64,000 nt of DNA from Paraflavitalea soli. Its GTDB lineage: Bacteria > Bacteroidota > Bacteroidia > Chitinophagales > Chitinophagaceae. The notes beneath the pieces were generated by a model. That model worked only from the letters and a program-made list of their open reading frames with translations, was not told the DNA's origin and searched no databases. The stretch covers positions 5,274,546 to 5,338,545 of the forward strand of contig NZ_CP032157.1 of NCBI RefSeq assembly GCF_003555545.1. Reading direction: 5' to 3'. Below, in pieces: positions 1 to 64,000 of the stretch; positions within the stretch are counted from its first letter, which is position 1, and each line of letters begins with the position of its first letter. The position numbers and the translations under genes were made by a program.

Positions 1-619
1 CGCCGGCGAGGTATTTGAAGGTAATACCTCCTTTGAGAAAGTGTTTGTCTTTATCGATGAGCACCTGTCCTACGCTGGCGCCAAATTCGGTCCAGGCATT
101 CATATTGACGAACATATTCTTAGCAGAAGTGATGGTGTAAGGAAGACCAGCCTCACTGTTGTAGCCATCTACGACCTGCTGCAGCAAGGTGCCATCAATC
201 TCCTCTACATTGGCCATCACGCGGCTACGGGTGGTAATAGCGATGGCTGTTTTTTTGGTGGCATTGAACATGAAGGAAGGGCCTATCAGGTTAGCGCTCA
301 TGAGGCCGCTGGTAGGGCCGGCATTTCTGCCATAAAGCTGGTTTTCCAGGCTGTCGGCGTTGAAAGACTCACTGAGGTTTTTCAGCTTGAAGGAAGCCTG
401 GTTATTGCCACCCAGGGCGCTCACGGAGATCAGGTTCACATCCCAGCGATAGCGGCTATCGGCAATATTGGCGGGATTGAAGAAAACGCTGTTTACGCCG
501 GTATAATTACCGGTACGATAGCCAGTATAATCCTGGGAAAAAGTAATAAATGAACTACACAGCAGGGAGGGTAGGATCATTTTACGCAATAGAAACTGAC
601 CGTTTAATTGCTTAAACAT
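1..619 (-). CDS. Outer-membrane protein, DUF5723-like, N-terminal part
   Basis: The minus-strand reading frame is open from an ATG at 617-619 to the left edge of the window, giving 206 codons with the C-terminus missing. The N-terminus ([13 protein letters not shown], then a hydrophobic [14 protein letters not shown]) looks like a Sec signal peptide. After it come [20 protein letters not shown] and further text rich in N, G and aromatic residues, resembling DUF5723/PorP-like predicted beta-barrels of Bacteroidota in which an early NPA motif (here [12 protein letters not shown]) is typical. The role is unknown; an outer-membrane location is inferred from the family resemblance. It is transcribed divergently from trmD. 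Confidence 0.7.
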
Positions 620-765
620 GCGGTATAGAGGGTTTAGGGGTTAAATGGTCACTGATCAAATTGATACACTACGCTTTAAACGTAAAAGCACGCATTATAT
701 TTGATGACCCTGGGCAGGAAATTTCGGGTAGGCGGTTTCCGGTTGCTCTTATTTATCTTTGTGCC

Positions 766-1443
766 ATGCGCATTGATATTATCTCGGTTTTACCGGAATT
801 ATTGGAAAGCCCGCTCAATCATTCTATTATGAAACGTGCGAAAGACAAGGGGCTGCTGGAGATCCATATTCATCACCTGCGGCAATGGGCGGTCAATGAG
901 TATGGGCAGGTGGATGACTACCAGTATGGAGGGGGCGCGGGTATGGTGATGATGCCGGAACCGCTGGCCAATGCTATTGAAGCATTGTCGAAAGATGTGG
1001 GCTATGATGAAATTATCTATATGACGCCAGACGGGGAAGATTTTAGCCAGGGGATGGCCAACCAGTTTTCGATGAAAGAAAGGCTGTTGATTATCTGTGG
1101 TCATTATAAAGGGATAGACCAGCGGATACGGGATCATTTTGTGACGAGGGAAGTATCGATCGGCAATTATGTATTGAGTGGTGGTGAACTGGCAGCTGCT
1201 GTAGTGGTGGACGCTATAGGCAGGTTGTTGCCGGGGGTATTGAACAATGAAACCTCGGCTCTTTTCGACTCGTTCCAGGACAATTTACTGGCCCCACCGG
1301 TATACACGCGCCCGGCGGACTTCCGGGGCTGGAAAGTACCGGATATACTACTGAGCGGTGATCTGAAAAAGATCGAGGAATGGCGCTATGAACAGGCTGT
1401 ACAACGCACTACGGAAAGAAAACCTGACCTCCTTAAAGATTAG
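766..1443 (+). CDS. trmD: tRNA (guanine-37-N1)-methyltransferase TrmD
   Basis: TrmD methylates N1 of guanine 37 in tRNAs with G36G37, which prevents +1 frameshifting; it uses S-adenosylmethionine bound in a trefoil knot. The 225-residue product has the family landmarks: [16 protein letters not shown] around residues 51-66, [11 protein letters not shown] around 111-121 and [11 protein letters not shown] around 131-141 (the knot), then the [16 protein letters not shown] segment around 168-183. The frame is open from an ATG at 661, but the ATG at 766 gives the canonical [11 protein letters not shown] start and normal family length, so I use it. A strong inverted repeat overlaps the stop codon. 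The gene stands alone, not in the rpsP-rimM-trmD-rplS operon known from other bacteria. Confidence 0.95.
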
Positions 1444-1451
1444 GAGGTCAG
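1424..1451. terminator. Hairpin overlapping the trmD stop codon
   Basis: A perfect 10-bp inverted repeat (CTGACCTCCT / AGGAGGTCAG) with an 8-nt loop spans the trmD stop codon. On the minus strand it is followed by GTTTTCTTT, so it would serve a leftward transcript better than trmD itself. Confidence 0.6.
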
Positions 1452-1463
1452 TACATCCATTTA

Positions 1464-1541
1464 CTACCAGGATGCAATCAGATATACCAGCGCATAAAAT
1501 ACCAATTGCATAAGGAGGTTGACGAGGATTGTTTTTTTCAT
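1464..1541 (-). CDS. Possible 25-residue hydrophobic peptide
   Basis: A short minus-strand frame begins MKKTILVNLL and ends LIASW followed by two consecutive stop codons (TAG TAA). Two lysines followed by about 20 hydrophobic residues look like a single membrane helix. The hairpin at 1424-1451 lies directly downstream with a T-rich tail in this orientation, which supports a short transcript. There is no recognised family. It could be a small membrane protein or a toxin-like peptide, or chance; translation is not shown by the sequence. Confidence 0.3.
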   Translation of the reverse strand: MKKTILVNLLMQLVFYALVYLIASW

Positions 1542-1832
1542 AGAGGTGGATTTTGGCTGCTGCTATAAATGCACGCTTCATGCCAAAAGCTTCTTATCCA
1601 CATCGCAAAACTACCTCCCTTGTTCCGCGACATCTACGAATGCATTCTATAAGATGGCTACTCATATAGTTACACTTCTCTAATTAGCAGCATACCAAAA
1701 GATTTTCAAACCTATGGCAAGACGGGATCAAATTGCAACCAGGGCCGACAAAAACACCGCTGCTGCGACTCTCCGCCGCAAAAAGCCGCAACCCAACATC
1801 CTTGCTCAATATGTGATGACCTTTGTTGGGGC

Positions 1833-1860
1833 AAAAAAAAGTCCGGATAGAAATCCAGAC
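1833..1860 (-). terminator. Rho-independent terminator for the GH31 transcript
   Basis: On the minus strand an 8-bp stem (GTCTGGAT / ATCCGGAC, one G-T pair) with a 4-nt loop is followed directly by eight T residues. It lies about 190 bp beyond the GH31 stop codon, so the gene would have a fairly long 3' untranslated region. Confidence 0.7.
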
Positions 1861-2049
1861 GATTTATAATCCAATATCCTATGAAAAACCGGGTAGCTTA
1901 AGGCAAATGGTGTACCAAGTCGTTTTAACCTAAAAAAGGTCAAATTCGGATACCCGGTTACGGTATTTTGATGATTTACCTCCGCATTTCATTTTTTTAC
2001 TCTTCAAATTGCGGTAAGCAACTCCACAATAATATATTATTTGTTTTGC

Positions 2050-4518
2050 CTATCTAACAAGCAATACCTGGGTAGGCTTGCCATTAAACTCCACGACTGC
2101 AGACGCAAACTTTCCATTGGCCAGGCTGATGGGCTTGATGGTTTTGGCGGCTGCTGCGGGTTTACCATTCACACTAATGGTGGTAAAACTGGCGGAGGCA
2201 GGCACCAGTATGGTGAACTTTCTAACCTGCTTGCGCTTATAGAGGGCTTCATTGTTGGTTTTAATATCAATCGATATAGAAGTACCCTGTGTAGCAGCGG
2301 TGAAAGTGATGAGCTCATAATCGGCTTTCTCGAGGGTCCTGGTGCTGGTACCATCATCATCGTAGAATACATAGGAGGAGGCGCCTTCACCCGGATAATA
2401 CAGGAGGCTGATGTCTTTTGAATTGTAGGTTTCAACGGACTTTATGGAATCGGCCTGCCACAGGGGAATGAACGCGCCGGCCTTTACATACAAGGGGATC
2501 TGTTTGATATCAACAGGCTGATTGAGCCATTGCTTTCCATTGACGAGGTTGTTGTCATAGAAGTTGTACCACTTACCTTCGGGCAGGTAGATGGACCGGG
2601 CAGTAGCTCCCTGGCTGGTAACGGGGGCTACCAGGAGGTTGTCGCCCCAATAATATTCGTCTTCGGCTTTGAAAGCATCGGCATCGGCAAAGCTGTAATA
2701 ATACAGGGGGCGCATGAGTGGTTTACCCAGCACGGCCTGTTCATAGGTTAGGGTGTAGTTGTAAGGAAGCAACTGGTAACGGAGATTAATATAGTTGCGC
2801 ACAATTGACCTGGTAGGCTCTTCCCATAAAGCGGGTTCGGAGGGAATGCTCTTCACGGCTTTATCATAGTCTTCGAGGGCTGTGCCATGGGGACGGAAGA
2901 CGGGGGTAAAAGCAGCGAATTGCAACCAGCGGGTATACAACTCTGCATCGGCCTGGTCGGCGGCGGCAAAACCACCTGCATCTGCATGCACATAGGGCAG
3001 GCCGCTGGCACTCATACCCAGCAGTACGGGGAATTGGGATTTAAGACCGCTCCAGCTACGGGCCACATCACCGGTCCAGGGGAAAACGCTGTAGCGCTGG
3101 CTGCCTGCAAACCCGGCCCTGTTGAGGTGGAATAAGCGGGTACCAGCAAAATCATCACGGTATTTCTCAAACAACATTTTACTCCAATAGTGGCCATATA
3201 TGTTGTGCACTTCATCGGCGCCCATGAGCCTGCTCACTCCATAATCCTTGAGGTTGTGCATCACTCCGGCAGGGTGTTTCTCGGGCTCACCCAGGTCGGA
3301 CCACCAGCCGGCTACGCCGTTGGCTGACACTTGCTTTTTATAGTACTTCCATATCCAATCCTGGGCAGGCTTGCGGAATACATCGAGCAAACCGCCATTG
3401 CCAAAATAGAGCTCTGAAAAATTGTATGGCTTGCCGGCGGCATCAGTGGCCAGGAAAGGGGTAGCTTCGGTAAATGTCTTAGATGAGTTGAGGATAAAAG
3501 GTTCGGTAATCAGTACGGTCTTCAGGTTGTCTTTTACCTTGAAGTTTTCGATCATTAATTTGGGATTGGGCCATTTGGTGGTATTGGCCCAATCGAGGTT
3601 TCCCAATGTGCCTTTGATATCATCGCCAAACCAAAACAGGTCGAAGATAAGGCCATCCATGGGGAATTTATCATTTCTCATTTTCTTTACTACCTGCTGT
3701 ACCTGTTCTTCACTGCGGTAGCCAAAGCGGGATACAAAGTTGCCCAGGGCCCAGCGTGGCGGCAGTGGCTGGCGGCCGGTGATGGCGGTATAGTTGTTGA
3801 GCATTTCATCGATGTTCTTTCCAAAGACAACATAGAAGGTAAGTTCTCCGCTGGCAAATCCGGCTTCGAGGACATTCTTATCGGTAAGGCCAATGTCAAA
3901 ATACCCTTTGGAAGGATTGTCAAAAAACAAGGCATAGCCATTGGAAGAAATAAGCATGGGCACGGAGAAGTTGAGGTTATCGGCCCCCAGTCCGTAACCA
4001 TATGCGGCTACATTATAGAGGTTGAAGCGGTATCCGCGCCTGTCCATGGGAAGGGCACGCTCGCCGCCCCCGAAGAATTTTTCCTGGTCGGTAAGCTGGA
4101 AACGAAATCCATTGTTATCGCCCTGTGTAAAAAAGGAAGCTGATTTTACTTTTACTTCTTTACCGGATTTGAAATAGAGTTTATCTTTCTGTATCACGAT
4201 GCTGGTATTGTTTTCCAGCTCTACGGTTTGTGAGATGGCTGCGGTTATTTTGGTAGTAAGGGGCTGGGCTTTGGCAATGACAGCATCGGACACCTGTTCA
4301 CCCCGGGTATACCCTGCGGGCCGGTAGGTAGCTTTGATGGCCGGAAAGGAATAGGATTGAAAGGTCCACTCGCCCTCTTTTGCCTTGTACACAATTTCAT
4401 CTGCTTTACCATTGAAGGGATCTTTTCCCACTGTATTGACGATGACTTTTTGGGCCTGGATGCTGGTGAACAGGAAAAAGAGAAAAAGGGCGACCGTGGT
4501 TTTCAGCATGATTTGCAT
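2050..4518 (-). CDS. Secreted glycoside hydrolase family 31 enzyme
   Basis: An 822-residue GH31 protein; the family cleaves or transfers alpha-linked glucose or xylose from oligosaccharides. A signal peptide (MLKTTVALFLFFLFTSIQAQ) predicts export to the periplasm. The order is the GH31 N-terminal beta-sandwich, the (beta/alpha)8 barrel starting near LPPRWALGNF (residue about 253), and a C-terminal DUF5110-like beta domain. The nucleophile is probably Asp408 in WWSDLGEPE, and the acid/base Asp484 in FPWTGDVARSW. The substrate cannot be read from the sequence; relatives include alpha-glucosidases and 4-alpha-glucosyltransferases. It is transcribed separately from the next gene, with a terminator on each side. 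Of the two nearby ATGs (4518 and 4509), either would give the same signal peptide. Confidence 0.92.
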   Translation of the reverse strand: MQIMLKTTVALFLFFLFTSIQAQKVIVNTVGKDPFNGKADEIVYKAKEGEWTFQSYSFPAIKATYRPAGYTRGEQVSDAVIAKAQPLTTKITAAISQTVELENNTSIVIQKDKLYFKSGKEVKVKSASFFTQGDNNGFRFQLTDQEKFFGGGERALPMDRRGYRFNLYNVAAYGYGLGADNLNFSVPMLISSNGYALFFDNPSKGYFDIGLTDKNVLEAGFASGELTFYVVFGKNIDEMLNNYTAITGRQPLPPRWALGNFVSRFGYRSEEQVQQVVKKMRNDKFPMDGLIFDLFWFGDDIKGTLGNLDWANTTKWPNPKLMIENFKVKDNLKTVLITEPFILNSSKTFTEATPFLATDAAGKPYNFSELYFGNGGLLDVFRKPAQDWIWKYYKKQVSANGVAGWWSDLGEPEKHPAGVMHNLKDYGVSRLMGADEVHNIYGHYWSKMLFEKYRDDFAGTRLFHLNRAGFAGSQRYSVFPWTGDVARSWSGLKSQFPVLLGMSASGLPYVHADAGGFAAADQADAELYTRWLQFAAFTPVFRPHGTALEDYDKAVKSIPSEPALWEEPTRSIVRNYINLRYQLLPYNYTLTYEQAVLGKPLMRPLYYYSFADADAFKAEDEYYWGDNLLVAPVTSQGATARSIYLPEGKWYNFYDNNLVNGKQWLNQPVDIKQIPLYVKAGAFIPLWQADSIKSVETYNSKDISLLYYPGEGASSYVFYDDDGTSTRTLEKADYELITFTAATQGTSISIDIKTNNEALYKRKQVRKFTILVPASASFTTISVNGKPAAAAKTIKPISLANGKFASAVVEFNGKPTQVLLVR

Positions 4519-4539
4519 TTGGGATCAATATATAAAAAC

Positions 4540-4574
4540 AAAGGGTGCCGTCAAAAAAATTGGCGGCACCCTTT
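4540..4574 (-). terminator. Rho-independent terminator
   Basis: An 11-bp perfect inverted repeat (AAAGGGTGCCG / CGGCACCCTTT) with a 13-nt loop ends the leftward transcript of the LolA-like gene. A T-rich tail follows on the minus strand. It also separates that gene from the GH31 gene. Confidence 0.85.
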
Positions 4575-4595
4575 TGTTAAAGTCAGTGAAGGTGA

Positions 4596-5321
4596 TTAAG
4601 GCTTCTCGAATATCTTAGGATCTATTTCTTTGTTGATCTCTACTTTCTTAACGGTGACGTTAAGGATCATTCCACCGGGAAATTCAATAGCATAGGACCA
4701 GGGTGTTACAAAACCGAAATCGGTTTTTCTATAATCTGAAAAGTTGATCCCCTGCTCTACTTCCTGGCCACCCATATTTACTTTAGCCACTGTTCTTACG
4801 ATCTGCCAGGTGGCAGGGTCAATATAATGAACAAAGTGTGCGCCTTCCCTGGTTGTTACCAACAGTTTCCAGGCTTTTACGCCATTTACAGTCTCCTGGC
4901 CGGCGAACTCTACTTTGTTGCCTGCGGCAGCATAATTATACAAAGATCCACCGGCGGATAACTGGGCCTTGCCGGCATTCACCTGTTCTTCGGGCATTGC
5001 TTCGGCGGTAGTTTGCCCGGCCAGGGGATTAATGGCCCAGCCGCCTTTGTCGGCAGTAACGCAGTTGATGATCTTCTGACCATTGTAATTAACTTCTCCC
5101 AGGGAGGCTTTGCCAAATAAAACGGTGGTAACAGAGGGGGCCGCGGTGCCCATGATGTCCATGTCGGATTCTACATACATGGACTTCATAGCATTGATCT
5201 TGTCCTTTCCGCCAATGGCGTTGATGTGGTTATTTACTATTTCGTCGACGGTTTGTGCTTTTACAGCCAGGTTTGCGGTGAGGGCTGCCAAGGCCAAAAG
5301 GGATATACGCAGGAACTTCAT
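4596..5321 (-). CDS. Secreted LolA-like (outer-membrane lipoprotein-sorting-type) protein
   Basis: This 241-residue product has a clear signal peptide (MKFLRISLLALAALTANLAVKA) and then TVDEIVNNHINAIGGKDKI, the opening typical of a widespread Bacteroidota family annotated as outer membrane lipoprotein-sorting protein. These proteins share the half-barrel fold of LolA/LolB, and most have no proven role in lipoprotein sorting. The C-terminal part (YRKTDFGFVTPWSYAIEF then VKKVEINKEIDPKIFEKP) matches the typical ending of the family. A monocistronic transcript is likely, with its own terminator downstream. A periplasmic location is inferred; the substrate is unknown. Confidence 0.75.
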   Translation of the reverse strand: MKFLRISLLALAALTANLAVKAQTVDEIVNNHINAIGGKDKINAMKSMYVESDMDIMGTAAPSVTTVLFGKASLGEVNYNGQKIINCVTADKGGWAINPLAGQTTAEAMPEEQVNAGKAQLSAGGSLYNYAAAGNKVEFAGQETVNGVKAWKLLVTTREGAHFVHYIDPATWQIVRTVAKVNMGGQEVEQGINFSDYRKTDFGFVTPWSYAIEFPGGMILNVTVKKVEINKEIDPKIFEKP

Positions 5322-5435
5322 GGTATTTATTTTTAAGTTGATGTTGCAATGTTAGACGTAAAAAGGTGGAGAATATTACAAATGACAGAAAAAAATGATA
5401 ATGGCGCTATATTTACCAATAAACCAGCATTTTTC

Positions 5436-7103
5436 ATGGCAAGTTTTACGATAACCGGTTACCTGGCGGATGTATGGCAAAAGAAAATCTATCCGGCCAG
5501 GATTACTGTAGAACAGGGAATTATCCAATCTATCGAACGGATGGCAGAAGGGGCTGGGGTGGCTGAACAATATATATTGCCGGGCTTCATTGATAGTCAC
5601 GTACATATTGAAAGCTCGATGCTGGTACCGGCGGAATTTGCCCGGCTGGCGGTGGTACATGGAACGGTAGCTACGGTGAGTGATCCGCATGAGATTGCCA
5701 ATGTGTGCGGCCTGGCAGGGGTGGAATACATGATCGCGCATGGCAAAACAACTCCCTTTAAATTTTATTTCGGCGCGCCCAGTTGTGTACCGGCCACCAC
5801 TTTTGAAACGGCGGGGGCTAGGCTGACGGTGCAAGAGGTAGAAACCCTGTTGCAAAAAGAGGAGATTAAATACCTGAGTGAGATGATGAACTTTCCGGGT
5901 GTCTTATTTAAAGACCGGGATGTAATGGCTAAAATAGACGCCGCCAAACGGCTGGGAAAACCGGTGGACGGGCATGCTCCCGGACTGCGGGGTGAACAGG
6001 CCAAGCAATACATCGATGCGGGTATTTCCACGGACCATGAATGTTTTACGGAGGCAGAAGCGCTGGATAAACTGCACTATGGCATGAAGATCCTGATCAG
6101 GGAAGGCAGTGCGGCCAAAAACTTTGAGGCGCTGATCGGGCTGCTGCATGAGCATCCCAACAGCATCATGTTCTGCAGCGACGATAAACACCCGGACAGC
6201 CTGGTAGAAGGTCATATCGATCAACTTTGCGCCCGGGCAGTAGCCAAGGGCATTGACCTCTTTAAAGTATTGCAGGCGGCCTGTGTAAACCCGGTGCTGC
6301 ACTACAAACTGGAGGTGGGTTTGCTGCGGGTGGGCGATCGGGCGGATTTCATCGTGGTGAAGGATGTAAAGCAGTTCACGGTACTAGGGACTTATATTGA
6401 TGGGGAAAACGTGAGAAGAGAGAATACAGCATACAGAATACAGGATACAGAATACGGCAAACGGCCGGAGCCGATCAATAATTTTAATTGTGCGCCGGTG
6501 AAGGCGGAAGACTTTGCAGTGGCTTATACGGGGCAGGAAACGGTACCGGTGATCGAGGCGCTGGACGGCCAGCTGATCACGAACCGCATTGACCTGCCGG
6601 CAGGCTGGCTGCTGGATGAAGACGTGCAGGAGCTGGTAAGCAATACGGATAAGGATGTATTAAAGATGGTGGTGGTGAACCGGTATCACCCGGCCAAACC
6701 ATCGATAGCGTTTATCAGGAACTTTGGACTGAAAGAAGGCGCGCTGGCCTCTTCGGTAGCGCATGACTCTCACAATATTGTAGGGGTAGGGACGGACGAT
6801 GACAGCCTGGCCCGGGCGATCAACCTGGTAATAGGCAGGCAGGGAGGGGTAAGTTGCTGTGGTGGCGGGGAAGCAAATACAGATGAGTTGATCATTCCAT
6901 TACCGGTTGCCGGCCTGATGAGTGATGAAGATGGCTATGCAATAGCGAAAGCCTATACGGCCATCGACAGCATGGCGAAGGCATTGGGCTCAGGTTTATC
7001 GGCGCCTTTCATGACGCTTTCCTTTATGGCGCTGTTGGTAATACCGCATCTGAAGTTGAGTGACCAGGGATTATTTGACGGGGATCAATTTAAATTAATA
7101 TAG
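5436..7103 (+). CDS. ade: Adenine deaminase
   Basis: The enzyme converts adenine to hypoxanthine and ammonia in purine salvage. The product of 555 residues is an amidohydrolase-superfamily Ade: the metal-binding GFIDSHVHIESSM near residue 50, then SDPHEIAN, DGHAPGL, TDHE and FCSDDKHPD, and the C-terminal Ade-specific SSVAHDSHNIVGVGTDDDSL and GGVSCCGGGEANTDE. The frame is also open upstream from ATGs at 5349 and 5382, but those would add unrelated residues, so the ATG at 5436 (MASFTITGYLADV) is preferred. Between the two main domains sits an in-frame low-complexity insertion (RRENTAYRIQDTEYGKR) encoded by a degenerate 7-mer repeat. A terminator overlaps the stop codon. Confidence 0.93.
   Translation: MASFTITGYLADVWQKKIYPARITVEQGIIQSIERMAEGAGVAEQYILPGFIDSHVHIESSMLVPAEFARLAVVHGTVATVSDPHEIANVCGLAGVEYMIAHGKTTPFKFYFGAPSCVPATTFETAGARLTVQEVETLLQKEEIKYLSEMMNFPGVLFKDRDVMAKIDAAKRLGKPVDGHAPGLRGEQAKQYIDAGISTDHECFTEAEALDKLHYGMKILIREGSAAKNFEALIGLLHEHPNSIMFCSDDKHPDSLVEGHIDQLCARAVAKGIDLFKVLQAACVNPVLHYKLEVGLLRVGDRADFIVVKDVKQFTVLGTYIDGENVRRENTAYRIQDTEYGKRPEPINNFNCAPVKAEDFAVAYTGQETVPVIEALDGQLITNRIDLPAGWLLDEDVQELVSNTDKDVLKMVVVNRYHPAKPSIAFIRNFGLKEGALASSVAHDSHNIVGVGTDDDSLARAINLVIGRQGGVSCCGGGEANTDELIIPLPVAGLMSDEDGYAIAKAYTAIDSMAKALGSGLSAPFMTLSFMALLVIPHLKLSDQGLFDGDQFKLI
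6418..6457 (+). repeat. Degenerate 7-bp tandem repeat inside ade
   Basis: About five imperfect units of the form (n)ATACAG(A) follow each other in frame within ade. They encode ENTAYRIQDTEYG, in a linker between the catalytic and C-terminal domains. Confidence 0.75.
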
Positions 7104-7123
7104 GACCCCAGGGTCCTTTTTTT
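7103..7123 (+). terminator. Rho-independent terminator of ade
   Basis: A GGACC / GGTCC stem with a 4-nt loop, followed by seven T residues, begins at the last base of the ade stop codon. Confidence 0.8.
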
Positions 7124-7413
7124 ATGGGCTGCTGCTGCGCGCTATGCGCGGCCGGCGTAGTGTACCGCTTTAGGAGGACAAAATTGGTAGACTAATTACA
7201 CGCAACTGGGTATTTTTTGTATTGAATGACGGGTGTATTCACGGTTCTTAGTACAGAAAATCACTTAGGCTATCAAAATCCCTTTTATTGACATTTATAA
7301 TCAGCATTCTTTTTATATCTTTAGTAACAGTTACGGCTATCTAAAATAGTCACCCTACCATTTCCAATACAATACCTCTGAATAATTGACGTACAGTCCA
7401 CCCTTGTCAATTA
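7124..7413. other. Intergenic region upstream of the Crp-type regulator
   Basis: No gene is seen. A short GC-rich self-complementary stretch (GCGCGCTATGCGCGGCCGGCG, around 7136-7157) follows the ade terminator; the rest is AT-rich and should contain the promoter for the regulator at 7414. A single half of the sulfur palindrome (GGTAGACTAAT near 7187) occurs here without its partner half, so I do not call it a site. Confidence 0.5.
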
Positions 7414-8082
7414 ATGCCTGTTTGTGAACCCCCGACTAAACCCGAAACTCATAGTATGTCTTTTAACCATCAGCCCACCGGTGAGCCAGGCTCTACTACC
7501 CTGACGGAATCGCCCCTGGTAACTTTTGCCCATGCTGTTCATCCTATCAGTGCAGCAGCAAGAGACTATGCCAACAGAAAAAGCTTTCCTTACCGTGTTA
7601 AAAAAGGGGAATTCCTGGTAAGATCGGGAGAGCTTTGCCCTTACATTTATTTTATTCAGAAAGGGATCCTGCGGGGATATGTACAGGACAGCAAAAAAGA
7701 AATTACTACCTGGATCACGGCAGAAAATGAGCTGGCTACTTCTATTACGAGTTTTCACGCACAGCAAAAATCATTTGAGAATATCCAGGCTATTGAAGAA
7801 AGTGAACTGACGGCGCTTCATTATGACGACCTTCAATATTTATATACGCATCACCCGGAAGTGAATATAACAGGGCGGAAACTCCTGGAAAAATATTACC
7901 GGGATGCGGAAGAACGCGCCTATATCGCCCGCCTTACAGAAGCTACTTCGAAATACCAGCGTTTTATTGCTACGAAAAGCTTTATGCTGAACCGGGTGCC
8001 ATTGAAATTTATAGCCTCGTACCTGGGCATGACGCTGGAAACGCTGAGCCGGATCAGGAGCAAGTTATCACACGCGAAATGA
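7414..8082 (+). CDS. Crp/Fnr-family transcriptional regulator
   Basis: The product of 222 residues has a cyclic-nucleotide-binding-like beta-roll (VKKGEFLVRSGELCPYIYFIQKGILRGYV around residues 62-91) and a C-terminal winged helix ending FIASYLGMTLETLSRIRSKL, the recognition helix of the Bacteroidota Crp group. Residues for cAMP binding are not evident, as is common in this group, so the ligand is unknown. A second in-frame ATG at 7456 (MSFNHQPTG) may be the true start; the first 14 residues are low-information. It stands alone, with no obvious target adjacent. The domain architecture is directly visible; regulatory targets are not. Confidence 0.85.
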   Translation: MPVCEPPTKPETHSMSFNHQPTGEPGSTTLTESPLVTFAHAVHPISAAARDYANRKSFPYRVKKGEFLVRSGELCPYIYFIQKGILRGYVQDSKKEITTWITAENELATSITSFHAQQKSFENIQAIEESELTALHYDDLQYLYTHHPEVNITGRKLLEKYYRDAEERAYIARLTEATSKYQRFIATKSFMLNRVPLKFIASYLGMTLETLSRIRSKLSHAK

Positions 8083-8186
8083 GGTCGGCAACCGGCAATT
8101 TTACCTGCTGATAACTGTGGCTGGATAGATTCCCCGACAAAAAACCTGCTTTCACCGGAAATATGCCTTTAATGGCCCTGGTGGTC

Positions 8187-8217
8187 TTGTGCCGGATAGG
8201 GTACTGCTTTAGTTTTG
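8187..8217 (+). promoter_or_regulatory. Bacteroidota-type promoter of the LiaF-like gene
   Basis: A TTG at 8187-8189, 20 nt of spacer, and TAGTTTTG at 8210-8217 match the -33/-7 consensus (TTG ... TAnnTTTG) of Bacteroidota housekeeping promoters. The start codon follows 17 nt later. Confidence 0.6.
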
Positions 8218-8233
8218 TGTAAAATTAAAGGGT

Positions 8234-9013
8234 ATGCAACAGCAGGATTACCAGGACCAGCAGCAAACGGACAACCGCCCGCGGCGTCCTAAACGAAACA
8301 ATGCTTTAGTGGGCTTCCTGCTGCTGATAGCAGGCGCAGTACTATTGATACGGCAGGTGGAAGCGGACCTGATACCACACTGGCTGTTTACCTGGCCGAT
8401 GATACTGATCGTAGTAGGATTTTTTGTGGGTATACAAACGAGGTTCCGGGATATTGGCTGGGTGATCCTGATGGGCGTCGGCGCCTTTTTCCTCGCAGAC
8501 AATGCCTTCCCTGATTCGGATGCCGGACGTTTTGTAATACCTACGGTGGTGTGCGGCGTAGGACTTATCCTGCTGCTGTCGCCCAACAGAAAAAGGTGGC
8601 GCCGCAACAAAGGAGGTTATGAACCTGAAACGGCTTTCTATTACAAGGATGCTGATGAAGAACGGGGCAACGGGGAATCGGATAAGATGGAAGTAGTGTC
8701 GATATTCGGCAATGTAAAAAAAGTAATTTACTCGAAAGACTTTAAAGGGGGGGAAGTAGTATCCGTTTTTGGCGGCGCAGAGGTAAACCTTAGCCAGGCG
8801 GATTTTAAAGGCCCCATCGTATTAGAGATCGTACAAGTATTTGGCGGCACGAAACTCATTGTGCCGCCGCATTGGGTGATCCGCTCGGAAGCGGTAGCCA
8901 TCTTCGGCGGCATTGAAGACAAACGGCCCCCTCAATCGATTACCTCCCCGGATAAAGTATTGGTGATACGCGGTACGGCGCTTTTTGCCGGCATAGAGAT
9001 CAAGAGTTATTAA
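8234..9013 (+). CDS. LiaF-like membrane protein (DUF5668 + LiaF C-terminal domain)
   Basis: The product of 259 residues has a charged, Gln-rich N-terminus (QQQDYQDQQQTDNRPRRPKRN), four hydrophobic helices between about residues 26 and 118 (starting ALVGFLLLIAGAVLLI), a charged linker, and a C-terminal beta-rich domain with repeats of the type VSIFGNVKK, VSVFGGAEV, VQVFGGTKL and VAIFGGIED. This repeated FGG pattern is the right-handed beta-helix of the LiaF C-terminal domain. In Firmicutes LiaF restrains the LiaRS envelope-stress system; in Bacteroidota such genes often sit near LytS/LytTR pairs, as here (the pair begins at 9503). A sensory or modulatory role is inferred from this context only. 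Confidence 0.8.
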   Translation: MQQQDYQDQQQTDNRPRRPKRNNALVGFLLLIAGAVLLIRQVEADLIPHWLFTWPMILIVVGFFVGIQTRFRDIGWVILMGVGAFFLADNAFPDSDAGRFVIPTVVCGVGLILLLSPNRKRWRRNKGGYEPETAFYYKDADEERGNGESDKMEVVSIFGNVKKVIYSKDFKGGEVVSVFGGAEVNLSQADFKGPIVLEIVQVFGGTKLIVPPHWVIRSEAVAIFGGIEDKRPPQSITSPDKVLVIRGTALFAGIEIKSY

Positions 9014-9051
9014 ACTGCTATTATTTTACACTCCTTCAAAATCATGATGCT

Positions 9052-9411
9052 ATGAGTTGGTACCTGTCTAAGATCGTTTACCAGATCATTTGCGGAGAAG
9101 GCAACCACAAGCCTCAGTTTGATGAACAGCTAAGGCTGGTGGAAGCGGATGATGAGGCCACGGCTTTTGCCAAAGCACAGGCGATGGGTGAGCAGGAACA
9201 GGAAATGTTCTTCAACCAACAGGAAAAACTGGTGCAATGGAAATTCATCAATGTAAGTGAACTCTATAAGTTATCGGCCCTGATCGATGGGGCGGAACTG
9301 TATTCACGAGTGGAGGAGGCTGACAATGCGGGGGTGTACATTGAACTGGTCCATAAGAAGGCAGCGCATATCCGTAGCAATATTACGCACCGGTTCCTGG
9401 AATTGTTTTGA
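9052..9411 (+). CDS. DUF4288 domain protein
   Basis: The product is a 119-residue soluble protein beginning MSWYLSKIVYQIICGEG, the conserved opening of DUF4288 proteins. It contains FDEQLRLVEADDEATAFAKAQAMG and FINVSELYKLSALIDGAELYSR, both typical of the family. The function is unknown. It lies 38 bp downstream of the LiaF-like gene and upstream of the LytS-type kinase, so it may be co-transcribed with the former. There is no signal peptide, so it is probably cytoplasmic. Confidence 0.8.
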   Translation: MSWYLSKIVYQIICGEGNHKPQFDEQLRLVEADDEATAFAKAQAMGEQEQEMFFNQQEKLVQWKFINVSELYKLSALIDGAELYSRVEEADNAGVYIELVHKKAAHIRSNITHRFLELF

Positions 9412-9426
9412 AGAAAGGCGGAAAAA

Positions 9427-9460
9427 GGCAACGAGGCAACTAGGCATCGAGGCAATGAGG
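9427..9460 (+). repeat. Degenerate 8-bp tandem repeat
   Basis: About four imperfect units of GGCAACGA / GGCAACTA / GGCATCGA / GGCAATGA lie in the spacer before the histidine kinase. Related units, in inverted orientation, lie at 59297-59330. Confidence 0.65.
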
Positions 9461-9502
9461 GACGAATGGCACGATTAACTGCTAACAATAAAAATCTGAC
9501 AC

Positions 9503-10540
9503 TTGGCTACATCGCCATTAGGAACGAATAAGAACAAGCTGATCTTTGCCGGCTGCTGGCTGGTATGGTCGATCGTGCAGGTGGCGCTGCTGCAAAACTG
9601 GCAATTGCCCTGGCCCGTGGCTGTTATGGATGCTGCAGTCTCCAACTTCTTATTGGCAGGCATTTGTTTATTGGTGAGTAATAATATGCGGTATTACCGG
9701 CCGCGAAAAGGCAAGTATATCTATATCCTGGTACTTTGTGCAGCTGTGAGCGGCCTGTGGGTACTGGCAGTGAAATTCGCTTTGCAAGAGCTATCGGCCG
9801 GTGATGAGGGGTATCTATCCTTCGTGCAGATCTCGATGCCTATCCGTTTTACGATCGCCTTACTGGCTACAGGATGTATGTCGCTCATCAGTGAGCTCTG
9901 GTACGCGCAGGAAGAGCAAAAAGAAACTGAACAAAGAAGCATCGCAGCTTCACAGCTGGCCAAAGATGCAGAACTGTACAAATTGAGACAGCAGCTGCAA
10001 CCTCATTTTCTGTTCAACAGTCTCAACTCGATCAGTGCACTGGTAACCAGCCGGCCGGAACAAGCCAGGAAGATGATACAACAGTTGTCGGATTTCTTAC
10101 GGGGCACGCTGAAGAAGGAAGAAAATCAATGGATCACGCTGGAGGAAGAACTGCAACATCTGGAGCTGTACCTCGACATCGAGAAGGTGCGCTTTGGGCA
10201 CCGGCTACATACGGAGCTGGTGTATGGCGAAGGGGTGTCTACGCAACGGATACCGCATATGTTATTGCAGCCGGTAGTGGAAAATGCGATCAAATTTGGG
10301 CTGTATGATACTACAGGAGATGTAACGATCACGCTATCGGCCTTAGTAATGGATGGGTACCTGCAAATAACGGTGAGTAACCCATTTGACCGGGCAACCT
10401 CATCGCCCAGACAGGGTACGGGGTTTGGCTTAAATTCGGTACAAAGGAGATTGTACCTGCTGTTTGCCAGGAACGATCTGTTGACGACTACAGCAGATGG
10501 GGACCTGTTTACCACGACCATTAAAATACCGCATATATGA
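9503..10540 (+). CDS. LytS/YehU-type sensor histidine kinase
   Basis: The product of 345 residues has an N-terminal membrane region with four hydrophobic helices (KLIFAGCWLVWSIVQVALL onward), then the His-kinase dimerisation domain with LRQQLQPHFLFNSLNSISAL, in which the conserved His of PHFLFN is the phosphorylation site. The ATPase domain follows, with the N box in LLQPVVENAIKFG and a G box in GTGFGLNSVQRRL. The start is read as TTG at 9503 because no ATG lies upstream in frame and the next ATG would remove the first helices. The stop overlaps the start of the response regulator by 4 bp (ATGA), so the two are translationally coupled. No extracellular sensor domain is present. Confidence 0.9.
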   Translation: MATSPLGTNKNKLIFAGCWLVWSIVQVALLQNWQLPWPVAVMDAAVSNFLLAGICLLVSNNMRYYRPRKGKYIYILVLCAAVSGLWVLAVKFALQELSAGDEGYLSFVQISMPIRFTIALLATGCMSLISELWYAQEEQKETEQRSIAASQLAKDAELYKLRQQLQPHFLFNSLNSISALVTSRPEQARKMIQQLSDFLRGTLKKEENQWITLEEELQHLELYLDIEKVRFGHRLHTELVYGEGVSTQRIPHMLLQPVVENAIKFGLYDTTGDVTITLSALVMDGYLQITVSNPFDRATSSPRQGTGFGLNSVQRRLYLLFARNDLLTTTADGDLFTTTIKIPHI

Positions 10541-11271
10541 TCAAGGCGCTTGTTATAGATGATGAACCATTGGCGCGTTCCATTATACTGGAATATTTAC
10601 GGGTACATACGAATATTACGGTGGTGCAGGAATGCAGTGACGGATTTGAGGGAGTGAAGGCTATTCAGCAACACCAGCCACAACTGATCTTTCTGGATGT
10701 ACAAATGCCCAAGATCAATGGGTTTGAAATGCTGGAACTGATCGAGCAGCCACCTGCTGTTATTTTTACCACGGCCTTCGATGAATTTGCAATCAGGGCC
10801 TTTGAAAGTCATGCGGTAGATTATCTGCTGAAACCATTCAGCCAGGAGCGGCTGGATAAAGCTATCCAGAAATGGATGGACCAACGCCAGCCGGTAACCC
10901 CCGCGGCTCCACTGCTGGAAACGGCCTCGCTATCGCCGCAACAAAGTCAGCGGATCGTGGTGAAAACGGGGGGCAGGATCAGGATCATTCCTATAGAAGA
11001 TGTGGATTACCTGGAAGCGGCAGACGATTATGTAAAGATCCATACTTCGGAAGGAGGTTTCCTGAAGAATAAAACGATGGCGCATTTTGAAAAGATGCTG
11101 GATGGGGCGCAGTTTGTACGCACACACCGCTCTTATATCGTGAATGTACAACGCATTACGCGGCTGGATGTACATGAAAAGGAAAGCTGGCTGGCGCTGC
11201 TGACCACGGGGGTGCGGGTGCCGGTAAGCAAAGCAGGGTATGCGAAATTAAAAGAATCGCTGGGGTTGTAG
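10537..11271 (+). CDS. LytTR-family response regulator
   Basis: The product of 244 residues has a receiver domain with the acidic pair in VIDDEPLAR, the phospho-acceptor Asp in PQLIFLDVQMP (about residue 54), TTAFDEFAIRAFE and Lys in DYLLKPF. A LytTR DNA-binding domain follows (RIRIIPIEDVDYLEAADDYVK to VQRITRL and VPVSKAGYAKLKESLGL). It works with the preceding LytS-type kinase, with which it overlaps by 4 bp. LytTR regulators bind tandem direct repeats upstream of their targets; no target is recognisable here, although the LiaF-like gene nearby is a candidate. Confidence 0.93.
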   Translation: MIKALVIDDEPLARSIILEYLRVHTNITVVQECSDGFEGVKAIQQHQPQLIFLDVQMPKINGFEMLELIEQPPAVIFTTAFDEFAIRAFESHAVDYLLKPFSQERLDKAIQKWMDQRQPVTPAAPLLETASLSPQQSQRIVVKTGGRIRIIPIEDVDYLEAADDYVKIHTSEGGFLKNKTMAHFEKMLDGAQFVRTHRSYIVNVQRITRLDVHEKESWLALLTTGVRVPVSKAGYAKLKESLGL

Positions 11272-11295
11272 CGTGGGGGCTTCCTTAGAGAACTT

Positions 11296-11336
11296 CAAAA
11301 GGGTGAGCCGCCCTCCAAGGGCGACCCACCCTTTTG
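11296..11336. repeat. REP-like palindromic element, copy 1
   Basis: An imperfect 41-bp palindrome with outer arms CAAAAGGGTG / CACCCTTTTG. The 30-bp core at 11301-11330 matches copy 2 (22541-22570) at 27 of 30 bases and copy 3 (24731-24760) at 26 of 30. It could also act as a terminator for the LytTR gene. Confidence 0.75.
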
Positions 11337-11339
11337 ATG

Positions 11340-11366
11340 GCTTCGACAGGCTCAGCCTGACAGCCG
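11340..11366. repeat. Dispersed CTTCGACAGG-type element
   Basis: A short self-complementary segment (CTTCGACAGGCTCAGCCTG, then ACAGCC) directly follows REP copy 1. Similar CTTCGAnA segments follow copy 3 (near 24762) and occur at 21733. This type of sequence is known as a common intergenic repeat in Bacteroidota genomes. Confidence 0.5.
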
Positions 11367-11755
11367 TCAAGCTGACAATTCAACGATATTGAATCTATAG
11401 TATTGATTTGCAAGCTTTCTGACTAAAATCTACCTACTCCATTTTTGCGTATATGGTTATTGATTGAGGATTCTGCCAGTAGTTGAGCCGTACAGTTTTA
11501 TGGGACTGTCGGCGATTGTAGTTTATACCCCACACCTAAATAAAACAGCATGGGCAGATTCCTACTATTTAAAAAGAGCTTTCTTTTTTCAATTTTTCCA
11601 TGTAATCTTGCGCTGGTTAAGTACGTTTCGGGCATAGCCAACACCTTATTGTTCGTACCCTCTAAAGCCCGGATATCCCATTCAAAAATTCCTGATAAGT
11701 ATGCGGGTTCATTTGTCCTGATCCACATCTGTTTGAGAACGTCAAACCACACCAC
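11367..11755. other. Intergenic region upstream of the ECF sigma gene
   Basis: About 390 bp with no convincing gene on either strand. Short frames exist on both strands (for example 11498-11755 minus) but lack recognisable features. The region should hold the sigma-factor promoter; no clear TAnnTTTG element was located. Confidence 0.5.
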
Positions 11756-12370
11756 ATGACCAAAGCATTATCTGATCAGGATATCATTGCCTTATTTAAG
11801 CGTGGGGAACACGAGGCTTTCAACCATCTTTTCCGGCTGCACTACCGGCCGCTGGTATATTATGGCAACCAGCTGGTTAATGATGAACAGGAAGCGGAAG
11901 ACATTGTAGTGGATACATTTGTAAAGCTCTTACGTAAACGCGCTGATTTTGATAACCTCAAAGACATCAAGGCCTTTTTATTTGTCTCGGTGAGGAACGC
12001 CTGCTATGATTACCTGCGCTATATGCAGCGCCATGAGACCTCGCACCAGGAACTTTTTTATTTAGCCGGCAAACAAGAAATTATGGAGGACAATGAAATG
12101 ATCAAAGCCAAGGTATTGCAGGAGATCTATAACGAGATCGAAAACCTGCCCGGGCAATGTCAGAAAGTGTTCAAGTATATATTCTTCCATGGACTCAGTA
12201 CAGACCAGATTGCCAACGAGATGGATATCAGTGCGCAGACGGTATTGAACCAAAAAACACGGGCATTAAAGCTGCTTCGTTTGTCGCTGCTGAAGAAAGA
12301 CCTGCTGCCAACGGCGGTTACGTTCTATTTCCTGGCTGTTATTTTCCACCAGCTCACTTCTTCGTTGTAA
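11756..12370 (+). CDS. ECF RNA polymerase sigma factor (FecI-like)
   Basis: The product of 204 residues has sigma region 2 (AFNHLFRLHYRPLVYYG, then EAEDIVVDTFVKLLRKR) and region 4 (YIFFHGLSTDQIANEMDISAQTVLNQK), the typical Bacteroidota RpoE/FecI layout. It is followed by a FecR anti-sigma gene and a SusC with an STN domain. In such systems the outer-membrane receptor signals through FecR to release the sigma factor, which transcribes the susCD operon. The C-terminus carries an extra hydrophobic stretch (PTAVTFYFLAVIF) that could be membrane-associated. The ATG at 11756 gives the standard N-terminus. Confidence 0.93.
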   Translation: MTKALSDQDIIALFKRGEHEAFNHLFRLHYRPLVYYGNQLVNDEQEAEDIVVDTFVKLLRKRADFDNLKDIKAFLFVSVRNACYDYLRYMQRHETSHQELFYLAGKQEIMEDNEMIKAKVLQEIYNEIENLPGQCQKVFKYIFFHGLSTDQIANEMDISAQTVLNQKTRALKLLRLSLLKKDLLPTAVTFYFLAVIFHQLTSSL

Positions 12371-12579
12371 GCTCCCCGACAGGAAGCCTGCGCCCGGGAC
12401 GCGGATAAGTTCTAACTATCGCAAAGTGTGGCAGTTATGGTTATTGCCCGGGCGGGGAAAACCTGCTAAAAAAAATCTTTCCCTTTCTTTTGGTTAAATG
12501 CAAGATCGCATCGTGGTATATTATGTAATTGTTAAACAGGAGGCTGTGCATAACTGTGCAGCATTTACAACAAAAGGCC

Positions 12580-13806
12580 ATGGATCATACAATAGATGAA
12601 TTGATCATAAAGTATTTGTCCGGTACATTAACGGAAGAAGAACAGGTGCTGCTGGATGAGTGGAAGGCGCTGCCTCAAAATCGTTTATTGCTTGACCAGT
12701 TGAGCAATGGAGATTGGGTAAAGCGGGAGTTGCAGAAAATTGGCCAGGTTAAAGAAGAGCAGGCGTATAACAAGCTAAGCCAGATATATGCGCAGCAACA
12801 GGCGCCGGTGAGGATGCAGCCAAAGAGACCCAGAACGGGCTGGTGGCTGGCAGCAGCATCGCTGGTGTTGTTCCTCGGAGCGGGCAGCTGGTGGCTGTGG
12901 AGCCGTGGTTCCGGGAAAGCGGCCCCGGTTGAACTGGCCAAATCGGACGACCGGTTTAAAAATGATGTACAGCCTGGCGGCAACAAGGCCCGGCTGCTAT
13001 TGGCCGACGGTACGGAGATCGTGTTGGACAGCGCCGGCAAGGGGTTATTGACCCAACAGGGCGGCGCCAAAGTGATCAAGACGGACAATGGCGGGATCGA
13101 GTACCAGCAGGGAGCCGGCATGGGAAACAAGGAAGGGGTGGTTTACAATACTGTTTCAACGCCCAAGGGCGGGCAATATATGATCGCTTTACCGGATGGA
13201 AGCAAGGCCTGGTTGAATGCTTCTTCCACGCTTCGCTTTCCTACGGCCTTTACGGGTGAACAACGGGTGGTGGAGCTTACGGGCGAGGGGTACTTTGAAG
13301 TACAACCGATGGCCTCCGGCAACCAAGGCACCCGAAAAGCAAAGAAACCTTTTATTGTACAGGCAGGAAATGTAAACGTGGAAGTATTGGGTACTCATTT
13401 TAACGTGAACGCCTATACCGACGAAGATGTGATCAAAACGACTTTACTGGAAGGGGCTGTAAAAGTAGTAAACAGCCATACTACGGGGTTATTAAAGCCG
13501 GGTGAACAGGCGCAGGCCTTCCGGCAAGGGACGCTGAAGACAGTAAAGCAGGCGGACCTGGAACAAACGATGGCCTGGCATAACGGGGTATTTGCGTTCC
13601 GGAATGCCCCGGTGCTTGCTATTATGCGGCAGGCGCAACGCTGGTATGATATTGAGGTGGTGTATGCGGGTAAGGTAAATAAAGAGCAAACTTTAAACGG
13701 AGACATCCCGCGGAATGTGGCCTTGTCTCAGCTATTGAAAATATTAGAAGCTACGGGATCTGTTCATTTCCGCATTGAGGGAAAAACGGTAACTGTGATG
13801 CCATGA
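12580..13806 (+). CDS. FecR-family anti-sigma factor
   Basis: The product has 408 residues. A cytoplasmic N-terminal domain (DHTIDELIIKYLSGTLTEEEQVLLDEWK) is the sigma-binding part. One transmembrane helix (TGWWLAAASLVLFLGAGSWWLW) follows near residue 90-110, then the periplasmic FecR domain (VSTPKGGQYMIALPDGSKAWLNASSTLRFPTAF) and a C-terminal DUF4974 domain resembling the STN fold (NAPVLAIMRQAQRWYDIEVVY to ILEATGSVHFRIEGKTVTVMP). It should read the state of the downstream SusC and control the upstream sigma factor. The frame also extends to a TTG at 12529, but the ATG at 12580 gives the normal FecR opening and is preferred. Confidence 0.93.
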   Translation: MDHTIDELIIKYLSGTLTEEEQVLLDEWKALPQNRLLLDQLSNGDWVKRELQKIGQVKEEQAYNKLSQIYAQQQAPVRMQPKRPRTGWWLAAASLVLFLGAGSWWLWSRGSGKAAPVELAKSDDRFKNDVQPGGNKARLLLADGTEIVLDSAGKGLLTQQGGAKVIKTDNGGIEYQQGAGMGNKEGVVYNTVSTPKGGQYMIALPDGSKAWLNASSTLRFPTAFTGEQRVVELTGEGYFEVQPMASGNQGTRKAKKPFIVQAGNVNVEVLGTHFNVNAYTDEDVIKTTLLEGAVKVVNSHTTGLLKPGEQAQAFRQGTLKTVKQADLEQTMAWHNGVFAFRNAPVLAIMRQAQRWYDIEVVYAGKVNKEQTLNGDIPRNVALSQLLKILEATGSVHFRIEGKTVTVMP

Positions 13807-13943
13807 AAAATATGATAGGCGCGGGCCCTACCTTATTGGCCTTTGCTGGCAGGCAGGGCCCGGAAATCTGTTCAGGGACTATTTTATCAGAATGTGGAGC
13901 TATCCAATAAGCCTTTGACTAACCAAGGAGTTGCTAATCCACA

Positions 13944-14010
13944 AAAGGGGGAGTTCTGTGACGGTGCTCCCAACAACACCGGGGTGTCCTTCGATCTCCC
14001 CCTTTATTTT
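13944..14010 (+). terminator. Long hairpin, probable terminator after fecR
   Basis: Ten-base arms AAAGGGGGAG / CTCCCCCTTT pair perfectly across a 42-nt loop that contains an inner GGTG / CACC pairing, and are followed by ATTTTG. It probably ends the sigma-FecR transcript before susC. A second inverted repeat (CGGGCCCT... / ...AGGGCCCG) lies near 13820-13862. Confidence 0.55.
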
Positions 14011-14262
14011 GACCGGATATGATGAGGATCCGGTGAAAATAAGCAGACGGAGGACGCCCTTTTTTTTAAACATGCAGTGATAGTACCTAACCTTATGGAG
14101 GAGGTACCAGCGATATAAAGGCCGATGGTAGTAGCAATTTCAGGGACAGACTCGTGCAAGTAATACACTACTTTATTCTGCCCTCGACTCCCAGTCGGAT
14201 ATCAGTTGATGCATTGAATTGGACCATTAATCATTAACCTTACTATGAATTTTCGTTGACCC
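14011..14262. other. Intergenic region upstream of susC
   Basis: About 250 bp without a gene. It holds a run of eight T residues near 14060 but no clear stem before it. The susC promoter, presumably recognised by the cognate ECF sigma factor, should lie here. Confidence 0.4.
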
Positions 14263-14329
14263 GCTATCCGAACGGAACCCGTTTGGGTTTAGGATAGCTT
14301 GCAAACCTCCTTCTCAAAAAATGGTTTGC
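14263..14329 (+). promoter_or_regulatory. Two tandem stem-loops in the susC leader
   Basis: The first stem is GCTATCC (14263-14269) with GGATAGC (14292-14298), enclosing an inner AACCC / GGGTT hairpin at 14276-14289. The second is GCAAACC (14301-14307) with GGTTTGC (14323-14329). Both are perfect and adjacent, 57 bp before the susC start. They may be RNA structure in the untranslated leader. Confidence 0.5.
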
Positions 14330-14386
14330 CCGGGGCTCGTTAGAGCATAGGGCCAATGTTTCATGTAAATTAACCAATTCAACGCT

Positions 14387-17300
14387 ATGAAATGTTCAGC
14401 CCTGAAAGGGTGGGTACACCGATGCAATTACCACTCGCTACGTTTATGCGGTAAGCTAGCTACTACCCTACTCATTTTGTTTTGCTGCCAGGTGCAGGCG
14501 CAGGCCTTTGGCCAGGGAATTACCTTGTCGGTAAAAGACGCTCCTCCGGAACAGGTGTTCCGGGAACTGAAAAAACAGAGTGGCTATGGCTTTGTATATC
14601 CTTCGGAAGTGCTGACCCGGCTGAACCGGATAACGCTGACGGTGAACAAAGCGAGCCTGGAGGAGGTGCTGAACCAGGTGTTTAAGGGGCAGCCGTATAC
14701 GTACAGCATTATTGATAAAATAGTGGTGATCAAGCTGCGGGACGTGGCTGCCGAGCAGCCAGCGCGGCAGGGCGCATCGGCCCCTTTGCCGATCGATGTG
14801 ACTGGGAAGGTGACGAATGAAAAGGGGGAGCCACTACAAGGCGTGACCGTAACTGTAAAAGGCACGGACAAGATCACCTCCACGGATGCCGGCGGTGCTT
14901 TTACGATCAACAGTGTGGACCGGGAAGCTGTGCTGTTGTTTTCCAGTATTAATATGGAACCCTTTGAGCTGCGGGTGAGCGGCAAGAGTGACCTGGCGAT
15001 CCGCATGCGGGCCAAAGTGCGGGAACTGGATGATGTGACGGTGCTGGTGAATACGGGGTATGAAAAGGTGCCGAAGGAAAGGGCGACGGGAAGCTTTGAG
15101 TTTGTGAATAAGGAAGAATTGAACCGCCGGGTAGGCACTGACATACTTAGCCGGCTGGAAGGAGTAACTACCAGCCTATTTTTCGACAGGCGCGATCTCT
15201 CTGCCGGTCAAAGTACTGTTCCTCTTAACAATGTAATAATACGTGGACTCAGTACCCTATCCGGTTCGCTGAAATCACCACTGATCATTGTCAACAATTT
15301 GCCGTATGACGGAAACATTAATAATATCAATCCAAACGATGTAGAAAATATTACAATTTTAAAAGATGCTGCGTCGGCCTCCATTTATGGAGCAAGAGCA
15401 GCCAATGGTGTTATTGTAATTACGCTTAAGCAGGGGCAATTCAATCAGCCTCTCCATCTGACCCTAAACACAAATCTTATTATTACTGAAACACCCGACT
15501 TGTTTCATTTCCCTAAAATGTCCTCAGCAGAGTTCGTTGATATCGAAACTTTTTTATTTAACAAAGGCTTTTATAATAGTACAATCAATAATGTCCGTTT
15601 CAGACCCGCTATTTCTCCCGCAATTGAAGTCTTATTAAGAAAACGCGCTGGTTTAATTTCAGCCGCTGATTCGGCGGCACAGCTGGATGCATTTCGAAAC
15701 ACTGATGTTCGTAATGATTTTGAAAAGTATATATACCGGAATGCCATCAATCAACAGTACGCTTTAAACATGAACGGAGGCAGCGATAAATATAAATATT
15801 CATTGTCCGGAGGATTCGATAAGAATAAACTTCCATTGGTCGGCAACGATTACAACAGAGCTACTATTTCATCGGAGAACGTTTTTATGCCTTTAAAAAA
15901 GCTCACCGTCCAAGTGGGGATCAGATTCACCAATTCATTAACCGAAAACAATAGCCTGGGAAATATCGGCACTGCCGGCTATAATTACAGGACATTTACC
16001 GGCGGCGCCCAGAATCTTTACCCCTATGCACAATTTGCTGACGCAAGTGGTAATCCACTCACTATTGCCAAAGATTGGAGAGAAGGCTATACCGACACTG
16101 CCGGGGCCGGTAAATTATTGAATTGGAAATATAGTCCCCTGAATGAGTTGAATAACGCCGACAACACAAACCGGGAACAGGAAATTGTTTTGAGCACCAG
16201 CATAAATTATAAGATCAATAGCCAATTCAATGCAGGGATAATGTATCAATACCTGTCTGCAAATGCAGAAGTTAAAAGATATTATAATGAACAAACTTAT
16301 TTTACCCGCAATCTGATCAACCTTTACACGCAAATTCAAGGCAATAATGTCATTTACAATATTCCAAGGGGAGGGATTCTCGATCTCATTAATAATAAAG
16401 TAAGATCGCATGTCGCAAGAGGACAGTTGGATTTCAATCAAAACTGGAATGGTAAACATCAGGTGAATGCATTGGCAGGCGGAGAGATCAGAGAAAAGAT
16501 AGCAACCAATAATGGCAGCAGAAGCTATGGCTATAACGAAAATACACTCTCTATCGGGCAAGTTGATTACGTTAACCGATTTATACGATATGGGAATAGA
16601 GGATCTGCTCAGGTTCCAGCAGGCTCTGTAGGTTATGGGAAGTTGACAGATCATTTCGTATCGCTGTTTGCCAATGCCTCTTATACCTATGACAGCCGTT
16701 ATACTCTATCTGCCAGTGCAAGAAGGGACGCAGCCAACTTAGTAGGGGTAGACATTAATGATAAATGGAAGCCGTTTTGGTCAGCGGGGGCTGCCTGGAA
16801 CATATCTAATGAAGACTTCTTTAAATCAAATATTATCTCTCATTTAAGATTCAGGGCTAATTACGGATATGAAGGGAATGTCAATAACCTGCTCTCCCCC
16901 TATACGATCATATCATACGAGTCTGCAATCAATAGCCCTGTCAATCTACCATTTGCGAACATCACTACTCCAGCCAATCCCGGCCTAAGCTGGGAAACCA
17001 TTAAGCAGATGAATGTAGGAGTAGACTTCAGACTGGCCGGGAACAGGATTGGAGGGAGTATTGATTACTACAGGAAGAATTCTAACAACCTGATATTAAG
17101 TGCACCCATTGATCCTACAACCGGTGTCGGGAGTGTTGAAAAAAATAGTGCCAGCATGACAGGCACCGGAATAGATATCATGATCAATTCTTTGAATATA
17201 AATTCACTGAATTTTAAATGGAACACCGAATTAACCCTCAGTCATGTCACCAATAAAGTAACTGATTACTTATTGGATGATACCTATTTCCCGATAGGGT

Positions 17301-17995
17301 CAATTGTGTCACAAAGTGGCAATACAATAAGACCTATTAAGGATATCTCACCTTATGCATTATTCAGTTACCCTTTTGGAGGGCTTGACCATAATAGCGG
17401 TGATCCACTCGGTTATTTAGGAAAAGAGCTTAGTACAGACTACTTCGCCTTATCTGAACAGAACTTCGACACCTCCAATATCATCTACAATGGCTCCGCC
17501 ATACCGACAACTTTCGGAAACTTGAATAATAATTTCACCTATAAATCCTTCACACTTACTGTCAATATTAGATACAGCTTCGGTTACTATTTTAGAAAAA
17601 ACACCTTGATGTATTATAGTCTTTTTAATTCAGGAGTCACGCATCCTGATTATTCAAAAAGATGGAAAGAGCCTGGAGATGAACAAAAGACGAGTATTCC
17701 TTCAATGATTTATCCGATTTCAGAACCACGGCGGGATCAATTTTACGCATATTCATCGGCTAATGTGCTGAAAGGCGATAATATCCGGTTAGGCTATATA
17801 AGAGTGAGTTACGATATCAATAAATCGACACTAGGCAAGTTACCTGTCAAGGCTATCCAGGTATATGCGAATGTAGAAAACCTTGGAATACTCTGGCGTG
17901 CCAACAAAGCGGGTCTTGATCCAGACTATGATTCAGGCAATACGCCTTTTCCGCCTCCCAAACGAGTGGCATTGGGTGTAAAATTTGATTTTTAA
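14387..17995 (+). CDS. SusC/RagA TonB-linked outer-membrane receptor with STN domain
   Basis: The product of 1202 residues imports an oligomeric substrate across the outer membrane together with the SusD lipoprotein. The order is: signal peptide (LATTLLILFCCQVQAQA), STN domain (ITLSVKDAPPEQVFRELKKQ, ending YSIIDKIVVIKL) that signals to FecR, a carboxypeptidase-regulatory-like domain (VTGKVTNEKGEPLQGVTVTV), a plug with the SusC signature (NNVIIRGLSTL, VENITILKDAASASIYGARAANGVIVI), and a beta-barrel ending RVALGVKFDF. Base composition changes inside the gene: 14581-14640 has 32 G/C in 60, 15481-15540 only 24, and the AT-rich style continues through susD. This suggests the plug and barrel came with susD as a unit. 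The substrate is not deducible; no glycosidase lies alongside. Confidence 0.94.
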   Translation: MKCSALKGWVHRCNYHSLRLCGKLATTLLILFCCQVQAQAFGQGITLSVKDAPPEQVFRELKKQSGYGFVYPSEVLTRLNRITLTVNKASLEEVLNQVFKGQPYTYSIIDKIVVIKLRDVAAEQPARQGASAPLPIDVTGKVTNEKGEPLQGVTVTVKGTDKITSTDAGGAFTINSVDREAVLLFSSINMEPFELRVSGKSDLAIRMRAKVRELDDVTVLVNTGYEKVPKERATGSFEFVNKEELNRRVGTDILSRLEGVTTSLFFDRRDLSAGQSTVPLNNVIIRGLSTLSGSLKSPLIIVNNLPYDGNINNINPNDVENITILKDAASASIYGARAANGVIVITLKQGQFNQPLHLTLNTNLIITETPDLFHFPKMSSAEFVDIETFLFNKGFYNSTINNVRFRPAISPAIEVLLRKRAGLISAADSAAQLDAFRNTDVRNDFEKYIYRNAINQQYALNMNGGSDKYKYSLSGGFDKNKLPLVGNDYNRATISSENVFMPLKKLTVQVGIRFTNSLTENNSLGNIGTAGYNYRTFTGGAQNLYPYAQFADASGNPLTIAKDWREGYTDTAGAGKLLNWKYSPLNELNNADNTNREQEIVLSTSINYKINSQFNAGIMYQYLSANAEVKRYYNEQTYFTRNLINLYTQIQGNNVIYNIPRGGILDLINNKVRSHVARGQLDFNQNWNGKHQVNALAGGEIREKIATNNGSRSYGYNENTLSIGQVDYVNRFIRYGNRGSAQVPAGSVGYGKLTDHFVSLFANASYTYDSRYTLSASARRDAANLVGVDINDKWKPFWSAGAAWNISNEDFFKSNIISHLRFRANYGYEGNVNNLLSPYTIISYESAINSPVNLPFANITTPANPGLSWETIKQMNVGVDFRLAGNRIGGSIDYYRKNSNNLILSAPIDPTTGVGSVEKNSASMTGTGIDIMINSLNINSLNFKWNTELTLSHVTNKVTDYLLDDTYFPIGSIVSQSGNTIRPIKDISPYALFSYPFGGLDHNSGDPLGYLGKELSTDYFALSEQNFDTSNIIYNGSAIPTTFGNLNNNFTYKSFTLTVNIRYSFGYYFRKNTLMYYSLFNSGVTHPDYSKRWKEPGDEQKTSIPSMIYPISEPRRDQFYAYSSANVLKGDNIRLGYIRVSYDINKSTLGKLPVKAIQVYANVENLGILWRANKAGLDPDYDSGNTPFPPPKRVALGVKFDF

Positions 17996-18012
17996 AATAC
18001 TAATACGCTTAT

Positions 18013-19359
18013 ATGTCCAAGCATACTATTAGCCTATTCGTTCTTTTCATCTGTATCCTGTCTGGTTCCTGTAAAAAGTATTTAGATACTAAATCAGATC
18101 AGTCATTATCCACCCCCAGCACTCTAGATGATTTACAACTAATATTGGACAACCCCGACCTCAACAAGGGAGCAAATTTAACTAATACAGGATCGGATGA
18201 ATATTATGTGCTTGAATCAGACTGGCTGAACCTGGACGAAACCAGACACAAAGGATATGTTTGGGATGGCGCACTTAACAACTTAACTGATTGGAATGTA
18301 CAATATAAAACGGTCTTTGCAGCCAATACAGCTTTATTCAACCTTGACCTGGTGAATACGAAAGGGGAGGAAACAAAGCAAAATAATATTAAGGGGACAG
18401 CTCTCTTTTATAGGGCCTATAGCTTTTACAACATCGCTCAATTGTATGCTAGGCAGTATGATGTAAGTACTGCTACCAAGGACCTGGGTATCCCCTTACG
18501 ATTGACAGCAGACTTCAATGTACCCAGTAACCGCGCCACAGTACAACAATCTTATGATCAGATCATCCAGGACTTACAAACCGCCTTAACCTTATTACCA
18601 CCAACAACAAACATTAAGACAAGACCTGATAAAAGAGCATGCCATGCACTCCTTTCCCGGGTGTACTTACAAATGAATATTTATGACAAAGCCAAAGCCA
18701 GTGCGGAAGCTTGTTTACAGCTATCTAATACGCTACTTGATTACAACGCATTAGATGAAACTGCCACCTACCCATTACCTGTTTTTTCCAACAACCCGGA
18801 GATATTATTCTATTCGATAACCGACGTGCCGTTGAACGCTGATGATACAAGAGCCAAAATAGATTCTACGCTCTATAATTCCTATGCTGTGGGAGACCTA
18901 AGAAAAGTCATGCTTTTTCGAGACAATGGAGACAATACACAAGCTTTCAAAGGAAATTATAGCGGAGGCTATGAGTTATTTAACGGACTCGCCATAGATG
19001 AGATATTCCTGATCAGGGCTGAATGCGCTGCCCGGCAAGGAAATACTGCCGGTGCCATGAAGGACCTAAATGCGTTACTTGAAAAAAGATGGTTACAAGG
19101 CAGCTTTACTCCTTTAACGGCATCCACCAGTGAAGAGGCTTTAATGCTAATTCTCCGGGAACGAAAAAAAGAACTTGTTTACAGGGGAACCCGGTGGTCA
19201 GACCTAAGGCGTTTAAATAAGGAGCCGCAGTTTTCAGTTACGCTAAAAAGAAATTTGAATGGTACAATATATCAATTGCCACCGGCCGATCTACGATATA
19301 TATTGTTACTTCCTATAGAAGTACTTCGCCTTGCCAATCTTGAGCAAAATCAACGGTAA
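18013..19359 (+). CDS. SusD/RagB nutrient-binding outer-membrane lipoprotein
   Basis: The product of 448 residues starts with a lipoprotein signal (LFVLFICILSGSCKKYLDTKSDQ) whose lipobox Cys is in GSC. The SusD_RagB architecture follows: an N-terminal region with TPSTLDDLQLILDNPDLN, TPR-like helices (GTALFYRAYSFYNIAQLYA), the PSNRATVQQSYDQIIQDLQTAL motif, and a C-terminal ERKKELVYRGTRWSDLRRLNKEP, diagnostic of the family. It caps the SusC barrel as a surface lid. It lies 17 bp after susC in the same AT-rich composition. The bound ligand is unknown. Confidence 0.95.
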   Translation: MSKHTISLFVLFICILSGSCKKYLDTKSDQSLSTPSTLDDLQLILDNPDLNKGANLTNTGSDEYYVLESDWLNLDETRHKGYVWDGALNNLTDWNVQYKTVFAANTALFNLDLVNTKGEETKQNNIKGTALFYRAYSFYNIAQLYARQYDVSTATKDLGIPLRLTADFNVPSNRATVQQSYDQIIQDLQTALTLLPPTTNIKTRPDKRACHALLSRVYLQMNIYDKAKASAEACLQLSNTLLDYNALDETATYPLPVFSNNPEILFYSITDVPLNADDTRAKIDSTLYNSYAVGDLRKVMLFRDNGDNTQAFKGNYSGGYELFNGLAIDEIFLIRAECAARQGNTAGAMKDLNALLEKRWLQGSFTPLTASTSEEALMLILRERKKELVYRGTRWSDLRRLNKEPQFSVTLKRNLNGTIYQLPPADLRYILLLPIEVLRLANLEQNQR

Positions 19360-19376
19360 CTATTAAAAATGACAAT

Positions 19377-19856
19377 ATGAAAATAATCGCTTCAACTTTA
19401 TTACTTATCGCACTGACAGTAGCAAGCTATGCGCAAAATAGCGGCAGATCTATCGCCAATAATAAACCCGTTTTTGTTAAGCACTGGATGAAGACCCTGT
19501 TAATGTTCAATAAAGAATTTTGGAATGACAATAAAGTACAGGAAATTGTTAGCCAGATTGGTGAGGAAGAATTTAAGAAAGTTCAGAAGTTTTCTGGATC
19601 AGATAACATCCCAAGCCAATTTAGTTTTCCCTATGTAATGGTTGAACTAAAAGGGGACTCTCTTTTGTATCAAAAACGTAATAGCCAATTGAAGGTTTAT
19701 AAAATTGCGAGTTATAAACATTATTGGAATAATCAATTTTGGGGGAATTATGCTATTCTTCGGGTTCCTTATACTGAAAATAAAAACTGGGATAGTACAT
19801 TAAAATGGGATACTGTATATTTTGTGATCCCGGAACAATACATTGAGGAGCTTTAA
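19377..19856 (+). CDS. Small secreted protein in the susCD operon, unknown family
   Basis: I do not recognise this gene. The 159-residue product has a clear signal peptide (MKIIASTLLLIALTVASYAQ). The mature part is basic and aromatic-rich (HYWNNQFWGNYAILRVPY) and has no cysteine, so it is probably a soluble periplasmic or secreted protein. It begins 17 bp after susD and shares its strongly AT-rich composition (19501-19560 has 17 G/C in 60), so it belongs to the same operon and the same acquired block. A palindromic terminator lies just downstream. No catalytic motif is visible. Confidence 0.7.
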   Translation: MKIIASTLLLIALTVASYAQNSGRSIANNKPVFVKHWMKTLLMFNKEFWNDNKVQEIVSQIGEEEFKKVQKFSGSDNIPSQFSFPYVMVELKGDSLLYQKRNSQLKVYKIASYKHYWNNQFWGNYAILRVPYTENKNWDSTLKWDTVYFVIPEQYIEEL

Positions 19857-19864
19857 TTAAACAA

Positions 19865-19900
19865 TTATAATCCAGGAGAGAGACCTCCCCTGGATTATAA
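19865..19900. terminator. Bidirectional palindromic terminator
   Basis: Twelve-base perfect arms (TTATAATCCAGG / CCTGGATTATAA) with a 12-nt loop lie between the convergent 159-residue gene and the minus-strand small secreted protein gene. Confidence 0.75.
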
Positions 19901-19917
19901 ATATGATCACTTACTTA

Positions 19918-20250
19918 TTAATTCTTGATATCCAGTTGACCACTGATATCTGCAGATTCGTCGCTAAGTAAATTCAGGTTATCGTTTACAACATCATAGA
20001 TTTCAAACTGAGTAAGAAACTCAGACTGATCGATAACACCATCATTTTTATCAATCACACGAAGCCAGTTGATTTTGCCACTACCAGCTACAGCAGCAGG
20101 CTGTGTAGTAACTTCAGAATAACTGGTCAACTGAGTTTGAGTACCTACCTGATCATAAACATAATAAAAGGTAGTATCTACTTTTGTTGTAAAAGAGCTA
20201 ACCAAAACAGTTGCTACAACTGCCAGTACACTTAAAACATTACGTTTCAT
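19918..20250 (-). CDS. Small secreted protein, paralogue A (DUF6520-like)
   Basis: The product of 110 residues has a signal peptide (MKRNVLSVLAVVATVLVSSFTT). The mature region (TTFYYVYDQVGTQTQLTSYSE, VTTQPAA, INWLRVIDKNDGVIDQSEF, FEIYDVVNDNLNLLSDE) is colinear with the neighbour at 20464-20796. Shared features are xYYxYD, the VTTQP/VTVVQP step, INWLRV/LCWIKI, a DxxVxxxxF segment and xxYDVVND/xALDVVND. Paralogue A has no cysteine. The pair resembles small exported proteins often placed beside MauE-like proteins in Bacteroidota (DUF6520 type), but I am not certain of the family. Function is unknown. Confidence 0.6.
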   Translation of the reverse strand: MKRNVLSVLAVVATVLVSSFTTKVDTTFYYVYDQVGTQTQLTSYSEVTTQPAAVAGSGKINWLRVIDKNDGVIDQSEFLTQFEIYDVVNDNLNLLSDESADISGQLDIKN

Positions 20251-20463
20251 AAATTAAAGTTTAAAATTAATGGTGCCTACTCTTTGACAAGGTTTTCGGC
20301 ATCCCCTTAACCGTTTTGAAAGCGACACGGATAACCGCTTCCCGTATAGGTTTGGCCTACCACTACAGGTTTGCTGTACAACAAATAATTTCGCATTTGA
20401 TTTACGCTCAATTCATTTCATACCTGAAAACACTTTGCGGCATTGCGTAGATAAAACTGAATT
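20251..20463. other. Spacer between the two paralogous secreted-protein genes
   Basis: About 210 bp with no gene. Its presence suggests paralogue A has its own promoter instead of being read only from paralogue B. Confidence 0.4.
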
Positions 20464-20796
20464 TTAAAACCGCTTCTCCAATATAGTAGACCCTAACTGT
20501 TTTTCAGGGTCATCATCCAATGTATTTGAAGCATCATTCACAACATCCAGGGCTTCAAAGACTGTTTCAAAATCTGTTGGACTAACAACATCATCATCTA
20601 CACAAATTTTTATCCAACACAGCCGGTTGGCCCCCAGGCATGCAGTTGGTTGCACTACTGTCACCGAGTAATTACTCATGTCATTCTGCGGCCCAGTTCC
20701 ATCATAAATAAAATAATAACAAGTCAATTTCACCGGGGCAGCAGGTATCATACTACCCAGCACCACCGCCAGGATAGGGGTTATGAACTTTTTCAT
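20464..20796 (-). CDS. Small secreted protein, paralogue B, with four cysteines
   Basis: The product of 110 residues has a signal peptide (MKKFITPILAVVLGSMIPAAP) and is the same length as paralogue A with the same order of motifs. Unlike A it carries four cysteines in the mature part (LTCYYFIYD, TACLGANRLCWIKICVDDD), so disulfide formation after export is likely. It starts 30 bp after the MauE-like gene, so the two probably form one transcript. That is a sensible arrangement, since MauE/DoxX-type proteins are linked to periplasmic redox processing. The pairing is an inference from position; the function is unknown. Confidence 0.6.
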   Translation of the reverse strand: MKKFITPILAVVLGSMIPAAPVKLTCYYFIYDGTGPQNDMSNYSVTVVQPTACLGANRLCWIKICVDDDVVSPTDFETVFEALDVVNDASNTLDDDPEKQLGSTILEKRF

Positions 20797-20826
20797 AAAC
20801 AGTATGTTTTGTAAACGTTAGCTATT

Positions 20827-21261
20827 CTACGTGTAGACCGTATTGTCCGGAATTTGTTGCTTAACCTTCTGCTTTCGAAGTTTTAGCCCAAATCCCAGTA
20901 GTGATAAAATTGTAATTGTTATAAGCAGTGTCAGCTTTAAGTTTGTTGAGAGCACATTGATCAATCCTCCATAATCATGCGGATAGCCTGGAGTAAGTTT
21001 AGTAGTAATAATCAACGTGATGGCGAATGTTGCAGACAATATAAATCCCAAAGCCCTGGTCTTAGGAAGAAATATCGCTATCACTATCAGTAATTCAACG
21101 ACCACGAAACTCCAGGCAAAAAAACTGGTGTGTAGTGTATAAAATGCCAGCATGTTTTTGAGGCTCTGTAATTGCACATAAATACTGATAAGGCTGTGCA
21201 CGTAGAATACCAATAATAAGGCCGCAATCACTTCTACAAACGTATTTTTTTTCATAGACAA
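20827..21261 (-). CDS. MauE/DoxX-like membrane protein lacking the CxCGG cysteines
   Basis: The product of 144 residues has four predicted membrane helices (VIAALLLVFYVHSLISIYV; FFAWSFVVVELLIVIAIFL; LGFILSATFAITLIIT; LTLLITITILSLLGFGLKL). The order and spacing fit MauE-type proteins, including the PKTRALGF turn and a GG-containing loop before the last helix. In typical MauE relatives that loop holds CxCGG; here it reads PHDYGGLINVL with no cysteine, so thiol chemistry at this site is unlikely. It precedes paralogue B by 30 bp. It may have become a structural or export partner; this is inference. Confidence 0.55.
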   Translation of the reverse strand: MSMKKNTFVEVIAALLLVFYVHSLISIYVQLQSLKNMLAFYTLHTSFFAWSFVVVELLIVIAIFLPKTRALGFILSATFAITLIITTKLTPGYPHDYGGLINVLSTNLKLTLLITITILSLLGFGLKLRKQKVKQQIPDNTVYT

Positions 21262-21483
21262 GGTATAATGGTCAAGGTTTTTGACACTTAAACAATATCA
21301 TTACTATCAGTCAATACATGGTTGCTGTTAGTGCATCGATCCTATTTTTTCGTTGGCTGAGGGGTACGGATGCGAAGCGCAAACCTGGTTACTGGTTTAC
21401 AATATGTTGCCATGCCTTGGGCATGACGGGCAAAAGTTGATGCGTTTCCCAACACCGGGATAGGGGTTGGCTGTAATTCCCTA

Positions 21484-21518
21484 CAAATATAACTGTACTT
21501 TGAAGTCGCTTGTTTTAG
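21484..21518 (-). repeat. Box C: CTAAAACA-N19-TATATTTG
   Basis: On the minus strand CTAAAACA and TATATTTG are 19 nt apart. The same two boxes occur with 17-nt and 18-nt spacers in repeats A and B. TATATTTG fits the -7 promoter consensus; CTAAAACA does not fit the -33 box. Confidence 0.4.
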
Positions 21519-21604
21519 AAATCGGGAGTATTATTTCTATATTTGACCATTATCTCATCTTACTACCGATTGCATTATGGCCTACTCGTGACCGGTACCG
21601 TTAC

Positions 21605-21686
21605 ACAAATATATGTGTCATCCGGGAGGTTGTTTTAGTTATTGGAATCCTTTTTTTCATAAATGCCCAATAAGTCAAAATAGATA
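21605..21686 (-). repeat. 80-bp repeat, copy A
   Basis: The segment is about 75 percent identical to copy B at 22597-22676, in the same orientation. Read on the minus strand both copies can encode a similar peptide (SILTYWAFMKKRIPITKT versus SILTYWSFMEKRIPLTKT), with several differences falling at third codon positions. Both end in CTAAAACA...TATATTTG. Confidence 0.55.
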
Positions 21687-21732
21687 TTGGGAGGCTTTGA
21701 AGGCCCTCTTTTTCCGTGGTGTGCCCCTTTGC

Positions 21733-21776
21733 TTCGACAGCAGATTTCTCACTCCGCTGCGCTTCGTTCGAAATGA
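21733..21776. repeat. Dispersed CTTCGACAG element
   Basis: The segment starts CTTCGACAGCAGATTTCTC and continues with CACTCCGCTGCGCTTCG and TTCGAAATGA, a sequence type that recurs between genes in many Bacteroidota genomes. It ends immediately before the sigma-factor fragment, as if it had truncated its 5' end. Confidence 0.5.
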
Positions 21777-21779
21777 GCA

Positions 21780-22046
21780 TTGAAAATCCGATATCACGAA
21801 CTTGTAGTGAACCATCTTATTAAGAATTATCAATGTCACACGCTTGTAGCAGATAAAATTGCAGCAGAAACTATGACGAAGTTGCTAAAGTGGGGACCAT
21901 TTCTCAAGACGGAGGAAGAGGTGCAAGGATTTATCAATATTTATAGTCACCTAAAATACGAAGCCTTTGTGTACGCGAAGGTTTATGTGTCGGATTTCAA
22001 AGTCATCCAATTTCCCGCTGCAGGATTAGCTACCAGGATTCCTTAG
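21780..22046 (+). pseudogene. Truncated ECF sigma factor relic (region 2)
   Basis: An 88-codon frame reads NHLIKNYQ...ADKIAAETMTKLLKWG, then PFLKTEEEVQGFINIYSHLKYEAF. This lines up with region 2 of the intact ECF factor at 11756 (NQLVNDEQ...AEDIVVDTFVKLLRKR, then ADFDNLKDIKAFLFVSVRNACYDY): the I-x-x-(E/D)T-x-x-KLL core, an acidic segment and the F-x-x-x-x-x-x-x-(A/Y) helix are in register. Four extra residues and the loss of regions 1 and 4 show decay. There is no true start codon (the frame opens with TTG beside a dispersed repeat). I infer a relic of a former sigma-FecR-SusC locus. Confidence 0.45.
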
Positions 22047-22540
22047 GCATGATCCTTCCGGAATAAGTGCAGAAGATGAATAGCAGTTAGTTTGGGTCAC
22101 CTATAATGGTGTGCTTTCCAGATCAGAAAAAATGGGCGCCGGCAATCATACAAACTGTCCTATTACAGAACCACCCTGGCAAGCCGGTAAGCGGCCTACC
22201 AACAACAGGTTTGTATGTTCTGTGTGCAGGGATAATGTTGATAAAAGGGTCCTCAATTGCAAAAAGGATTTTCACTCATTAACCCCTAACGCGGCCGGCT
22301 GCCCTGATGAAAACAGCTACTTCTCGTGTGGCCATGATACGATCGACTAAGACTAATTTTCAATAACCGGAATAGCATCCGGATTAACCAGTTGCCGGTA
22401 ACGGCAATAATAAAATACAGAGCCCAACCTCAACATTCGAAACTTTATTACGTGCATGAACTCCTTGTTTAGAAAGCCCGGGTACACCTATGCATACGCC
22501 TCCCTTGATCTGATAACCCGAACCTGCATTTGCCGGCTCA

Positions 22541-22570
22541 GGGTGAGCCGCGCTTCAAGGGCTACCCACC
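22541..22570. repeat. REP-like palindromic element, copy 2
   Basis: The 30-bp core GGGTGAGCCG...ACCCACC matches copy 1 at 27 of 30 positions. It lies downstream of the AraC gene. Confidence 0.7.
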
Positions 22571-22596
22571 TGAGTGCCCTTGGTCTTATTTCCTTC

Positions 22597-22676
22597 ACAA
22601 ATATACCATCGTATAGAGGGGGATGTTTTAGTTAGCGGGATTCTTTTTTCCATAAATGACCAATAAGTCAAAATAC
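22597..22676 (-). repeat. 80-bp repeat, copy B
   Basis: This is the partner of copy A (21605-21686), directly abutting the stop codon of the AraC gene. CTAAAACA and TATATTTG are 18 nt apart on the minus strand. Confidence 0.55.
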
Positions 22677-22678
22677 TT

Positions 22679-23656
22679 TTACCGGCTGCGGAAATACTTA
22701 GGTGGATGACCATAATACTTCTTAAATGCGGTGGAAAAATTGGCAAAGCTCTGGTAACCAGTTAAGGTAGCAATGTGCTCTATAGCGGTATCTGTTTCCA
22801 ACAACAGCATACTGGCCTGTTTCATACGTATGTCCAATACAAAATTGTACAGTTTGACACCAAATAAGGTAAAAAAACGCCTCTTTAAAGTACGCAGTGT
22901 AACGTCGTGATTCTTGGCGATCTGCTCCAACTTCAGGGGCTTGTCGATATTGGTAAGCAGGAAGTTCTTTATTTCATACAAAGTCTCTACCTCTTTGGTA
23001 GTGAACCGGATGATCTTGCGGAGGGGGTGGGTGGCGGTTTGATGTAATACCATGATCAACAATTCCCTGACCAAGGCATCGTAATGCATTTTACGCAGCT
23101 CGCCTGTATAAGGGGAATTGAGGAGATCATACAGGCAACGCATCATATCGCCGGTGGCTACCTGGTTTATCTTACAAAAACGGGCGGGCACCTGGCGCTC
23201 TGTCTTACGTAACCAATCGGCCAGATGGGCAAAATGAGGAGTAAAGGCAGCCAGGTAATCGGGTGAAAAATGGATCTCGAGGTTGGAATAGGCCTTGTCC
23301 TTAAAACTTATTTTCTCCTGGACCACCGGGGTGTATAAAAGGTTGTAACCGCGCTCATACATAGGTATATTGCCCACTTTGGGATCGTAGTAATTGAAAC
23401 TGTTATTCAGGATAAACTGGAGCTTATACACGGGCTCATTGCGGATAATAGTAAGGCGGTCGCCCCTTTTGATGAGGTAATTGTTGTACCATACTGAATA
23501 TTGATTACCAGGGGTTTCTTGAAGCAATAAATCGCCAAAGGCGCCTGAGGCAGTGATACTGCGGGATTCAGGGATCTTATATTCCCATAACCAGGTAGGT
23601 TCCGAATCGGACAATACTATATTACCCTCACTTTCAGAAAGGATATGGAGGATCAT
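22679..23656 (-). CDS. AraC-family transcriptional regulator
   Basis: The product of 325 residues carries two C-terminal helix-turn-helix motifs of the AraC/XylS type (LEQIAKNHDVTLRTLKRRFFTLFG and IEHIATLTGYQSFANFSTAFKKYYGHPPKYFR). The N-terminal 200 residues form a ligand or dimerisation region of unknown type, with an aromatic beta-rich opening (PTWLWEYKIPESRSITASG). It is the last gene of the accessory region and runs away from the acetyltransferase gene. No target or inducer can be read. The ATG at 23656 gives the longest frame without overlap. Confidence 0.85.
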   Translation of the reverse strand: MILHILSESEGNIVLSDSEPTWLWEYKIPESRSITASGAFGDLLLQETPGNQYSVWYNNYLIKRGDRLTIIRNEPVYKLQFILNNSFNYYDPKVGNIPMYERGYNLLYTPVVQEKISFKDKAYSNLEIHFSPDYLAAFTPHFAHLADWLRKTERQVPARFCKINQVATGDMMRCLYDLLNSPYTGELRKMHYDALVRELLIMVLHQTATHPLRKIIRFTTKEVETLYEIKNFLLTNIDKPLKLEQIAKNHDVTLRTLKRRFFTLFGVKLYNFVLDIRMKQASMLLLETDTAIEHIATLTGYQSFANFSTAFKKYYGHPPKYFRSR

Positions 23657-24053
23657 AAAGACAGGTTTAATGGCTCAATTTGCGGATACAATTTCGGTTA
23701 TACATCCAATTATTGAACCAATAGGTGGGTTTTTATTTTAGTGCCCAGGTATTGGTTAGTATTCCTAACAATTTTATTAAGCGCTAAGTGTTTACCTGTA
23801 TTTATAGCTACAGATTACAAAGTATTTTACTGAAATAGAAAGATGCATTGCTTATTCGTTCAGAAAAAAGAATCAAATTCCTATTTGGATTGCCAGCCAA
23901 TGGAAAGACACTTACTATTACTTTGGCGGCAACGGTGATGAGCGACCAACTATTTACTCCCTTTTATTGAGATCATCTGACACTGACACCGTACGCCCTT
24001 TCTTATTCACTTTTTGGTAAAGGCCCTGGTATACATTCTTAAAACTAATAGAA
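23657..24053. other. Divergent intergenic region
   Basis: About 400 bp between the divergently oriented AraC and acetyltransferase genes. I see no convincing gene; both promoters should lie here. The sequence is AT-rich near the AraC side. Confidence 0.4.
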
Positions 24054-24770
24054 ATGTCGACCAGTTTTATTCTTGCATCCGCTGCATTGGAGGAAACAGC
24101 AGACACGCCTGGTGATGCTGATGATACCGCTAATGTTAATATTGTACGCAAAATGCTGTGCAAACCTGTTTCGTATGATACAGGACAACATATTATTTAT
24201 AACAGGCATTTTCTTAAGGACCAGGTGATCATTTCAATGCGATTGCTGAGTTTGTCGACGGACCTGCCGGTGATCTATAATTGGCTGCCATGGGAATATA
24301 CACGCCACCTGAAAAAAGAGGCGCATGTAGAGCAGCTGCATGAAATATACAGCCGGATAGCGGGATCGGGCACAGCGCAATCCTTTATGGTGCTGATGAA
24401 CAATACGAACCTGGCGCAGGCAGATATCTACCAGGCTACGGCTGATGACATCAGCCTACAGTATAACGTAAAGGCCGGTGATTACAAATTGCAGCTGTTG
24501 ATAAAACCGGAAAGATTGCTGATCGGGAATTATTCGCTTTGCGCTATTCAGGCTACGCTGGGATTTCTCTTTTCATTCCAGGAGGTAAAACGGGTGGTGA
24601 TGCAGCTGGATGAAAATGAATTCCTGAACAGTAAGATGGAAAAAGCAGGATTCATTTTCCATAAGAAAACCTCCACGCGACAAAAAACAGCAAGGCTGTA
24701 TACCTGTACGAGAGAAAGCTTACGAGATCAGGGTGAGCCGCCCTCAGAGGTCGACGCACCCCTTCGATAA
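24054..24770 (+). CDS. GNAT-type acetyltransferase, siderophore-acyltransferase-like
   Basis: The product of 238 residues resembles the Acetyltransf_8 branch of GNAT enzymes (AlcB/IucB type): RLLSLSTDLPVIYNWLPWEYTRHL, an acyl-CoA-binding region around ISLQYNVKAGDYKLQLLIKPERL, then EVKRVVMQLDENEFLNSKMEKAGFIF. This branch acylates hydroxylamine groups in siderophores or related amines, but no siderophore genes are adjacent, so the substrate is open. The core family begins near Met at 24237, and the 61 residues before it look unstructured, so that is an alternative start. The last 15 residues (RDQGEPPSEVDAPLR) are encoded by REP copy 3 and are probably an accidental extension. Confidence 0.7.
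   Translation: MSTSFILASAALEETADTPGDADDTANVNIVRKMLCKPVSYDTGQHIIYNRHFLKDQVIISMRLLSLSTDLPVIYNWLPWEYTRHLKKEAHVEQLHEIYSRIAGSGTAQSFMVLMNNTNLAQADIYQATADDISLQYNVKAGDYKLQLLIKPERLLIGNYSLCAIQATLGFLFSFQEVKRVVMQLDENEFLNSKMEKAGFIFHKKTSTRQKTARLYTCTRESLRDQGEPPSEVDAPLR
24731..24760. repeat. REP-like palindromic element, copy 3, inside the acetyltransferase frame
   Basis: The 30-bp core matches copy 1 at 26 of 30 positions. It lies within the 3' end of the acetyltransferase reading frame and encodes part of its tail; CCTTCGATAAGCTGC follows, like the element after copy 1. Confidence 0.65.
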
Positions 24771-24819
24771 GCTGCTCACACTCTCTTCACTCAACGATAT
24801 TGGCGTAAAACGCTGTCTA

Positions 24820-26562
24820 TTACCATCCGGCTATACATTTGGCAGCCTGGTCAGTTACCTGTTTTTGGGCCTTTGCAATGGCGCTGGTTATTTTTTTACC
24901 GGCTCCTTTGACTGCGATGTCTGTTGTTTTACCAAGGGCGGCCAGGTACCAATCGCGCCATACTTCCAGGATATGTTTTTCGGCGGCGGCATCACCGCCT
25001 TTTTGAATAACCTCTTTGCTCAACACGCATTCTGTTTGCAACCGCTGGAGGGCATTGGCGGTAATATCCTTGATAAGTGCTACAGTTGTTTTTTGATCGG
25101 CCTGGGTAAGGAGGTAGGCGGTAACCAGGGCGCTCAGGCCCACATGTTTCATCTCTTCGGCAGAAACCATGTCGAGGCGGTCGCCATCGGTATGGTAAAA
25201 TACATCGGTGAAATGCCACATCAGCAATCCGGGAATCTTCGCATTTAAAAAAGGGGTATGGTCGCTCCCACCCTCAAATGGATTGGTATTGACCACCCAA
25301 CCAGTGGCTTTTGATTCCTGCAGACAGCGATTGAGGAGGAGGTCATTAAAATAATGGGGAAACATATCGGACTCTTTCAGGGCAGAGCCACCCCATTCAC
25401 TGTGTTTATCATTTCCCCGTGTCCAGATGGCGGAGGGATCGGGCATTTTTTCAATCAGGAAACTGCCGCCTGTTTTCTTAACATCTTCGCCTACCATGTC
25501 GAGGCTCAGGCCCCACTTTATACCTTGTGCCCGGATAGAATCGTCCTTGATATAACGGTTGGTAGAGATGATCTCATCGCCCCATAAAAAAGTGATGGTA
25601 CGTTCGGGAGCTATTTTGCCGGCCTTCACCAGCAGGGCAGTGACCCTTGCCATTTCGGCCAGGGTGCCTACGCCGGTAGCATTGTCATTGGCCCCTGGCT
25701 CCTGTACGTGGGCACTGAACACAAACCGCTCAGCAGGCTTTACAGTTCCGCGCACATTAGCCACAATAGTGAGCTCTTCGGAAGGATAAATCTTTGCCTG
25801 GGTTACTACGCGAACCTGGACAGGGCCTTTAGCCAGGGCAGCTTTTAGTTTTTCCCGGGCTGCGTAAGATAAAAGAATGCCCCATTTACGCAAAGTTGAA
25901 TCTGCTTCATACCGGATGCCCTGGAACTGTATGGAGTTAACGTGCTTTTGCGGCTGTGTGTAGCCGGGTAATGCATAAGACAATGCGCCCAAGGCGCCTT
26001 TCTTTACGGCTTTAGCATAAGCACTGCCAATGCCTCCATCGGCCATGATGATCTTGCCGGTGAGGTCTTTTGCTTCCAGGTCCTTATCGTTGGCTTTGCC
26101 AATGTCGATCAACTCAGCTGTGACTCCTGCGGCGGGGGTGGAACCGGAATACATAGCCAGCATATTTCGATTGGTAGTAAAGTTCAGCAGGGGTTTGTCG
26201 TCGCCAACAATATACAATTGTGCATTGACAGGCTCCCAGGTGGGACGTTGCATGGGGCGCTTTTCAATACGGTAAGTAAGGGCAGCATCGGCCTCTCCGC
26301 TGGTTTCCTTTACAAAACCGGCCTGCTGCAATATCTTCTCTACATAAAAGATGCTTTCATTAAACCCGGCATTGCCGGCAATGCGCCATCGCTGCTCCAC
26401 AAATGCCACTGTCTTGTAGGCATTGTCAGCAACGAACCGGGATCTCAATAAATTGAAGTATTTCTTTTCCCGGGAAGATGGCTGTTGGGCGATCGATCCG
26501 GAACACAGCAGGATTAAGACCAGCAGCTGTAAGGCTGTGGCAGGTTTATTGGTTATACGCAT
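24820..26562 (-). CDS. Secreted M28-family metallopeptidase
   Basis: The product of 580 residues has a signal peptide (LQLLVLILLCSGSIAQ), an inserted PA-like domain (about residues 120-260), and the M28 zinc-peptidase core. Candidate zinc ligands and catalytic residues lie in FSAHVQEPGANDNATG (His and Asp), FLWGDEIIST, LSLDMVGED and the final EGGSDHTPFLNAK. The family removes N-terminal amino acids or cleaves dipeptides in the periplasm. The C-terminal 100 residues are helical and not part of the catalytic core. A small inverted repeat (TTAGCCC / GGGCTAA, 26570-26592) lies directly upstream of the start codon. The specificity is unknown. Confidence 0.88.
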   Translation of the reverse strand: MRITNKPATALQLLVLILLCSGSIAQQPSSREKKYFNLLRSRFVADNAYKTVAFVEQRWRIAGNAGFNESIFYVEKILQQAGFVKETSGEADAALTYRIEKRPMQRPTWEPVNAQLYIVGDDKPLLNFTTNRNMLAMYSGSTPAAGVTAELIDIGKANDKDLEAKDLTGKIIMADGGIGSAYAKAVKKGALGALSYALPGYTQPQKHVNSIQFQGIRYEADSTLRKWGILLSYAAREKLKAALAKGPVQVRVVTQAKIYPSEELTIVANVRGTVKPAERFVFSAHVQEPGANDNATGVGTLAEMARVTALLVKAGKIAPERTITFLWGDEIISTNRYIKDDSIRAQGIKWGLSLDMVGEDVKKTGGSFLIEKMPDPSAIWTRGNDKHSEWGGSALKESDMFPHYFNDLLLNRCLQESKATGWVVNTNPFEGGSDHTPFLNAKIPGLLMWHFTDVFYHTDGDRLDMVSAEEMKHVGLSALVTAYLLTQADQKTTVALIKDITANALQRLQTECVLSKEVIQKGGDAAAEKHILEVWRDWYLAALGKTTDIAVKGAGKKITSAIAKAQKQVTDQAAKCIAGW

Positions 26563-26638
26563 TTGATTTTTAGCCCTTCAAAGGTGGGCTAACCGCTACA
26601 ATATACGAAATGTTTGAGCGCCGATGGCACGGGTAATG

Positions 26639-27781
26639 TTAAGCCTCTTGTCCAATCCAAACGGCGCCTCCGATACTATTGCGCAGGGAGCCGGTAACGG
26701 ATGCCAGTACGTTGTTCTCTTCGCGCCAGCGCAATACACCTATCAGGCCCATGATGATGGCTTCCTTAAAGTCGGCCAGCTGTTTATCCGGTACAACTAC
26801 AGATATGTTGATGTCGCTGAGCAAGGCTGTCAACCGCTGCACCAGGAAAGTATTGTGCGATCCGCCACCGGTGATGAGGAGTCGGGAGTGGGGAGTGGAG
26901 AGCCCGGGGTCGGGTGTTGGGAGTAGAGAGTTGGGAGCGGCTACTGGCTCCAACGCTTTCTTCACCTGGATAGCAATATGTTCTACATAGGTGCGCAGGC
27001 TGTCCTGTATCCAGGTATCTTTTGTACTGAACCGGGAACCGGTAACGAGGGGAAATACCACATCGGTACCAAAGTCATTGGCCAGGGACTTGGGCGCGGG
27101 GAGCTGGTAGTACTCCAGGGAATTGAGGGTTTTTAATAATTCGGGCTGCAGGGCGCCGCCGGCAGCCATCTGTCCGCCTTCATCATACGGTTTACCTGCT
27201 TTATTGGCCAGCATATTGAGCACCCGGTTGGCCGGGCATACATCGAATGCGATATAATTATTGGTGAGGTTGCACGATACGTTGGCAATACCGCCAATAT
27301 TGAGAAACAGGGGGTAATCTTTGAGGAGGAGCTTCTCGCCAATAGGCACAATGGGGGCACCATGACCGCCAAGGGCCAGGTCCATTGCGCGGAGGTCGCT
27401 CACCACATTGATGCCGGTAACGGCAGCTATGGCAGCGCCATCGCCCAACTGGGCAGTCATTTTTTGTGCCGGCACATGGAAGGTGGTATGCCCATGGGAT
27501 GCGATGAGCTGTACCTGGTAATCCAGCCCATATTCTTCAATAAAGGCATTTACCAGCTGGCCGGTATAATGGCCATAGGCGGTATGCAACAACTGGTAGT
27601 CCAGTGCATTAAGGGAAGTGGCTTTTTTTAACCGCTCTATCCATTCGGGACTATAAGCATAACATTCAGTAGCTTTTATTTCGTAGGTCCAGGCTCCGGC
27701 CTGCTCATGAAATTCAACAAATGCAATATCCAGCCCATCCAGGGAACTGCCGCTCATGAGTCCGATGACACGATATACCAT
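26639..27781 (-). CDS. anmK: Anhydro-N-acetylmuramic acid kinase AnmK
   Basis: AnmK opens and phosphorylates 1,6-anhydro-MurNAc to MurNAc-6-phosphate in peptidoglycan recycling. The product of 380 residues has the ASKHA-type phosphate motif at the start (RVIGLMSGSSLDGLDIAFVEF), SHGHTTFHVP, the GHGAPIVPIGEKLL segment, NIGGIANVS, and a C-terminal GGGSHNTFL. Between the two lobes there is an in-frame low-complexity insertion (NSLLPTPDPGLSTPHSRLL), encoded by a GGGAGT-rich degenerate repeat at 26878-26938. It is divergent from upp across 58 bp. Confidence 0.95.
   Translation of the reverse strand: MVYRVIGLMSGSSLDGLDIAFVEFHEQAGAWTYEIKATECYAYSPEWIERLKKATSLNALDYQLLHTAYGHYTGQLVNAFIEEYGLDYQVQLIASHGHTTFHVPAQKMTAQLGDGAAIAAVTGINVVSDLRAMDLALGGHGAPIVPIGEKLLLKDYPLFLNIGGIANVSCNLTNNYIAFDVCPANRVLNMLANKAGKPYDEGGQMAAGGALQPELLKTLNSLEYYQLPAPKSLANDFGTDVVFPLVTGSRFSTKDTWIQDSLRTYVEHIAIQVKKALEPVAAPNSLLPTPDPGLSTPHSRLLITGGGSHNTFLVQRLTALLSDINISVVVPDKQLADFKEAIIMGLIGVLRWREENNVLASVTGSLRNSIGGAVWIGQEA
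26878..26938 (-). repeat. Degenerate GGGAGTn repeat inside anmK
   Basis: The plus strand carries repeated GGGAGTG/GGGAGTA/GGGAGCG units over about 60 bp within anmK. They encode a Pro/Ser/Leu-rich stretch just before the conserved GGGSHN motif. Confidence 0.7.
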
Positions 27782-27815
27782 AATTTTTATATTTCAGATT
27801 TCAGATGGTAGGTTA

Positions 27816-27823
27816 TAGTTTTG
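27816..27823 (+). promoter_or_regulatory. Probable -7 promoter box of upp
   Basis: TAGTTTTG matches TAnnTTTG and lies 16 nt before the upp start codon. No convincing -33 box was found at the usual distance. Confidence 0.4.
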
Positions 27824-27839
27824 TTGGCAAACTTAAAGC

Positions 27840-28490
27840 ATGGTGATCAATTTAAGTGACCAATGTTCGCTGGTGTCTCAATGGGTGAGCGAGCTGCGCG
27901 ATGTACAGATACAGACGGACCGGATGCGTTTCCGCCGAAACCTGGAGCGAATTGGGGAGATAGCGGCCTATGAGATCAGTAAAGTGCTTGACTATGAAGA
28001 GAAAGAGGTGCAAACGCCGCTGGGCATTTCGGTATGTGATGTATTAAAGGAACAGCCGGTACTGGCTACGATCCTGCGGGCGGGGTTGCCGCTGCACCAG
28101 GGGCTGTTGAATTATTTTGATAAAGCGGACAATGCCTTTATTTCTGCCTACCGGAAACACCAGCGGGACGGGTCATTTGAAATTAGTTTAGAATATGTTT
28201 CGTGCCCGGAACTTGAAAACCGGGTAGTGATCATTTCTGATCCTATGCTGGCAACGGGCTCCTCGCTGGTGAAAACGATCCAATACTTACGGGAAGAAGG
28301 GCACCCGCGGGAAATCCATATTGTAGTAGCCATCGCCTGTACGGTAGGCATTGAATATGTACTGCGCAGTGAGCCCAATGTAAAACTATGGTGCGGCGCC
28401 ATCGATGAAGAACTCACGGCCAAGGGGTATATCGTTCCCGGGCTGGGAGATGCAGGGGACCTGGCCTTTGGGGTAAAAGTCCAAATGTAA
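27840..28490 (+). CDS. upp: Uracil phosphoribosyltransferase
   Basis: The enzyme joins uracil to PRPP to make UMP in pyrimidine salvage. The product of 216 residues has ATILRAGLPLHQGLLNYF (PRPP-binding side), the PRPP loop VVIISDPMLATGSSLVKTIQYL, and the C-terminal uracil-binding region YIVPGLGDAGDLAFG. The ATG at 27840 follows a TAGTTTTG promoter box. It is transcribed in the same direction as the PorP/SprF gene but separated from it by 60 bp that contain their own AT-rich promoter region. Confidence 0.95.
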   Translation: MVINLSDQCSLVSQWVSELRDVQIQTDRMRFRRNLERIGEIAAYEISKVLDYEEKEVQTPLGISVCDVLKEQPVLATILRAGLPLHQGLLNYFDKADNAFISAYRKHQRDGSFEISLEYVSCPELENRVVIISDPMLATGSSLVKTIQYLREEGHPREIHIVVAIACTVGIEYVLRSEPNVKLWCGAIDEELTAKGYIVPGLGDAGDLAFGVKVQM

Positions 28491-28550
28491 AAATTACATG
28501 GACATTCGCTCTTTTTGTTGTACTTTGGACGTACTTAGTTAGTACCAACC

Positions 28551-29582
28551 ATGCGGATGAGGAATTTATTTATACTGATGGCTATTTGCCTGATGCTGAA
28601 AACTGCTACTGTTACAGCGCAGGATCCCAATTTTTCCCAATTTTTTGTTTCGCCGCTTTCTCTGAACCCTGCTCTCACGGGCAAATTCAATGGCAACTTC
28701 CGCGTAGCTGGCAACTATCGTGACCAATGGCCTGCTATCAGCAATGCCTTTATTACCTCCACTGCTTCTTTCGATGCGCCGATCATGCGGAACCGTTTAT
28801 CGGAGCTGGATACCTGGGGCGTAGGGGTGATGGCGATGACGGATAGAACAGCCAATGGCATACTGACTACGAACTCTATTGGTATTACCACGGCTTATCA
28901 TAAAGGCCTGGACGAAGATGGCCTGCACCAGATCGGCATCGGGTTTCAGGGTACTTATACGAACAAACGACTGGATGGCACGAAACTCAACTTTGAAAAT
29001 GAGCTGGACTCACTGGGAGGCTGGACGAATCAAAGTGGTGAAATGATCGACAACCAGGTGATCAACGTTAATTATTTTGACTTTAGCCTGGGGGCCTTGT
29101 ACAACGGCTCTACTGATGGCTACAACAACTTCTACCTGGGGGTATCTGCTTATCATGTTAACAAGCCACAGGAAAGTTTTACAGGTATTTATTATACGCT
29201 CAATCCGCGCATTACGGTACATGCAGGCGGCGCTATTCCCTTGGGTGACCGTAGCAAGACGATTTACCTCAGTTCCTTATTCAGCCGCCAGGCAGCTGCC
29301 AACAATATCGTATTGGGCGGCGCTGCGGGATTCAATGTGAACGGGGATGAAGAAAATCCCACTAACTTCTATGCAGGACTCTGGACGCGCTTCAATAATG
29401 TAAATGATGCGGTGATCCCTTATGTGGGTCTTGAATTTGGCGGCTTCCGTTTAGGCGCCTCTTATGATGTGAACATTTCCAGTCTTAAAACAGCCTCGCA
29501 AAGTCGCGGAGGTATTGAAATATCGCTCATCTACATCAATCGCCCTCCCGGCAATAAAGGCATTCCCTGTCCGAGGTTCTAG
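28551..29582 (+). CDS. PorP/SprF-family type IX secretion outer-membrane protein
   Basis: The product of 343 residues has a signal peptide (NLFILMAICLMLKTATVTAQ) followed by DPNFSQFFVSPLSLNPALTGKF, the signature opening of PorP/SprF proteins, and a barrel with repeated GVSAYH, LGAS and YVGLEFGGF strands. In Bacteroidota these proteins help type IX secretion and assembly of surface adhesins; several paralogues per genome are usual, often next to a large adhesin. Here no adhesin gene is adjacent, so the partner is elsewhere. ATGs at codons 1 and 3 are both possible starts. Confidence 0.88.
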   Translation: MRMRNLFILMAICLMLKTATVTAQDPNFSQFFVSPLSLNPALTGKFNGNFRVAGNYRDQWPAISNAFITSTASFDAPIMRNRLSELDTWGVGVMAMTDRTANGILTTNSIGITTAYHKGLDEDGLHQIGIGFQGTYTNKRLDGTKLNFENELDSLGGWTNQSGEMIDNQVINVNYFDFSLGALYNGSTDGYNNFYLGVSAYHVNKPQESFTGIYYTLNPRITVHAGGAIPLGDRSKTIYLSSLFSRQAAANNIVLGGAAGFNVNGDEENPTNFYAGLWTRFNNVNDAVIPYVGLEFGGFRLGASYDVNISSLKTASQSRGGIEISLIYINRPPGNKGIPCPRF

Positions 29583-29583
29583 T

Positions 29584-29620
29584 AATGTGATAATATGAGG
29601 ATCTGAAAATTTGAAAATGG
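29584..29620. repeat. Degenerate AATTTGAAAATG-type repeat
   Basis: Imperfect units (AATGTGATAATATGAGGATC, TGAAAATTTGAAAATGG) fill the start of this spacer. The same kind of sequence occurs at 38247-38283. Confidence 0.45.
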
Positions 29621-29656
29621 TCTCCATTGTTGCCTGGCAGACAAACAGGCTAATCG

Positions 29657-30277
29657 CTACTTCTTTACAAGGCTTATTTTTTTCCCACTGACATAGGGAT
29701 TGCCCTGAATGATAAAACGATAGGGTAAGGCTGCATCATCACCGGCATAATCCACACCAATACGAGGTGTGGCCAGGATATCACCTTTCTTTACCCGAAA
29801 TTGATCATCGGCTATGAACAACTCATCACCCAGTAGGGAAAGGCCGGTGTGGCGGGTGAAAAAGCCCAATGCTTTGCCCACATTACCGGGACCTTTGGTG
29901 AGGGTGTTGTCCAATTTCTTTTTGCCGGTACGTTGCAACATGATCTCAATACCCTCTAACGGTTCAACTGCCCTTATAAGGATAGCATGGGGAATGCCCT
30001 GCTGGTTGGTCACTACATTGAACATCTGGTGAATGCCATAACACAGGTATACATAAGCGGTGCCACCCAGACCATACATGACCTCTGTACGGTTGGTGCG
30101 CCGCCCACCCCAGGCATGGGAAGCCCTGTCTACTTCTCCGGCATAGGCTTCGGTTTCTACAATACGCCCCGAGGTAAATTGGCCTTGAAAAGTGGTAACA
30201 ATCACCTTTCCGAGGAGTTCCCGGGCTATTTTCAGCACATCGGCACGGTTATAAAAATGCTGCTCCAGTTTTTTCAT
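29657..30277 (-). CDS. DNA-3-methyladenine glycosylase (AAG/MPG type)
   Basis: The enzyme excises alkylated purines (3-methyladenine, 7-methylguanine, hypoxanthine) to start base excision repair. The product of 206 residues has the family core RIVETEAYAGEVDRASHAWGG (catalytic Glu in VETEAY), RTEVMYGLGGTAYVYLCYGIHQMFNVVT and the KGPGNVGKALG segment. Its length is typical of bacterial members. The gene stands alone between the PorP/SprF and EI24 genes. The start MKKLEQHFYNRADVLKIAREL is the usual family opening. Confidence 0.93.
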   Translation of the reverse strand: MKKLEQHFYNRADVLKIARELLGKVIVTTFQGQFTSGRIVETEAYAGEVDRASHAWGGRRTNRTEVMYGLGGTAYVYLCYGIHQMFNVVTNQQGIPHAILIRAVEPLEGIEIMLQRTGKKKLDNTLTKGPGNVGKALGFFTRHTGLSLLGDELFIADDQFRVKKGDILATPRIGVDYAGDDAALPYRFIIQGNPYVSGKKISLVKK

Positions 30278-30369
30278 TGATTATTCAATAGATATATTTG
30301 TTAAGTTTGACTGCACAAGCGTTCCTTATCCTGTGAGTCACAGCCCCGGGCACATCAAATTTATAAAAC

Positions 30370-31131
30370 TTGCTGAAAGAAATAGTAATAGCGATTCAGT
30401 CCTATTCGAGAGCTCACAGGTTCATCTCCAAACACAATTTGTGGAAATGGATCATTATACCGGGCATCCTGTATACGCTCCTTTTTATAGTGGGTATGTA
30501 TTTTTTCTGGACCTCATCGGGTGCCGCTGTTACCTATGTGACGCATAGTGTGGGTATTGACCGCTGGCTGCACCGGCAGGAAAGCGGTTTCCTGAGCTTC
30601 ATTTTTATGATGGGTGAGATCATGGTGCGCCTCATCCTGGTCATGTTTTATTTCTCGCTTTTTAAATACCTGTTCCTGATCATTGGTTCTCCCTTGTTTG
30701 CCTACCTGAGCGAGAAAACAGAAGCCATTTTATCGGGCAAGGACTTCCCTTTTAGCTGGCCGCAATTAATGAAGGATATAGTCCGGGGCATTAAACTGGC
30801 GCTGCGTAATACGCTCTGGCAAACGGTATACTCGATCTTCTTACTGATCCTGTCCTTTTTTCCGGTAGTAGGCTGGGTGGTGCCGGTGATCGTTCTTTTT
30901 GTAGAATGTTATTATTATGGCTTCTCGATGCTCGATTATAGTTGTGAACGCCACAAATTATCCCCTATACAAAGCATTGAATTCATTGGCAAACACAAAG
31001 GGCTGGCCATAGGCAATGGTATGGTATTTTACCTGATGCACCTGGTGCCGATGGTAGGATGGGTGCTGGCGCCCGCCTATGCTGTAATAGCAGCTACAAT
31101 TAGTTTATACTATCAGAATAAGGAAGTCTAA
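30370..31131 (+). CDS. EI24-domain (CysZ-like) membrane protein
   Basis: The product of 253 residues has several hydrophobic segments (IIPGILYTLLFIVGMYFFW; LILVMFYFSLFKYLFLIIGSPLFAYLSE; VYSIFLLILSFFPVVGWVVPVIVLFVECYYYGFSMLDY; IGNGMVFYLMHLVPMVGWVLAPAYAVIAAT). The SPLFAYLSEKTE and VPVIVLFVECYYYGFSMLDYSCER segments are diagnostic of EI24. CysZ of this family carries sulfate in proteobacteria, but the gene is 20 kb from the sulfate locus here, and most Bacteroidota EI24 proteins are uncharacterised. The frame starts with TTG at 30370 (LKEIVIAIQSYSRAHRF); no ATG precedes the first helix. Confidence 0.75.
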   Translation: MLKEIVIAIQSYSRAHRFISKHNLWKWIIIPGILYTLLFIVGMYFFWTSSGAAVTYVTHSVGIDRWLHRQESGFLSFIFMMGEIMVRLILVMFYFSLFKYLFLIIGSPLFAYLSEKTEAILSGKDFPFSWPQLMKDIVRGIKLALRNTLWQTVYSIFLLILSFFPVVGWVVPVIVLFVECYYYGFSMLDYSCERHKLSPIQSIEFIGKHKGLAIGNGMVFYLMHLVPMVGWVLAPAYAVIAATISLYYQNKEV

Positions 31132-31214
31132 ACTGGTTTCGGGTTTGGAGTTTTGTGTTTCGGGTTCTGCCGGTGCAGCAAACAGCCCAATACGGTAAGG
31201 ACCTGATTTTACAT

Positions 31215-31222
31215 TAATTTTG
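31215..31222 (+). promoter_or_regulatory. Probable -7 box of the tetrapyrrole-methylase gene
   Basis: TAATTTTG matches TAnnTTTG and ends 7 nt before the ATG at 31230, so the transcript would have almost no leader. Confidence 0.4.
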
Positions 31223-31229
31223 CGGCCAC

Positions 31230-31952
31230 ATGAATGCTACAACATCTCCTACAGTATACCTGATACCTTCATTTTTACATGAAACGGCCACAGAGACCAT
31301 TCCGGCCTATGTGCTGTCAGCTGTAAAAGAATGCCAGGTATTTTTTGTAGAAAATGAACGAAGCGCCCGTCGTTACCTGAAGGTGCTTTGGAAAGAAATG
31401 GTGATCGATGATTATCAATGGGTCACTATCCATAAAGCGGAAGAAGCGGTTCGTTCGCAGTTCAGAAAGGTTCTGAAGGAAGGCAAAAATATTGGCATTA
31501 TCAGTGAAGCCGGCTGTCCGGGTGTGGCCGATCCAGGCCAAATACTGGCTGGGGTAGCGCATGCCATGCAAGCCAGGGTAAAACCGCTCACAGGGCCCAG
31601 CGCCATCCTGCTGGCGCTCATGGGCAGCGGTATGAATGGCCAGCAGTTTCAATTTGTAGGCTATTTACCCATCGATACGGGACATCGCATCAAGACGATC
31701 CGGGATCTGGAAGCTGAATCTTCGCGCAAGCAGTGTACGCAATTGTTTATAGAAACGCCTTATCGCAATAACCAGCTACTGGAGGCTTTGCTCAAAGCCT
31801 GCCAGCCCACTACGCGCTTATGCATAGCGGCGGACCTTACGGCTGACACGGAGTTTATTCAAACCAAAACGATTGGTGATTGGAAGAAAAGTATACCTGA
31901 CCTTCATAAACGGCCTACGGTGTTTTGCCTGCTGGGAGAAGGAAGAGCGTAG
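31230..31952 (+). CDS. SAM-dependent methyltransferase, RsmI-like tetrapyrrole methylase family
   Basis: The product of 240 residues has the tetrapyrrole-methylase fold: VYLIPSFLHETATETIPAYVL, FFVENERSARRYLK, the EGKNIGIISEAGCPGVADPG loop, VKPLTGPSAILLALMGSGMNGQQFQFVGYLP, and FIETPYRNNQLLEALL. It is closest in layout to RsmI, which methylates the 2'-O of C1402 in 16S rRNA. The start differs from classical RsmI, and many Bacteroidota carry this shorter paralogue whose substrate is unproven. A strong terminator is shared with the convergent gene downstream. Confidence 0.82.
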   Translation: MNATTSPTVYLIPSFLHETATETIPAYVLSAVKECQVFFVENERSARRYLKVLWKEMVIDDYQWVTIHKAEEAVRSQFRKVLKEGKNIGIISEAGCPGVADPGQILAGVAHAMQARVKPLTGPSAILLALMGSGMNGQQFQFVGYLPIDTGHRIKTIRDLEAESSRKQCTQLFIETPYRNNQLLEALLKACQPTTRLCIAADLTADTEFIQTKTIGDWKKSIPDLHKRPTVFCLLGEGRA

Positions 31953-31987
31953 AATACAGAAGAATACAGCCTTCAATACGTTGGAAC

Positions 31988-32020
31988 AAAAGGGCGGTTG
32001 ACTTCGTCAACCGCCCTTTT
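31988..32020. terminator. Bidirectional rho-independent terminator
   Basis: Fifteen-base perfect arms (AAAAGGGCGGTTGAC / GTCAACCGCCCTTTT) with a 3-nt loop lie between the convergent genes ending at 31952 and 32024. T-runs follow on both strands. Confidence 0.92.
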
Positions 32021-32023
32021 TGT

Positions 32024-32413
32024 CTATTTGCTCTTGGGACTTAAGATGGTTTCTCCATTGGTGCCTCTAACCTCATATACACTGTCTACAATAAACTTCT
32101 GCATGCCGCGCCAGGGCAGGGCGCCAAAATAGCTTTTATAATGTAGTTCCACATCTTTGCCGGAATTCTCCAGCAAGGTTTTGGCTACGGATTCACTCAG
32201 TACGCTAAACTCAAATTCATTACTCTGCACGTTGACCTTAAAGCCGCTTTGAATAATTTTCCCTTCATAGGTTTTGAATATATATCCTTTCTTCTGAAAG
32301 GTATTGAGGATGCCAGCTTTGGTACCTTCAGCAAATACCCAATAAAAGCGGAAGTAAACAAAACCAACGAATATAAGCAGCAAACTCAGGATGATGTAAT
32401 GCTTTGCTTTCAT
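32024..32413 (-). CDS. Small membrane-anchored protein, conserved in Bacteroidota
   Basis: The product of 129 residues has one N-terminal helix (HYIILSLLLIFVGFVYFRFYWVF) and a beta-rich periplasmic part (GYIFKTYEGKIIQSGFKVN, FEFSVLSESVAKTLLENSGKDVELHYKSYF, WRGMQKFIVDSVYEVR). I believe similar proteins carry misleading database names unrelated to their fold, and I assign no function. The frame also opens 24 bases earlier, but that start would lie inside the preceding peptidase gene; the ATG at 32413 (MKAKHYIIL) abuts the peptidase stop codon and is preferred, which implies co-transcription. Confidence 0.7.
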   Translation of the reverse strand: MKAKHYIILSLLLIFVGFVYFRFYWVFAEGTKAGILNTFQKKGYIFKTYEGKIIQSGFKVNVQSNEFEFSVLSESVAKTLLENSGKDVELHYKSYFGALPWRGMQKFIVDSVYEVRGTNGETILSPKSK

Positions 32414-32414
32414 A

Positions 32415-33782
32415 TTATAATCCGTATTTATCAACAAGATAGATCAATGCGGCCATATTGACAGCACCCAGTTCCAACTCCCTTTTGTTGACGGCTTCAA
32501 AAACATCACTCCGGGCATGGTGGATATCAAAATACCGCTGTGAGTCGGGCTGTAATCCCGCCAGTGGTGTTTGGAAGGTTCTGTTCAACGGACCGATATC
32601 AGCGCCACCGCCACCCATGTTCAGCTCATGTACACCATAGGGTGTAAAGAGGGGCGCCCACTGGCGTATTTTGGTCAATTGGTCGGCGGAGACGGTAAAA
32701 CCAAATCCCCGGGGTGTGAATCCACCGGCATCGCTTTCGAGGGCGAAATAATGCTGCTCTCCTTTTGCTTTGGCCTCTTCCGCATATTTAGTACCACCCC
32801 GCAAGCCATTTTCCTCGTTGGCAAATAAGACGATGCGGATAGTACGTTTGGGTCTATACCCGATAGCCTTGAGGGCGCGCAATACCTCGATGGATTGCAC
32901 ACAGCCGGCGCCGTCATCATGGGCGCCTTCTGCAGGGTCCCAGGAATCAAGGTGCCCGCCTATGGTAATGATCTGTTCGGGAAATTCAGTGCCCTTCCAT
33001 TCGCCGATCACATTGTGGCCCACGGTATCGGGCAGCATTTTGGCCATGGTTTTTATAAACACACTGGTATTTTTATTGGCGCCGATGAGGGAGGCCAGTC
33101 TATCGGCATCTATCAAGCCCAGTGCGGCAGCAGGGATCTTCGGAAAAGAATCATTGTAATTGGTACCGCCGGTATGGGGGTTGTTGTCGGCGGCATTGCT
33201 CATGGAACGGACCAATACGGCCACTGCGCCATATTTTGCCGCCCGGCTGGGACCCTGGCCGCGGTATTTACCGGCATCGCCATAGGCCAGGAAAGTCTTT
33301 ACCAGTTTATTGTTGAACTTATAATTGTAAAAAACGATCTTACCGCTGATCTCCTCTTTGCGCTGTTCCAGTTCATCAAAGTTGTTGATGAGGATCACAG
33401 GAGCTTTCACGCCTTTGGCGCCTGTACCTACAGAGCCACCCAGGGCAAGGATGTCCAGGGGCATGTTCTTAGCCGGGGCACTCGCATAAGCCTGGTCTTT
33501 TCCTCCGCGTACCCAATGGGGTACCATACACTCCTGCAACCACACTTTATCGGCACCCGATTGCTCCAGGGTCTTCTTTCCCCAGGCTTCGGCTTTGTAC
33601 ATACCGGGAGAACCTGCCAGGCGGGCGCCTACCTGCTTGGTGAGCACACGCAGGCTTTCATATGCTTTTCCATTTTCCAGTATCTCATCGGCTATGGCGC
33701 GTATCCGGAGGGAGTCCTCCTGTTGGGCCAGGACTGGTAAAGCGGCTGCCAATAAGCAGCAAGTGAACATTCTACGGATCAT
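32415..33782 (-). CDS. Secreted M28-family carboxypeptidase Q-like metallopeptidase
   Basis: The product of 455 residues has a signal peptide (MFTCCLLAAALPVLAQQ), a PA domain (about residues 120-250), and the M28 zinc core: ITIGGHLDSWDPAEGAHDDGAGC (His and two Asp), FANEENGLRG (general base Glu), ALESDAGGF, and the last His in DIHHARSDVFEAVNKREL. This resembles carboxypeptidase Q/PGCP, which cleaves dipeptides. It belongs to a different M28 branch from the peptidase at 24820. It is followed directly by the small membrane protein gene and is divergent from bshA. Confidence 0.9.
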   Translation of the reverse strand: MIRRMFTCCLLAAALPVLAQQEDSLRIRAIADEILENGKAYESLRVLTKQVGARLAGSPGMYKAEAWGKKTLEQSGADKVWLQECMVPHWVRGGKDQAYASAPAKNMPLDILALGGSVGTGAKGVKAPVILINNFDELEQRKEEISGKIVFYNYKFNNKLVKTFLAYGDAGKYRGQGPSRAAKYGAVAVLVRSMSNAADNNPHTGGTNYNDSFPKIPAAALGLIDADRLASLIGANKNTSVFIKTMAKMLPDTVGHNVIGEWKGTEFPEQIITIGGHLDSWDPAEGAHDDGAGCVQSIEVLRALKAIGYRPKRTIRIVLFANEENGLRGGTKYAEEAKAKGEQHYFALESDAGGFTPRGFGFTVSADQLTKIRQWAPLFTPYGVHELNMGGGGADIGPLNRTFQTPLAGLQPDSQRYFDIHHARSDVFEAVNKRELELGAVNMAALIYLVDKYGL

Positions 33783-33857
33783 AGGTGTTAATTTGGGCTA
33801 AAGTTAATTCCAAACTAATTCATTTACCTTCACAGCCTCAAATAATTAAAGCAGCGT

Positions 33858-34976
33858 ATGCGTATTGGTATTGTTTGTTATCCAACGTTCGGTGGTAGTG
33901 GTGTACTGGCAACAGAACTGGGGAAAGCCCTGGCAGATAAAGGCCACCAGGTACACTTTATTACGTACCAGCAACCGGTGAGATTGAGTGAGTTCAATGC
34001 TAATATATTCTACCACGAAGTGAGGGTACCGCACTATCCGTTATTTGATTATCCCCCCTATGAAACAGCGCTGGCAAGCACCATGGTCGATGTGATCGTG
34101 AACAGCAATATTGACCTGCTGCATGTGCATTATGCCGTTCCCCATGCTTCTGCGGCTTATATGGCCAAGATGATCCTGGAGAAGCAGGGAAAGAAGATAC
34201 CGGTGGTCACCACGCTGCACGGTACAGATATTACGCTGGTGGGTAAAGACAAGACCTTTGCGCCGGTAGTTACTTTTTCCATCAATGAAAGTGATGCGAT
34301 CACTGCAGTATCCAATAACCTGCGCGATGAAACGTATAAGAACTTCAAGATCGGTAAGGAAATAGAGGTGATCCAGAACTTTGTGGATGTAAAACGGTTC
34401 AATAAAAAACCGATCGATGCATTCCGTCGGGTGATTGCTCCCAATGGAGAGAAGATCTTACTGCATGCCTCTAACTTCCGGAAGTTAAAGCGTGTGCAGG
34501 ATGTGGTATTGATATTTGCTGAAACGGTAAAGAAAGTGCCCAGCAAATTATTGTTTGTAGGGGATGGCCCGGAACGTCCGGCTGCGGAGAGCCTATGCCG
34601 TGAACTGGGCATCTGCGATGAAACGCGGTTTGTAGGAAAACAAGAACAGATGGAAGATATATTGGCGATTGCCGATCTGTTCCTGCTTACTTCCGACTAT
34701 GAAAGCTTTGGCCTGGCAGCGCTGGAAGCCATGGCAGCGGGTGTGCCGGTCATTTCTACGAATGCGGGTGGTTTGCCGGAGATCAATGTACATGGACAAA
34801 CGGGCTACCTGGCTAATGTGGGAGACGTAAACACCATGGGCAGGTATGCGATAGAACTCTTATCAGACGCTGAGAAATTACAGCAGTTTAAACTCAATGC
34901 GGCAGCCCATGCCCGCCTGTTCGATATTGACAGGATCGTACCTCAGTATGAGGCCTTATACAATCGGTTTCTGTAG
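33858..34976 (+). CDS. bshA: N-acetyl-alpha-D-glucosaminyl L-malate synthase BshA
   Basis: BshA performs the first step of bacillithiol synthesis, joining GlcNAc from UDP-GlcNAc to L-malate. The product of 372 residues is a GT4 glycosyltransferase starting MRIGIVCYPTFGGSGVLATELGKALA, with VHYAVPHASAAYMAK, VTTLHGTDITLVG, FVDVKRF, NFRKLKRV, FVGDGPERP and the UDP-sugar motif SDYESFGLAALEAMAAGVPVI. The YPTFGGSGV and HGTDITLVG segments set BshA apart from other GT4 enzymes. Bacillithiol as the low-molecular-weight thiol fits Bacteroidota and connects functionally with the sulfur genes farther right, though bshB and bshC are not in this window. Confidence 0.95.
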   Translation: MRIGIVCYPTFGGSGVLATELGKALADKGHQVHFITYQQPVRLSEFNANIFYHEVRVPHYPLFDYPPYETALASTMVDVIVNSNIDLLHVHYAVPHASAAYMAKMILEKQGKKIPVVTTLHGTDITLVGKDKTFAPVVTFSINESDAITAVSNNLRDETYKNFKIGKEIEVIQNFVDVKRFNKKPIDAFRRVIAPNGEKILLHASNFRKLKRVQDVVLIFAETVKKVPSKLLFVGDGPERPAAESLCRELGICDETRFVGKQEQMEDILAIADLFLLTSDYESFGLAALEAMAAGVPVISTNAGGLPEINVHGQTGYLANVGDVNTMGRYAIELLSDAEKLQQFKLNAAAHARLFDIDRIVPQYEALYNRFL

Positions 34977-35000
34977 ATCGCTGAACGTTCCTTACAAAGA

Positions 35001-35023
35001 AAAACCCCGCTGCGGGCGGGGTT
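35001..35023 (-). terminator. Rho-independent terminator
   Basis: An 8-bp perfect stem (AACCCCGC / GCGGGGTT) with a 5-nt loop is followed on the minus strand by TTTCTTTG after the stem's own T pair. It ends the EnvC-like transcript and may also stop bshA. Confidence 0.8.
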
Positions 35024-35028
35024 AAATA

Positions 35029-36351
35029 TCATCGTCTCCTGATCCAGGGCTCGGGATCGAGGTTGCGGGTATCCTGCATTAACACAAATTCGATCTCCCC
35101 ATTTCCTTCGCTATTGGAAGCTGCTTTACCCAGCACCTGGCCGGCTTTTACCTGTTGGTTCCTGCCCACTGTCACGGAATTGAGGTTGCTATAAGTAGTA
35201 AAGTATTTACCGTGTCGCACAAATACAGCACTGCTGCCATCTACTTCGAATACGGAAATAACTTCTCCGTCAAATACAGCTTTTACTGCCGCCCCCTCTT
35301 CTGTTTCGAGGGTAAGGCCCGGATTATTGCCGGTAATTTTCAACTCAGCAATCCGGTAAGGACCAAAATGGATCTTGATCTGGCCTTTGTCTACTGGCCA
35401 GGGCAGTTTACCACGGTTCTTTTCAAAATTATCGGAGATCAACTCACCTTCCGGTGTAGCATCAAACACGCTTTTTGATTTGACGGGCGCTGGTTTGGCA
35501 GGCGTATTGTTAGCTGCGGTAGTATTGGGGTTGGGACTGGTAGTAGCGGGGTTGGCAGCTGCTTTCTTAGCAGCAGCTGCTGCTGCGGCAGCCTCTTCTT
35601 TTTCCCGGCGTTTTGCTTCAGCCCGTGCTTTATCGGCCTCCCGGCGGATAGCTGCCATGATACCGTCGCGCAGTTTTTTATCTGCCCGTTGCTTATCGGT
35701 AAGCTCTTTGGTCAATTCCCGCTCGCGGGTCTTCAGCTTATTTACGATCTCATCTTTTTCTTTACGTTCTTCCACCAGCACTACTTTTTCCTTTTGCTGT
35801 TCTACCAGGGCATCGCTTTTGCGCTTTTGGGTAGTTTCCAGCCCGGTGATCTTTCCCTGCAGCAACAACTGGGTGTTTTTAATAGAAGTAGCCTGCTGTT
35901 CGCGATACTGGCGGTAGGACTTCAGGTACTCGATCCGCTTCAATGCATCGTTGAAACTGGCGGCAGAGAATATGAAGTTCAGGAAGTCATAGTTGCTGCG
36001 GTTCTTATAGGCATATACCACGCTTTTTTCGTACTGGGTCTTCAAGGTATCGAGTTCCTGCTTCAGGCGGGTGATCTCGTTGCGCGACTGGCTGATATTG
36101 TTCTGGATCACATTGATCTGATCATTGATGTTGTTGATGGCCTGCTCGCGAAGGCGCAACTTTTTTGTAATGAGGGATAACTGACCCAGACCGGCTTTTT
36201 TATTTTTCTTCGTATCGTTCAAAGACTGCTTCAATTCATCTATTTCACGTTGAATATCAGCCTGTTTCTTTTTCAGGTCATCACTGGTTTGTGCCAGCAG
36301 GGAGCCGGAAAAAGCGAGGATCAGGAAACAGGAAAATAGTGTTTTGAGCAT
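35029..36351 (-). CDS. EnvC-like murein hydrolase activator with degenerate LytM domain
   Basis: The product of 440 residues has a signal peptide (LFSCFLILAFSGSLLAQ), two long coiled-coil segments (about residues 25-115 and 155-255), an Ala/Lys- and Asn/Pro-rich linker (about 255-300), and a C-terminal LytM fold (about 315-440). Catalytic LytM enzymes need HxGxD and HLHFE motifs; here the equivalent positions read NNPGLTLE and GEIEFVL, so zinc binding is lost. This matches EnvC/NlpD-type activators that switch on amidases at division. It is the first of several minus-strand envelope genes with a 95-bp gap behind the DUF4292 gene. Confidence 0.87.
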   Translation of the reverse strand: MLKTLFSCFLILAFSGSLLAQTSDDLKKKQADIQREIDELKQSLNDTKKNKKAGLGQLSLITKKLRLREQAINNINDQINVIQNNISQSRNEITRLKQELDTLKTQYEKSVVYAYKNRSNYDFLNFIFSAASFNDALKRIEYLKSYRQYREQQATSIKNTQLLLQGKITGLETTQKRKSDALVEQQKEKVVLVEERKEKDEIVNKLKTRERELTKELTDKQRADKKLRDGIMAAIRREADKARAEAKRREKEEAAAAAAAAKKAAANPATTSPNPNTTAANNTPAKPAPVKSKSVFDATPEGELISDNFEKNRGKLPWPVDKGQIKIHFGPYRIAELKITGNNPGLTLETEEGAAVKAVFDGEVISVFEVDGSSAVFVRHGKYFTTYSNLNSVTVGRNQQVKAGQVLGKAASNSEGNGEIEFVLMQDTRNLDPEPWIRRR

Positions 36352-36446
36352 GTCGGAACTTTTTACACGTTAAAAAAGCGGTTATACCAGGCTACAATCT
36401 ATACAGCAACGCCCGGGGATGCCTAAAGATTGTATATCTATAACGT

Positions 36447-37280
36447 TTATTGACGTTTATAATTTTTCGGAATAGGGAACGGAAAGCTTAATTGTTCGTT
36501 AATAAAATCAAACTGCTTGAATTGGAGCTCTACCTCGAGCTTCGATTTTTCAGATACCACGATCTTGCGGTATTTGGCAAAATTGATCCCATTCTTAGCC
36601 TCATAATCGCCATAAGTGATATCACAGGTACGGGCCCTTATCACATCCACATCGTCCAGCTTGCTGTGCTGGGGGGCATAATCGTTCCTGAATACAGTAA
36701 GAAAATGCTTGAAAAGAGCACCTACGCTCATCAGGGAAATGGTCTTTTCTTCGTTTTTATAAGATACAATATTGCTATCCAGGTATATGGGATTGCCCAT
36801 AAACAGGTCCTGCATTTCCTTAAAAGAGAAGGGGATCTTGGTGACCTCCTGGAGGTATTCGATAGACCGCAGTTGAACGAGCTTGTCCATTTTGTACAGC
36901 ACTTTCACACTATCCTTTGTCACCATGGCCCTTAGCGCTTCTCCAATAATGGTGTTGACAATGATCCAGATAGCGCTATCCTTCTGCAGCCTCACATTGG
37001 CGGTAAAATCGAGTTTCTTGCCGTCAGCTCCTTTATAATCTACTTTCACTTTGGCCGTCATGGAGCGGAAATTGCTGATGCGGTTGTTTTGAACAGCCTG
37101 GAAAACCTGCTGTATGTATTTGGTAGAATCGACCTTTCTGTCTACTTCCGGCACCACTACTACTACGGTAGTATCCTTTTTGGTAATTGCGGTCTGGATC
37201 TTCCTGGTAGACCGGCAACTACTCGCCTGGATGGCTACAATCAGCACGGCCAACAGCCCTAACCATTTGATATATGTCAT
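36447..37280 (-). CDS. DUF4292 lipoprotein
   Basis: The product of 277 residues has a lipoprotein signal with the lipobox Cys in LIVAIQASSCRSTRKIQ. The DUF4292 body follows (NFRSMTAKVKVDYKGADGKKLDFTANVRL, DSAIWIIVNTIIGEALRAMVTKDSV, FKEMQDLFMGNP, ending QLSFPFPIPKNYKRQ). DUF4292 has a LolA/LolB-like half-barrel shape and is commonly found next to the EnvC-like gene and dut in Bacteroidota, as here. It may act in lipoprotein or lipid handling at the outer membrane; this is inferred only from fold resemblance. It starts 28 bp after dut. Confidence 0.85.
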   Translation of the reverse strand: MTYIKWLGLLAVLIVAIQASSCRSTRKIQTAITKKDTTVVVVVPEVDRKVDSTKYIQQVFQAVQNNRISNFRSMTAKVKVDYKGADGKKLDFTANVRLQKDSAIWIIVNTIIGEALRAMVTKDSVKVLYKMDKLVQLRSIEYLQEVTKIPFSFKEMQDLFMGNPIYLDSNIVSYKNEEKTISLMSVGALFKHFLTVFRNDYAPQHSKLDDVDVIRARTCDITYGDYEAKNGINFAKYRKIVVSEKSKLEVELQFKQFDFINEQLSFPFPIPKNYKRQ

Positions 37281-37307
37281 ATTATATATAGTTCAGAAAA
37301 CAGGTTA

Positions 37308-37751
37308 TCAGGACTTACCGGTGTGACCAAAACCGCCGGCATTACGCTCTGTCACGCCGATCTCAGTTACGGGCACCCAGGCTACCTGGCCCACGCTGTG
37401 CACCACCATTTGGGCAATGCGGTCGCCATGCTGAATGGTTTGTGGCTCGTGCGACAGGTTGATCAGGATAACCTTGACCTCACCCCGGTAATCAGCATCA
37501 ATGGTGCCAGGCGAATTTAAGCAGGTAAGGCCTTGTTTGATGGCAAGCCCGCTGCGTGGTCTCACCTGCGCTTCATAACCATCGGGCAGTTCGATGAACA
37601 GACCGGTGGGAATTAAAGAACGCTCAAGGGATTGAAGTACTATGGGCGCTTCCAGGTTGGCCCGCAGGTCCATACCAGCCGACCCGGCTGTACTGTATTC
37701 GGGTAAAGGATTGGACGATTGATTGATAATCTTTACTTGAATTTTTGGCAT
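37308..37751 (-). CDS. dut: dUTP diphosphatase
   Basis: The enzyme hydrolyses dUTP to dUMP and pyrophosphate, keeping uracil out of DNA and feeding thymidylate synthesis. The product of 147 residues shows all five trimeric dUTPase motifs: [48 protein letters not shown] and the C-terminal [13 protein letters not shown] arm. It sits between ispF upstream (18 bp) and the DUF4292 gene downstream (28 bp), so ispF-dut-DUF4292 is probably one transcript. Confidence 0.97.
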
Positions 37752-37769
37752 GGCGCAAAGGTAAAGGAT

Positions 37770-38246
37770 TTAGGATTTTTGCAGCAGTACATTGGCATAG
37801 GCCACCAATCCCTCTTCCCGCCCCACAAATCCCATCTGTTCGGTGGTGGTGGCTTTTACAGAAACATCCTCTTCTGTAATTTCAAGGATGGCTGCTATCA
37901 CCTTGCGCATTTCCCCCGAATACTTCTTGATCTTGGGTGCTTCCAGGCATATGGAAGAATCCACATTTACTACTTTGTAATTTTTTGCTTTGATCAGGGT
38001 ATAGGTATGTTGGAGCAGGATCTTGCTGTCAATATCCTTATAGGCCAGATCGGTATTGGGAAAATGAATACCAATATCTCCCAATGCCAATGCACCCAGC
38101 AGTGCATCACAGATAGCATGCAGCAATACATCAGCATCACTATGCCCCAGGGCGCCCTTGTGATGGGGAATGTTTACACCACCTATCCATAATTGCCTGC
38201 CCTCAACCAACTGATGAAAATCTATGCCAAAACCTATACGGAACAT
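37770..38246 (-). CDS. ispF: 2-C-methyl-D-erythritol 2,4-cyclodiphosphate synthase
   Basis: IspF cyclises CDP-methylerythritol-2-phosphate in the non-mevalonate isoprenoid pathway. The product of 158 residues begins FRIGFGIDFHQLVEGRQLWIGG, with the zinc-binding D-x-H, then GHSDADVLLHAICDALLGALALGDIG, the FPNTD loop, and EQMGFVGREEGLVAYANVLL at the C-terminus. Its length is standard. It opens the probable ispF-dut-DUF4292 transcript. No ispD gene is adjacent. The AT-rich spacer upstream contains a degenerate short repeat. Confidence 0.96.
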   Translation of the reverse strand: MFRIGFGIDFHQLVEGRQLWIGGVNIPHHKGALGHSDADVLLHAICDALLGALALGDIGIHFPNTDLAYKDIDSKILLQHTYTLIKAKNYKVVNVDSSICLEAPKIKKYSGEMRKVIAAILEITEEDVSVKATTTEQMGFVGREEGLVAYANVLLQKS

Positions 38247-38283
38247 GAATTTGAGGATTAGTTAATTTGAAAAATTGATAATG
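38247..38283. repeat. Degenerate AATTTGA-type repeat
   Basis: Imperfect units (GAATTTGAGGATTAG, TTAATTTGAAAAATTG, ATAATG) lie directly upstream of the ispF start, similar to 29584-29620. Confidence 0.4.
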
Positions 38284-38350
38284 CCCGAAGGTTATGGTTC
38301 AACATTCTGTGCCAAACCGCTGCCCCGGCCTTTCCATTGTCGCAATAAAA

Positions 38351-38375
38351 AAGCGCTCCGGAGTCCGGAGCGCTT
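38351..38375 (-). terminator. Rho-independent terminator of porV
   Basis: An 11-bp perfect stem (AAGCGCTCCGG / CCGGAGCGCTT) with a 3-nt loop is followed by TTTT on the minus strand, 30 bp after the porV stop codon. Confidence 0.9.
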
Positions 38376-38404
38376 CAAATATATTCAATAAATAGCAGCT
38401 GCGC

Positions 38405-39601
38405 TTAATTGCCTGTGGTACTGCCACTATTATCCAGGTCAAATACCAATCCAAAACGAAGGGTATTAGACAATGGATTTCTATTTACACCAGAACCTGA
38501 AGGTACCAGGTAAGAGAAGTTAAGACCAAATACGTTGTATTTAAGGCCCAGGCCCACTGTGAAATATTTGCGGTTACCCTTATCCTTATCTTCATAAAAA
38601 TAACCTGCCCGTACAAAGAACTGGTCATTGTAGCTATATTCAGCTCCCAAGGATACCTGGAACTCTTTCAGCTCTTCACTGAAACCACCGGGTGCATCGC
38701 CAAAAGAACTGAACCAGCTGCCAACGGCGCCCTTATCTCTGTATTTAGCAACGAGGATAGTATTTACGCTATCATCATAATTGGAATTACCTGTATTGCT
38801 AAATTGAGGTGGTGTAGGTACCAACAGTTTGTGGATGTCAACACCAAACTGGATCTTATTGGTCTCATCGATCGCAGCTGTATAGGTAGTACCGAGGCTC
38901 AGGTTAGCAGGAATATAATCCCTTTGTTGTGCATCATTGGTATAACCAACTTTGCCACCCAGGTTACTTAGCACAGCGCCGAATGCCCAGCCATTACCTG
39001 ACTCACGAACACCATTATAGTAAAAAGAAAGATCACCGGCTACTGTGCTACCTGCTTTATAAGCGGTACCTGTAGAAGGGGCGCCTGCAGCCAGATTGGA
39101 ATTGATATAACGTAATGCTATACCAAGACCGATCTTATCTGATAATTTACGGGAATAACCAACATCCACACCAAACTCACGTGGACGGCCATCGCCCCAA
39201 TAATCACCATTGGGGTTGGTAAATTGAATATTACCAAGGCTAAAGTACCTGACGGAAGCAGATATGGCCTGAAATTCATCCAGCTTATAATAACCGGCTA
39301 AAGCCAACAGGTATACATCATTCAGTCCAAGGTCTTTTAACCAGGGAGTATACGTGAGGCCAACACTAAAATTTTTCTGGGCAAAGGGTGTTTTAGCGAG
39401 ATTCCAGAAGGCAGAATTAGCATCAGGAGAGGTAGCTACACCAAGATCACCCATACCACCGGCCCTTGCATCAGGGGATATCCGTAAGAAGGGAACAGCC
39501 GTAGTGACCACATTGATGGGCTGTGTATCCTGAGCAGTCAAAGAATTCAACCCCGCCATTAACATTAAAGCAGCAGTCAGTTTAAAGGTCTTTCGTTTCA
39601 T
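38405..39601 (-). CDS. porV: Type IX secretion outer-membrane protein PorV
   Basis: PorV (LptO) shuttles cargo from the type IX translocon to the PorU sortase. The product of 398 residues has a signal peptide (LTAALMLMAGLNSLTAQ), then the PorV signature VPFLRISPDARAGGMGDLGVATSPDANSAFWN and a 14-stranded FadL-like barrel ending NTLRFGLVFDLD. Its position directly after porU on the same strand agrees with porU-porV linkage known from Flavobacterium and Porphyromonas. It is separated from porU by 190 bp, with its own terminator downstream. Confidence 0.95.
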   Translation of the reverse strand: MKRKTFKLTAALMLMAGLNSLTAQDTQPINVVTTAVPFLRISPDARAGGMGDLGVATSPDANSAFWNLAKTPFAQKNFSVGLTYTPWLKDLGLNDVYLLALAGYYKLDEFQAISASVRYFSLGNIQFTNPNGDYWGDGRPREFGVDVGYSRKLSDKIGLGIALRYINSNLAAGAPSTGTAYKAGSTVAGDLSFYYNGVRESGNGWAFGAVLSNLGGKVGYTNDAQQRDYIPANLSLGTTYTAAIDETNKIQFGVDIHKLLVPTPPQFSNTGNSNYDDSVNTILVAKYRDKGAVGSWFSSFGDAPGGFSEELKEFQVSLGAEYSYNDQFFVRAGYFYEDKDKGNRKYFTVGLGLKYNVFGLNFSYLVPSGSGVNRNPLSNTLRFGLVFDLDNSGSTTGN

Positions 39602-39791
39602 ACATGAGTATTTGTCTTGTTTTAAGGAATTTCGCCGACAGCAAATGCGATCAATAATTACAATAAAAAGAATCAGGTTCGGATTGTGCTAGTTTTGGCA
39701 AGATGGCCTTGCTGAGGCGAATAAAACTTTAAGAGTAGAATATCAAATCAATAGGCGGTTGAAATATGAGTGCCAAAAATACAAATACTAA

Positions 39792-42700
39792 TTACAATAT
39801 AAACAATTTTTCTAGTTTTTGGGCGGATTTACCGTCCATTGTTTGTACCCGTAACCGGTAAATGTATACCCCGCGACCGATTTTACTTCCATATTCATCG
39901 CGCCCATCCCATTCCACCTCACTCGAACGGTTGCCAGGTGAAAATATTGTACGCCGTATGGTCTTCACCAATTTACCGGTTACGGTAAATACCTGAATAT
40001 CCACGTATAATTCCTCACCCGGTCGGTTATGCTCAAACCAGAAAACGGTGCGGGTTGTGAACGGATTCGGGTAGTTCAATACATGTTCCAGCGATAAATT
40101 CTGCTGGTTGAGCACCCTGAACTCAAGGGTTACCTCATTGGAATTATTGGCTGCATCCCATGCCTTAATAGTAAGGGTATGAGGACCTTCTGTTAATCCC
40201 GGCAACTGAAAACGTACCGTTCCTTTCCGGAAATTGTCCAGGTCGCTTTCATAAAAATCATTTAATATGAATGATTGCTGCTGATTGTGATCCAGTATGG
40301 CAACGAGGTCATGACCAATTCCTGTGCCCATAATATTGATGCCGGAAGAATCGGCCAGCTTTACCAGCAAAATCGGTCTGTCATTACTGATACTACCGCT
40401 AATAAATTTTTCATCATTGAGGTAAGCCCTGATCTGCGGGCCTTCCCGGTCGGAAGTGCTATCACCCGATCCTCCCACAATTATATTAGTAAAAGCGCCA
40501 TTGCCATCCACCTTTCCATTATCTGTATAGTAACTGATCTTACCGTTGCCAAATTGATAGTTTATGTCTTTAGGAACCACAAACCGAACGGTGAACTGGC
40601 CATTATTGACCTTGGCTTTGCCTTTAAAAAGGGTGTTTTTTTGCAGCTGAAAAGCCACCGGCTGGCTGCCGGGATCATTGCCCAGGGTATTTATATTTTG
40701 AGCTTTGTCAAATACAGTGGCATTGACGGTGCCATTAAAATCATTTAATAACTGGCCGCTGGCATCTGTAACCTGTCCGCTAATAGTGTATTCGGTGAGG
40801 GCCTTGAGGGTATCGGGCCTGGCGGCTACCGGCACACTATTAATAGTAGTGGTTTGCACGGTGTGGACAGGAAAGGCCAGGGTCATGGCCGGATCTCCCA
40901 GCAAGGTGAATTTGCGGTTATTGATCACATCGCCGGAAAGAGTATAAGTAACGTTTTTAGCCCTCCGCACAGCTTCCCCCAGGGAAAGGTAATGGCCGTC
41001 TGGCTGCTTTTGTAAAGCCGTTTCCACATAATTTTTGTTCATGACGCGGTTACTGAAAGCAAACACCAGCCGGGTAGTGGTCATGAGTGCTATAGCCCCT
41101 GTTTTTTCCCGTAGTAAGAGGTTTTCACCGATAGAACTGATCAGGGGATTATCGTAGGGGGCCACATCGCAGGTGGCGGTAATAAATAAGGGCAGCTTAT
41201 CGGCATTATTAAAGGTGTTGATAATATCCTGGTCCAGCACCACCTCTTCTGCCAACCTTCGATACCCTCCATGCCCGCTGTAGTTCCAGATAAGGGTTCC
41301 ACTGAAAAGCTGGTTGCTGATGGCGAGGTTTACATCCGGGTAACGGCTTCCCCCCGCCCCACTTTCCTGGTGAAAAGCATCGAGGTAGATCTTCCCGGTA
41401 TTAAATACCGGCGCCACTGCTGCCGCTGACTGTGTAATGATCTCAGCATCCTGCAGATGGAGGTTATTATCCTCATCATCCGCCACAAAACTGAGCTCAT
41501 TGCGCCAGGCGCCCAGGCTTTTAGGCTGGTGGTAGCCTATGATCTTATCTATTATGGCCTGGGCCTCCCGTTCGTGGCGGGCAGGAATGCGGCCGATACC
41601 TATATCCAGCAGGTAGGTACCCGTGCCATTGATATCGTCTCCGTCATCGAGCAGGCCAAAAAAGTCATCGGAGGTATAAGTAGCCAGGGGGTCCAGTGAC
41701 GCAGGGCTCTCCCAGGCCGGCACCAGGTTGGTATTGTTGGTGATCCTTGCCTTATAATCAAAGGAGGCATCCCCCAATAGCAATAAATATTTAGCCCGTT
41801 TGGTACTATCGCCTCCAGCCCGGTCGTAGTACATCTTTACATAATCACGGATGGCCACCGGATCGGGTGTGCCGGAAGAGAATTCATTGAAAACCTGCTC
41901 AGCAGTGACAACTGTCACCCTCAGATGGTGGTTCTGCGTGTGAAACTGTGCCAGCCGCTGCGCCTGCGCCAGCAAAGAAGTATGGGTTACAATAATAAGA
42001 TCAGTCAACACCTGATTGTGGAGATTCTGGTTGGGCACCCTGCCCAAGGCCATTGGCGTCAATAACGCACTGGAACTGAATGCGACATACTCTCTTAATA
42101 CACTGCAATCGTTAACAAACCGCAGGTCGGCGCCATTGGGCAATACCTGCATCTGCACGGGCGCCAGCGGGTTGGTCACTTCCCAAACCCTGGTGGCAAC
42201 TGTTCCGCCCCTAATAGTAAAATTGCCCACATTCCCCCCGGCCACACTGTTCCAGTCGCGGAACAACAATTGGTTGTTTCCCGTAATAACCAGGTTGCGC
42301 CTGGTAAATAGCTCCAGCCAATCCAGCCATCCCTGGGCATTGGCGCTGCCAGGAGTATAGTCGAACCGCACGGCCAATTCATTTTGTATAGCAGTAAAAG
42401 TTCCGGAGGATGCTACCGTGCGGGCAAACTGGTCGTAGGGGCCGGTGGCCACCGGGGATATGTTCATAGCCAGTACAGGCTGGTTATTGATGGATATATT
42501 AAACCGGCCGGATGCGCCAAACGAACGCGCCAGACAACTGGCGGTGATCAGCCCGGGATCGGAGGTGATGGAAGACACGGGAAAGGTAAAAGTGCGGGTT
42601 TTCAATTTGCCCGGCGCATCGGCAAAATCCTCTCCAAACCATTGACGGCCACTGCTTAGCAGATTTACTGAATCCAATTCATAAAAGAATCGGTCGGAAA

Positions 42701-43220
42701 AAGTGGCAATGTTGATATTAGGTGAAAGAGCTGTCGTAGGCACAGGGATCCGTTTACCGGCTCCCCCGATGGTGAGGTAATAAAATGACTGTTCGCTGTA
42801 CACATTTTTCTGGTGGGAAAAACGTCTGTTGGCCGGATCACTGGTCCAGTGGTGAGGCCCCTCTGCATAGAACAGCAGGTAATCGGCGCCATTAAGCAAG
42901 CCATCTCCCCCATCTTCTACCCAGATAGCATTTTCCAGGAGGTCGTCTACCCGGGGCCCGTTGGCTTGTTCCGGAAGCATTTGCCCCCCGTTTCCAAACA
43001 ATCTTATGGAAGCAGACGATAAGGAGGCTGTATTGATGCCCAGGGAAGCCAGGAAAGGGAGGTCAATTTTGTAGACGCCGGGACCCGTAACAGCTATTTT
43101 ATACCAGTTCCCAACCGCCAGTACGGATTGTCCCGTATATGATCTTTGACCGGATGCAGGTAATGCTCCGGTTAGCACGGTTATTGCCAATAGGAAGGGG
43201 ATGATACAAGGACGGCCCAT
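39792..43220 (-). CDS. porU: Type IX secretion system sortase PorU
   Basis: PorU is the C25-family (gingipain-like) sortase that cuts the C-terminal sorting domain from cargo and attaches it to anionic LPS. The product of 1142 residues has a signal peptide (ITVLTGALPASGQ), an N-terminal beta domain, and the C25 core around residues 400-770, with the catalytic His in IWNYSGHGGYRR and Cys in ITATCDVAPYDNPL. Ig-like domains follow, and the protein ends with its own type A sorting domain (NYPNPFTTRTVF, KLVKTIRRTIFSPG, GVYIYRLRVQ, KLEKLFIL). It is divergent from gldJ. Confidence 0.96.
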   Translation of the reverse strand: MGRPCIIPFLLAITVLTGALPASGQRSYTGQSVLAVGNWYKIAVTGPGVYKIDLPFLASLGINTASLSSASIRLFGNGGQMLPEQANGPRVDDLLENAIWVEDGGDGLLNGADYLLFYAEGPHHWTSDPANRRFSHQKNVYSEQSFYYLTIGGAGKRIPVPTTALSPNINIATFSDRFFYELDSVNLLSSGRQWFGEDFADAPGKLKTRTFTFPVSSITSDPGLITASCLARSFGASGRFNISINNQPVLAMNISPVATGPYDQFARTVASSGTFTAIQNELAVRFDYTPGSANAQGWLDWLELFTRRNLVITGNNQLLFRDWNSVAGGNVGNFTIRGGTVATRVWEVTNPLAPVQMQVLPNGADLRFVNDCSVLREYVAFSSSALLTPMALGRVPNQNLHNQVLTDLIIVTHTSLLAQAQRLAQFHTQNHHLRVTVVTAEQVFNEFSSGTPDPVAIRDYVKMYYDRAGGDSTKRAKYLLLLGDASFDYKARITNNTNLVPAWESPASLDPLATYTSDDFFGLLDDGDDINGTGTYLLDIGIGRIPARHEREAQAIIDKIIGYHQPKSLGAWRNELSFVADDEDNNLHLQDAEIITQSAAAVAPVFNTGKIYLDAFHQESGAGGSRYPDVNLAISNQLFSGTLIWNYSGHGGYRRLAEEVVLDQDIINTFNNADKLPLFITATCDVAPYDNPLISSIGENLLLREKTGAIALMTTTRLVFAFSNRVMNKNYVETALQKQPDGHYLSLGEAVRRAKNVTYTLSGDVINNRKFTLLGDPAMTLAFPVHTVQTTTINSVPVAARPDTLKALTEYTISGQVTDASGQLLNDFNGTVNATVFDKAQNINTLGNDPGSQPVAFQLQKNTLFKGKAKVNNGQFTVRFVVPKDINYQFGNGKISYYTDNGKVDGNGAFTNIIVGGSGDSTSDREGPQIRAYLNDEKFISGSISNDRPILLVKLADSSGINIMGTGIGHDLVAILDHNQQQSFILNDFYESDLDNFRKGTVRFQLPGLTEGPHTLTIKAWDAANNSNEVTLEFRVLNQQNLSLEHVLNYPNPFTTRTVFWFEHNRPGEELYVDIQVFTVTGKLVKTIRRTIFSPGNRSSEVEWDGRDEYGSKIGRGVYIYRLRVQTMDGKSAQKLEKLFIL

Positions 43221-43395
43221 CGCTTCAAAAATAGCTCATTTTAAAGGTAATAAGTGTTACAGAAAAAGCTTGATTACATGAAAGTAGCTATATTCGCCAT
43301 CCGTCAGCCCTGTGGATAAACAGCCGGAAAAACTGTACAATATTTGCTTTAAAAGCACGTTTAACTTAATTGAACCAAAGGCAAAAGTTATCAAA

Positions 43396-44997
43396 ATGAA
43401 TCTGAAAAACCTATTTATCCTGCTCTCCTGCACTGCAGCAGTGTCTTCCTGCAAAAACGGAGGCCTATTCGGCAAAAAGCAGGAAAAATCCGACGTTACG
43501 GGATGGAATTACAATGATAAGAATATGGGCGGCTACCAGGTGTCCCGTGAAAAAGAACAGCGTACCGGCCCCGGCCTGGTCTTTGTTCAGGGTGGTACCT
43601 TTCAGATGGGAGCTGTAGAAGAAGATGTTATGGGCGATTGGAACAATATCCCCAGCCGTAAAACAGTCAACTCATTTTACATTGACCGTACAGAGGTAGC
43701 CAATATCCACTACCGTGAATACCTGTACTGGATCAACAATGTCTTTGATGCAGATGAATACAAAGCGGTACGCGAAGGAGCACTGCCCGATACCCTGGTA
43801 TGGCGTAGTGAGCTGGGTTACAATGAGCCGATGGTGGAGTATTATTTCCGCCACCCTTCTTACAACTACTACCCCGTAGTAGGTGTAACCTGGAGACAGG
43901 CGCACGATTTCTGCCTTTGGCGTAGTGACAGGGTGAATGAAAAAGCCTTGTTGGATAAAGGATTCGTAAATAAGAACAGCTTCAAGAATATTTCCGGCCA
44001 GGGTGCTGAGTCTTTCAATACCAAAGCGTATTTGTTAGGTCTTACCACACCTACACCCGGCAACAGCGTTCGTTCTAAAAAGAACCCGCTGAAAAATCCC
44101 AATGGTACCCCTCGTACTACGGTAACTTTTGAAGATGGTATCCTGTTGCCCTCTTACCGCCTGCCTACAGAAGCAGAATGGGAATATGCGGCACTGGCCC
44201 TCGTAGGTCAAAACCCCTCTCCCAGTAAGAAAGAAGGCAAACGTGGTGAGGAGTTAATTACCAACAAACAGGTTTATTCCTGGAGCCAAAACGTAAATGG
44301 CTTGCGTGATAATCGCCGCGGTAGCTGGCAAGGTACATTCCTCGCTAACTTCAAACGTGGTAATGGTGATAACATGGGTGTGGCCGGCGGCTTGAATGAC
44401 CGTGCGGTATATACTGCCCCTGTTAACTCTTTCTTCCCGAATGCTTTTGGTTTATATAATATGGCCGGCAACGTGAACGAGTGGGTAGAAGACGTTTATC
44501 GTCCTTTATCTTCGGTTGACCAGGACGACGTAGCTCCTTTCCGTGGTAACTACTTCCAGAACGACGCCAAGAATAAAGATGGCGAGTTCGAAAAAGACAG
44601 CCTTGGCCGTGTAAAAAGAGTGTATGTAACTGATGAGGAAAGCAAAGGCCGTCGTAACTACCAAAAAGGTAATGTGATCAACTACCTCGATGGTGACTCA
44701 CTGGTAAGTGGTGTTACCTATGGTACTACCGATCCTGCAGAGAACCTGAAGAATGGCGGTCGCGGATACGGCTTTACTACTTTGATCAGTGATAAATCAC
44801 GGGTTATTAAAGGTGGTAGCTGGAACGATCGTCCTTACTACCTGTCTCCCGGCACACGTCGCTTCCTGGAAGAAGACCAGGGTAGCAGCACTGTAGGTTT
44901 CCGTTGCGCTATGGACCGCGTAGGCAGTCCCGAAGGTAATGGCCGTAAAACCGGTATCGATTATCCGCAAAGAAGACAGAACACCAGAAAGAGATAA
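43396..44997 (+). CDS. gldJ: Gliding motility lipoprotein GldJ
   Basis: GldJ is an outer-membrane lipoprotein essential for gliding and for type IX secretion function. The product of 533 residues has a lipoprotein signal (LKNLFILLSCTAAVSSCKNGG, lipobox SSC) and a SUMF1/formylglycine-generating-enzyme fold (LVFVQGGTFQMG, RLPTEAEWEYAA, GNVNEWVEDVYRP, VIKGGSWNDRPYYLSPGTRRFLEEDQGSSTVGFRCAM). The two active-site cysteines of true FGE are absent, as in GldJ and GldK. The frame opens at 43312, but the ATG at 43396 gives the lipoprotein signal directly. Linkage to porU and porV is as in Flavobacterium. Confidence 0.93.
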   Translation: MNLKNLFILLSCTAAVSSCKNGGLFGKKQEKSDVTGWNYNDKNMGGYQVSREKEQRTGPGLVFVQGGTFQMGAVEEDVMGDWNNIPSRKTVNSFYIDRTEVANIHYREYLYWINNVFDADEYKAVREGALPDTLVWRSELGYNEPMVEYYFRHPSYNYYPVVGVTWRQAHDFCLWRSDRVNEKALLDKGFVNKNSFKNISGQGAESFNTKAYLLGLTTPTPGNSVRSKKNPLKNPNGTPRTTVTFEDGILLPSYRLPTEAEWEYAALALVGQNPSPSKKEGKRGEELITNKQVYSWSQNVNGLRDNRRGSWQGTFLANFKRGNGDNMGVAGGLNDRAVYTAPVNSFFPNAFGLYNMAGNVNEWVEDVYRPLSSVDQDDVAPFRGNYFQNDAKNKDGEFEKDSLGRVKRVYVTDEESKGRRNYQKGNVINYLDGDSLVSGVTYGTTDPAENLKNGGRGYGFTTLISDKSRVIKGGSWNDRPYYLSPGTRRFLEEDQGSSTVGFRCAMDRVGSPEGNGRKTGIDYPQRRQNTRKR

Positions 44998-45020
44998 TTT
45001 TGCAATCATATTTACTAAGG

Positions 45021-45052
45021 AGCCATTCGATAATATCGGATGGCTTTTTTTT
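45021..45052 (+). terminator. Rho-independent terminator of gldJ
   Basis: An 11-bp stem (AGCCATTCGAT / ATCGGATGGCT, one G-T pair) with a 3-nt loop is followed by seven T residues. Confidence 0.92.
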
Positions 45053-45057
45053 AGCCC

Positions 45058-45065
45058 TATATTTG
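45058..45065 (+). promoter_or_regulatory. Probable -7 promoter box of murF
   Basis: TATATTTG matches TAnnTTTG and ends only 4 nt before the murF ATG at 45070, so transcription would begin at or very near the start codon (leaderless mRNA). The box lies directly after the gldJ terminator. Confidence 0.45.
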
Positions 45066-45069
45066 TCCT

Positions 45070-46362
45070 ATGACCATTGAGCAACTGTATACCATATTCC
45101 AGCAATACCCTTCTGTACAAACCGATACGCGCGCTTTAAAAGCCGGTGATTTATTCTTTGCGCTGAAAGGGCCCAATTTCAATGCTAACCAGTTTGCCGA
45201 AAAAGCTCTGGCTGCCGGCGCTGCTTATGCAGTGGTAGACGAACCACCTGCTGCAGCCAATGACAGGATCATTGTAGTAAAAGACGTGTTGGATACATTG
45301 CAACAACTGGCTAAATTCCATCGCCGGCAATTCAATATCCCTTTTATCGCTATTACAGGCAGCAATGGCAAAACCACCACCAAAGAGCTGGTGAGTACTG
45401 TATTGTCTGCTACTTATAAAACCTATACAACCCAGGGCAATCTGAATAACCATATAGGCGTGCCACTCACCATACTGCGGGTACAAAAAGATGCTGAAAT
45501 GGCCGTGATTGAAATGGGCGCCAATCACCAGCAGGAGATCGCCGGTTACTGTGCATATACCTTGCCCACGCACGGCATCATTACCAATGCGGGCAAAGCG
45601 CACCTGGAAGGATTTGGAGGGGTGGAAGGCGTACGTAAAGGCAAAGGAGAGCTGTACGATTATTTACGCGCTCATGACGGTACGGCCTTTGTCATGTGGG
45701 ATTACGATTACCTGCAAAACATGAGTAAAGGAATACCAACTATTATAAAGTATGGTACCGAAAGCGGCGATGTTACCGGCCAGCTATTGCAAAGTGAACC
45801 CTTTCTCTCAGTAGGCGTTACTTCAGGTGAACCGTTTACCATCCAAACACAGTTGGTAGGAGCTTATAACTTACCCAATGTATTGGTGGCTGTTACAGTA
45901 GGAAAACACTTTAAGGTGGCCGATGGATTGATCAAAAAGGCCATCGAAAGCTATGCTCCTTCCAATAGTCGCTCCCAGTTGATAGAAAAGGGCGACAACA
46001 AATTTATATTGGATGCTTACAATGCCAATCCCAGCAGCATGAAAGCGGCTATTGAGAATTTCGCTGCTATCCAGGCCGATCATAAAGTATTAATGCTGGG
46101 AGCCATGGCCGAGCTGGGCCCGGAAAGCCTGCAGGAACATGAGCAGATTGTGTCCCTTATTCAAAAGTTTGCCTGGAAAGCCGTAGTATTGGTAGGCGGC
46201 GATTTTATGAAAATTGACCACCCCTTTATCAAAAAAGAAAATGCCTTACAGGCAGGTGAATGGTTCCGGGCGCAAGCATTTCACCACAGCTTTTTCCTGA
46301 TCAAGGGATCCCGGAGCATGCAAATGGAAAAGGTACTGAGCGAAACAGGTGCTAGCCATTAG
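45070..46362 (+). CDS. murF: UDP-MurNAc-tripeptide--D-alanyl-D-alanine ligase MurF
   Basis: MurF adds D-Ala-D-Ala to the UDP-MurNAc-tripeptide, the last cytoplasmic step for the peptidoglycan precursor. The product of 430 residues has the N-terminal UDP-binding domain (SVQTDTRALKAGDLFFALKG), the ATP loop FIAITGSNGKTTTKELVS, EMGANHQQEIAGYC, NAGKAHLEGFGGVEGVRKGKGELY, and the C-terminal domain (ILDAYNANPSSMKAAIENF, VLMLGAMAELGPESLQEH). It is isolated from the dcw cluster. It converges on the CHAD gene, with an 11-bp overlap of the two 3' ends. Confidence 0.96.
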   Translation: MTIEQLYTIFQQYPSVQTDTRALKAGDLFFALKGPNFNANQFAEKALAAGAAYAVVDEPPAAANDRIIVVKDVLDTLQQLAKFHRRQFNIPFIAITGSNGKTTTKELVSTVLSATYKTYTTQGNLNNHIGVPLTILRVQKDAEMAVIEMGANHQQEIAGYCAYTLPTHGIITNAGKAHLEGFGGVEGVRKGKGELYDYLRAHDGTAFVMWDYDYLQNMSKGIPTIIKYGTESGDVTGQLLQSEPFLSVGVTSGEPFTIQTQLVGAYNLPNVLVAVTVGKHFKVADGLIKKAIESYAPSNSRSQLIEKGDNKFILDAYNANPSSMKAAIENFAAIQADHKVLMLGAMAELGPESLQEHEQIVSLIQKFAWKAVVLVGGDFMKIDHPFIKKENALQAGEWFRAQAFHHSFFLIKGSRSMQMEKVLSETGASH

Positions 46363-47197
46363 GCTTTAGCTGTTTGCCCATGCGCTCGAAGTTTGAGATA
46401 AGATGCAGCTGAGCAAGTTGCTCTATCATCTGTTGCTTACATACTTCTTTTTCCTGCAGCAAGGCGGACCGCCAGGATCGTAAAGCCCCTCTTTCAGCTT
46501 CGGGCAAGGAGTCGATGATGCTATCAGATAAGAAAGAGAGTGCAAGACAGCGGTCATTAAAATCACCCAGCATAGCAGCTGTATCATTTAAGCACTTCTC
46601 ACTTCTCCAGGCTGTTACCGGAAATGATATGCCCCAGTCGCTATCGAATATCCGGATGTTATAAATAATATCTTTCAGCTGCTTGCGTATTGTATGCAGT
46701 TCTTTATCCTTTTCCAGGGCGAGTAGAATAATCTGTACAGCGGCTACCTTACGATGAATGAATTTGCGTATAGCTACATCTTCCAAATAGGCGGGCAACT
46801 CTTGTGTTATATGTTCAATGACCTTACCTGCCTTCAGGTGCTCAATGGTGGTCACCAGTGTTTCTTTGGCTTTAAATAATCGCTGGTGCAGGTATTGCAG
46901 GTATTCCGGAACAGTAACGGATTCTTTTTCGGCCCATACCAATGCTTGTGGCAAGAACAATTGAAGATCACGCACATGGCCGGCTGCGTGGTACACTGTC
47001 TTAATATCAGCAGGCATCGTGAGATGACGGGCAGTTCCATCCATTTGGAGCAGACGTAAAAATGCCCGCATTTTTTTATACTCCACCCGCAGATCATGGA
47101 TCATTTCCGTTTCAAAAGAACCGGGAAGCTGTTCGCCATACTGTTTGATGCGCCTTCCGTGTTTCTTGATCACGGCTGCCAGGTATGCCTGCTTCAT
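46352..47197 (-). CDS. CHAD-domain protein
   Basis: The product of 281 residues is an all-helical CHAD protein: an N-terminal MIHDLRVEYKKMRAFLRLLQ, which is the conserved basic H-D-x-R-V-x-x-K-K-x-R signature, followed by helices rich in Lys/Arg. CHAD domains bind polyphosphate and are often fused to or near CYTH triphosphatases; here the gene has no such partner alongside. The basic surface residues (R, K, H in the helices near residues 35-50) support polyphosphate binding. Its 3' end overlaps murF on the other strand. The cellular role is unknown. Confidence 0.85.
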   Translation of the reverse strand: MKQAYLAAVIKKHGRRIKQYGEQLPGSFETEMIHDLRVEYKKMRAFLRLLQMDGTARHLTMPADIKTVYHAAGHVRDLQLFLPQALVWAEKESVTVPEYLQYLHQRLFKAKETLVTTIEHLKAGKVIEHITQELPAYLEDVAIRKFIHRKVAAVQIILLALEKDKELHTIRKQLKDIIYNIRIFDSDWGISFPVTAWRSEKCLNDTAAMLGDFNDRCLALSFLSDSIIDSLPEAERGALRSWRSALLQEKEVCKQQMIEQLAQLHLISNFERMGKQLKPNG

Positions 47198-47242
47198 GCT
47201 GCAAGTTTCACATAAGATACGAAATTTACAGCCAGGACAAGG

Positions 47243-48415
47243 CTAGCATTTATCGAGCGCCTGTACTATATCCTGTATAATATCATCGGCATGCTCCAGG
47301 CCCGTGGATATCCTGATGAGCCCAGGTGTTATATTTACCGCCAGTCGCTCTTCCGGAGTAAGCTTGGCATGGGTAGTGCTGGCCGGATGGGAAGCAATAC
47401 TACGGGTATCGCCCAGGTTGGCTGTTAAGGAAAGCATTTGCAGACTGTCGAGGAAACGGCGTCCACTTTCCAGGCCACCTTTCAACTCAAAACAAACTAC
47501 ACCACCTCCATTCTTCATTTGCTTAATGGCGATGGCGTGTTGTGGATGACTGGGCAGAAAAGGGTATTTAAGCCAGGATACTTTAGCATGACCTTCCAAT
47601 GCCTTGGCCAGACGCAGGGCATTCGCAGCGTGGCGCTCCATACGCACATCAAGGGTTTCCAGGCTCTTGCTCAGTAACCAGGCATTGAAGGCTGATAAAG
47701 AAGGCCCGGTACTGCGGCAAAACAGGTAGATATCTTTTATCAGGTCGGCCCTGCCTGCAATCACCCCTCCCAATACACGTCCCTGGCCATCGATCCATTT
47801 GGTAGCTGAATGCACTACCAGGTCGGCGCCCAGGTCGATAGGACGCTGGCCAATAGGCGTAGCAAAACAGTTGTCTACATTCAGTATCAGGTTGTGCTTT
47901 TTGGCAATTGCAGCCACCATTTCCAGGTCAATGATATCCAGACCGGGGTTGGTGGGGGTTTCAATATAGATCATGCGGGTATTGGGCCTGATGGCAGCTT
48001 CCCAGGTAGCAGCGTCGGCTGCTGCACTTACATAGGAATGTTCCATACCGTATTTGGGCAGGAATTTCGTGATCACCGTGTGGGTGCTGCCGAAGATAGC
48101 ATTACAGGAAAGCAGGTGGTCTCCTTTCTTCATCAGGGCCATAAAAGAAGCGAATATGGCACTCATGCCCGAAGCAGTCGCATACCCCGCTTCAGCACCT
48201 TCCAAAGCACATATCTTATCCACAAATTCTTTTACGTTGGGATTGGTGAAACGGCTGTAGATATTGTCATCCGTTTCATCAGCAAAAGCGGCCCGCATTT
48301 CTTCAGCCGTATCAAAACAAAAGCTGCTGGTGAGGAATAAAGGGCTGGAATGCTCCATTTCCGGAGTACGGTCTGTTTGGGTACGGATAGCTTTTGTAAT
48401 GGGATGTTGTGACAT
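47243..48415 (-). CDS. metZ: O-succinyl/O-acetylhomoserine sulfhydrylase (MetZ-type)
   Basis: This is a PLP enzyme of the Cys/Met metabolism family that fixes sulfide into activated homoserine to give homocysteine. The product of 390 residues has YSRFTNPNVKEFVDKICALEGAE, the PLP-stacking and phosphate region ATASGMSAIFASF, NVDNCFATPIGQRPIDLGADLVVHSATKWIDGQGRVLGG (PLP Lys in SATKW; the GQGR motif is typical of MetZ), and LGDTRSIASHPASTTHAKLTPEER. It follows the OsmC gene by 60 bp. Together with metX (opposite strand), it closes the route from sulfate to methionine. MetX would supply the acetyl ester, so acetylhomoserine is the likely substrate. Confidence 0.9.
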   Translation of the reverse strand: MSQHPITKAIRTQTDRTPEMEHSSPLFLTSSFCFDTAEEMRAAFADETDDNIYSRFTNPNVKEFVDKICALEGAEAGYATASGMSAIFASFMALMKKGDHLLSCNAIFGSTHTVITKFLPKYGMEHSYVSAAADAATWEAAIRPNTRMIYIETPTNPGLDIIDLEMVAAIAKKHNLILNVDNCFATPIGQRPIDLGADLVVHSATKWIDGQGRVLGGVIAGRADLIKDIYLFCRSTGPSLSAFNAWLLSKSLETLDVRMERHAANALRLAKALEGHAKVSWLKYPFLPSHPQHAIAIKQMKNGGGVVCFELKGGLESGRRFLDSLQMLSLTANLGDTRSIASHPASTTHAKLTPEERLAVNITPGLIRISTGLEHADDIIQDIVQALDKC

Positions 48416-48475
48416 GATATATGGCTGGTTTCTAATTGTTGATGAATGGGCTGATGCGAATGCTGTATGCGCTGC

Positions 48476-48901
48476 TTATTTCCCGTTTACTTTCACTGAC
48501 CATTTCAGGTTACCCCCGGCACGGCGAAGTGTTTCTGCTACAGAACAATACTTATCCATGGATAGTTCGCAGGCTTTTCTCGCCTTATCGGGATCAATAT
48601 CTCCCGTGAGTTCAAAAACGATGGTAATGTCCTGCCAGATGGAAGGCTCTTTGCCGGGCTCCCGCCCCCCTTCTATCTTCATGGTAAAAGCATCAACCGT
48701 TTGCCGCTGCTTTTTCAGGATGGATACGATATCAATGCCGCTGCAACTCCCTAACCCCATGAGTAACAATTGCATAGGCCTCACCCCGAAGTTAATTCCA
48801 CCCGATTCCGGGCTACTGTCCGTATGCACTACGTGCCCATAGGCGTCTTTTGCAGCAAATCCAAAGTCCCCGGCTACCCTTTCTAACTCAATTTTTATCA
48901 T
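48476..48901 (-). CDS. OsmC-family protein (YhfA-like)
   Basis: The product of 141 residues has the OsmC fold: PMQLLLMGLGSCSGIDIVSILKKQRQTVDAF with the first reactive Cys, and ACELSMDKYCSVAETLRRAGGNLKWSV with the second. OsmC/Ohr proteins reduce organic peroxides through these two cysteines; the KYCSVAxTL form is that of the YhfA branch, which has no settled substrate. The position between metX and metZ suggests a link with sulfur metabolism and oxidative stress. It is 60 bp upstream of metZ and likely in the same transcript. Confidence 0.85.
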   Translation of the reverse strand: MIKIELERVAGDFGFAAKDAYGHVVHTDSSPESGGINFGVRPMQLLLMGLGSCSGIDIVSILKKQRQTVDAFTMKIEGGREPGKEPSIWQDITIVFELTGDIDPDKARKACELSMDKYCSVAETLRRAGGNLKWSVKVNGK

Positions 48902-48911
48902 GGCAAAGATT

Positions 48912-48945
48912 TTTGCAAATGTAATTCATGCAGGCATTTACTTTG
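48912..48945 (+). promoter_or_regulatory. Probable metX promoter
   Basis: TTTG at 48912-48915, a 22-nt spacer and TTACTTTG at 48938-48945 resemble the -33/-7 consensus with one mismatch. A -7-like TACATTTG on the minus strand (plus 48916-48923) could serve the divergent OsmC gene, so the two promoters overlap. Confidence 0.4.
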
Positions 48946-48970
48946 CACCCTGAATTAGCTTATCGGAAGA

Positions 48971-49984
48971 ATGAAGTATTTCCATTACAATCAGCCCTTT
49001 CCCCTGGAAAACGGCCAGTCGTTACCTGAACTCACAATTGCCTACCATACTTATGGCACACTGCGGGCAGACAGCAAAGTAGTGTGGGTATGCCATGCCC
49101 TGACAGCCAACTCAGAGGTGGCAGACTGGTGGCAAGGCGTGGTAGGGCAGGATTGCGTGATCAATCCCGACCAGTATTTTATCGTTTGCGCCAATATATT
49201 GGGCTCCTGCTACGGTACCACCGGACCGCTGAGCATGAATAAGACCACCAACACTCCTTATTATCACCAGTTTCCGCTAATCACCATACGCGATATGGTC
49301 CAGGCACACATTCTATTGCGCCGGCACCTGGGGATCAATAATATTTATCTGTTAATGGGCGGCAGCATGGGTGGCTACCAGGCCATCGAATGGAGTGTAC
49401 AGGAGAAAGAGCTCATTGAGCGTTTGTTCCTGCTGGCTACCTCCCCTACAGAAAGCGCCTGGGGTATCGCCATACATGCCACCCAACGGCTGGCTATCGA
49501 AGCCGACAGCACCTGGCAGGATGCCTCTCCGCAGGCAGGCCAAAAAGGGCTCAAAGCCGCCCGCGCTATCGGTATGCTCACTTACCGCAACTATGGCATC
49601 ATGGTGCAAAAACAAACCGACCCGGATACAGAAAAACTGGATCATTACAGGGCGGCCTCCTATATAAACTACCAGGGTGATAAACTGGTAAAGCGTTTCA
49701 ATGCCTATAGCTACTGGTCACTTACCAAGGCTTTGGACACTCACCATTTAGGCAGGGGCCGTGGAGGTGATGCAGAAAAGATACTGCAGGGCATCCGTCA
49801 AAAGACCCTGCTTATTGGCATCAGCAGCGACATTTTATGCCCGCTGGAAGAGCAGCGGCATATGCAGGCGCATTTGCCCAATGCCACCCTGGTAGAGATA
49901 GATTCTGCTTATGGCCACGACGGCTTTATGGTAGAGGCCGGGAAAATATCACAATGCCTGCAGACCTGGTTAAATGAAGCATAA
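48971..49984 (+). CDS. metX: Homoserine O-acetyltransferase MetX
   Basis: MetX transfers acetyl from acetyl-CoA to the hydroxyl of homoserine, the first committed step of methionine synthesis. The product of 337 residues is an alpha/beta hydrolase: WVCHALTANSEVADWW, VCANILGSCYGTTGP, the nucleophile Ser in LMGGSMGGYQAIEWSV (about residue 135), Asp in IGISSDILCPLEEQ and His in YGHDGFMVE. It is divergent from osmC-metZ. A short member of the family (typical MetX is 350-380 residues). Succinyl-using relatives exist and cannot be excluded. Confidence 0.92.
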   Translation: MKYFHYNQPFPLENGQSLPELTIAYHTYGTLRADSKVVWVCHALTANSEVADWWQGVVGQDCVINPDQYFIVCANILGSCYGTTGPLSMNKTTNTPYYHQFPLITIRDMVQAHILLRRHLGINNIYLLMGGSMGGYQAIEWSVQEKELIERLFLLATSPTESAWGIAIHATQRLAIEADSTWQDASPQAGQKGLKAARAIGMLTYRNYGIMVQKQTDPDTEKLDHYRAASYINYQGDKLVKRFNAYSYWSLTKALDTHHLGRGRGGDAEKILQGIRQKTLLIGISSDILCPLEEQRHMQAHLPNATLVEIDSAYGHDGFMVEAGKISQCLQTWLNEA

Positions 49985-50005
49985 CTAATACTTCCTCAAA
50001 ATAAG

Positions 50006-50043
50006 AAGGCCCGCCACGGATATTACACCAGGCGGGCCTTTTT
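50006..50043. terminator. Rho-independent terminator between metX and the TonB receptor
   Basis: Ten-base perfect arms (AAGGCCCGCC / GGCGGGCCTT) with a 15-nt loop lie between the convergent metX and receptor genes, with TTT following on the plus strand. Confidence 0.88.
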
Positions 50044-50056
50044 CATACACGTAAAA

Positions 50057-53008
50057 TTATTTCAACAATCCATCGATCGTAATGGCTACATAATACAATC
50101 CGCCAAGGGAGGGACCACCGGCATATTGCAGGTAACGATGGTTGAGCAGATCAGTACCACCGGCCTTAATGGTGCTGTGCACCTTCGGCAAACGGTAGGT
50201 AACCTGTGCGTCAATTGTTTGATAAGCAGCTACGCTACCAGTAACCAGCGGGCTTTCCCATAAGAAAGCATCCTGCCATCTCCAGGTGATATTAAATCCA
50301 ATATCCTTCGTGATGGCCCTGTTACCAAAAGACAAATTAGCTGTCCACTGGGGCGTATTAAATCCTGTTACAAAAAGATCTGGTGTCGTGTTGCCTTTGA
50401 TATCATTATAGTTGAGGTTGCCCGACACAGCAAAGGTTTTGTAAAAATTATACGTTACGCCCAGGGAAGATCCATAGGTAGTATACTTATTTTTAGCATT
50501 CGTATACACCCGGTAACGGTCCTGCCCTTTACTGGCTACGGTGGCCGGAGTGGTAGGGGTGGCGGCTTTCGCCGGCTGCTCATCCCTGTTCCGGTCGATC
50601 ATGGCTATCACAGCCGCATCTGACCCCACGGTTTCTCCTTTGGGAACATATACCTGCACCTGACCCAGAAAACCATCATAGATATTTGCGTACGCATCAA
50701 AATCAACCAACAGCTTATTGTTGAACAATACACTCTTATACCCTATTTCAAAGGAGTTGATCCCTTCAGGACGGCCATCAGGCAATTTAGCCACTTCCAG
50801 TAAGTTCCTATTGGCCAAAGCGGCCGCATCTGAGTTACCAGCTGCTTTTACCGCCGTGTTGAAGGCTGCAACTGACGGCTGCGTATAGCTATTCTCTCTG
50901 AACCCTAACCCTTCGTTGATGATGGGCAAAATACCTACACGTTTTACACGGCCATTGTTCACATAAGACAGTGCTTCGAACAAAGCGGGAAACCGGTAGC
51001 CCTGCTGAAAAGTAGCCCGGAAATTGTGGTGTTGATTCAAGGTGTACACAGCAGCCAGGCGCGGTGTAAACTTGGGATCAAACTCAGGATTATAATCATA
51101 CCGCAGTGATCCGAATAATTTCAGCTTATCATCAAAAAAGGTCTTGGTCACCTGGGCAAACCCGCCAAACTTTTTATAATAAGTATTATCTCCATAACTG
51201 CCATTCTTATCGGGCAGGTTACGCTCAGCAATAGGCCGGTCAAAGTCAACGAAGTTGTTGCCATCGGGAATCAGTTCATATACCCTTGCATCTGCACCGA
51301 TCAACAGGTCGAAGGCTTTTGTATACTTGGTCAGGTCCCATTGACCTTCTATATGGTAAACATTGCTTTTCTGGATCAGCGCTGCGCCGCCTGTTACCGG
51401 TGCATCAGGGATCAGGGATGATTTGATATCCCAGTTATTGATCCTGATGATGGAATCTTTTACCCTGTTGAACCTTTCTGTACCAGGTTCGGCCCGGCTG
51501 GCATCTGCCTGCTGTCGGGCATAGGCAGTGGCTGCCGCCAGGTTGGCAGATGTTAACTTGCCGCCATTTGCTGCAGCATATGCATTCAGGGCAGTCTTAT
51601 ACTTGGCGCCCCAGGCAGCACCGCTGCCACCGGTGTACAGGTCCATATTATCGGCCAATGGCTTTACATTGTACGAATCTCCAGTCCTTTCCCGGATAAT
51701 ATACGCCTTGATGTTATAATTGCTTCCCTTGAGTTCCAGGTGATGGTTTTGCACCACTACATTGTCCAGCTTTACCTTATTACCCCGCTGGAATACACCA
51801 TCCATTTTACCTACGCGATAAGTATAGGACAGCAGGGTATTAGTATTAAGCCGGTAATGCAAAGCAAGGTCCAGCTTGAGGTTGTCTACTTTAGGATCAA
51901 CCAGGTCTTTTTCCCAGTAACCGGTGCGGGCCACGGTCAACGTTCTTTTATCTACACCATCTATGGTAAGATCCGTGATAGAAACAGTGTTACTCAATTG
52001 CAATGCATCATCGCCGTATTTATTCCAGCCGTCGAAAGCGGCGTTATTAGCGCCATCCAGGGCAGGAAAACCAGGGTTGGCAGAATTCTTATTGTTGGGG
52101 TTCTGGTCCAGGCGGGTGTCGGAGATCCAATCTATACCCTGCATATAGCTGGCATTGATCTTAAAGGCAAACTTATTGTTGATGGCCTTGGCATACCTGA
52201 TAGCGGTTTCCGTTAAAATACCGGCATCATGATCCCGGTTGTCAACATGGTTTATGCCGGTCTTATGATAGAAACTCAACCCCTGATTAGTGAAAGGATC
52301 TTTGGTAAGCAGATTGGCCATCCCATTGATGGCGTTCATACCATACAAAGCCGATGCGGCTCCGGGCGTGATTTCTACGCTCTGGATATCCAGTTCTGTA
52401 GGCCCAATGGCATTACCCAGGGGTACCCCCAGTGTAGCCGCCTGCATGTCTACCCCATCTACCAACTGCATAAAGCGGAAGTTATTGGGGATATTAAATC
52501 CACGGGTATTGGGCACTTTGAAGGTAAGACTGGAGGTGGTCATCTGTACCCCCTTGATATTTTCCAGGGCGTCATAAAAGCTGGGGGCAGCCGTTTGCCT
52601 GATTGCCCGGATGTCGAGCTTATCGATGGCTACCGGCGATTTCAGGATACTTTCCGGTACGCGGGAAGCAGTTACCACCACTTCATTGCCAAGATAGGTT
52701 TGCGTAGCCAGGGCGATCTGGAGATTGGATCCCAGGCTTTTTACTTCCAGTTCCTGCTCCTTAAATCCGATCGAAGAAATAACCAGTGTGAAGGGGAGTT
52801 TTGTCTTGGTACGCAGCACAAATTCACCCGTCCTGTTCGTAATAGTACCTTGAACGGTACCTTTTATCTGTATACTTACATCCGACAGGGGTTCATGTTT
52901 TTCCTGGTCGGTTACCCGGCCCGATACTTCAATAAGACTCACTTCCTGAGCGCTGGCTGACGATGCCAGGAAAAACAATGTCATGAGCAGTAAAAACGTT
53001 GGTTTCAT
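50057..53008 (-). CDS. TonB-dependent receptor in the sulfur-assimilation locus
   Basis: The product of 983 residues is an outer-membrane active importer. It has a signal peptide (TFLLLMTLFFLASSASAQE), a carboxypeptidase-regulatory-like domain (VSGRVTDQEKHEPLSDVSIQI), the plug (VVVTASRVPESILKSPVAIDKL, PTELDIQSVEITPGAASALYGMNAINGMANLLTK) and a barrel ending GGTDLLNHRYLQYAGGPSLGGLYYVAITIDGLLK. There is no STN domain and no SusD partner, so it differs from the susC at 14387. Two copies of the sulfur-locus palindrome and a cysteine-codon leader lie upstream, so I infer that it imports a sulfur-bearing nutrient under sulfur control. The substrate itself is unknown. Confidence 0.88.
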   Translation of the reverse strand: MKPTFLLLMTLFFLASSASAQEVSLIEVSGRVTDQEKHEPLSDVSIQIKGTVQGTITNRTGEFVLRTKTKLPFTLVISSIGFKEQELEVKSLGSNLQIALATQTYLGNEVVVTASRVPESILKSPVAIDKLDIRAIRQTAAPSFYDALENIKGVQMTTSSLTFKVPNTRGFNIPNNFRFMQLVDGVDMQAATLGVPLGNAIGPTELDIQSVEITPGAASALYGMNAINGMANLLTKDPFTNQGLSFYHKTGINHVDNRDHDAGILTETAIRYAKAINNKFAFKINASYMQGIDWISDTRLDQNPNNKNSANPGFPALDGANNAAFDGWNKYGDDALQLSNTVSITDLTIDGVDKRTLTVARTGYWEKDLVDPKVDNLKLDLALHYRLNTNTLLSYTYRVGKMDGVFQRGNKVKLDNVVVQNHHLELKGSNYNIKAYIIRERTGDSYNVKPLADNMDLYTGGSGAAWGAKYKTALNAYAAANGGKLTSANLAAATAYARQQADASRAEPGTERFNRVKDSIIRINNWDIKSSLIPDAPVTGGAALIQKSNVYHIEGQWDLTKYTKAFDLLIGADARVYELIPDGNNFVDFDRPIAERNLPDKNGSYGDNTYYKKFGGFAQVTKTFFDDKLKLFGSLRYDYNPEFDPKFTPRLAAVYTLNQHHNFRATFQQGYRFPALFEALSYVNNGRVKRVGILPIINEGLGFRENSYTQPSVAAFNTAVKAAGNSDAAALANRNLLEVAKLPDGRPEGINSFEIGYKSVLFNNKLLVDFDAYANIYDGFLGQVQVYVPKGETVGSDAAVIAMIDRNRDEQPAKAATPTTPATVASKGQDRYRVYTNAKNKYTTYGSSLGVTYNFYKTFAVSGNLNYNDIKGNTTPDLFVTGFNTPQWTANLSFGNRAITKDIGFNITWRWQDAFLWESPLVTGSVAAYQTIDAQVTYRLPKVHSTIKAGGTDLLNHRYLQYAGGPSLGGLYYVAITIDGLLK

Positions 53009-53033
53009 GTTACCGTTGATGTTTGATGGTTAA

Positions 53034-53054
53034 AGTCTATTATTTTACTAGACT
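53034..53054 (-). promoter_or_regulatory. Sulfur palindrome, copy 1 (AGTCTA-N9-TAGACT)
   Basis: AGTCTA (53034-53039), 9 nt, TAGACT (53049-53054). It lies 25 bp before the receptor start codon, between the putative attenuator and the gene. The inner bases extend the symmetry with one mismatch. Confidence 0.65.
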
Positions 53055-53065
53055 ATATGTTGCTT

Positions 53066-53097
53066 AAAAATCCCGATTGCTGATGGGCTCACCGGGA
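53066..53097 (-). terminator. Possible attenuator before the TonB receptor
   Basis: On the minus strand TCCCG, 17 nt and CGGGA are followed by five T residues. The stem is only 5 bp, so this is a weak terminator. It lies 50 nt after the cysteine-rich leader ORF and 58 nt before the receptor gene, where a transcription attenuator would be expected. Confidence 0.4.
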
Positions 53098-53146
53098 AGG
53101 TTGTTAACTAAGGTGAAATACGAAATCGATGCTTCGCAGGGTATTG

Positions 53147-53230
53147 CTATCCACAACAACAGGAGCATTCCAGTGCATGAATGGTAGCAAGACAGAATAG
53201 GGATGTAGCAGGCAGCATACTAAGTTTCAT
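53147..53230 (-). CDS. Cysteine-codon leader peptide, 27 residues, upstream of the TonB receptor
   Basis: A 28-codon frame from ATG at 53228-53230 to TAG at 53147-53149 encodes a peptide beginning MKLSMLPATSLFC and ending HALECSCCCG. Five of 27 codons are for cysteine, four of them within the last six codons (TGC TCC TGT TGT TGT GGA). It lies between palindrome copy 2 and the receptor. It is separated from the receptor start by 138 bp containing a weak terminator-like stem. The parallel with the cysteine-rich ORF before cysH makes chance unlikely. I infer that ribosome stalling at cysteine codons reports cysteine supply. Confidence 0.65.
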   Translation of the reverse strand: MKLSMLPATSLFCLATIHALECSCCCG

Positions 53231-53264
53231 GATTGCACTAAATTACAGGTTATTTTGGATTTAC

Positions 53265-53285
53265 AGTCTATTATTTTAATAGACT
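53265..53285 (-). promoter_or_regulatory. Sulfur palindrome, copy 2 (perfect)
   Basis: AGTCTA (53265-53270), 9 nt, TAGACT (53280-53285), with the inner bases also symmetric so that 9-bp arms surround a 3-base centre. It lies 35 bp upstream of the leader ORF. A degenerate -7 box (TAATTTAG on the minus strand) follows it before the leader. Confidence 0.7.
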
Positions 53286-53329
53286 ATACAGGTACAATAA
53301 ATCCCGGCCTTATTACAACCGGGGTATAC

Positions 53330-54853
53330 TTATTGAAAGATCTTAATAATGATCTTGACGCTCCAGAATATGACCAGGCAGCCCAGCAGGATTAATGCCG
53401 TTTTCCGGGGCAGTTTACCAGCCAGTTTGGCGGCCAACGGAGCAGCGATCAGGCCTCCCAGGATAAGCGCCGCAATTACCTGCCAGTGTGATACTCCCAT
53501 CAGGGTAAAGAACGTAAGCGCACTCGCCAGGGTTACAAAAAATTCAGTAAGGCTTACGGAGCCGATCACAAAACGGGGACTTCTTCCCTTGGTGATCAAG
53601 GTAGTAGTTACGATGGGGCCCCAGCCACCGCCGCCGAATGAATCCAGAAAACCGCCGGCTCCGGCCAGCATACCATAGCGCTTGAACTTCTTAGGCTTTT
53701 GTTGCTGTTTCCTGAAAGCATTGTACAGGATCCTGAGCCCCAGGAACATGGTATAAGAAGCCAGGATAGGACGCAGGTACTTTGAATGCGATTCTCCAAA
53801 CTCCTTCAAACAGATAGCACCAATAATAGCGCCTATCACACCCGGGATCACCAATATCTTGAACAGCTTTTTATTGACATTGCCAAACTTATAGTGGCTA
53901 TACCCCGAAGCACCGCTGGCAAACATCTCAGCCGTGTGGATACTGCCACTGATAGCAGCGAGGTTCACCCCCATCGACAACAGGATGGTAGTACTGGTAA
54001 CACCATATCCCATGCCCAAAGCGCCATCTACCATCTGGGCCAGAAAACCAGCCATTACCATCCAATGGAAGTTCTTATCCAGTGTTTGGTACCACTTGAG
54101 GGTATCATCGGCCATTTGTTGCAGCGGAAGGTAGGAGAAGATAAAATGCCCTACCAGCATCAAAGCAAAGATCACCAGCGAATAGGTAGCTATTTTACGC
54201 CAGCGTCTTTCTTTCTCTGCCGTGTCTCTTTCTACCAGTATCTTAGTAAGCTCATTCAGCTTCTTTACTTTGTATTCGAAATTGCCATTCAGCCGGTTGC
54301 GCACTACATGCAGGTTATTGATCACCTCATTGAGTTCAGCCGGCAATGCATTGTTCAATACCTCTTTGATACGCTTGGCCGCTGTGGGCGATTTGCCATT
54401 GGTAGAGATCGCAATTTTGAGATTCCCTTTCTGCACTACAGAGCTCAGGTAAAAATCACACTGCTCGGGCTTATCAGCCGCATTGACCAGTATCTTTTTC
54501 TCCCGCGCAGCATCACGGATAAGTTGGCTCACAGCTCTGTCGTTGACAGCTATTATCACCAGGTCTTTACCTTCCAGATCAGCTTCCGAAAAAGGGCGCT
54601 CTTCTATCCTCACAAATTCATGTGCTCCAGCCAGCTCTTTCACTTGCGCTGTTACGTTAGTGGCGACCACTGAAACACGGGCAGCGGGAGCATTACCCAG
54701 TATAGCGGTTAGCTTTTCCAGCCCCACATTCCCGGCGCCCACCAACAGCACCTCCAGGACTTCCAGTCGTAGAAATACCGGAAATAAGTAATTGGCATCC
54801 TGTCCAATCACCGTTGCATCCGGTACCCCATTTTTTTGTTGCTCTGTAGACAT
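53330..54853 (-). CDS. Fusion of precorrin-2 dehydrogenase (siroheme synthase) and TauE/SafE transporter
   Basis: The product of 507 residues joins two functions. Residues about 20-215 are a Met8/CysG-N-type precorrin-2 dehydrogenase and ferrochelatase domain: LFPVFLRLEVLEVLLVGAGNVG with a Rossmann GxGxxG, VIIAVNDRAVSQLIRDAA, ILVNAADKPEQCDFYLSSVVQKGNLKIAISTNGKSPTAAKRIKE. After a linker, about residues 235-507 form a TauE/SafE (TSUP) membrane domain with about eight helices (MAGFLAQMVDGALGMGYGVTSTTILLSMG; LAGAGGFLDSFGGGGWGPIVTTTLI). Met8-type enzymes finish siroheme for sulfite reductase; TSUP proteins move sulfite, sulfate or sulfonates. It lies 37 bp after cysI and probably belongs to the same transcript. 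Confidence 0.93.
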   Translation of the reverse strand: MSTEQQKNGVPDATVIGQDANYLFPVFLRLEVLEVLLVGAGNVGLEKLTAILGNAPAARVSVVATNVTAQVKELAGAHEFVRIEERPFSEADLEGKDLVIIAVNDRAVSQLIRDAAREKKILVNAADKPEQCDFYLSSVVQKGNLKIAISTNGKSPTAAKRIKEVLNNALPAELNEVINNLHVVRNRLNGNFEYKVKKLNELTKILVERDTAEKERRWRKIATYSLVIFALMLVGHFIFSYLPLQQMADDTLKWYQTLDKNFHWMVMAGFLAQMVDGALGMGYGVTSTTILLSMGVNLAAISGSIHTAEMFASGASGYSHYKFGNVNKKLFKILVIPGVIGAIIGAICLKEFGESHSKYLRPILASYTMFLGLRILYNAFRKQQQKPKKFKRYGMLAGAGGFLDSFGGGGWGPIVTTTLITKGRSPRFVIGSVSLTEFFVTLASALTFFTLMGVSHWQVIAALILGGLIAAPLAAKLAGKLPRKTALILLGCLVIFWSVKIIIKIFQ

Positions 54854-54890
54854 CCTTTCGGTATTATTAGAATTAATTGATCAACAGTCA

Positions 54891-56564
54891 TTAAATGGTA
54901 ACCCACTGCTCGCGCACTGCAAAATCACCAAAGGTCTCGCCCTGCTTTCTCTTTTTGCTGTAAATGCCCAACAAATTATCCAGCTCCTGCAGGATTGCTG
55001 GTTCATCAAGACTTTCCTTATACTTCTTGTTCAGCCGCATACCATCACGGTCTCCGCCCAGGTGCATATTGTATTGGCCATAAGCGGTGCCTACAAAACC
55101 GATCTCTGCTGCATAAGGCCTTCCGCAGCCATTAGGACATCCCGTCATACGCACCGATATTTCATCATCACTGATCTGGTGCTTGTCCATCAATACCTCG
55201 ATCTTATCGATCAGCCTGGGCAGGTAGCGTTGTGCTTCGGCCAGCGCCAGCGGACAGGTGTTAAAGGCCACACAGGCAATAGCACTCTTCCGTATCGGAC
55301 CTGCTTCATCGGTATGTGCAATGATACCAAATTGCTGCAGAATATCTTCTACTGCTTGCTTATCTTTTGGTTCAATATCGCTGATGATCACATTTTGGTT
55401 ACAAGTGAACCGGAAATTGGCTTTACCCGTTTTGGCAACTTCCAGTAAGGCAGTTTTCAAAGCAGCCTTGCCCTCGTCCAGGATGCGTCCATTCTCCACA
55501 AAAACAGTATAGTACCATTTCCCTTCGTGGTTCTGGTGCCAGCCATAGTAATCAGGGCGATGGGTAAAAGTGTAAGGCTTAGCTTCTTCAAATTTGAAAC
55601 CGCAACGTTTTTCCACCTCTGCCTTAAAAGCTTCTACTCCCATCTTATCAACCGTATATTTTAAGCGGGAAAGCTTACGGTCACTGCGGTTGCCATTGTC
55701 TCGCTGCACCGTGATCACTTCATAAGCCGCTTTCAGGGTATTCTCTTCACCACGCACAAAACCCAGTATTGTTCCCAACCTTGGGTAGGTGCTTGCATTG
55801 CCATGGGTAGTTCCCAGGCCGCCACCAACAGCTACATTGAAACCGATCAGTTTACCGTTTTCAACTATGGCGATCAGGCCAAGGTCATTGGCAAAAACAT
55901 CCACGTCATTATGGGGAGGGATGGCAATGGCGATCTTGAACTTACGGGGCAGGTAACGATCCTGGTACAACGGATCCTCTTCCTGCTTTTTATCCGTCAA
56001 CGGCTTTTCATCGAGCCATACTTCATAATAGGCTTTTGTTTTGGGCAATGCCAGCTGACTCAGTTTACCCGCATACTGAAATACTTCTTCATGAATGGCC
56101 GACTGTTTAGGGTGAGCGCCACATATTACATTCCTGTTCACATCACCACAGGCAGCAATAGCATCCAGGTGGATGGTATTAAAAGCTTGCAAAGTGGGCT
56201 TTACATGGGATTTAAGAATACCATGCAGTTGAACGGTCTGGCGCGTGGTGATCTTGATCACCCCGGTACTATGGTCACCGGCAATATGATGTAATCCCAC
56301 CCATTGTTCTGGTGTAAGAAACCCGCCGGGCAGGCGTAAACGCACCATATAGGAATACAGCCATTCCAGTTTCTTGGCGCTGCGTTCCTCACGGCGGTCG
56401 CGGTCATCCTGCTGGTACATACCATGGAATTTGATCAATGCCTGATCATTTTCGCGGATGGCACCGGTCACTTCATCGTGCAGGCTTTCTTTCAGGGTGC
56501 CACGCAACGCGTTGCTTTCAGTCTTGATCTTCTCAACGGGTGATAAGTTCTTATTCGTACTCAT
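54891..56564 (-). CDS. cysI: Sulfite reductase hemoprotein subunit CysI
   Basis: CysI reduces sulfite to sulfide with six electrons delivered by CysJ, using siroheme coupled to a [4Fe-4S] cluster. The product of 557 residues has two ferredoxin-like repeats, KITTRQTVQLHGI (siroheme contacts), GDVNRNVICGAHP, and the cluster motif AFNTCPLALAEAQRYLPRL with the later MTGCPNGCGRPYAAEIGFVG, where the Cys residues bind the cluster. The order of motifs fits assimilatory NADPH-type CysI. A hairpin terminator separates it from the upstream cysJ, so it probably has its own promoter or depends on read-through. A 37-bp gap leads to the fusion gene. Confidence 0.95.
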   Translation of the reverse strand: MSTNKNLSPVEKIKTESNALRGTLKESLHDEVTGAIRENDQALIKFHGMYQQDDRDRREERSAKKLEWLYSYMVRLRLPGGFLTPEQWVGLHHIAGDHSTGVIKITTRQTVQLHGILKSHVKPTLQAFNTIHLDAIAACGDVNRNVICGAHPKQSAIHEEVFQYAGKLSQLALPKTKAYYEVWLDEKPLTDKKQEEDPLYQDRYLPRKFKIAIAIPPHNDVDVFANDLGLIAIVENGKLIGFNVAVGGGLGTTHGNASTYPRLGTILGFVRGEENTLKAAYEVITVQRDNGNRSDRKLSRLKYTVDKMGVEAFKAEVEKRCGFKFEEAKPYTFTHRPDYYGWHQNHEGKWYYTVFVENGRILDEGKAALKTALLEVAKTGKANFRFTCNQNVIISDIEPKDKQAVEDILQQFGIIAHTDEAGPIRKSAIACVAFNTCPLALAEAQRYLPRLIDKIEVLMDKHQISDDEISVRMTGCPNGCGRPYAAEIGFVGTAYGQYNMHLGGDRDGMRLNKKYKESLDEPAILQELDNLLGIYSKKRKQGETFGDFAVREQWVTI

Positions 56565-56612
56565 GATATATTCAGGTTCTGGGCTGTTTATCGTTAATAG
56601 TCACTAATAAAA

Positions 56613-56661
56613 AGAGGTGACACCTTCCCTCTGCCGCGAAAACGAAAGGTGTCACCTCTTC
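56613..56661 (-). terminator. Hairpin between cysJ and cysI
   Basis: Long arms (AAGAGGTGACACCTT / AAGGTGTCACCTCTT) surround a loop of about 19 nt and are followed on the minus strand by TTTTTATTAG. It should end or attenuate the cysH-to-cysJ transcript before cysI. Confidence 0.8.
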
Positions 56662-56680
56662 GCTTCCGATCCGGTACTTA

Positions 56681-58402
56681 CTAATACACGTCTTTCAGGT
56701 ATCTCCCTTCTTCTTTCAACTGATCCAGGTACTGGATAGCTTCTTCATCGGTTTTGCCGCTATAGCGTTGGATCACCTGCAACAAGGCATATTCCACATC
56801 CACACTCATGGGTTCTTTGGCGCCACAGATATAGATATAAGCGCCACTGCTGATCCACTTCCACAATTCAGCAGCCTTCTCCAGGATGCGGTGCTGTACG
56901 TATATTTTAAACTTCTGATCACGGGAGAAAGCAAGGTTAACATGTGTCAACGCGCCGGTTTGCAACCAGTTCTGTATTTCTGTCTGGTACAGGAAATCCG
57001 TCACAAAATGCTGATCACCGAAGAAGAGCCAGTTGCGTCCTTCAGCACCGGTGGCATCCCGCTCGGCCAGGAAGGAACGGAAAGGCGCAATACCTGTTCC
57101 GGGGCCGATCATGATGACATCCTTATTGGCTTCTGGCAGTCGGAACTGGTTATTCTTGTGCACGTAAAATTCTATTTCGCTGTCCGGAGACAAATGCTGC
57201 GACAGGAAGTCTGAGCAGAGCCCGTATTTGGCTTCCTGGTTGATATAGAAAGTATCCCTGGCTACAGTAATATGTACCTCTCCGCTATGAGCGCTGGGCG
57301 AAGAGGAGATGGAATAAAGCCGTGGGGTAATGGGTTCAAGAATGGCCACCACTTCGTGAAACTGCTGCACATCCTTTACCGGGTAGATCTTCAGCAGGTC
57401 TACGAGGCCGATCTTGGTTTCGGGAATGTCTTGTTTTATGATAGCCGCATATTGCTTTACCACCCGCTCAGGCAACCAGGCAACATTGATGCGCTTCTTT
57501 AAATGATTGAAAATAGAATCTGTTTCATTGCGGAAAGTAATGGGTGTTCCATTATTGCTGAATGCCAATGCCAGGATAGTATCCACCACCTGTTTGGGAT
57601 TCTCCGGTATGATGCCGATAGAATCACCGGGCTGGTAGTCGACCTCTTCGTCTACACCGATTTCGATATGGTAGGTCTCTTTGGAAGAGCCGCGGTCATT
57701 GAGGTTGATATTGGTGAGTACAGTACCCTTGTATATTTTTTTACCGGTCGTTTTTTTAGCTACCGGTGTACCGGCTGTCTGGGCAGGAGCACTGCTGCCA
57801 GCCGTGGTGAGCTGTGTCAACACGTTGGAAAACCAGCTGCTGGCTTCCGATTGGTAATCGGTATCGCAGCACTGCAGGGATACAATGCGCTGACCACCCA
57901 GCTTTTGCAGTTGTGAGTCTACATCCTCCCCTGCCTTACAGAATAAAGGGTAGGAAGTATCACCCAATGCCAGTACACCAAATTTCAGCTGGTTCAACTT
58001 AAAACCATTCTGGTGGATATGGTCATAAAACTTTTTGGCGGTTGCCGGTGGTTCCCCTTCACCTTGCGTGCTGATAATGGTAAAAAAGTATTCTTCCTTG
58101 GAAAGGTCGTTGAGCCTGTATTGATCGAGGCTTACAATCTTTGCATTGATACCACTCTTTTTTGCCTGGGAAGCGAAATCAGTAGCCAACTTCTTGGAGT
58201 TGCCGGTTTCCGTACCATAGGCAATAGTGATCTTCTGCACTGCCGGTTTCACCTCAGCAGCAACAGCCACGGGTGCAGCCTGCTGCACCGGCTGGGTTTG
58301 CGCCAGCAGGCCAGCCAGGTATCCATTCATCCAGATCAACTCTTCCCTGGAGGATGTATTTACCAACTCAAGCAGCGACTTCAATTTAGGCTCTACTAAC
58401 AT
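56681..58402 (-). CDS. cysJ: Sulfite reductase flavoprotein subunit CysJ
   Basis: CysJ passes electrons from NADPH through FAD and FMN to CysI. The product of 573 residues has an N-terminal helical and Ala/Pro-rich extension (about 55 residues), a flavodoxin domain (ITIAYGTETGNSKKLATDFA, TIISTQGEGEPPATAKKFYDHI, LALGDTSYPLFCKAG), then the FAD-binding region (PRLYSISSSPSAHSGEVHITV) and the NADPH site (IMIGPGTGIAPFRSFLAER, YICGAKEPMSVDVEYALLQVI), ending GRYLKDVY. It overlaps cobA by 17 bp and so is translated in step with it. Confidence 0.96.
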   Translation of the reverse strand: MLVEPKLKSLLELVNTSSREELIWMNGYLAGLLAQTQPVQQAAPVAVAAEVKPAVQKITIAYGTETGNSKKLATDFASQAKKSGINAKIVSLDQYRLNDLSKEEYFFTIISTQGEGEPPATAKKFYDHIHQNGFKLNQLKFGVLALGDTSYPLFCKAGEDVDSQLQKLGGQRIVSLQCCDTDYQSEASSWFSNVLTQLTTAGSSAPAQTAGTPVAKKTTGKKIYKGTVLTNINLNDRGSSKETYHIEIGVDEEVDYQPGDSIGIIPENPKQVVDTILALAFSNNGTPITFRNETDSIFNHLKKRINVAWLPERVVKQYAAIIKQDIPETKIGLVDLLKIYPVKDVQQFHEVVAILEPITPRLYSISSSPSAHSGEVHITVARDTFYINQEAKYGLCSDFLSQHLSPDSEIEFYVHKNNQFRLPEANKDVIMIGPGTGIAPFRSFLAERDATGAEGRNWLFFGDQHFVTDFLYQTEIQNWLQTGALTHVNLAFSRDQKFKIYVQHRILEKAAELWKWISSGAYIYICGAKEPMSVDVEYALLQVIQRYSGKTDEEAIQYLDQLKEEGRYLKDVY

Positions 58403-59240
58403 GGTCTTTTACTTTTTCAGTATGGTCGGTTATGGTTGTAAACAACTTGGCAACGGGCTTAAAGTAATCTTCCCGGCTATCACTGTTGGCCAGCCAGTTG
58501 AACTGCTCATGCAGTCCTACTACCTTGCCAATGATTACCAGGGAAGGCGAAATGAATTTCTTGCCTTTCAGCTGTTCGTTGTACGCGTAAATATTGGTCA
58601 CATATACATTCTGCAAGGGCGTGGTGGCCTGTTCAATGACCGCCAGCAATTTATCCACAGCAATATTGTTTTTGGTGAGGTTGGCCACTACCCCTTCCAA
58701 TGTTTCGGAGGACATATAGAATACCAACGTATCGTCCGTGGCCGCCAGTTCTCGCCAGTAATCTTCTGTTACCACATCCGATTTGTAATAGGTGAGCAAG
58801 CGTACTGCAGTGGTATACCCCCGGGCTGTGAGTGGAATGCCCGCACAGGCAGCAGCACCCAAAGCAGCGGTTACACCAGGAACAATTTCATAAGGGATAT
58901 GATGGGCAGCCAATACTTCCAACTCATCCAGTATATTGGAGAATATGGAAACATCCCCACCTTTCAATCTTACTACCAGCTTGCCCTGGTGACCATATTC
59001 AACCAACAGTTCATTGATCGTTTCCTGGGGGGTGGAAGCGCCGCGACGGCATTGCTTACCTACATATATCAGCTCAGCATCCTTCCGCACATAAGCTTTC
59101 AGGATATCCTCACTCACCAGGCGGTCAGTCAATACCACATCAGCCTGTTGCAGGTAACGGGCCACTTTAATAGTGAGCAACTCAGGATCACCCGGACCTG
59201 CGCCCGCCAAAATCACTTTCCCTGTTTGGTTTGTACTCAT
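58386..59240 (-). CDS. cobA: Uroporphyrinogen-III C-methyltransferase CobA (SUMT)
   Basis: CobA methylates uroporphyrinogen III twice to form precorrin-2, which the fused siroheme synthase downstream oxidises and metallates. The product of 284 residues has KVILAGAGPGDPELLTIKVARYLQQADVVLTDRLV, GKQCRRGASTPQETINELLVEYG, VVRLKGGDVSIFSNILDELEVLA, IPYEIVPGVTAALGAAACAGIPLTARGY, the complete SUMT motif set. The start ATG at 59240 lies 2 bp after palindrome copy 4. The 3' end overlaps cysJ by 17 bp. The last 25 residues (DYFKPVAKLFTTITDHTEKVK) are a non-conserved tail. Confidence 0.95.
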   Translation of the reverse strand: MSTNQTGKVILAGAGPGDPELLTIKVARYLQQADVVLTDRLVSEDILKAYVRKDAELIYVGKQCRRGASTPQETINELLVEYGHQGKLVVRLKGGDVSIFSNILDELEVLAAHHIPYEIVPGVTAALGAAACAGIPLTARGYTTAVRLLTYYKSDVVTEDYWRELAATDDTLVFYMSSETLEGVVANLTKNNIAVDKLLAVIEQATTPLQNVYVTNIYAYNEQLKGKKFISPSLVIIGKVVGLHEQFNWLANSDSREDYFKPVAKLFTTITDHTEKVKDHVSRA

Positions 59241-59242
59241 TA

Positions 59243-59263
59243 TGTCTACTTTTTTAGTAGATT
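59243..59263 (-). promoter_or_regulatory. Sulfur palindrome, copy 4, directly before cobA
   Basis: TGTCTA (59243-59248), 9 nt, TAGATT (59258-59263). The site lies only 2 bp from the cobA start codon, so it could block ribosome access or act as an operator at a downstream position. Confidence 0.6.
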
Positions 59264-59296
59264 AAAAGGGCAAAAAAATACTGATACATTTATTCA

Positions 59297-59330
59297 CTCG
59301 CTGCTTCAATGTCTTGCTGCCTCGTTGCTT
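59297..59330. repeat. Degenerate 8-bp tandem repeat
   Basis: CTCGCTGCTTCAATGTCTTG continues with CTGCCTCGTTGCTT, an inverted version of the repeat at 9427-9460. It fills the gap between the cysN stop codon and the cobA promoter region. Confidence 0.5.
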
Positions 59331-60572
59331 TTACTGTATCATGCAAGCCCCTACTGTTACATGACTGGTTTCATCGATCAAAATAGCGCCACCATTGGCC
59401 CTTAATGCCTGGTATGCATCGTAGGGAATCGGAGAGGCTGTTTTAATCGTCGCTTTTATCACATCATTCAGCACAGCTTGTTGGGGTGCTTCATTTTTCT
59501 CCAGGGTATTTACATCCAGCTTGTATTCGATATTCCGTACTACAGAGCGCACCACCCGGCTATTGATCTGCAACAGGTACTTATTGCCGGGCACCAATGG
59601 CTTATTGTCCATCCAGCACAGCAGTACTTCCAGTTCCTGGGCCGTCTTTACCGGTTGTGCCGTATTGACGATCACATCACCCCGGCTGATATCGATATTA
59701 TCTTCCAGGTGCAGCACTACGCTCTGTGGTGCAAATGCTTCTTTCACTTCCTTACCACCCAGTTCAATAGCTTTGATCTTGCTTTGGATACCGGCGGGTT
59801 GTACTGTGATGGCATCGCCTACTCGGTAAACGCCGCTGATGATCTTACCGGCATAGCCACGGTAATCGTGCAGGTCATCCGTTTGAGGACGGATCACATA
59901 TTGAACAGGAAATCTTGCATTGGTAAGGTCGATCGTATCCTGCACTTCTACCTGCTCCAGGAAATGCAGCAGGGAAGGCCCTTCATACCAGCGCAGCTTT
60001 TCTGACTTCTCCACAATGTTATCTCCCTGCAAGGCACTGAGAGGGATATAGGTAACCTGTTTCAATCCTAATGATTGGGCCACTTTGGCATAGTCAATCA
60101 CAATATTATTATAGATATCCTGCGAGTAGTTTACCAGGTCCATTTTGTTAATGGCCACTACTACATGCGGCAGGTTCAAGAGGGAAGCAATAATAGAATG
60201 ACGGCGGGTTTGCTCCACTACTCCATTGCGTGCATCGATCAGGATAATGGCCAGATCGGCATTGGAGGCACCGGTCACCATGTTGCGGGTATATTGAATA
60301 TGCCCCGGTGCATCGGCAATAATGAACTTGCGTTTGGGAGTAGAGAAATATTTGTAGGCTACATCAATGGTGATGCCCTGCTCACGCTCTGCACGCAAAC
60401 CATCGGTAAGCAAAGCCAGGTCGATCTCTCCGTCTTCCTTATTCTTGCTCTGCCGTTCAATAGCTTCCAGCTGATCGATCATTATACTCTTACTGTCATA
60501 CAACAACCGGCCAATCAGGGTGCTTTTGCCATCATCAACACTTCCGGCAGTTATGAATCGTAGTAAGTCCAT
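59331..60572 (-). CDS. cysN: Sulfate adenylyltransferase subunit 1 (GTPase) CysN
   Basis: CysN is the GTPase partner that drives ATP sulfurylase CysD in making adenosine-5'-phosphosulfate. The product of 413 residues has GSVDDGKSTLIGRLLYDSK (P-loop), REQGITIDVAYKYF (switch I), DAPGHIQYTRNMVTGASNADLAI (G3), INKMDLV (G4), then elongation-factor-like beta-barrel domains. It ends without an APS kinase (CysC) domain, which fits a pathway that reduces APS directly. It follows cysD by 87 bp. The stop codon abuts a degenerate repeat before cobA. Confidence 0.96.
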   Translation of the reverse strand: MDLLRFITAGSVDDGKSTLIGRLLYDSKSIMIDQLEAIERQSKNKEDGEIDLALLTDGLRAEREQGITIDVAYKYFSTPKRKFIIADAPGHIQYTRNMVTGASNADLAIILIDARNGVVEQTRRHSIIASLLNLPHVVVAINKMDLVNYSQDIYNNIVIDYAKVAQSLGLKQVTYIPLSALQGDNIVEKSEKLRWYEGPSLLHFLEQVEVQDTIDLTNARFPVQYVIRPQTDDLHDYRGYAGKIISGVYRVGDAITVQPAGIQSKIKAIELGGKEVKEAFAPQSVVLHLEDNIDISRGDVIVNTAQPVKTAQELEVLLCWMDNKPLVPGNKYLLQINSRVVRSVVRNIEYKLDVNTLEKNEAPQQAVLNDVIKATIKTASPIPYDAYQALRANGGAILIDETSHVTVGACMIQ

Positions 60573-60659
60573 CTATGATAAGTTTATGTTGTTTTTATGT
60601 ATGTTCTGTAAAAGCCACGAGCCCCTCTTCCTGTATTGTGCTCGCAGCTCGAAGCTGCT

Positions 60660-61568
60660 TTAGAAATATCCATTCTTCTTTCTGTCTTCCATCGCCGCTT
60701 CAGATACTTTGTCATCAATGCGGGTCTCGCCTCTTTCACTGGTCTTGGTAGCGGTGATCTCCGTAATGATATCGTCAATGGTAGAAGCACCCGATTCCAC
60801 AGCCGCCGTACAGGTCATATCCCCTACTGTACGGTAACGCACTTTTTTAGTCAGCACTTTATCAGAAGCTTCCAGTTGGATAAAGTCTGAAACAGCTACC
60901 AGCTGACCTTCGTGCTCTATCACTTCCCGTTCGTGGGAGAAATAAATGGAAGGCAGTTCTATTTTTTCACGACGGATATAATTCCATACATCCAGTTCCG
61001 TCCAGTTACTGATAGGGAATACACGTACATTCTCACCTTTGTGGATCTTACCGTTATAAGTATTCCACAATTCGGGACGTTGCAGCTTGGGATCCCACTG
61101 GCCAAACTCATCGCGCACAGAGAATATCCTTTCTTTGGCCCTTGCTTTTTCTTCGTCGCGGCGGGCGCCGCCTATGCAGGCGTCAAACTTAAACTCTTCA
61201 ATAGTATCCAGGAGGGTGAAGGTTTGCAAAGCATTACGGCTCGCAAACTTTCCTTTGGGTTCTGTCAGTTGCTTTGCCTTGATAGTATCACCCACATGCC
61301 TTACGATCAGCTTCTCGCCCAGGGTTTCAGCCAGCCTGTCGCGGTAGTCCAGTGCTTCCTTGAAATTGTGGCCCGTGTCGATATGCACCAGGGGAAAAGG
61401 GAATTTACCGGGACGAAATGCTTTCAACGCCAGCTGCACCAGTGTGATAGAATCCTTACCACCCGAAAACAACAGGGCAGGTTTTTCAAACTGGCCAGCC
61501 ACTTCACGAAAGATATGTATCGCTTCCGACTCCAACTGATCCAGGTAATCTAATCTGTAAGCACTCAT
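60660..61568 (-). CDS. cysD: Sulfate adenylyltransferase subunit 2 CysD
   Basis: CysD is the catalytic ATP sulfurylase subunit. The product of 302 residues has the PP-loop LLFSGGKDSITLVQLALKAF, HIDTGHNFKEALDYRD, GGARRDEEKARAKERIFSVRDEFGQWDPKLQRPELWN, VFPISNWTELDVWNYIRREKIELPSIYFSHER, and the C-terminal MTCTAAVESGASTIDDIITEI, ending RKKNGYF. It starts 35 bp after cysH. A hairpin (GCAGCT / AGCTGC) lies in the 87-bp gap before cysN. Confidence 0.97.
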   Translation of the reverse strand: MSAYRLDYLDQLESEAIHIFREVAGQFEKPALLFSGGKDSITLVQLALKAFRPGKFPFPLVHIDTGHNFKEALDYRDRLAETLGEKLIVRHVGDTIKAKQLTEPKGKFASRNALQTFTLLDTIEEFKFDACIGGARRDEEKARAKERIFSVRDEFGQWDPKLQRPELWNTYNGKIHKGENVRVFPISNWTELDVWNYIRREKIELPSIYFSHEREVIEHEGQLVAVSDFIQLEASDKVLTKKVRYRTVGDMTCTAAVESGASTIDDIITEITATKTSERGETRIDDKVSEAAMEDRKKNGYF

Positions 61569-61603
61569 TCGTTCGATATTTTATTACTTCAAAGTATTTG
61601 TTA

Positions 61604-62320
61604 TCAACTATGCACATGCAGGCCACATTCCTTTTTGGCGGCATCTTCCCACCACCACCTGCCTGCCCGGAAATCCTCTCCCGGTCTGATGGCCCTGGTA
61701 CAAGGGGCACATCCAATGCTCACAAACCCTTTATCATGCAGGGGATTGTAAGGTACATTGTTATCATCAATATACTTACGCACCTGCTCAGTTGTCCAAT
61801 GCAATAAAGGATTGTACTTAATGATCTGGTTGCCTTCGTCCCATTCCACAGTAGCCAGGTTATTCCTGTCAGGAGAATGTTCTGCCCGCAAACCGGTGAT
61901 CCAAATAGCATTGCCCTTTAAGGCTCTTTTTAAGGGCTCTACTTTGCGGATAAAGCAGCATTTTTTCCGGTGATCTACCGACTCATAAAAAGCATTGGGC
62001 CCATGCTCCTGCACAAACGCTTCCAGGGAAGCATTGTCGGGATAATAGGCTTTTACATTCGACTGGTATTTAGCGTTGGTGCTGCTCCACACAGAATACG
62101 TTTCAGCAAAAAGCCTTCCGGTATCCAGCGTAAATACACTGACAGGCAGGCTATTGCTTAATATTTCGTGGGCAATCACCTGGTCTTCAAAACTAAAACT
62201 GGTAGAAAAGGTCACCTGCCCCGGAAACTGCTTTGCCAGCAATGACAAAAACTCAGTAAGAGGTAGTCCACTTGACTGGTAGGTTAATTCGGGGATATAT
62301 GTTTGGAGTGACGTATTCAT
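61604..62320 (-). CDS. cysH: Adenylyl-sulfate (APS) reductase, assimilatory CysH type
   Basis: The enzyme reduces activated sulfate to sulfite using thioredoxin. The product of 238 residues has VTFSTSFSFEDQVIAHEIL (PP-loop-like), FTLDTGRLFAETY, and the C-terminal ECGLH with the catalytic Cys. It also has the paired cysteine motif CC...C-x-x-C (KKCCFIRKVEPLKRAL and GCAPCTRAI), which binds a [4Fe-4S] cluster in APS reductases and is absent from PAPS-specific CysH. No cysC is present in the locus, in agreement with direct use of APS. It is the first gene of the operon, after a cysteine-codon leader and palindrome copy 3. Confidence 0.93.
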   Translation of the reverse strand: MNTSLQTYIPELTYQSSGLPLTEFLSLLAKQFPGQVTFSTSFSFEDQVIAHEILSNSLPVSVFTLDTGRLFAETYSVWSSTNAKYQSNVKAYYPDNASLEAFVQEHGPNAFYESVDHRKKCCFIRKVEPLKRALKGNAIWITGLRAEHSPDRNNLATVEWDEGNQIIKYNPLLHWTTEQVRKYIDDNNVPYNPLHDKGFVSIGCAPCTRAIRPGEDFRAGRWWWEDAAKKECGLHVHS

Positions 62321-62388
62321 GTATATTGACTATTCAGCGGTAATAAAAGATAAAGACGGGGAAAGACAAATACTAACAGGAGTATGAA

Positions 62389-62457
62389 TCAACAGCAACA
62401 ACAATAGTTGTAACAATATGAGAAGGTATTGTATTGCATCGCGATGGTGTGTAGCAT
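62389..62457 (-). CDS. Cysteine-codon leader peptide, 22 residues, upstream of cysH
   Basis: A 23-codon frame from ATG at 62455-62457 to TGA at 62389-62391 encodes a peptide that begins MLHTIAMQYNTFS and ends YCYNYCCCC. The last four sense codons are all cysteine (TGT TGT TGC TGT) and a fifth cysteine lies four codons earlier. A promoter with a perfect -7 box (TATCTTTG) lies 24 bp upstream, so the ORF would be the first thing translated on the cysH mRNA. It ends 68 bp before the cysH start. There is no obvious terminator stem in those 68 bp, so control may act by coupled translation or Rho. I infer cysteine-sensing attenuation. Confidence 0.72.
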   Translation of the reverse strand: MLHTIAMQYNTFSYCYNYCCCC

Positions 62458-62480
62458 GAAAAAAATCGTTGACTCAGTAA

Positions 62481-62511
62481 CAAAGATAAGGCCCGGTGCG
62501 GAAACAGACAA
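62481..62511 (-). promoter_or_regulatory. Promoter of the cysH operon
   Basis: On the minus strand TTG (plus 62509-62511), 20 nt of spacer and TATCTTTG (plus 62481-62488) fit the Bacteroidota -33/-7 consensus exactly. Palindrome copy 3 lies immediately upstream (3 bp from the -33 TTG). Confidence 0.7.
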
Positions 62512-62514
62512 CTT

Positions 62515-62535
62515 TTTCTACCTCTCAGGTAGACT
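62515..62535 (-). promoter_or_regulatory. Sulfur palindrome, copy 3, next to the cysH promoter
   Basis: TTTCTA (62515-62520), 9 nt, TAGACT (62530-62535), with the inner bases CCT / AGG extending the symmetry to 7-bp arms. It abuts the -33 box, a position suiting an activator or a repressor. Confidence 0.65.
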
Positions 62536-62593
62536 AATAAGGATTTTAACAAATGCAACGGCTAATGAATGTTAGTTTGATCTCCCGCCTGCA

Positions 62594-63715
62594 TTATTTC
62601 GATGATACACAACGGAATCCGGTATGCTCCAGGCCCGTGTCGGGGGAGGTTTTCATGCGTGAAGTCACACGATACCCTTTGCAATAGGAAGCATTACACA
62701 TAAATGATCCGCCCCGCACTACTTTCTTGGGCACAGTAGGCTCCATGGGGTCATTGCTTTGGGCAGGCCCTGCAGGATCAGTAGCAACGGTATTTTTCTG
62801 TGCAGCATACCAGTTTGCATCATACCAGTCACTGCACCATTCCCATACATTGCCAGCCATATCGTACAATCCGAAAACATTGGGTGCAAAGGATTGCACA
62901 GGCGCCAGTGACTGGTACTGATCCCAGCCGGTATTTTTATCGGGAAAACTGCCTTGCCAGGTATTGGCTTTTGGCTTGCCTGTTTCTATATCTTCCGTGC
63001 CCCAGGGATAAACAGCTTGCTGCAGGCCTCCCCTGGCGGCGTATTCCCATTCGGCTTCAGAAGGCAGCCTCTTGCCTGCCCATTTAGCATAGGCCATAGC
63101 ATCATACCAGGAAATATGTACAACGGGATAATGATCTTTGCCTTTAATACTGCTTCCAGGCCCCTGGGGGTGCTGCCAGTTGGCCCCTTTTTTCCAGGAC
63201 CACCATTGTGAGACATCGTCTAACGGTACCGCATGAGCAGGTGGTGTAAATACAAGAGAGGAAGGCACCAGCACATCATCCGATGGCCTGGCCGTACCCG
63301 GGGGAACCTGCTTTTTGATCTCCTCCCAATCTGGCTTTTTTTCTGCCGTGGTAATATAACCGGTGGCTTTTACAAACTGGCGAAACTGTGCATTGGTCAC
63401 TTCTGTAGCATCGATCCAGAAGCCTGATACCGTTACTGTATGTTGGGGATATTCATCGGGGCGGCCTTCATTGTCTGTTGCACCCATGCCATATGAATGG
63501 CCGGCTATCCATACCATGCCTTTGTGAGAAACACTGTCTGTGGAGGCAAAGGAACTATCAGTAGCACCTGCCGGAAATCGCGCAGGCAGGTTGGACTCAC
63601 AAGAGACCGCTGTGTCTTTTTTTGCGGAAGTGTCCACTTTCGGATCGGCAGACTGGCAGGCACCAATACAACCCAGTACAACATAAAACAGCAGGCTTCT
63701 TTTCATACGGCCCAC
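62594..63715 (-). CDS. Formylglycine-generating enzyme (SUMF1 family) lipoprotein
   Basis: The product of 373 residues has a lipoprotein-like signal (LLFYVVLGCIGACQSADP), an FGE/SUMF1 core (MVWIAGHSYGMG, WIDATEVTNAQFRQFVKATGY, RLPSEAEWEYAARGG, AGNVWEWCSDWYDANWY) and a C-terminal VVRGGSFMCNASYCKGYRVTSRM. The two cysteines in GGSFMCNASYC align with the copper-binding active-site pair of genuine FGE, which converts a sulfatase Cys to formylglycine. This differs from GldJ in this window, which lacks them. It lies just upstream of the sulfur locus on the same strand, which makes a link with sulfate ester scavenging attractive. Methionines at 63715 and 63706 are both possible starts. Confidence 0.87.
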   Translation of the reverse strand: MGRMKRSLLFYVVLGCIGACQSADPKVDTSAKKDTAVSCESNLPARFPAGATDSSFASTDSVSHKGMVWIAGHSYGMGATDNEGRPDEYPQHTVTVSGFWIDATEVTNAQFRQFVKATGYITTAEKKPDWEEIKKQVPPGTARPSDDVLVPSSLVFTPPAHAVPLDDVSQWWSWKKGANWQHPQGPGSSIKGKDHYPVVHISWYDAMAYAKWAGKRLPSEAEWEYAARGGLQQAVYPWGTEDIETGKPKANTWQGSFPDKNTGWDQYQSLAPVQSFAPNVFGLYDMAGNVWEWCSDWYDANWYAAQKNTVATDPAGPAQSNDPMEPTVPKKVVRGGSFMCNASYCKGYRVTSRMKTSPDTGLEHTGFRCVSSK

Positions 63716-63726
63716 AATTTAAGCCA

Positions 63727-64000
63727 TTACTTTCTTTTTCGTTTTTTGGCGTTATCTATGGCATCCAACAGTCCGTTTTCAGGCTTGTCGAGTGTAAGCT
63801 CCCAAAACATAATGCCATTCAACCCTTTGTCCAGGGCATAGTTCGTTTTGAGGTCGAGGGAAAGACTGTCATCGAAAGTGGCAAAGAGTTTTTTATCTGC
63901 ATTATAAGCATAGGGGGCTTTGGCTATATCATCCCAATAAAAAGCATATCCTTTGTCCCGGGAGATCGTTTGCGGAAATATTTTATACGGTACAAAGCTT
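63727..64000 (-). CDS. Glycoside hydrolase family 18 protein, C-terminal part
   Basis: The frame runs from the right edge of the window to a TAA at 63727-63729, giving the last 90 codons of a larger gene. It reads SFVPYKIFPQTISRDKGYAFYWDD, AKAPYAYNADKKLFATFDDSLSLDLK, then YALDKGLNGIMFWELTLDKPENGLLDAI and a basic tail KKRKRK. The ATFDDxxSLxxK and GLNGIMFWEL segments are the usual C-terminal part of the GH18 chitinase barrel. The catalytic DxxDxDxE motif would lie outside the window, so activity cannot be judged. The FGE gene follows 12 bp downstream of its stop codon. Confidence 0.85.
   Translation of the reverse strand, partial: SFVPYKIFPQTISRDKGYAFYWDDIAKAPYAYNADKKLFATFDDSLSLDLKTNYALDKGLNGIMFWELTLDKPENGLLDAIDNAKKRKRK

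What the first reader, a model, noticed from the sequence alone, without database searches (positions are those of the whole stretch)
62389..62457. A 22-codon leader ORF ending in four consecutive cysteine codons precedes cysH
Seen: the ORF sits right after a consensus promoter and ends ...Y-C-Y-N-Y-C-C-C-C-stop (TGT TGT TGC TGT), 68 bp before the APS reductase gene. Established: leader peptides rich in the end-product amino acid control biosynthetic operons by attenuation, and cysteine-codon-rich mini-ORFs acting on sulfur genes are known from mycobacteria. Inference: this organism senses cysteine by ribosome stalling on this ORF to control sulfate reduction. I know of no such description in Bacteroidota. 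No terminator stem is visible before cysH, so the mechanism may be translational coupling or Rho dependent.
Basis: partly seen in the sequence, partly recalled or inferred. Interest (0 to 1): 0.92.

Follow-up and report, generated by a model that had tools for sequence, protein, structure and literature searches.

The report
Cysteine-codon leader ORF before cysH
A tiny gene ending in a run of cysteine codons sits just before the sulfate-reduction genes in many bacteria of one family, and it probably lets the ribosome itself measure cysteine and switch those genes on when cysteine runs short.

Summary
In detail: minus strand 62457-62389 encodes MLHTIAMQYNTFSYCYNYCCCC-stop, 68 nt before cysH, behind a Bacteroidota-type promoter. 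It is not chance: by one fixed criterion 72 of 110 same-family cysH loci examined (32 of 47 genera) carry such an ORF, against 1 of 110 on the reverse strand and 1.24 (max 4) in shuffles. The peptides share little but Cys near the end. In the window's genus the ORF is conserved (55 of 69 columns, no indels) and the spacer is not (27 of 77). A cysteine-sensing leader is strongly supported; the output step is not settled. Intrinsic terminators are rare at cysH; the spacer is C-rich, G-poor and little structured, which favours Rho-dependent termination. Sequestration of the cysH start is not general but not excluded. The same kind of leader precedes metY in eight relatives and two TonB receptors of this genome, one in the window (53230-53147) with a terminator-like hairpin. 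Such leaders, with Rho suggested, were predicted in Actinobacteria in 2005; my searches found no report of cysteine leaders in Bacteroidota.

The parts
62389..62457 (-). Leader ORF, 22 codons, MLHTIAMQYNTFSYCYNYCCCC, Cys run directly before the TGA stop
   Evidence: similar ORFs in 72 of 110 family loci
62389..62403 (-). Cys codon run plus stop (TGT TGT TGC TGT TGA), the proposed sensing site
   Evidence: unchanged in all 5 genomes of the genus
62481..62511 (-). Bacteroidota-type promoter: TTG (62511-62509), 20-nt spacer, TATCTTTG -7 box (62488-62481); start site not mapped
   Evidence: TAnnTTTG lies within 90 nt upstream of the leader ATG in 60 of 72 positives, 2 of 72 in a control window
62321..62388 (-). 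68-nt spacer between leader stop and cysH, C 16 / G 7; candidate Rho entry (rut) region
   Evidence: same bias over the 72 leader-positive loci versus controls
61604..62320 (-). cysH (APS reductase), first gene of the operon
54891..61568 (-). Rest of the operon: cysD, cysN, SUMT-type methylase, sulfite reductase flavoprotein, sulfite reductase haemoprotein
62518..62532 (-). Operator-like palindrome CTACCTGAGAGGTAG upstream of the promoter, perhaps a second, protein-based control layer
62268..62282 (-). Second operator-like site inside cysH codons (CTACCAGTCAAGTGG)
53147..53230 (-). Second Cys-rich leader ORF in the window, MKLSMLPATSLFCLATIHALECSCCCG, before a TonB-dependent receptor gene (53008-50057)
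   Evidence: a Cys leader also in 2 of the other 4 genomes of the genus
53066..53096 (-). Terminator-like hairpin plus T run after that second leader
   Evidence: folding; coordinates; the strict scan (loop at most 8) does not list it

Best explanation
It is a cysteine-sensing leader ORF (ribosome-mediated attenuator). Inferred working: transcription starts about 20 nt upstream, a ribosome loads on the leader at once, and the supply of charged tRNA-Cys decides whether it runs to the stop codon or stalls in the terminal Cys codons. With enough cysteine the ribosome leaves at the stop and the bare, C-rich, G-poor spacer lets Rho load and terminate before or early in cysH. When cysteine is short the stalled ribosome, whose footprint reaches over the stop codon into the C-richest first nucleotides of the spacer, keeps Rho off long enough for polymerase and the first cysH ribosome to get through, so sulfate reduction is switched on. 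Shown here: an ORF with a conserved Cys run near its stop, close behind a promoter; frame kept in close relatives; scarcity of terminators; spacer composition; a rho gene. Inferred: translation, stalling, sign of control, Rho. Within this, cysteine-responsive attenuation is about 0.85 likely and Rho as the output about 0.45.
For: 72 of 110 family loci (32 of 47 genera) versus about 1 in controls. Cys is the last residue in 55 of 72 and lies within two residues of it in 71 of 72; 3-8 Cys per leader; TGT 276 and TGC 121 times, so the amino acid and not one codon is kept. Genus alignment (5 genomes): ORF 55 of 69 columns invariant, no indels; spacer 27 of 77 with 13 gap columns. A -7 box a median 26 nt before the leader ATG in 60 of 72. 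Spacer C 23.7 / G 11.3 % versus 18.1 / 14.9 % in 119 control 5' regions (p 1e-14; one spacer per genus, n 32, against the same controls p 4e-10) and 17.2 / 16.3 % before cysH in 38 leader-negative loci. Spacer C minus G exceeds same-locus controls in 51 of the 60 loci that had any; C peaks at 28-31 % in the first 20 nt after the stop; spacer plus 30 nt of cysH fold less than mononucleotide shuffles, mean z +0.88. Terminators in 2 of 72 at a strict setting. rho gene present. Cys leaders also precede metY (8 loci) and TonB receptors.
Against: No expression, ribosome-profiling or termination data. 38 of 110 family loci lack the leader, as do 19 of 21 loci of other families, so it is dispensable. 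A ribosome stalled at the first of several Cys codons would leave most of the spacer bare, which weakens the shielding argument; the C-rich spacer could also be a low-structure zone for another reason. In genus g3 (6 genomes) the ORF itself is less kept: 27 of 75 columns invariant with 12 gap columns, against 17 of 89 with 30 in the spacer. A looser terminator setting gave 8 of 72 versus 3.2 (sd 1.6) in shuffles. Complementarity between leader tail and spacer is slightly above chance (genus mean z -0.52, p 0.002), and the leader lowers cysH-start accessibility by more than 0.2 in 17 of 69 loci, above all 15 shuffle rounds (6-15), so a structural mechanism is not excluded in some genera.
Confidence: 0.8

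Rival explanations
1. Translational attenuation as described for mycobacteria: the leader RNA pairs with the cysH start region, and a ribosome stalled on the Cys codons frees it.
For: Slight excess complementarity of the Cys tail to the spacer (genus mean z -0.52, p 0.002) and to the cysH start (mean z -0.44, p 0.03), with striking single cases. 17 of 69 loci lose over 0.2 start accessibility through the real leader, against 6-15 in 15 rounds with shuffled leaders. 9-mers complementary to the Cys run occur in 3 of 72 spacers and 0 of 165 controls (p 0.03).
Against: On average the real leader hides the start no more than a shuffled one (0.490 vs 0.517 unpaired, p 0.18). Shorter segments complementary to the Cys run are not significantly enriched versus control 5' regions (6-mers p 0.13, 7-mers p 0.08). 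The spacer folds less than shuffles.
Confidence: 0.25
2. Classical attenuation with an intrinsic terminator between leader and cysH.
For: This is what the sequence suggests at the TonB receptor in the same window and in 3 of the 10 named Flavobacterium cysH loci. A loose setting finds 8 of 72 at cysH versus 3.2 in shuffles.
Against: At cysH no minus-strand terminator is listed in the window and 2 of 72 relatives have one at a strict setting.
Confidence: 0.05
3. Translational coupling or reinitiation: ribosomes finishing the leader restart at cysH.
For: Flavobacterium mRNAs lack Shine-Dalgarno sequences (PMC9723704 passage), so coupling is conceivable.
Against: Gaps have a median of 64.5 nt, minimum 36, whereas the leader-to-gene distance peaks at 11-14 bp in Bacteroidetes (PMC4833913 passages). 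It also gives the wrong sign: cysteine shortage would lower cysH.
Confidence: 0.07
4. The ORF makes a functional Cys-rich peptide, or is a chance ORF.
For: The N-terminal part is conserved inside single genera.
Against: Across genera little but Cys near the stop is kept and lengths vary; controls give about 1 hit in 110. The same kind of ORF recurs before other genes of sulfur or transport function.
Confidence: 0.05

Closest known systems
Cys-run leader peptides of Actinobacteria (Mycobacterium, Propionibacterium acnes, Bifidobacterium longum; predicted 2005, PMC1262725, passages read; mycobacterial ones shown to be cysteine-responsive attenuators by Canestrari 2020, not held here, known from citing passages and recall)
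   Same: Short ORF with Cys codons next to the stop, upstream of sulfur or cysteine genes, no terminator; Rho suggested in 2005 by analogy to tna.
   Different: Other phylum. Mycobacterial ones are called leaderless short ORFs (title cited), and a later paper describes translational control (passage); here a 5' UTR is predicted before the ATG. The 2005 paper calls its polypyrimidine motifs not conserved, whereas here the C-rich bias holds over one spacer from each of 32 genera. Operator-like palindromes lie near the promoter here.
tnaC leader of E. coli
   Same: Leader of similar length (24 aa), Rho site directly after the stop, stalled ribosome blocks Rho (PMC8429421 passage).
   Different: TnaC stalls with free Trp at the stop codon; here no peptide motif is conserved and stalling would come from uncharged tRNA-Cys.
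uORFC-8-2 motif before cysS in Rhodobacterales (PMC8632094, passage)
   Same: Two tandem Cys codons in a uORF, predicted ribosome-mediated attenuation.
   Different: Structured, ends in a U run read as an intrinsic terminator, and precedes a tRNA synthetase gene.
Leader-peptide attenuators of Flavobacterium (PMC9723704, passage; Flavobacterium cysH loci L138, L142, L154 here)
   Same: Same phylum; in my loci Cys/Met-rich leaders lie before the same gene cysH.
   Different: Tandem leaders, each followed by an intrinsic terminator, with the Cys codons away from the stop.

Membership tests
Ribosome-mediated leader-peptide attenuator (general) | Short ORF upstream of the operon, rich in codons for the end product | tested here: met
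Ribosome-mediated leader-peptide attenuator (general) | Regulatory codons and frame kept by selection | tested here: met
   (weaker in genus g3)
Ribosome-mediated leader-peptide attenuator (general) | Expression responds to amino-acid limitation | not testable with these tools
   no expression data
Classical trp/his-type transcription attenuator | Terminator hairpin plus U run before the first gene | tested here: not met
   (at cysH); competing antiterminator not tested
Mycobacterial polycysteine leaderless uORF | ORF starts at the transcript's first nucleotide | tested here: not met
   predicted -7 box a median 26 nt before the ATG in 60 of 72; start site itself not mapped
Mycobacterial polycysteine leaderless uORF | Leader pairs with the start region of the downstream gene | tested here: inconclusive
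tnaC-type Rho-dependent attenuator | C-rich, G-poor, little-structured tract directly after the leader stop | tested here: met
tnaC-type Rho-dependent attenuator | Rho factor present | tested here: met
tnaC-type Rho-dependent attenuator | Rho terminates there; stalled ribosome protects | not testable with these tools
   needs Rho inhibition and 3'-end mapping
Known structured cis-regulatory RNA (Rfam 15) | Covariance-model match in the leader region at gathering score | tested here: not met
   only DUF805b at 20274-20309 in the window

The most novel reading that the evidence does not exclude
Bacteroidota possess a ribosome-read cysteine regulon: the same poly-Cys sensor has been placed before sulfate reduction (cysH), sulfhydrylation (metY), TonB receptors and a porin, with interchangeable outputs (a Rho-type C-rich spacer at cysH and metY, an intrinsic terminator at the TonB receptor and in Flavobacterium), layered on a sulfur-regulon repressor whose operators flank the modules.
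Probability: 0.4. Interest if true: 0.78.

Novelty: new variant of a known kind. Interest (0 to 1): 0.63.

Why it matters
Amino-acid sensing by leader peptides is well studied in Proteobacteria and Actinobacteria and hardly in Bacteroidota. A family-wide, easily recognised cysteine sensor would give this phylum a clear test case for Rho-dependent attenuation and for how sulfur uptake is regulated. It would also give a way to find unknown sulfur-source transporters, such as the TonB receptor at 50-53 kb, by the cysteine codons in front of them, and it suggests that the same sensor arose in unrelated phyla.

Tried and rejected
A hairpin inside the leader (GYAAC-N4-GUUGY), striking in genera g1, g3 and g72, is not a family feature: with non-Cys codons permuted the genus mean z is -0.29 and 18 of 32 genera are negative. 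Sequestration of the cysH start by the leader: mean effect not different from shuffled leaders; a fairer per-replicate count is above chance (17 of 69 vs 6-15). Anti-Cys-run segments looked enriched against mononucleotide shuffles, but against real control 5' regions 6-mers gave 16 of 72 vs 25 of 165 (p 0.13), 7-mers 9 of 72 vs 10 of 165 (p 0.08), 9-mers 3 of 72 vs 0 of 165 (p 0.03). Poly-Cys ORFs elsewhere in the genome: of 9 CCCC-stop sites only the cysH one has an ATG-started frame; leaders with a shorter or broken run would be missed and two were met in other ways. Leaders before cysH in other families: 2 of 21 phylum-search loci met the criterion, both poor. Of 80 named loci 11 met it, one (L150) could not be scored, and at least three of the 11 (L101, L102, L112) look identical to loci already among the 110. 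A tree of leader gain and loss was not built, because most loci were fetched without the full gene. Rows dropped or doubtful: 3 loci with spacers over 120 nt; the 12 of 72 leaders without a -7 box in the distance median; 12 of 72 loci without a usable control in the paired test; three of the 110 starts are not ATG (G157, G233, G332) and the start chosen for G161 is too far downstream, which makes its 175-nt spacer the longest.

Full report
What is there. On the minus strand, 62457-62389 encodes MLHTIAMQYNTFSYCYNYCCCC-stop. The stop is 68 nt before the ATG of cysH at 62320. cysH matches the APS-reductase model above its cut-off and is followed by cysD, cysN, an SUMT-type methylase, a sulfite reductase flavoprotein and a sulfite reductase haemoprotein. 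The promoter is of Bacteroidota type: TTG, 20 nt, TATCTTTG. Rfam has no match here at gathering score, and the scan lists no minus-strand terminator.

Is it more than chance? cysH was found in 247 of 394 family genomes searched. I examined 110 of these 247: the 30 best loci and 80 picked by me from the listed matches with an eye to spreading genera. Criterion: an ATG ORF of 8-50 codons ending at least 8 nt before cysH, at least three Cys in the last 12 residues and one CC pair. It is met in 72 of 110 loci and 32 of 47 genera. On the reverse strand it is met in 1 of 110; in 50 rounds of dinucleotide shuffling in 1.24 on average and 4 at most. The peptides share little but the Cys residues, for example MFRSHTIHIMYISCCNKYCCCC, MQSRIIIHVMHTCCCCNTCCSC, MKFLSSILYMCTPCNCMCCCC and MVRMIINMCCCPCCK. 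Cys is the last residue in 55 of 72 and lies within two residues of it in 71 of 72. Median length is 21.5 codons; TGT and TGC are both used, 276 and 121 times. A TAnnTTTG box lies within 90 nt upstream of the leader ATG in 60 of 72 loci, median 26 nt, against 2 of 72 in a control window, so the ORF probably begins close to the transcript's 5' end.

In the window's genus (5 genomes) the ORF has 55 of 69 invariant columns and no indels, while the spacer has 27 of 77 invariant columns and 13 gap columns. In genus g72 (9 genomes) the figures are 45 of 69 with one codon-sized indel, and 21 of 94 with 31 gap columns. In genus g3 (6 genomes) the contrast is weaker: 27 of 75 with 12 gap columns, and 17 of 89 with 30. 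The four terminal Cys codons do not change in the window's genus. Elsewhere in the 8.44-Mb genome 8 other CCCC-stop sites exist and none has an ATG-started frame.

How the signal could be passed on. Intrinsic terminators are not the rule at cysH: 2 of 72 at a strict setting, 8 of 72 at a loose one against 3.2 in shuffles. The spacer (median 64.5 nt, minimum 36) has 23.7 % C and 11.3 % G. Controls are 119 other 5' regions of the 110 loci (18.1 and 14.9 %; p 1e-14; one spacer per genus against the same controls p 4e-10) and 38 leader-negative cysH upstream regions (17.2 and 16.3 %). Against controls from the same locus the bias holds in 51 of the 60 loci that had one. C is highest, 28-31 %, in the first 20 nt after the stop, and spacer plus 30 nt of cysH fold less than mononucleotide shuffles (mean z +0.88). 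That is the signature expected of a Rho entry site directly behind the stop codon, as described for tnaC (PMC8429421, passage). The genome has a rho gene. Results that do not fit a pure Rho picture: slight excess complementarity of the Cys tail to spacer and start region; 17 of 69 loci in which the leader hides the start, above all 15 rounds with shuffled leaders (6-15); 9-mers complementary to the run in 3 of 72 spacers and 0 of 165 controls, though 6- and 7-mers are not significantly enriched. The mean effect of the leader on start accessibility is not significant. Reinitiation is unlikely: gaps are far longer than the 11-14 bp at which leader genes peak in Bacteroidetes (PMC4833913, passages), and it has the wrong sign.

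The sensor is used more than once. A stricter scan of the 110 loci for further Cys-run ORFs gave nine hits, eight of them 46-119 nt before a gene that I recognise by sequence as metY; the relative in L121 carries the Pfam Cys/Met-metabolism domain. Seven of the eight have Met-Pro shortly after the run and four end exactly in CCCMP or CCCCMP. In five of the eight, and in L121, the letters around the stop read ATGCC-N-stop-GGCAT, a palindrome. Their spacers average 21.5 % C and 11.1 % G. In the window, a second leader MKLSMLPATSLFCLATIHALECSCCCG (53230-53147) precedes a TonB-dependent receptor next to the operon. Two of the other four genomes of the genus have a Cys leader there, two have none, and nine more distant relatives show weaker candidates or none; in the three genus members with a leader a hairpin followed by T residues lies between leader and gene. 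A third Cys leader precedes another TonB receptor at G000:C1:16990 and is kept in one relative as MKTMQPTSPVKAMAFIRTIHSSCNFTCCC. A Mucilaginibacter locus has seven Cys codons before a Porin_O_P gene. Three of the ten named Flavobacterium loci have tandem Cys/Met leaders before cysH, each followed by an intrinsic terminator; in L138 and L142 I read the second leader by eye. Outside the family the cysH leader is rare: 2 poor hits in 21 loci of other families, and 11 of 80 named loci, mostly Chitinophagaceae or unclassified Bacteroidota/Chitinophagales records, but including Rufibacter ruber.

What is known. Seliverstov and co-workers (PMC1262725; [quoted passage not shown] acnes and B. longum, and proposed Rho by analogy to tna, noting that the polypyrimidine motifs were not conserved. 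Canestrari 2020 (not held; known from citing passages and from recall) showed mycobacterial ones to be cysteine-responsive. A cysS uORF with a predicted terminator is described in Rhodobacterales (PMC8632094, passage). In Bacteroidota, the F. psychrophilum transcriptome paper reports 'strong clues' for leader-peptide attenuation of amino-acid operons; its main text holds the word cysteine once, in 'cysteine protease' (PMC9723704, passages; supplements not readable here). Searches on leader peptides with cysteine, Bacteroidetes, Bacteroidota, Flavobacterium and Chitinophag- gave no report of a cysteine leader in this phylum; only open-licence papers are covered, and searches list 12 of 77 and 12 of 19 papers.

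Verdict. Cysteine-responsive attenuation about 0.85; Rho as output about 0.45; start sequestration about 0.25.

Noticed in passing
window 62518-62532 and 62268-62282 (minus); G000:C1 sites 16551, 3916177, 4788567: Operator-like palindrome CTAC-N7-GTAG near the promoters of cysH, two TonB receptors and a CarboxypepD-type gene; in 71 of 110 family cysH loci with at most one mismatch, 107 sites versus 11 in shuffles, in 53 of 72 leader-positive and 18 of 38 leader-negative loci. It suggests a sulfur-regulon repressor.
   Followed up: partly
L309 (G000:C1:4773613): The only Rrf2-family match over the cut-off in the genome (scores below the CymR and IscR cut-offs) lies near a gene that looks like S-adenosylhomocysteine hydrolase (my reading of its sequence); candidate operator-binding protein, untested.
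   Followed up: partly
window 53009-53300 (minus) and L312: Leader plus hairpin before the TonB receptor sit between two similar palindromes (53265-53286 and 53034-53055, two mismatches to the operator core by eye); in genome G003 one palindrome and no leader remain, as if the module had been lost between the repeats.
   Followed up: partly
L064, L276, L278, L287, L288, L121: metY leaders end in Met-Pro-stop within a palindrome ATGCC-N-stop-GGCAT, a small hairpin with the stop codon in its loop; function unknown.
   Followed up: partly
L138, L142, L154 (Flavobacterium): Tandem Cys/Met leaders before cysH, each followed by an intrinsic terminator.
   Followed up: partly
L152 at 7125-8413: Mucilaginibacter leader with seven terminal Cys codons before a Porin_O_P gene, about 3.2 kb downstream of the cysH start; spacer nearly free of G.
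   Followed up: partly
L106: Rufibacter ruber has a cysH 67 % identical in the best segment to the query, with a typical Cys leader: possible transfer of the operon with its leader.
   Followed up: no
window 20274-20309 (minus): DUF805b RNA match, 46.5 bits, the only Rfam hit in the window.
   Followed up: no
window 62594-63715 (minus): Gene upstream of the leader encodes an FGE-sulfatase-domain protein with a lipoprotein-like N terminus (the N-terminal reading is mine).
   Followed up: no
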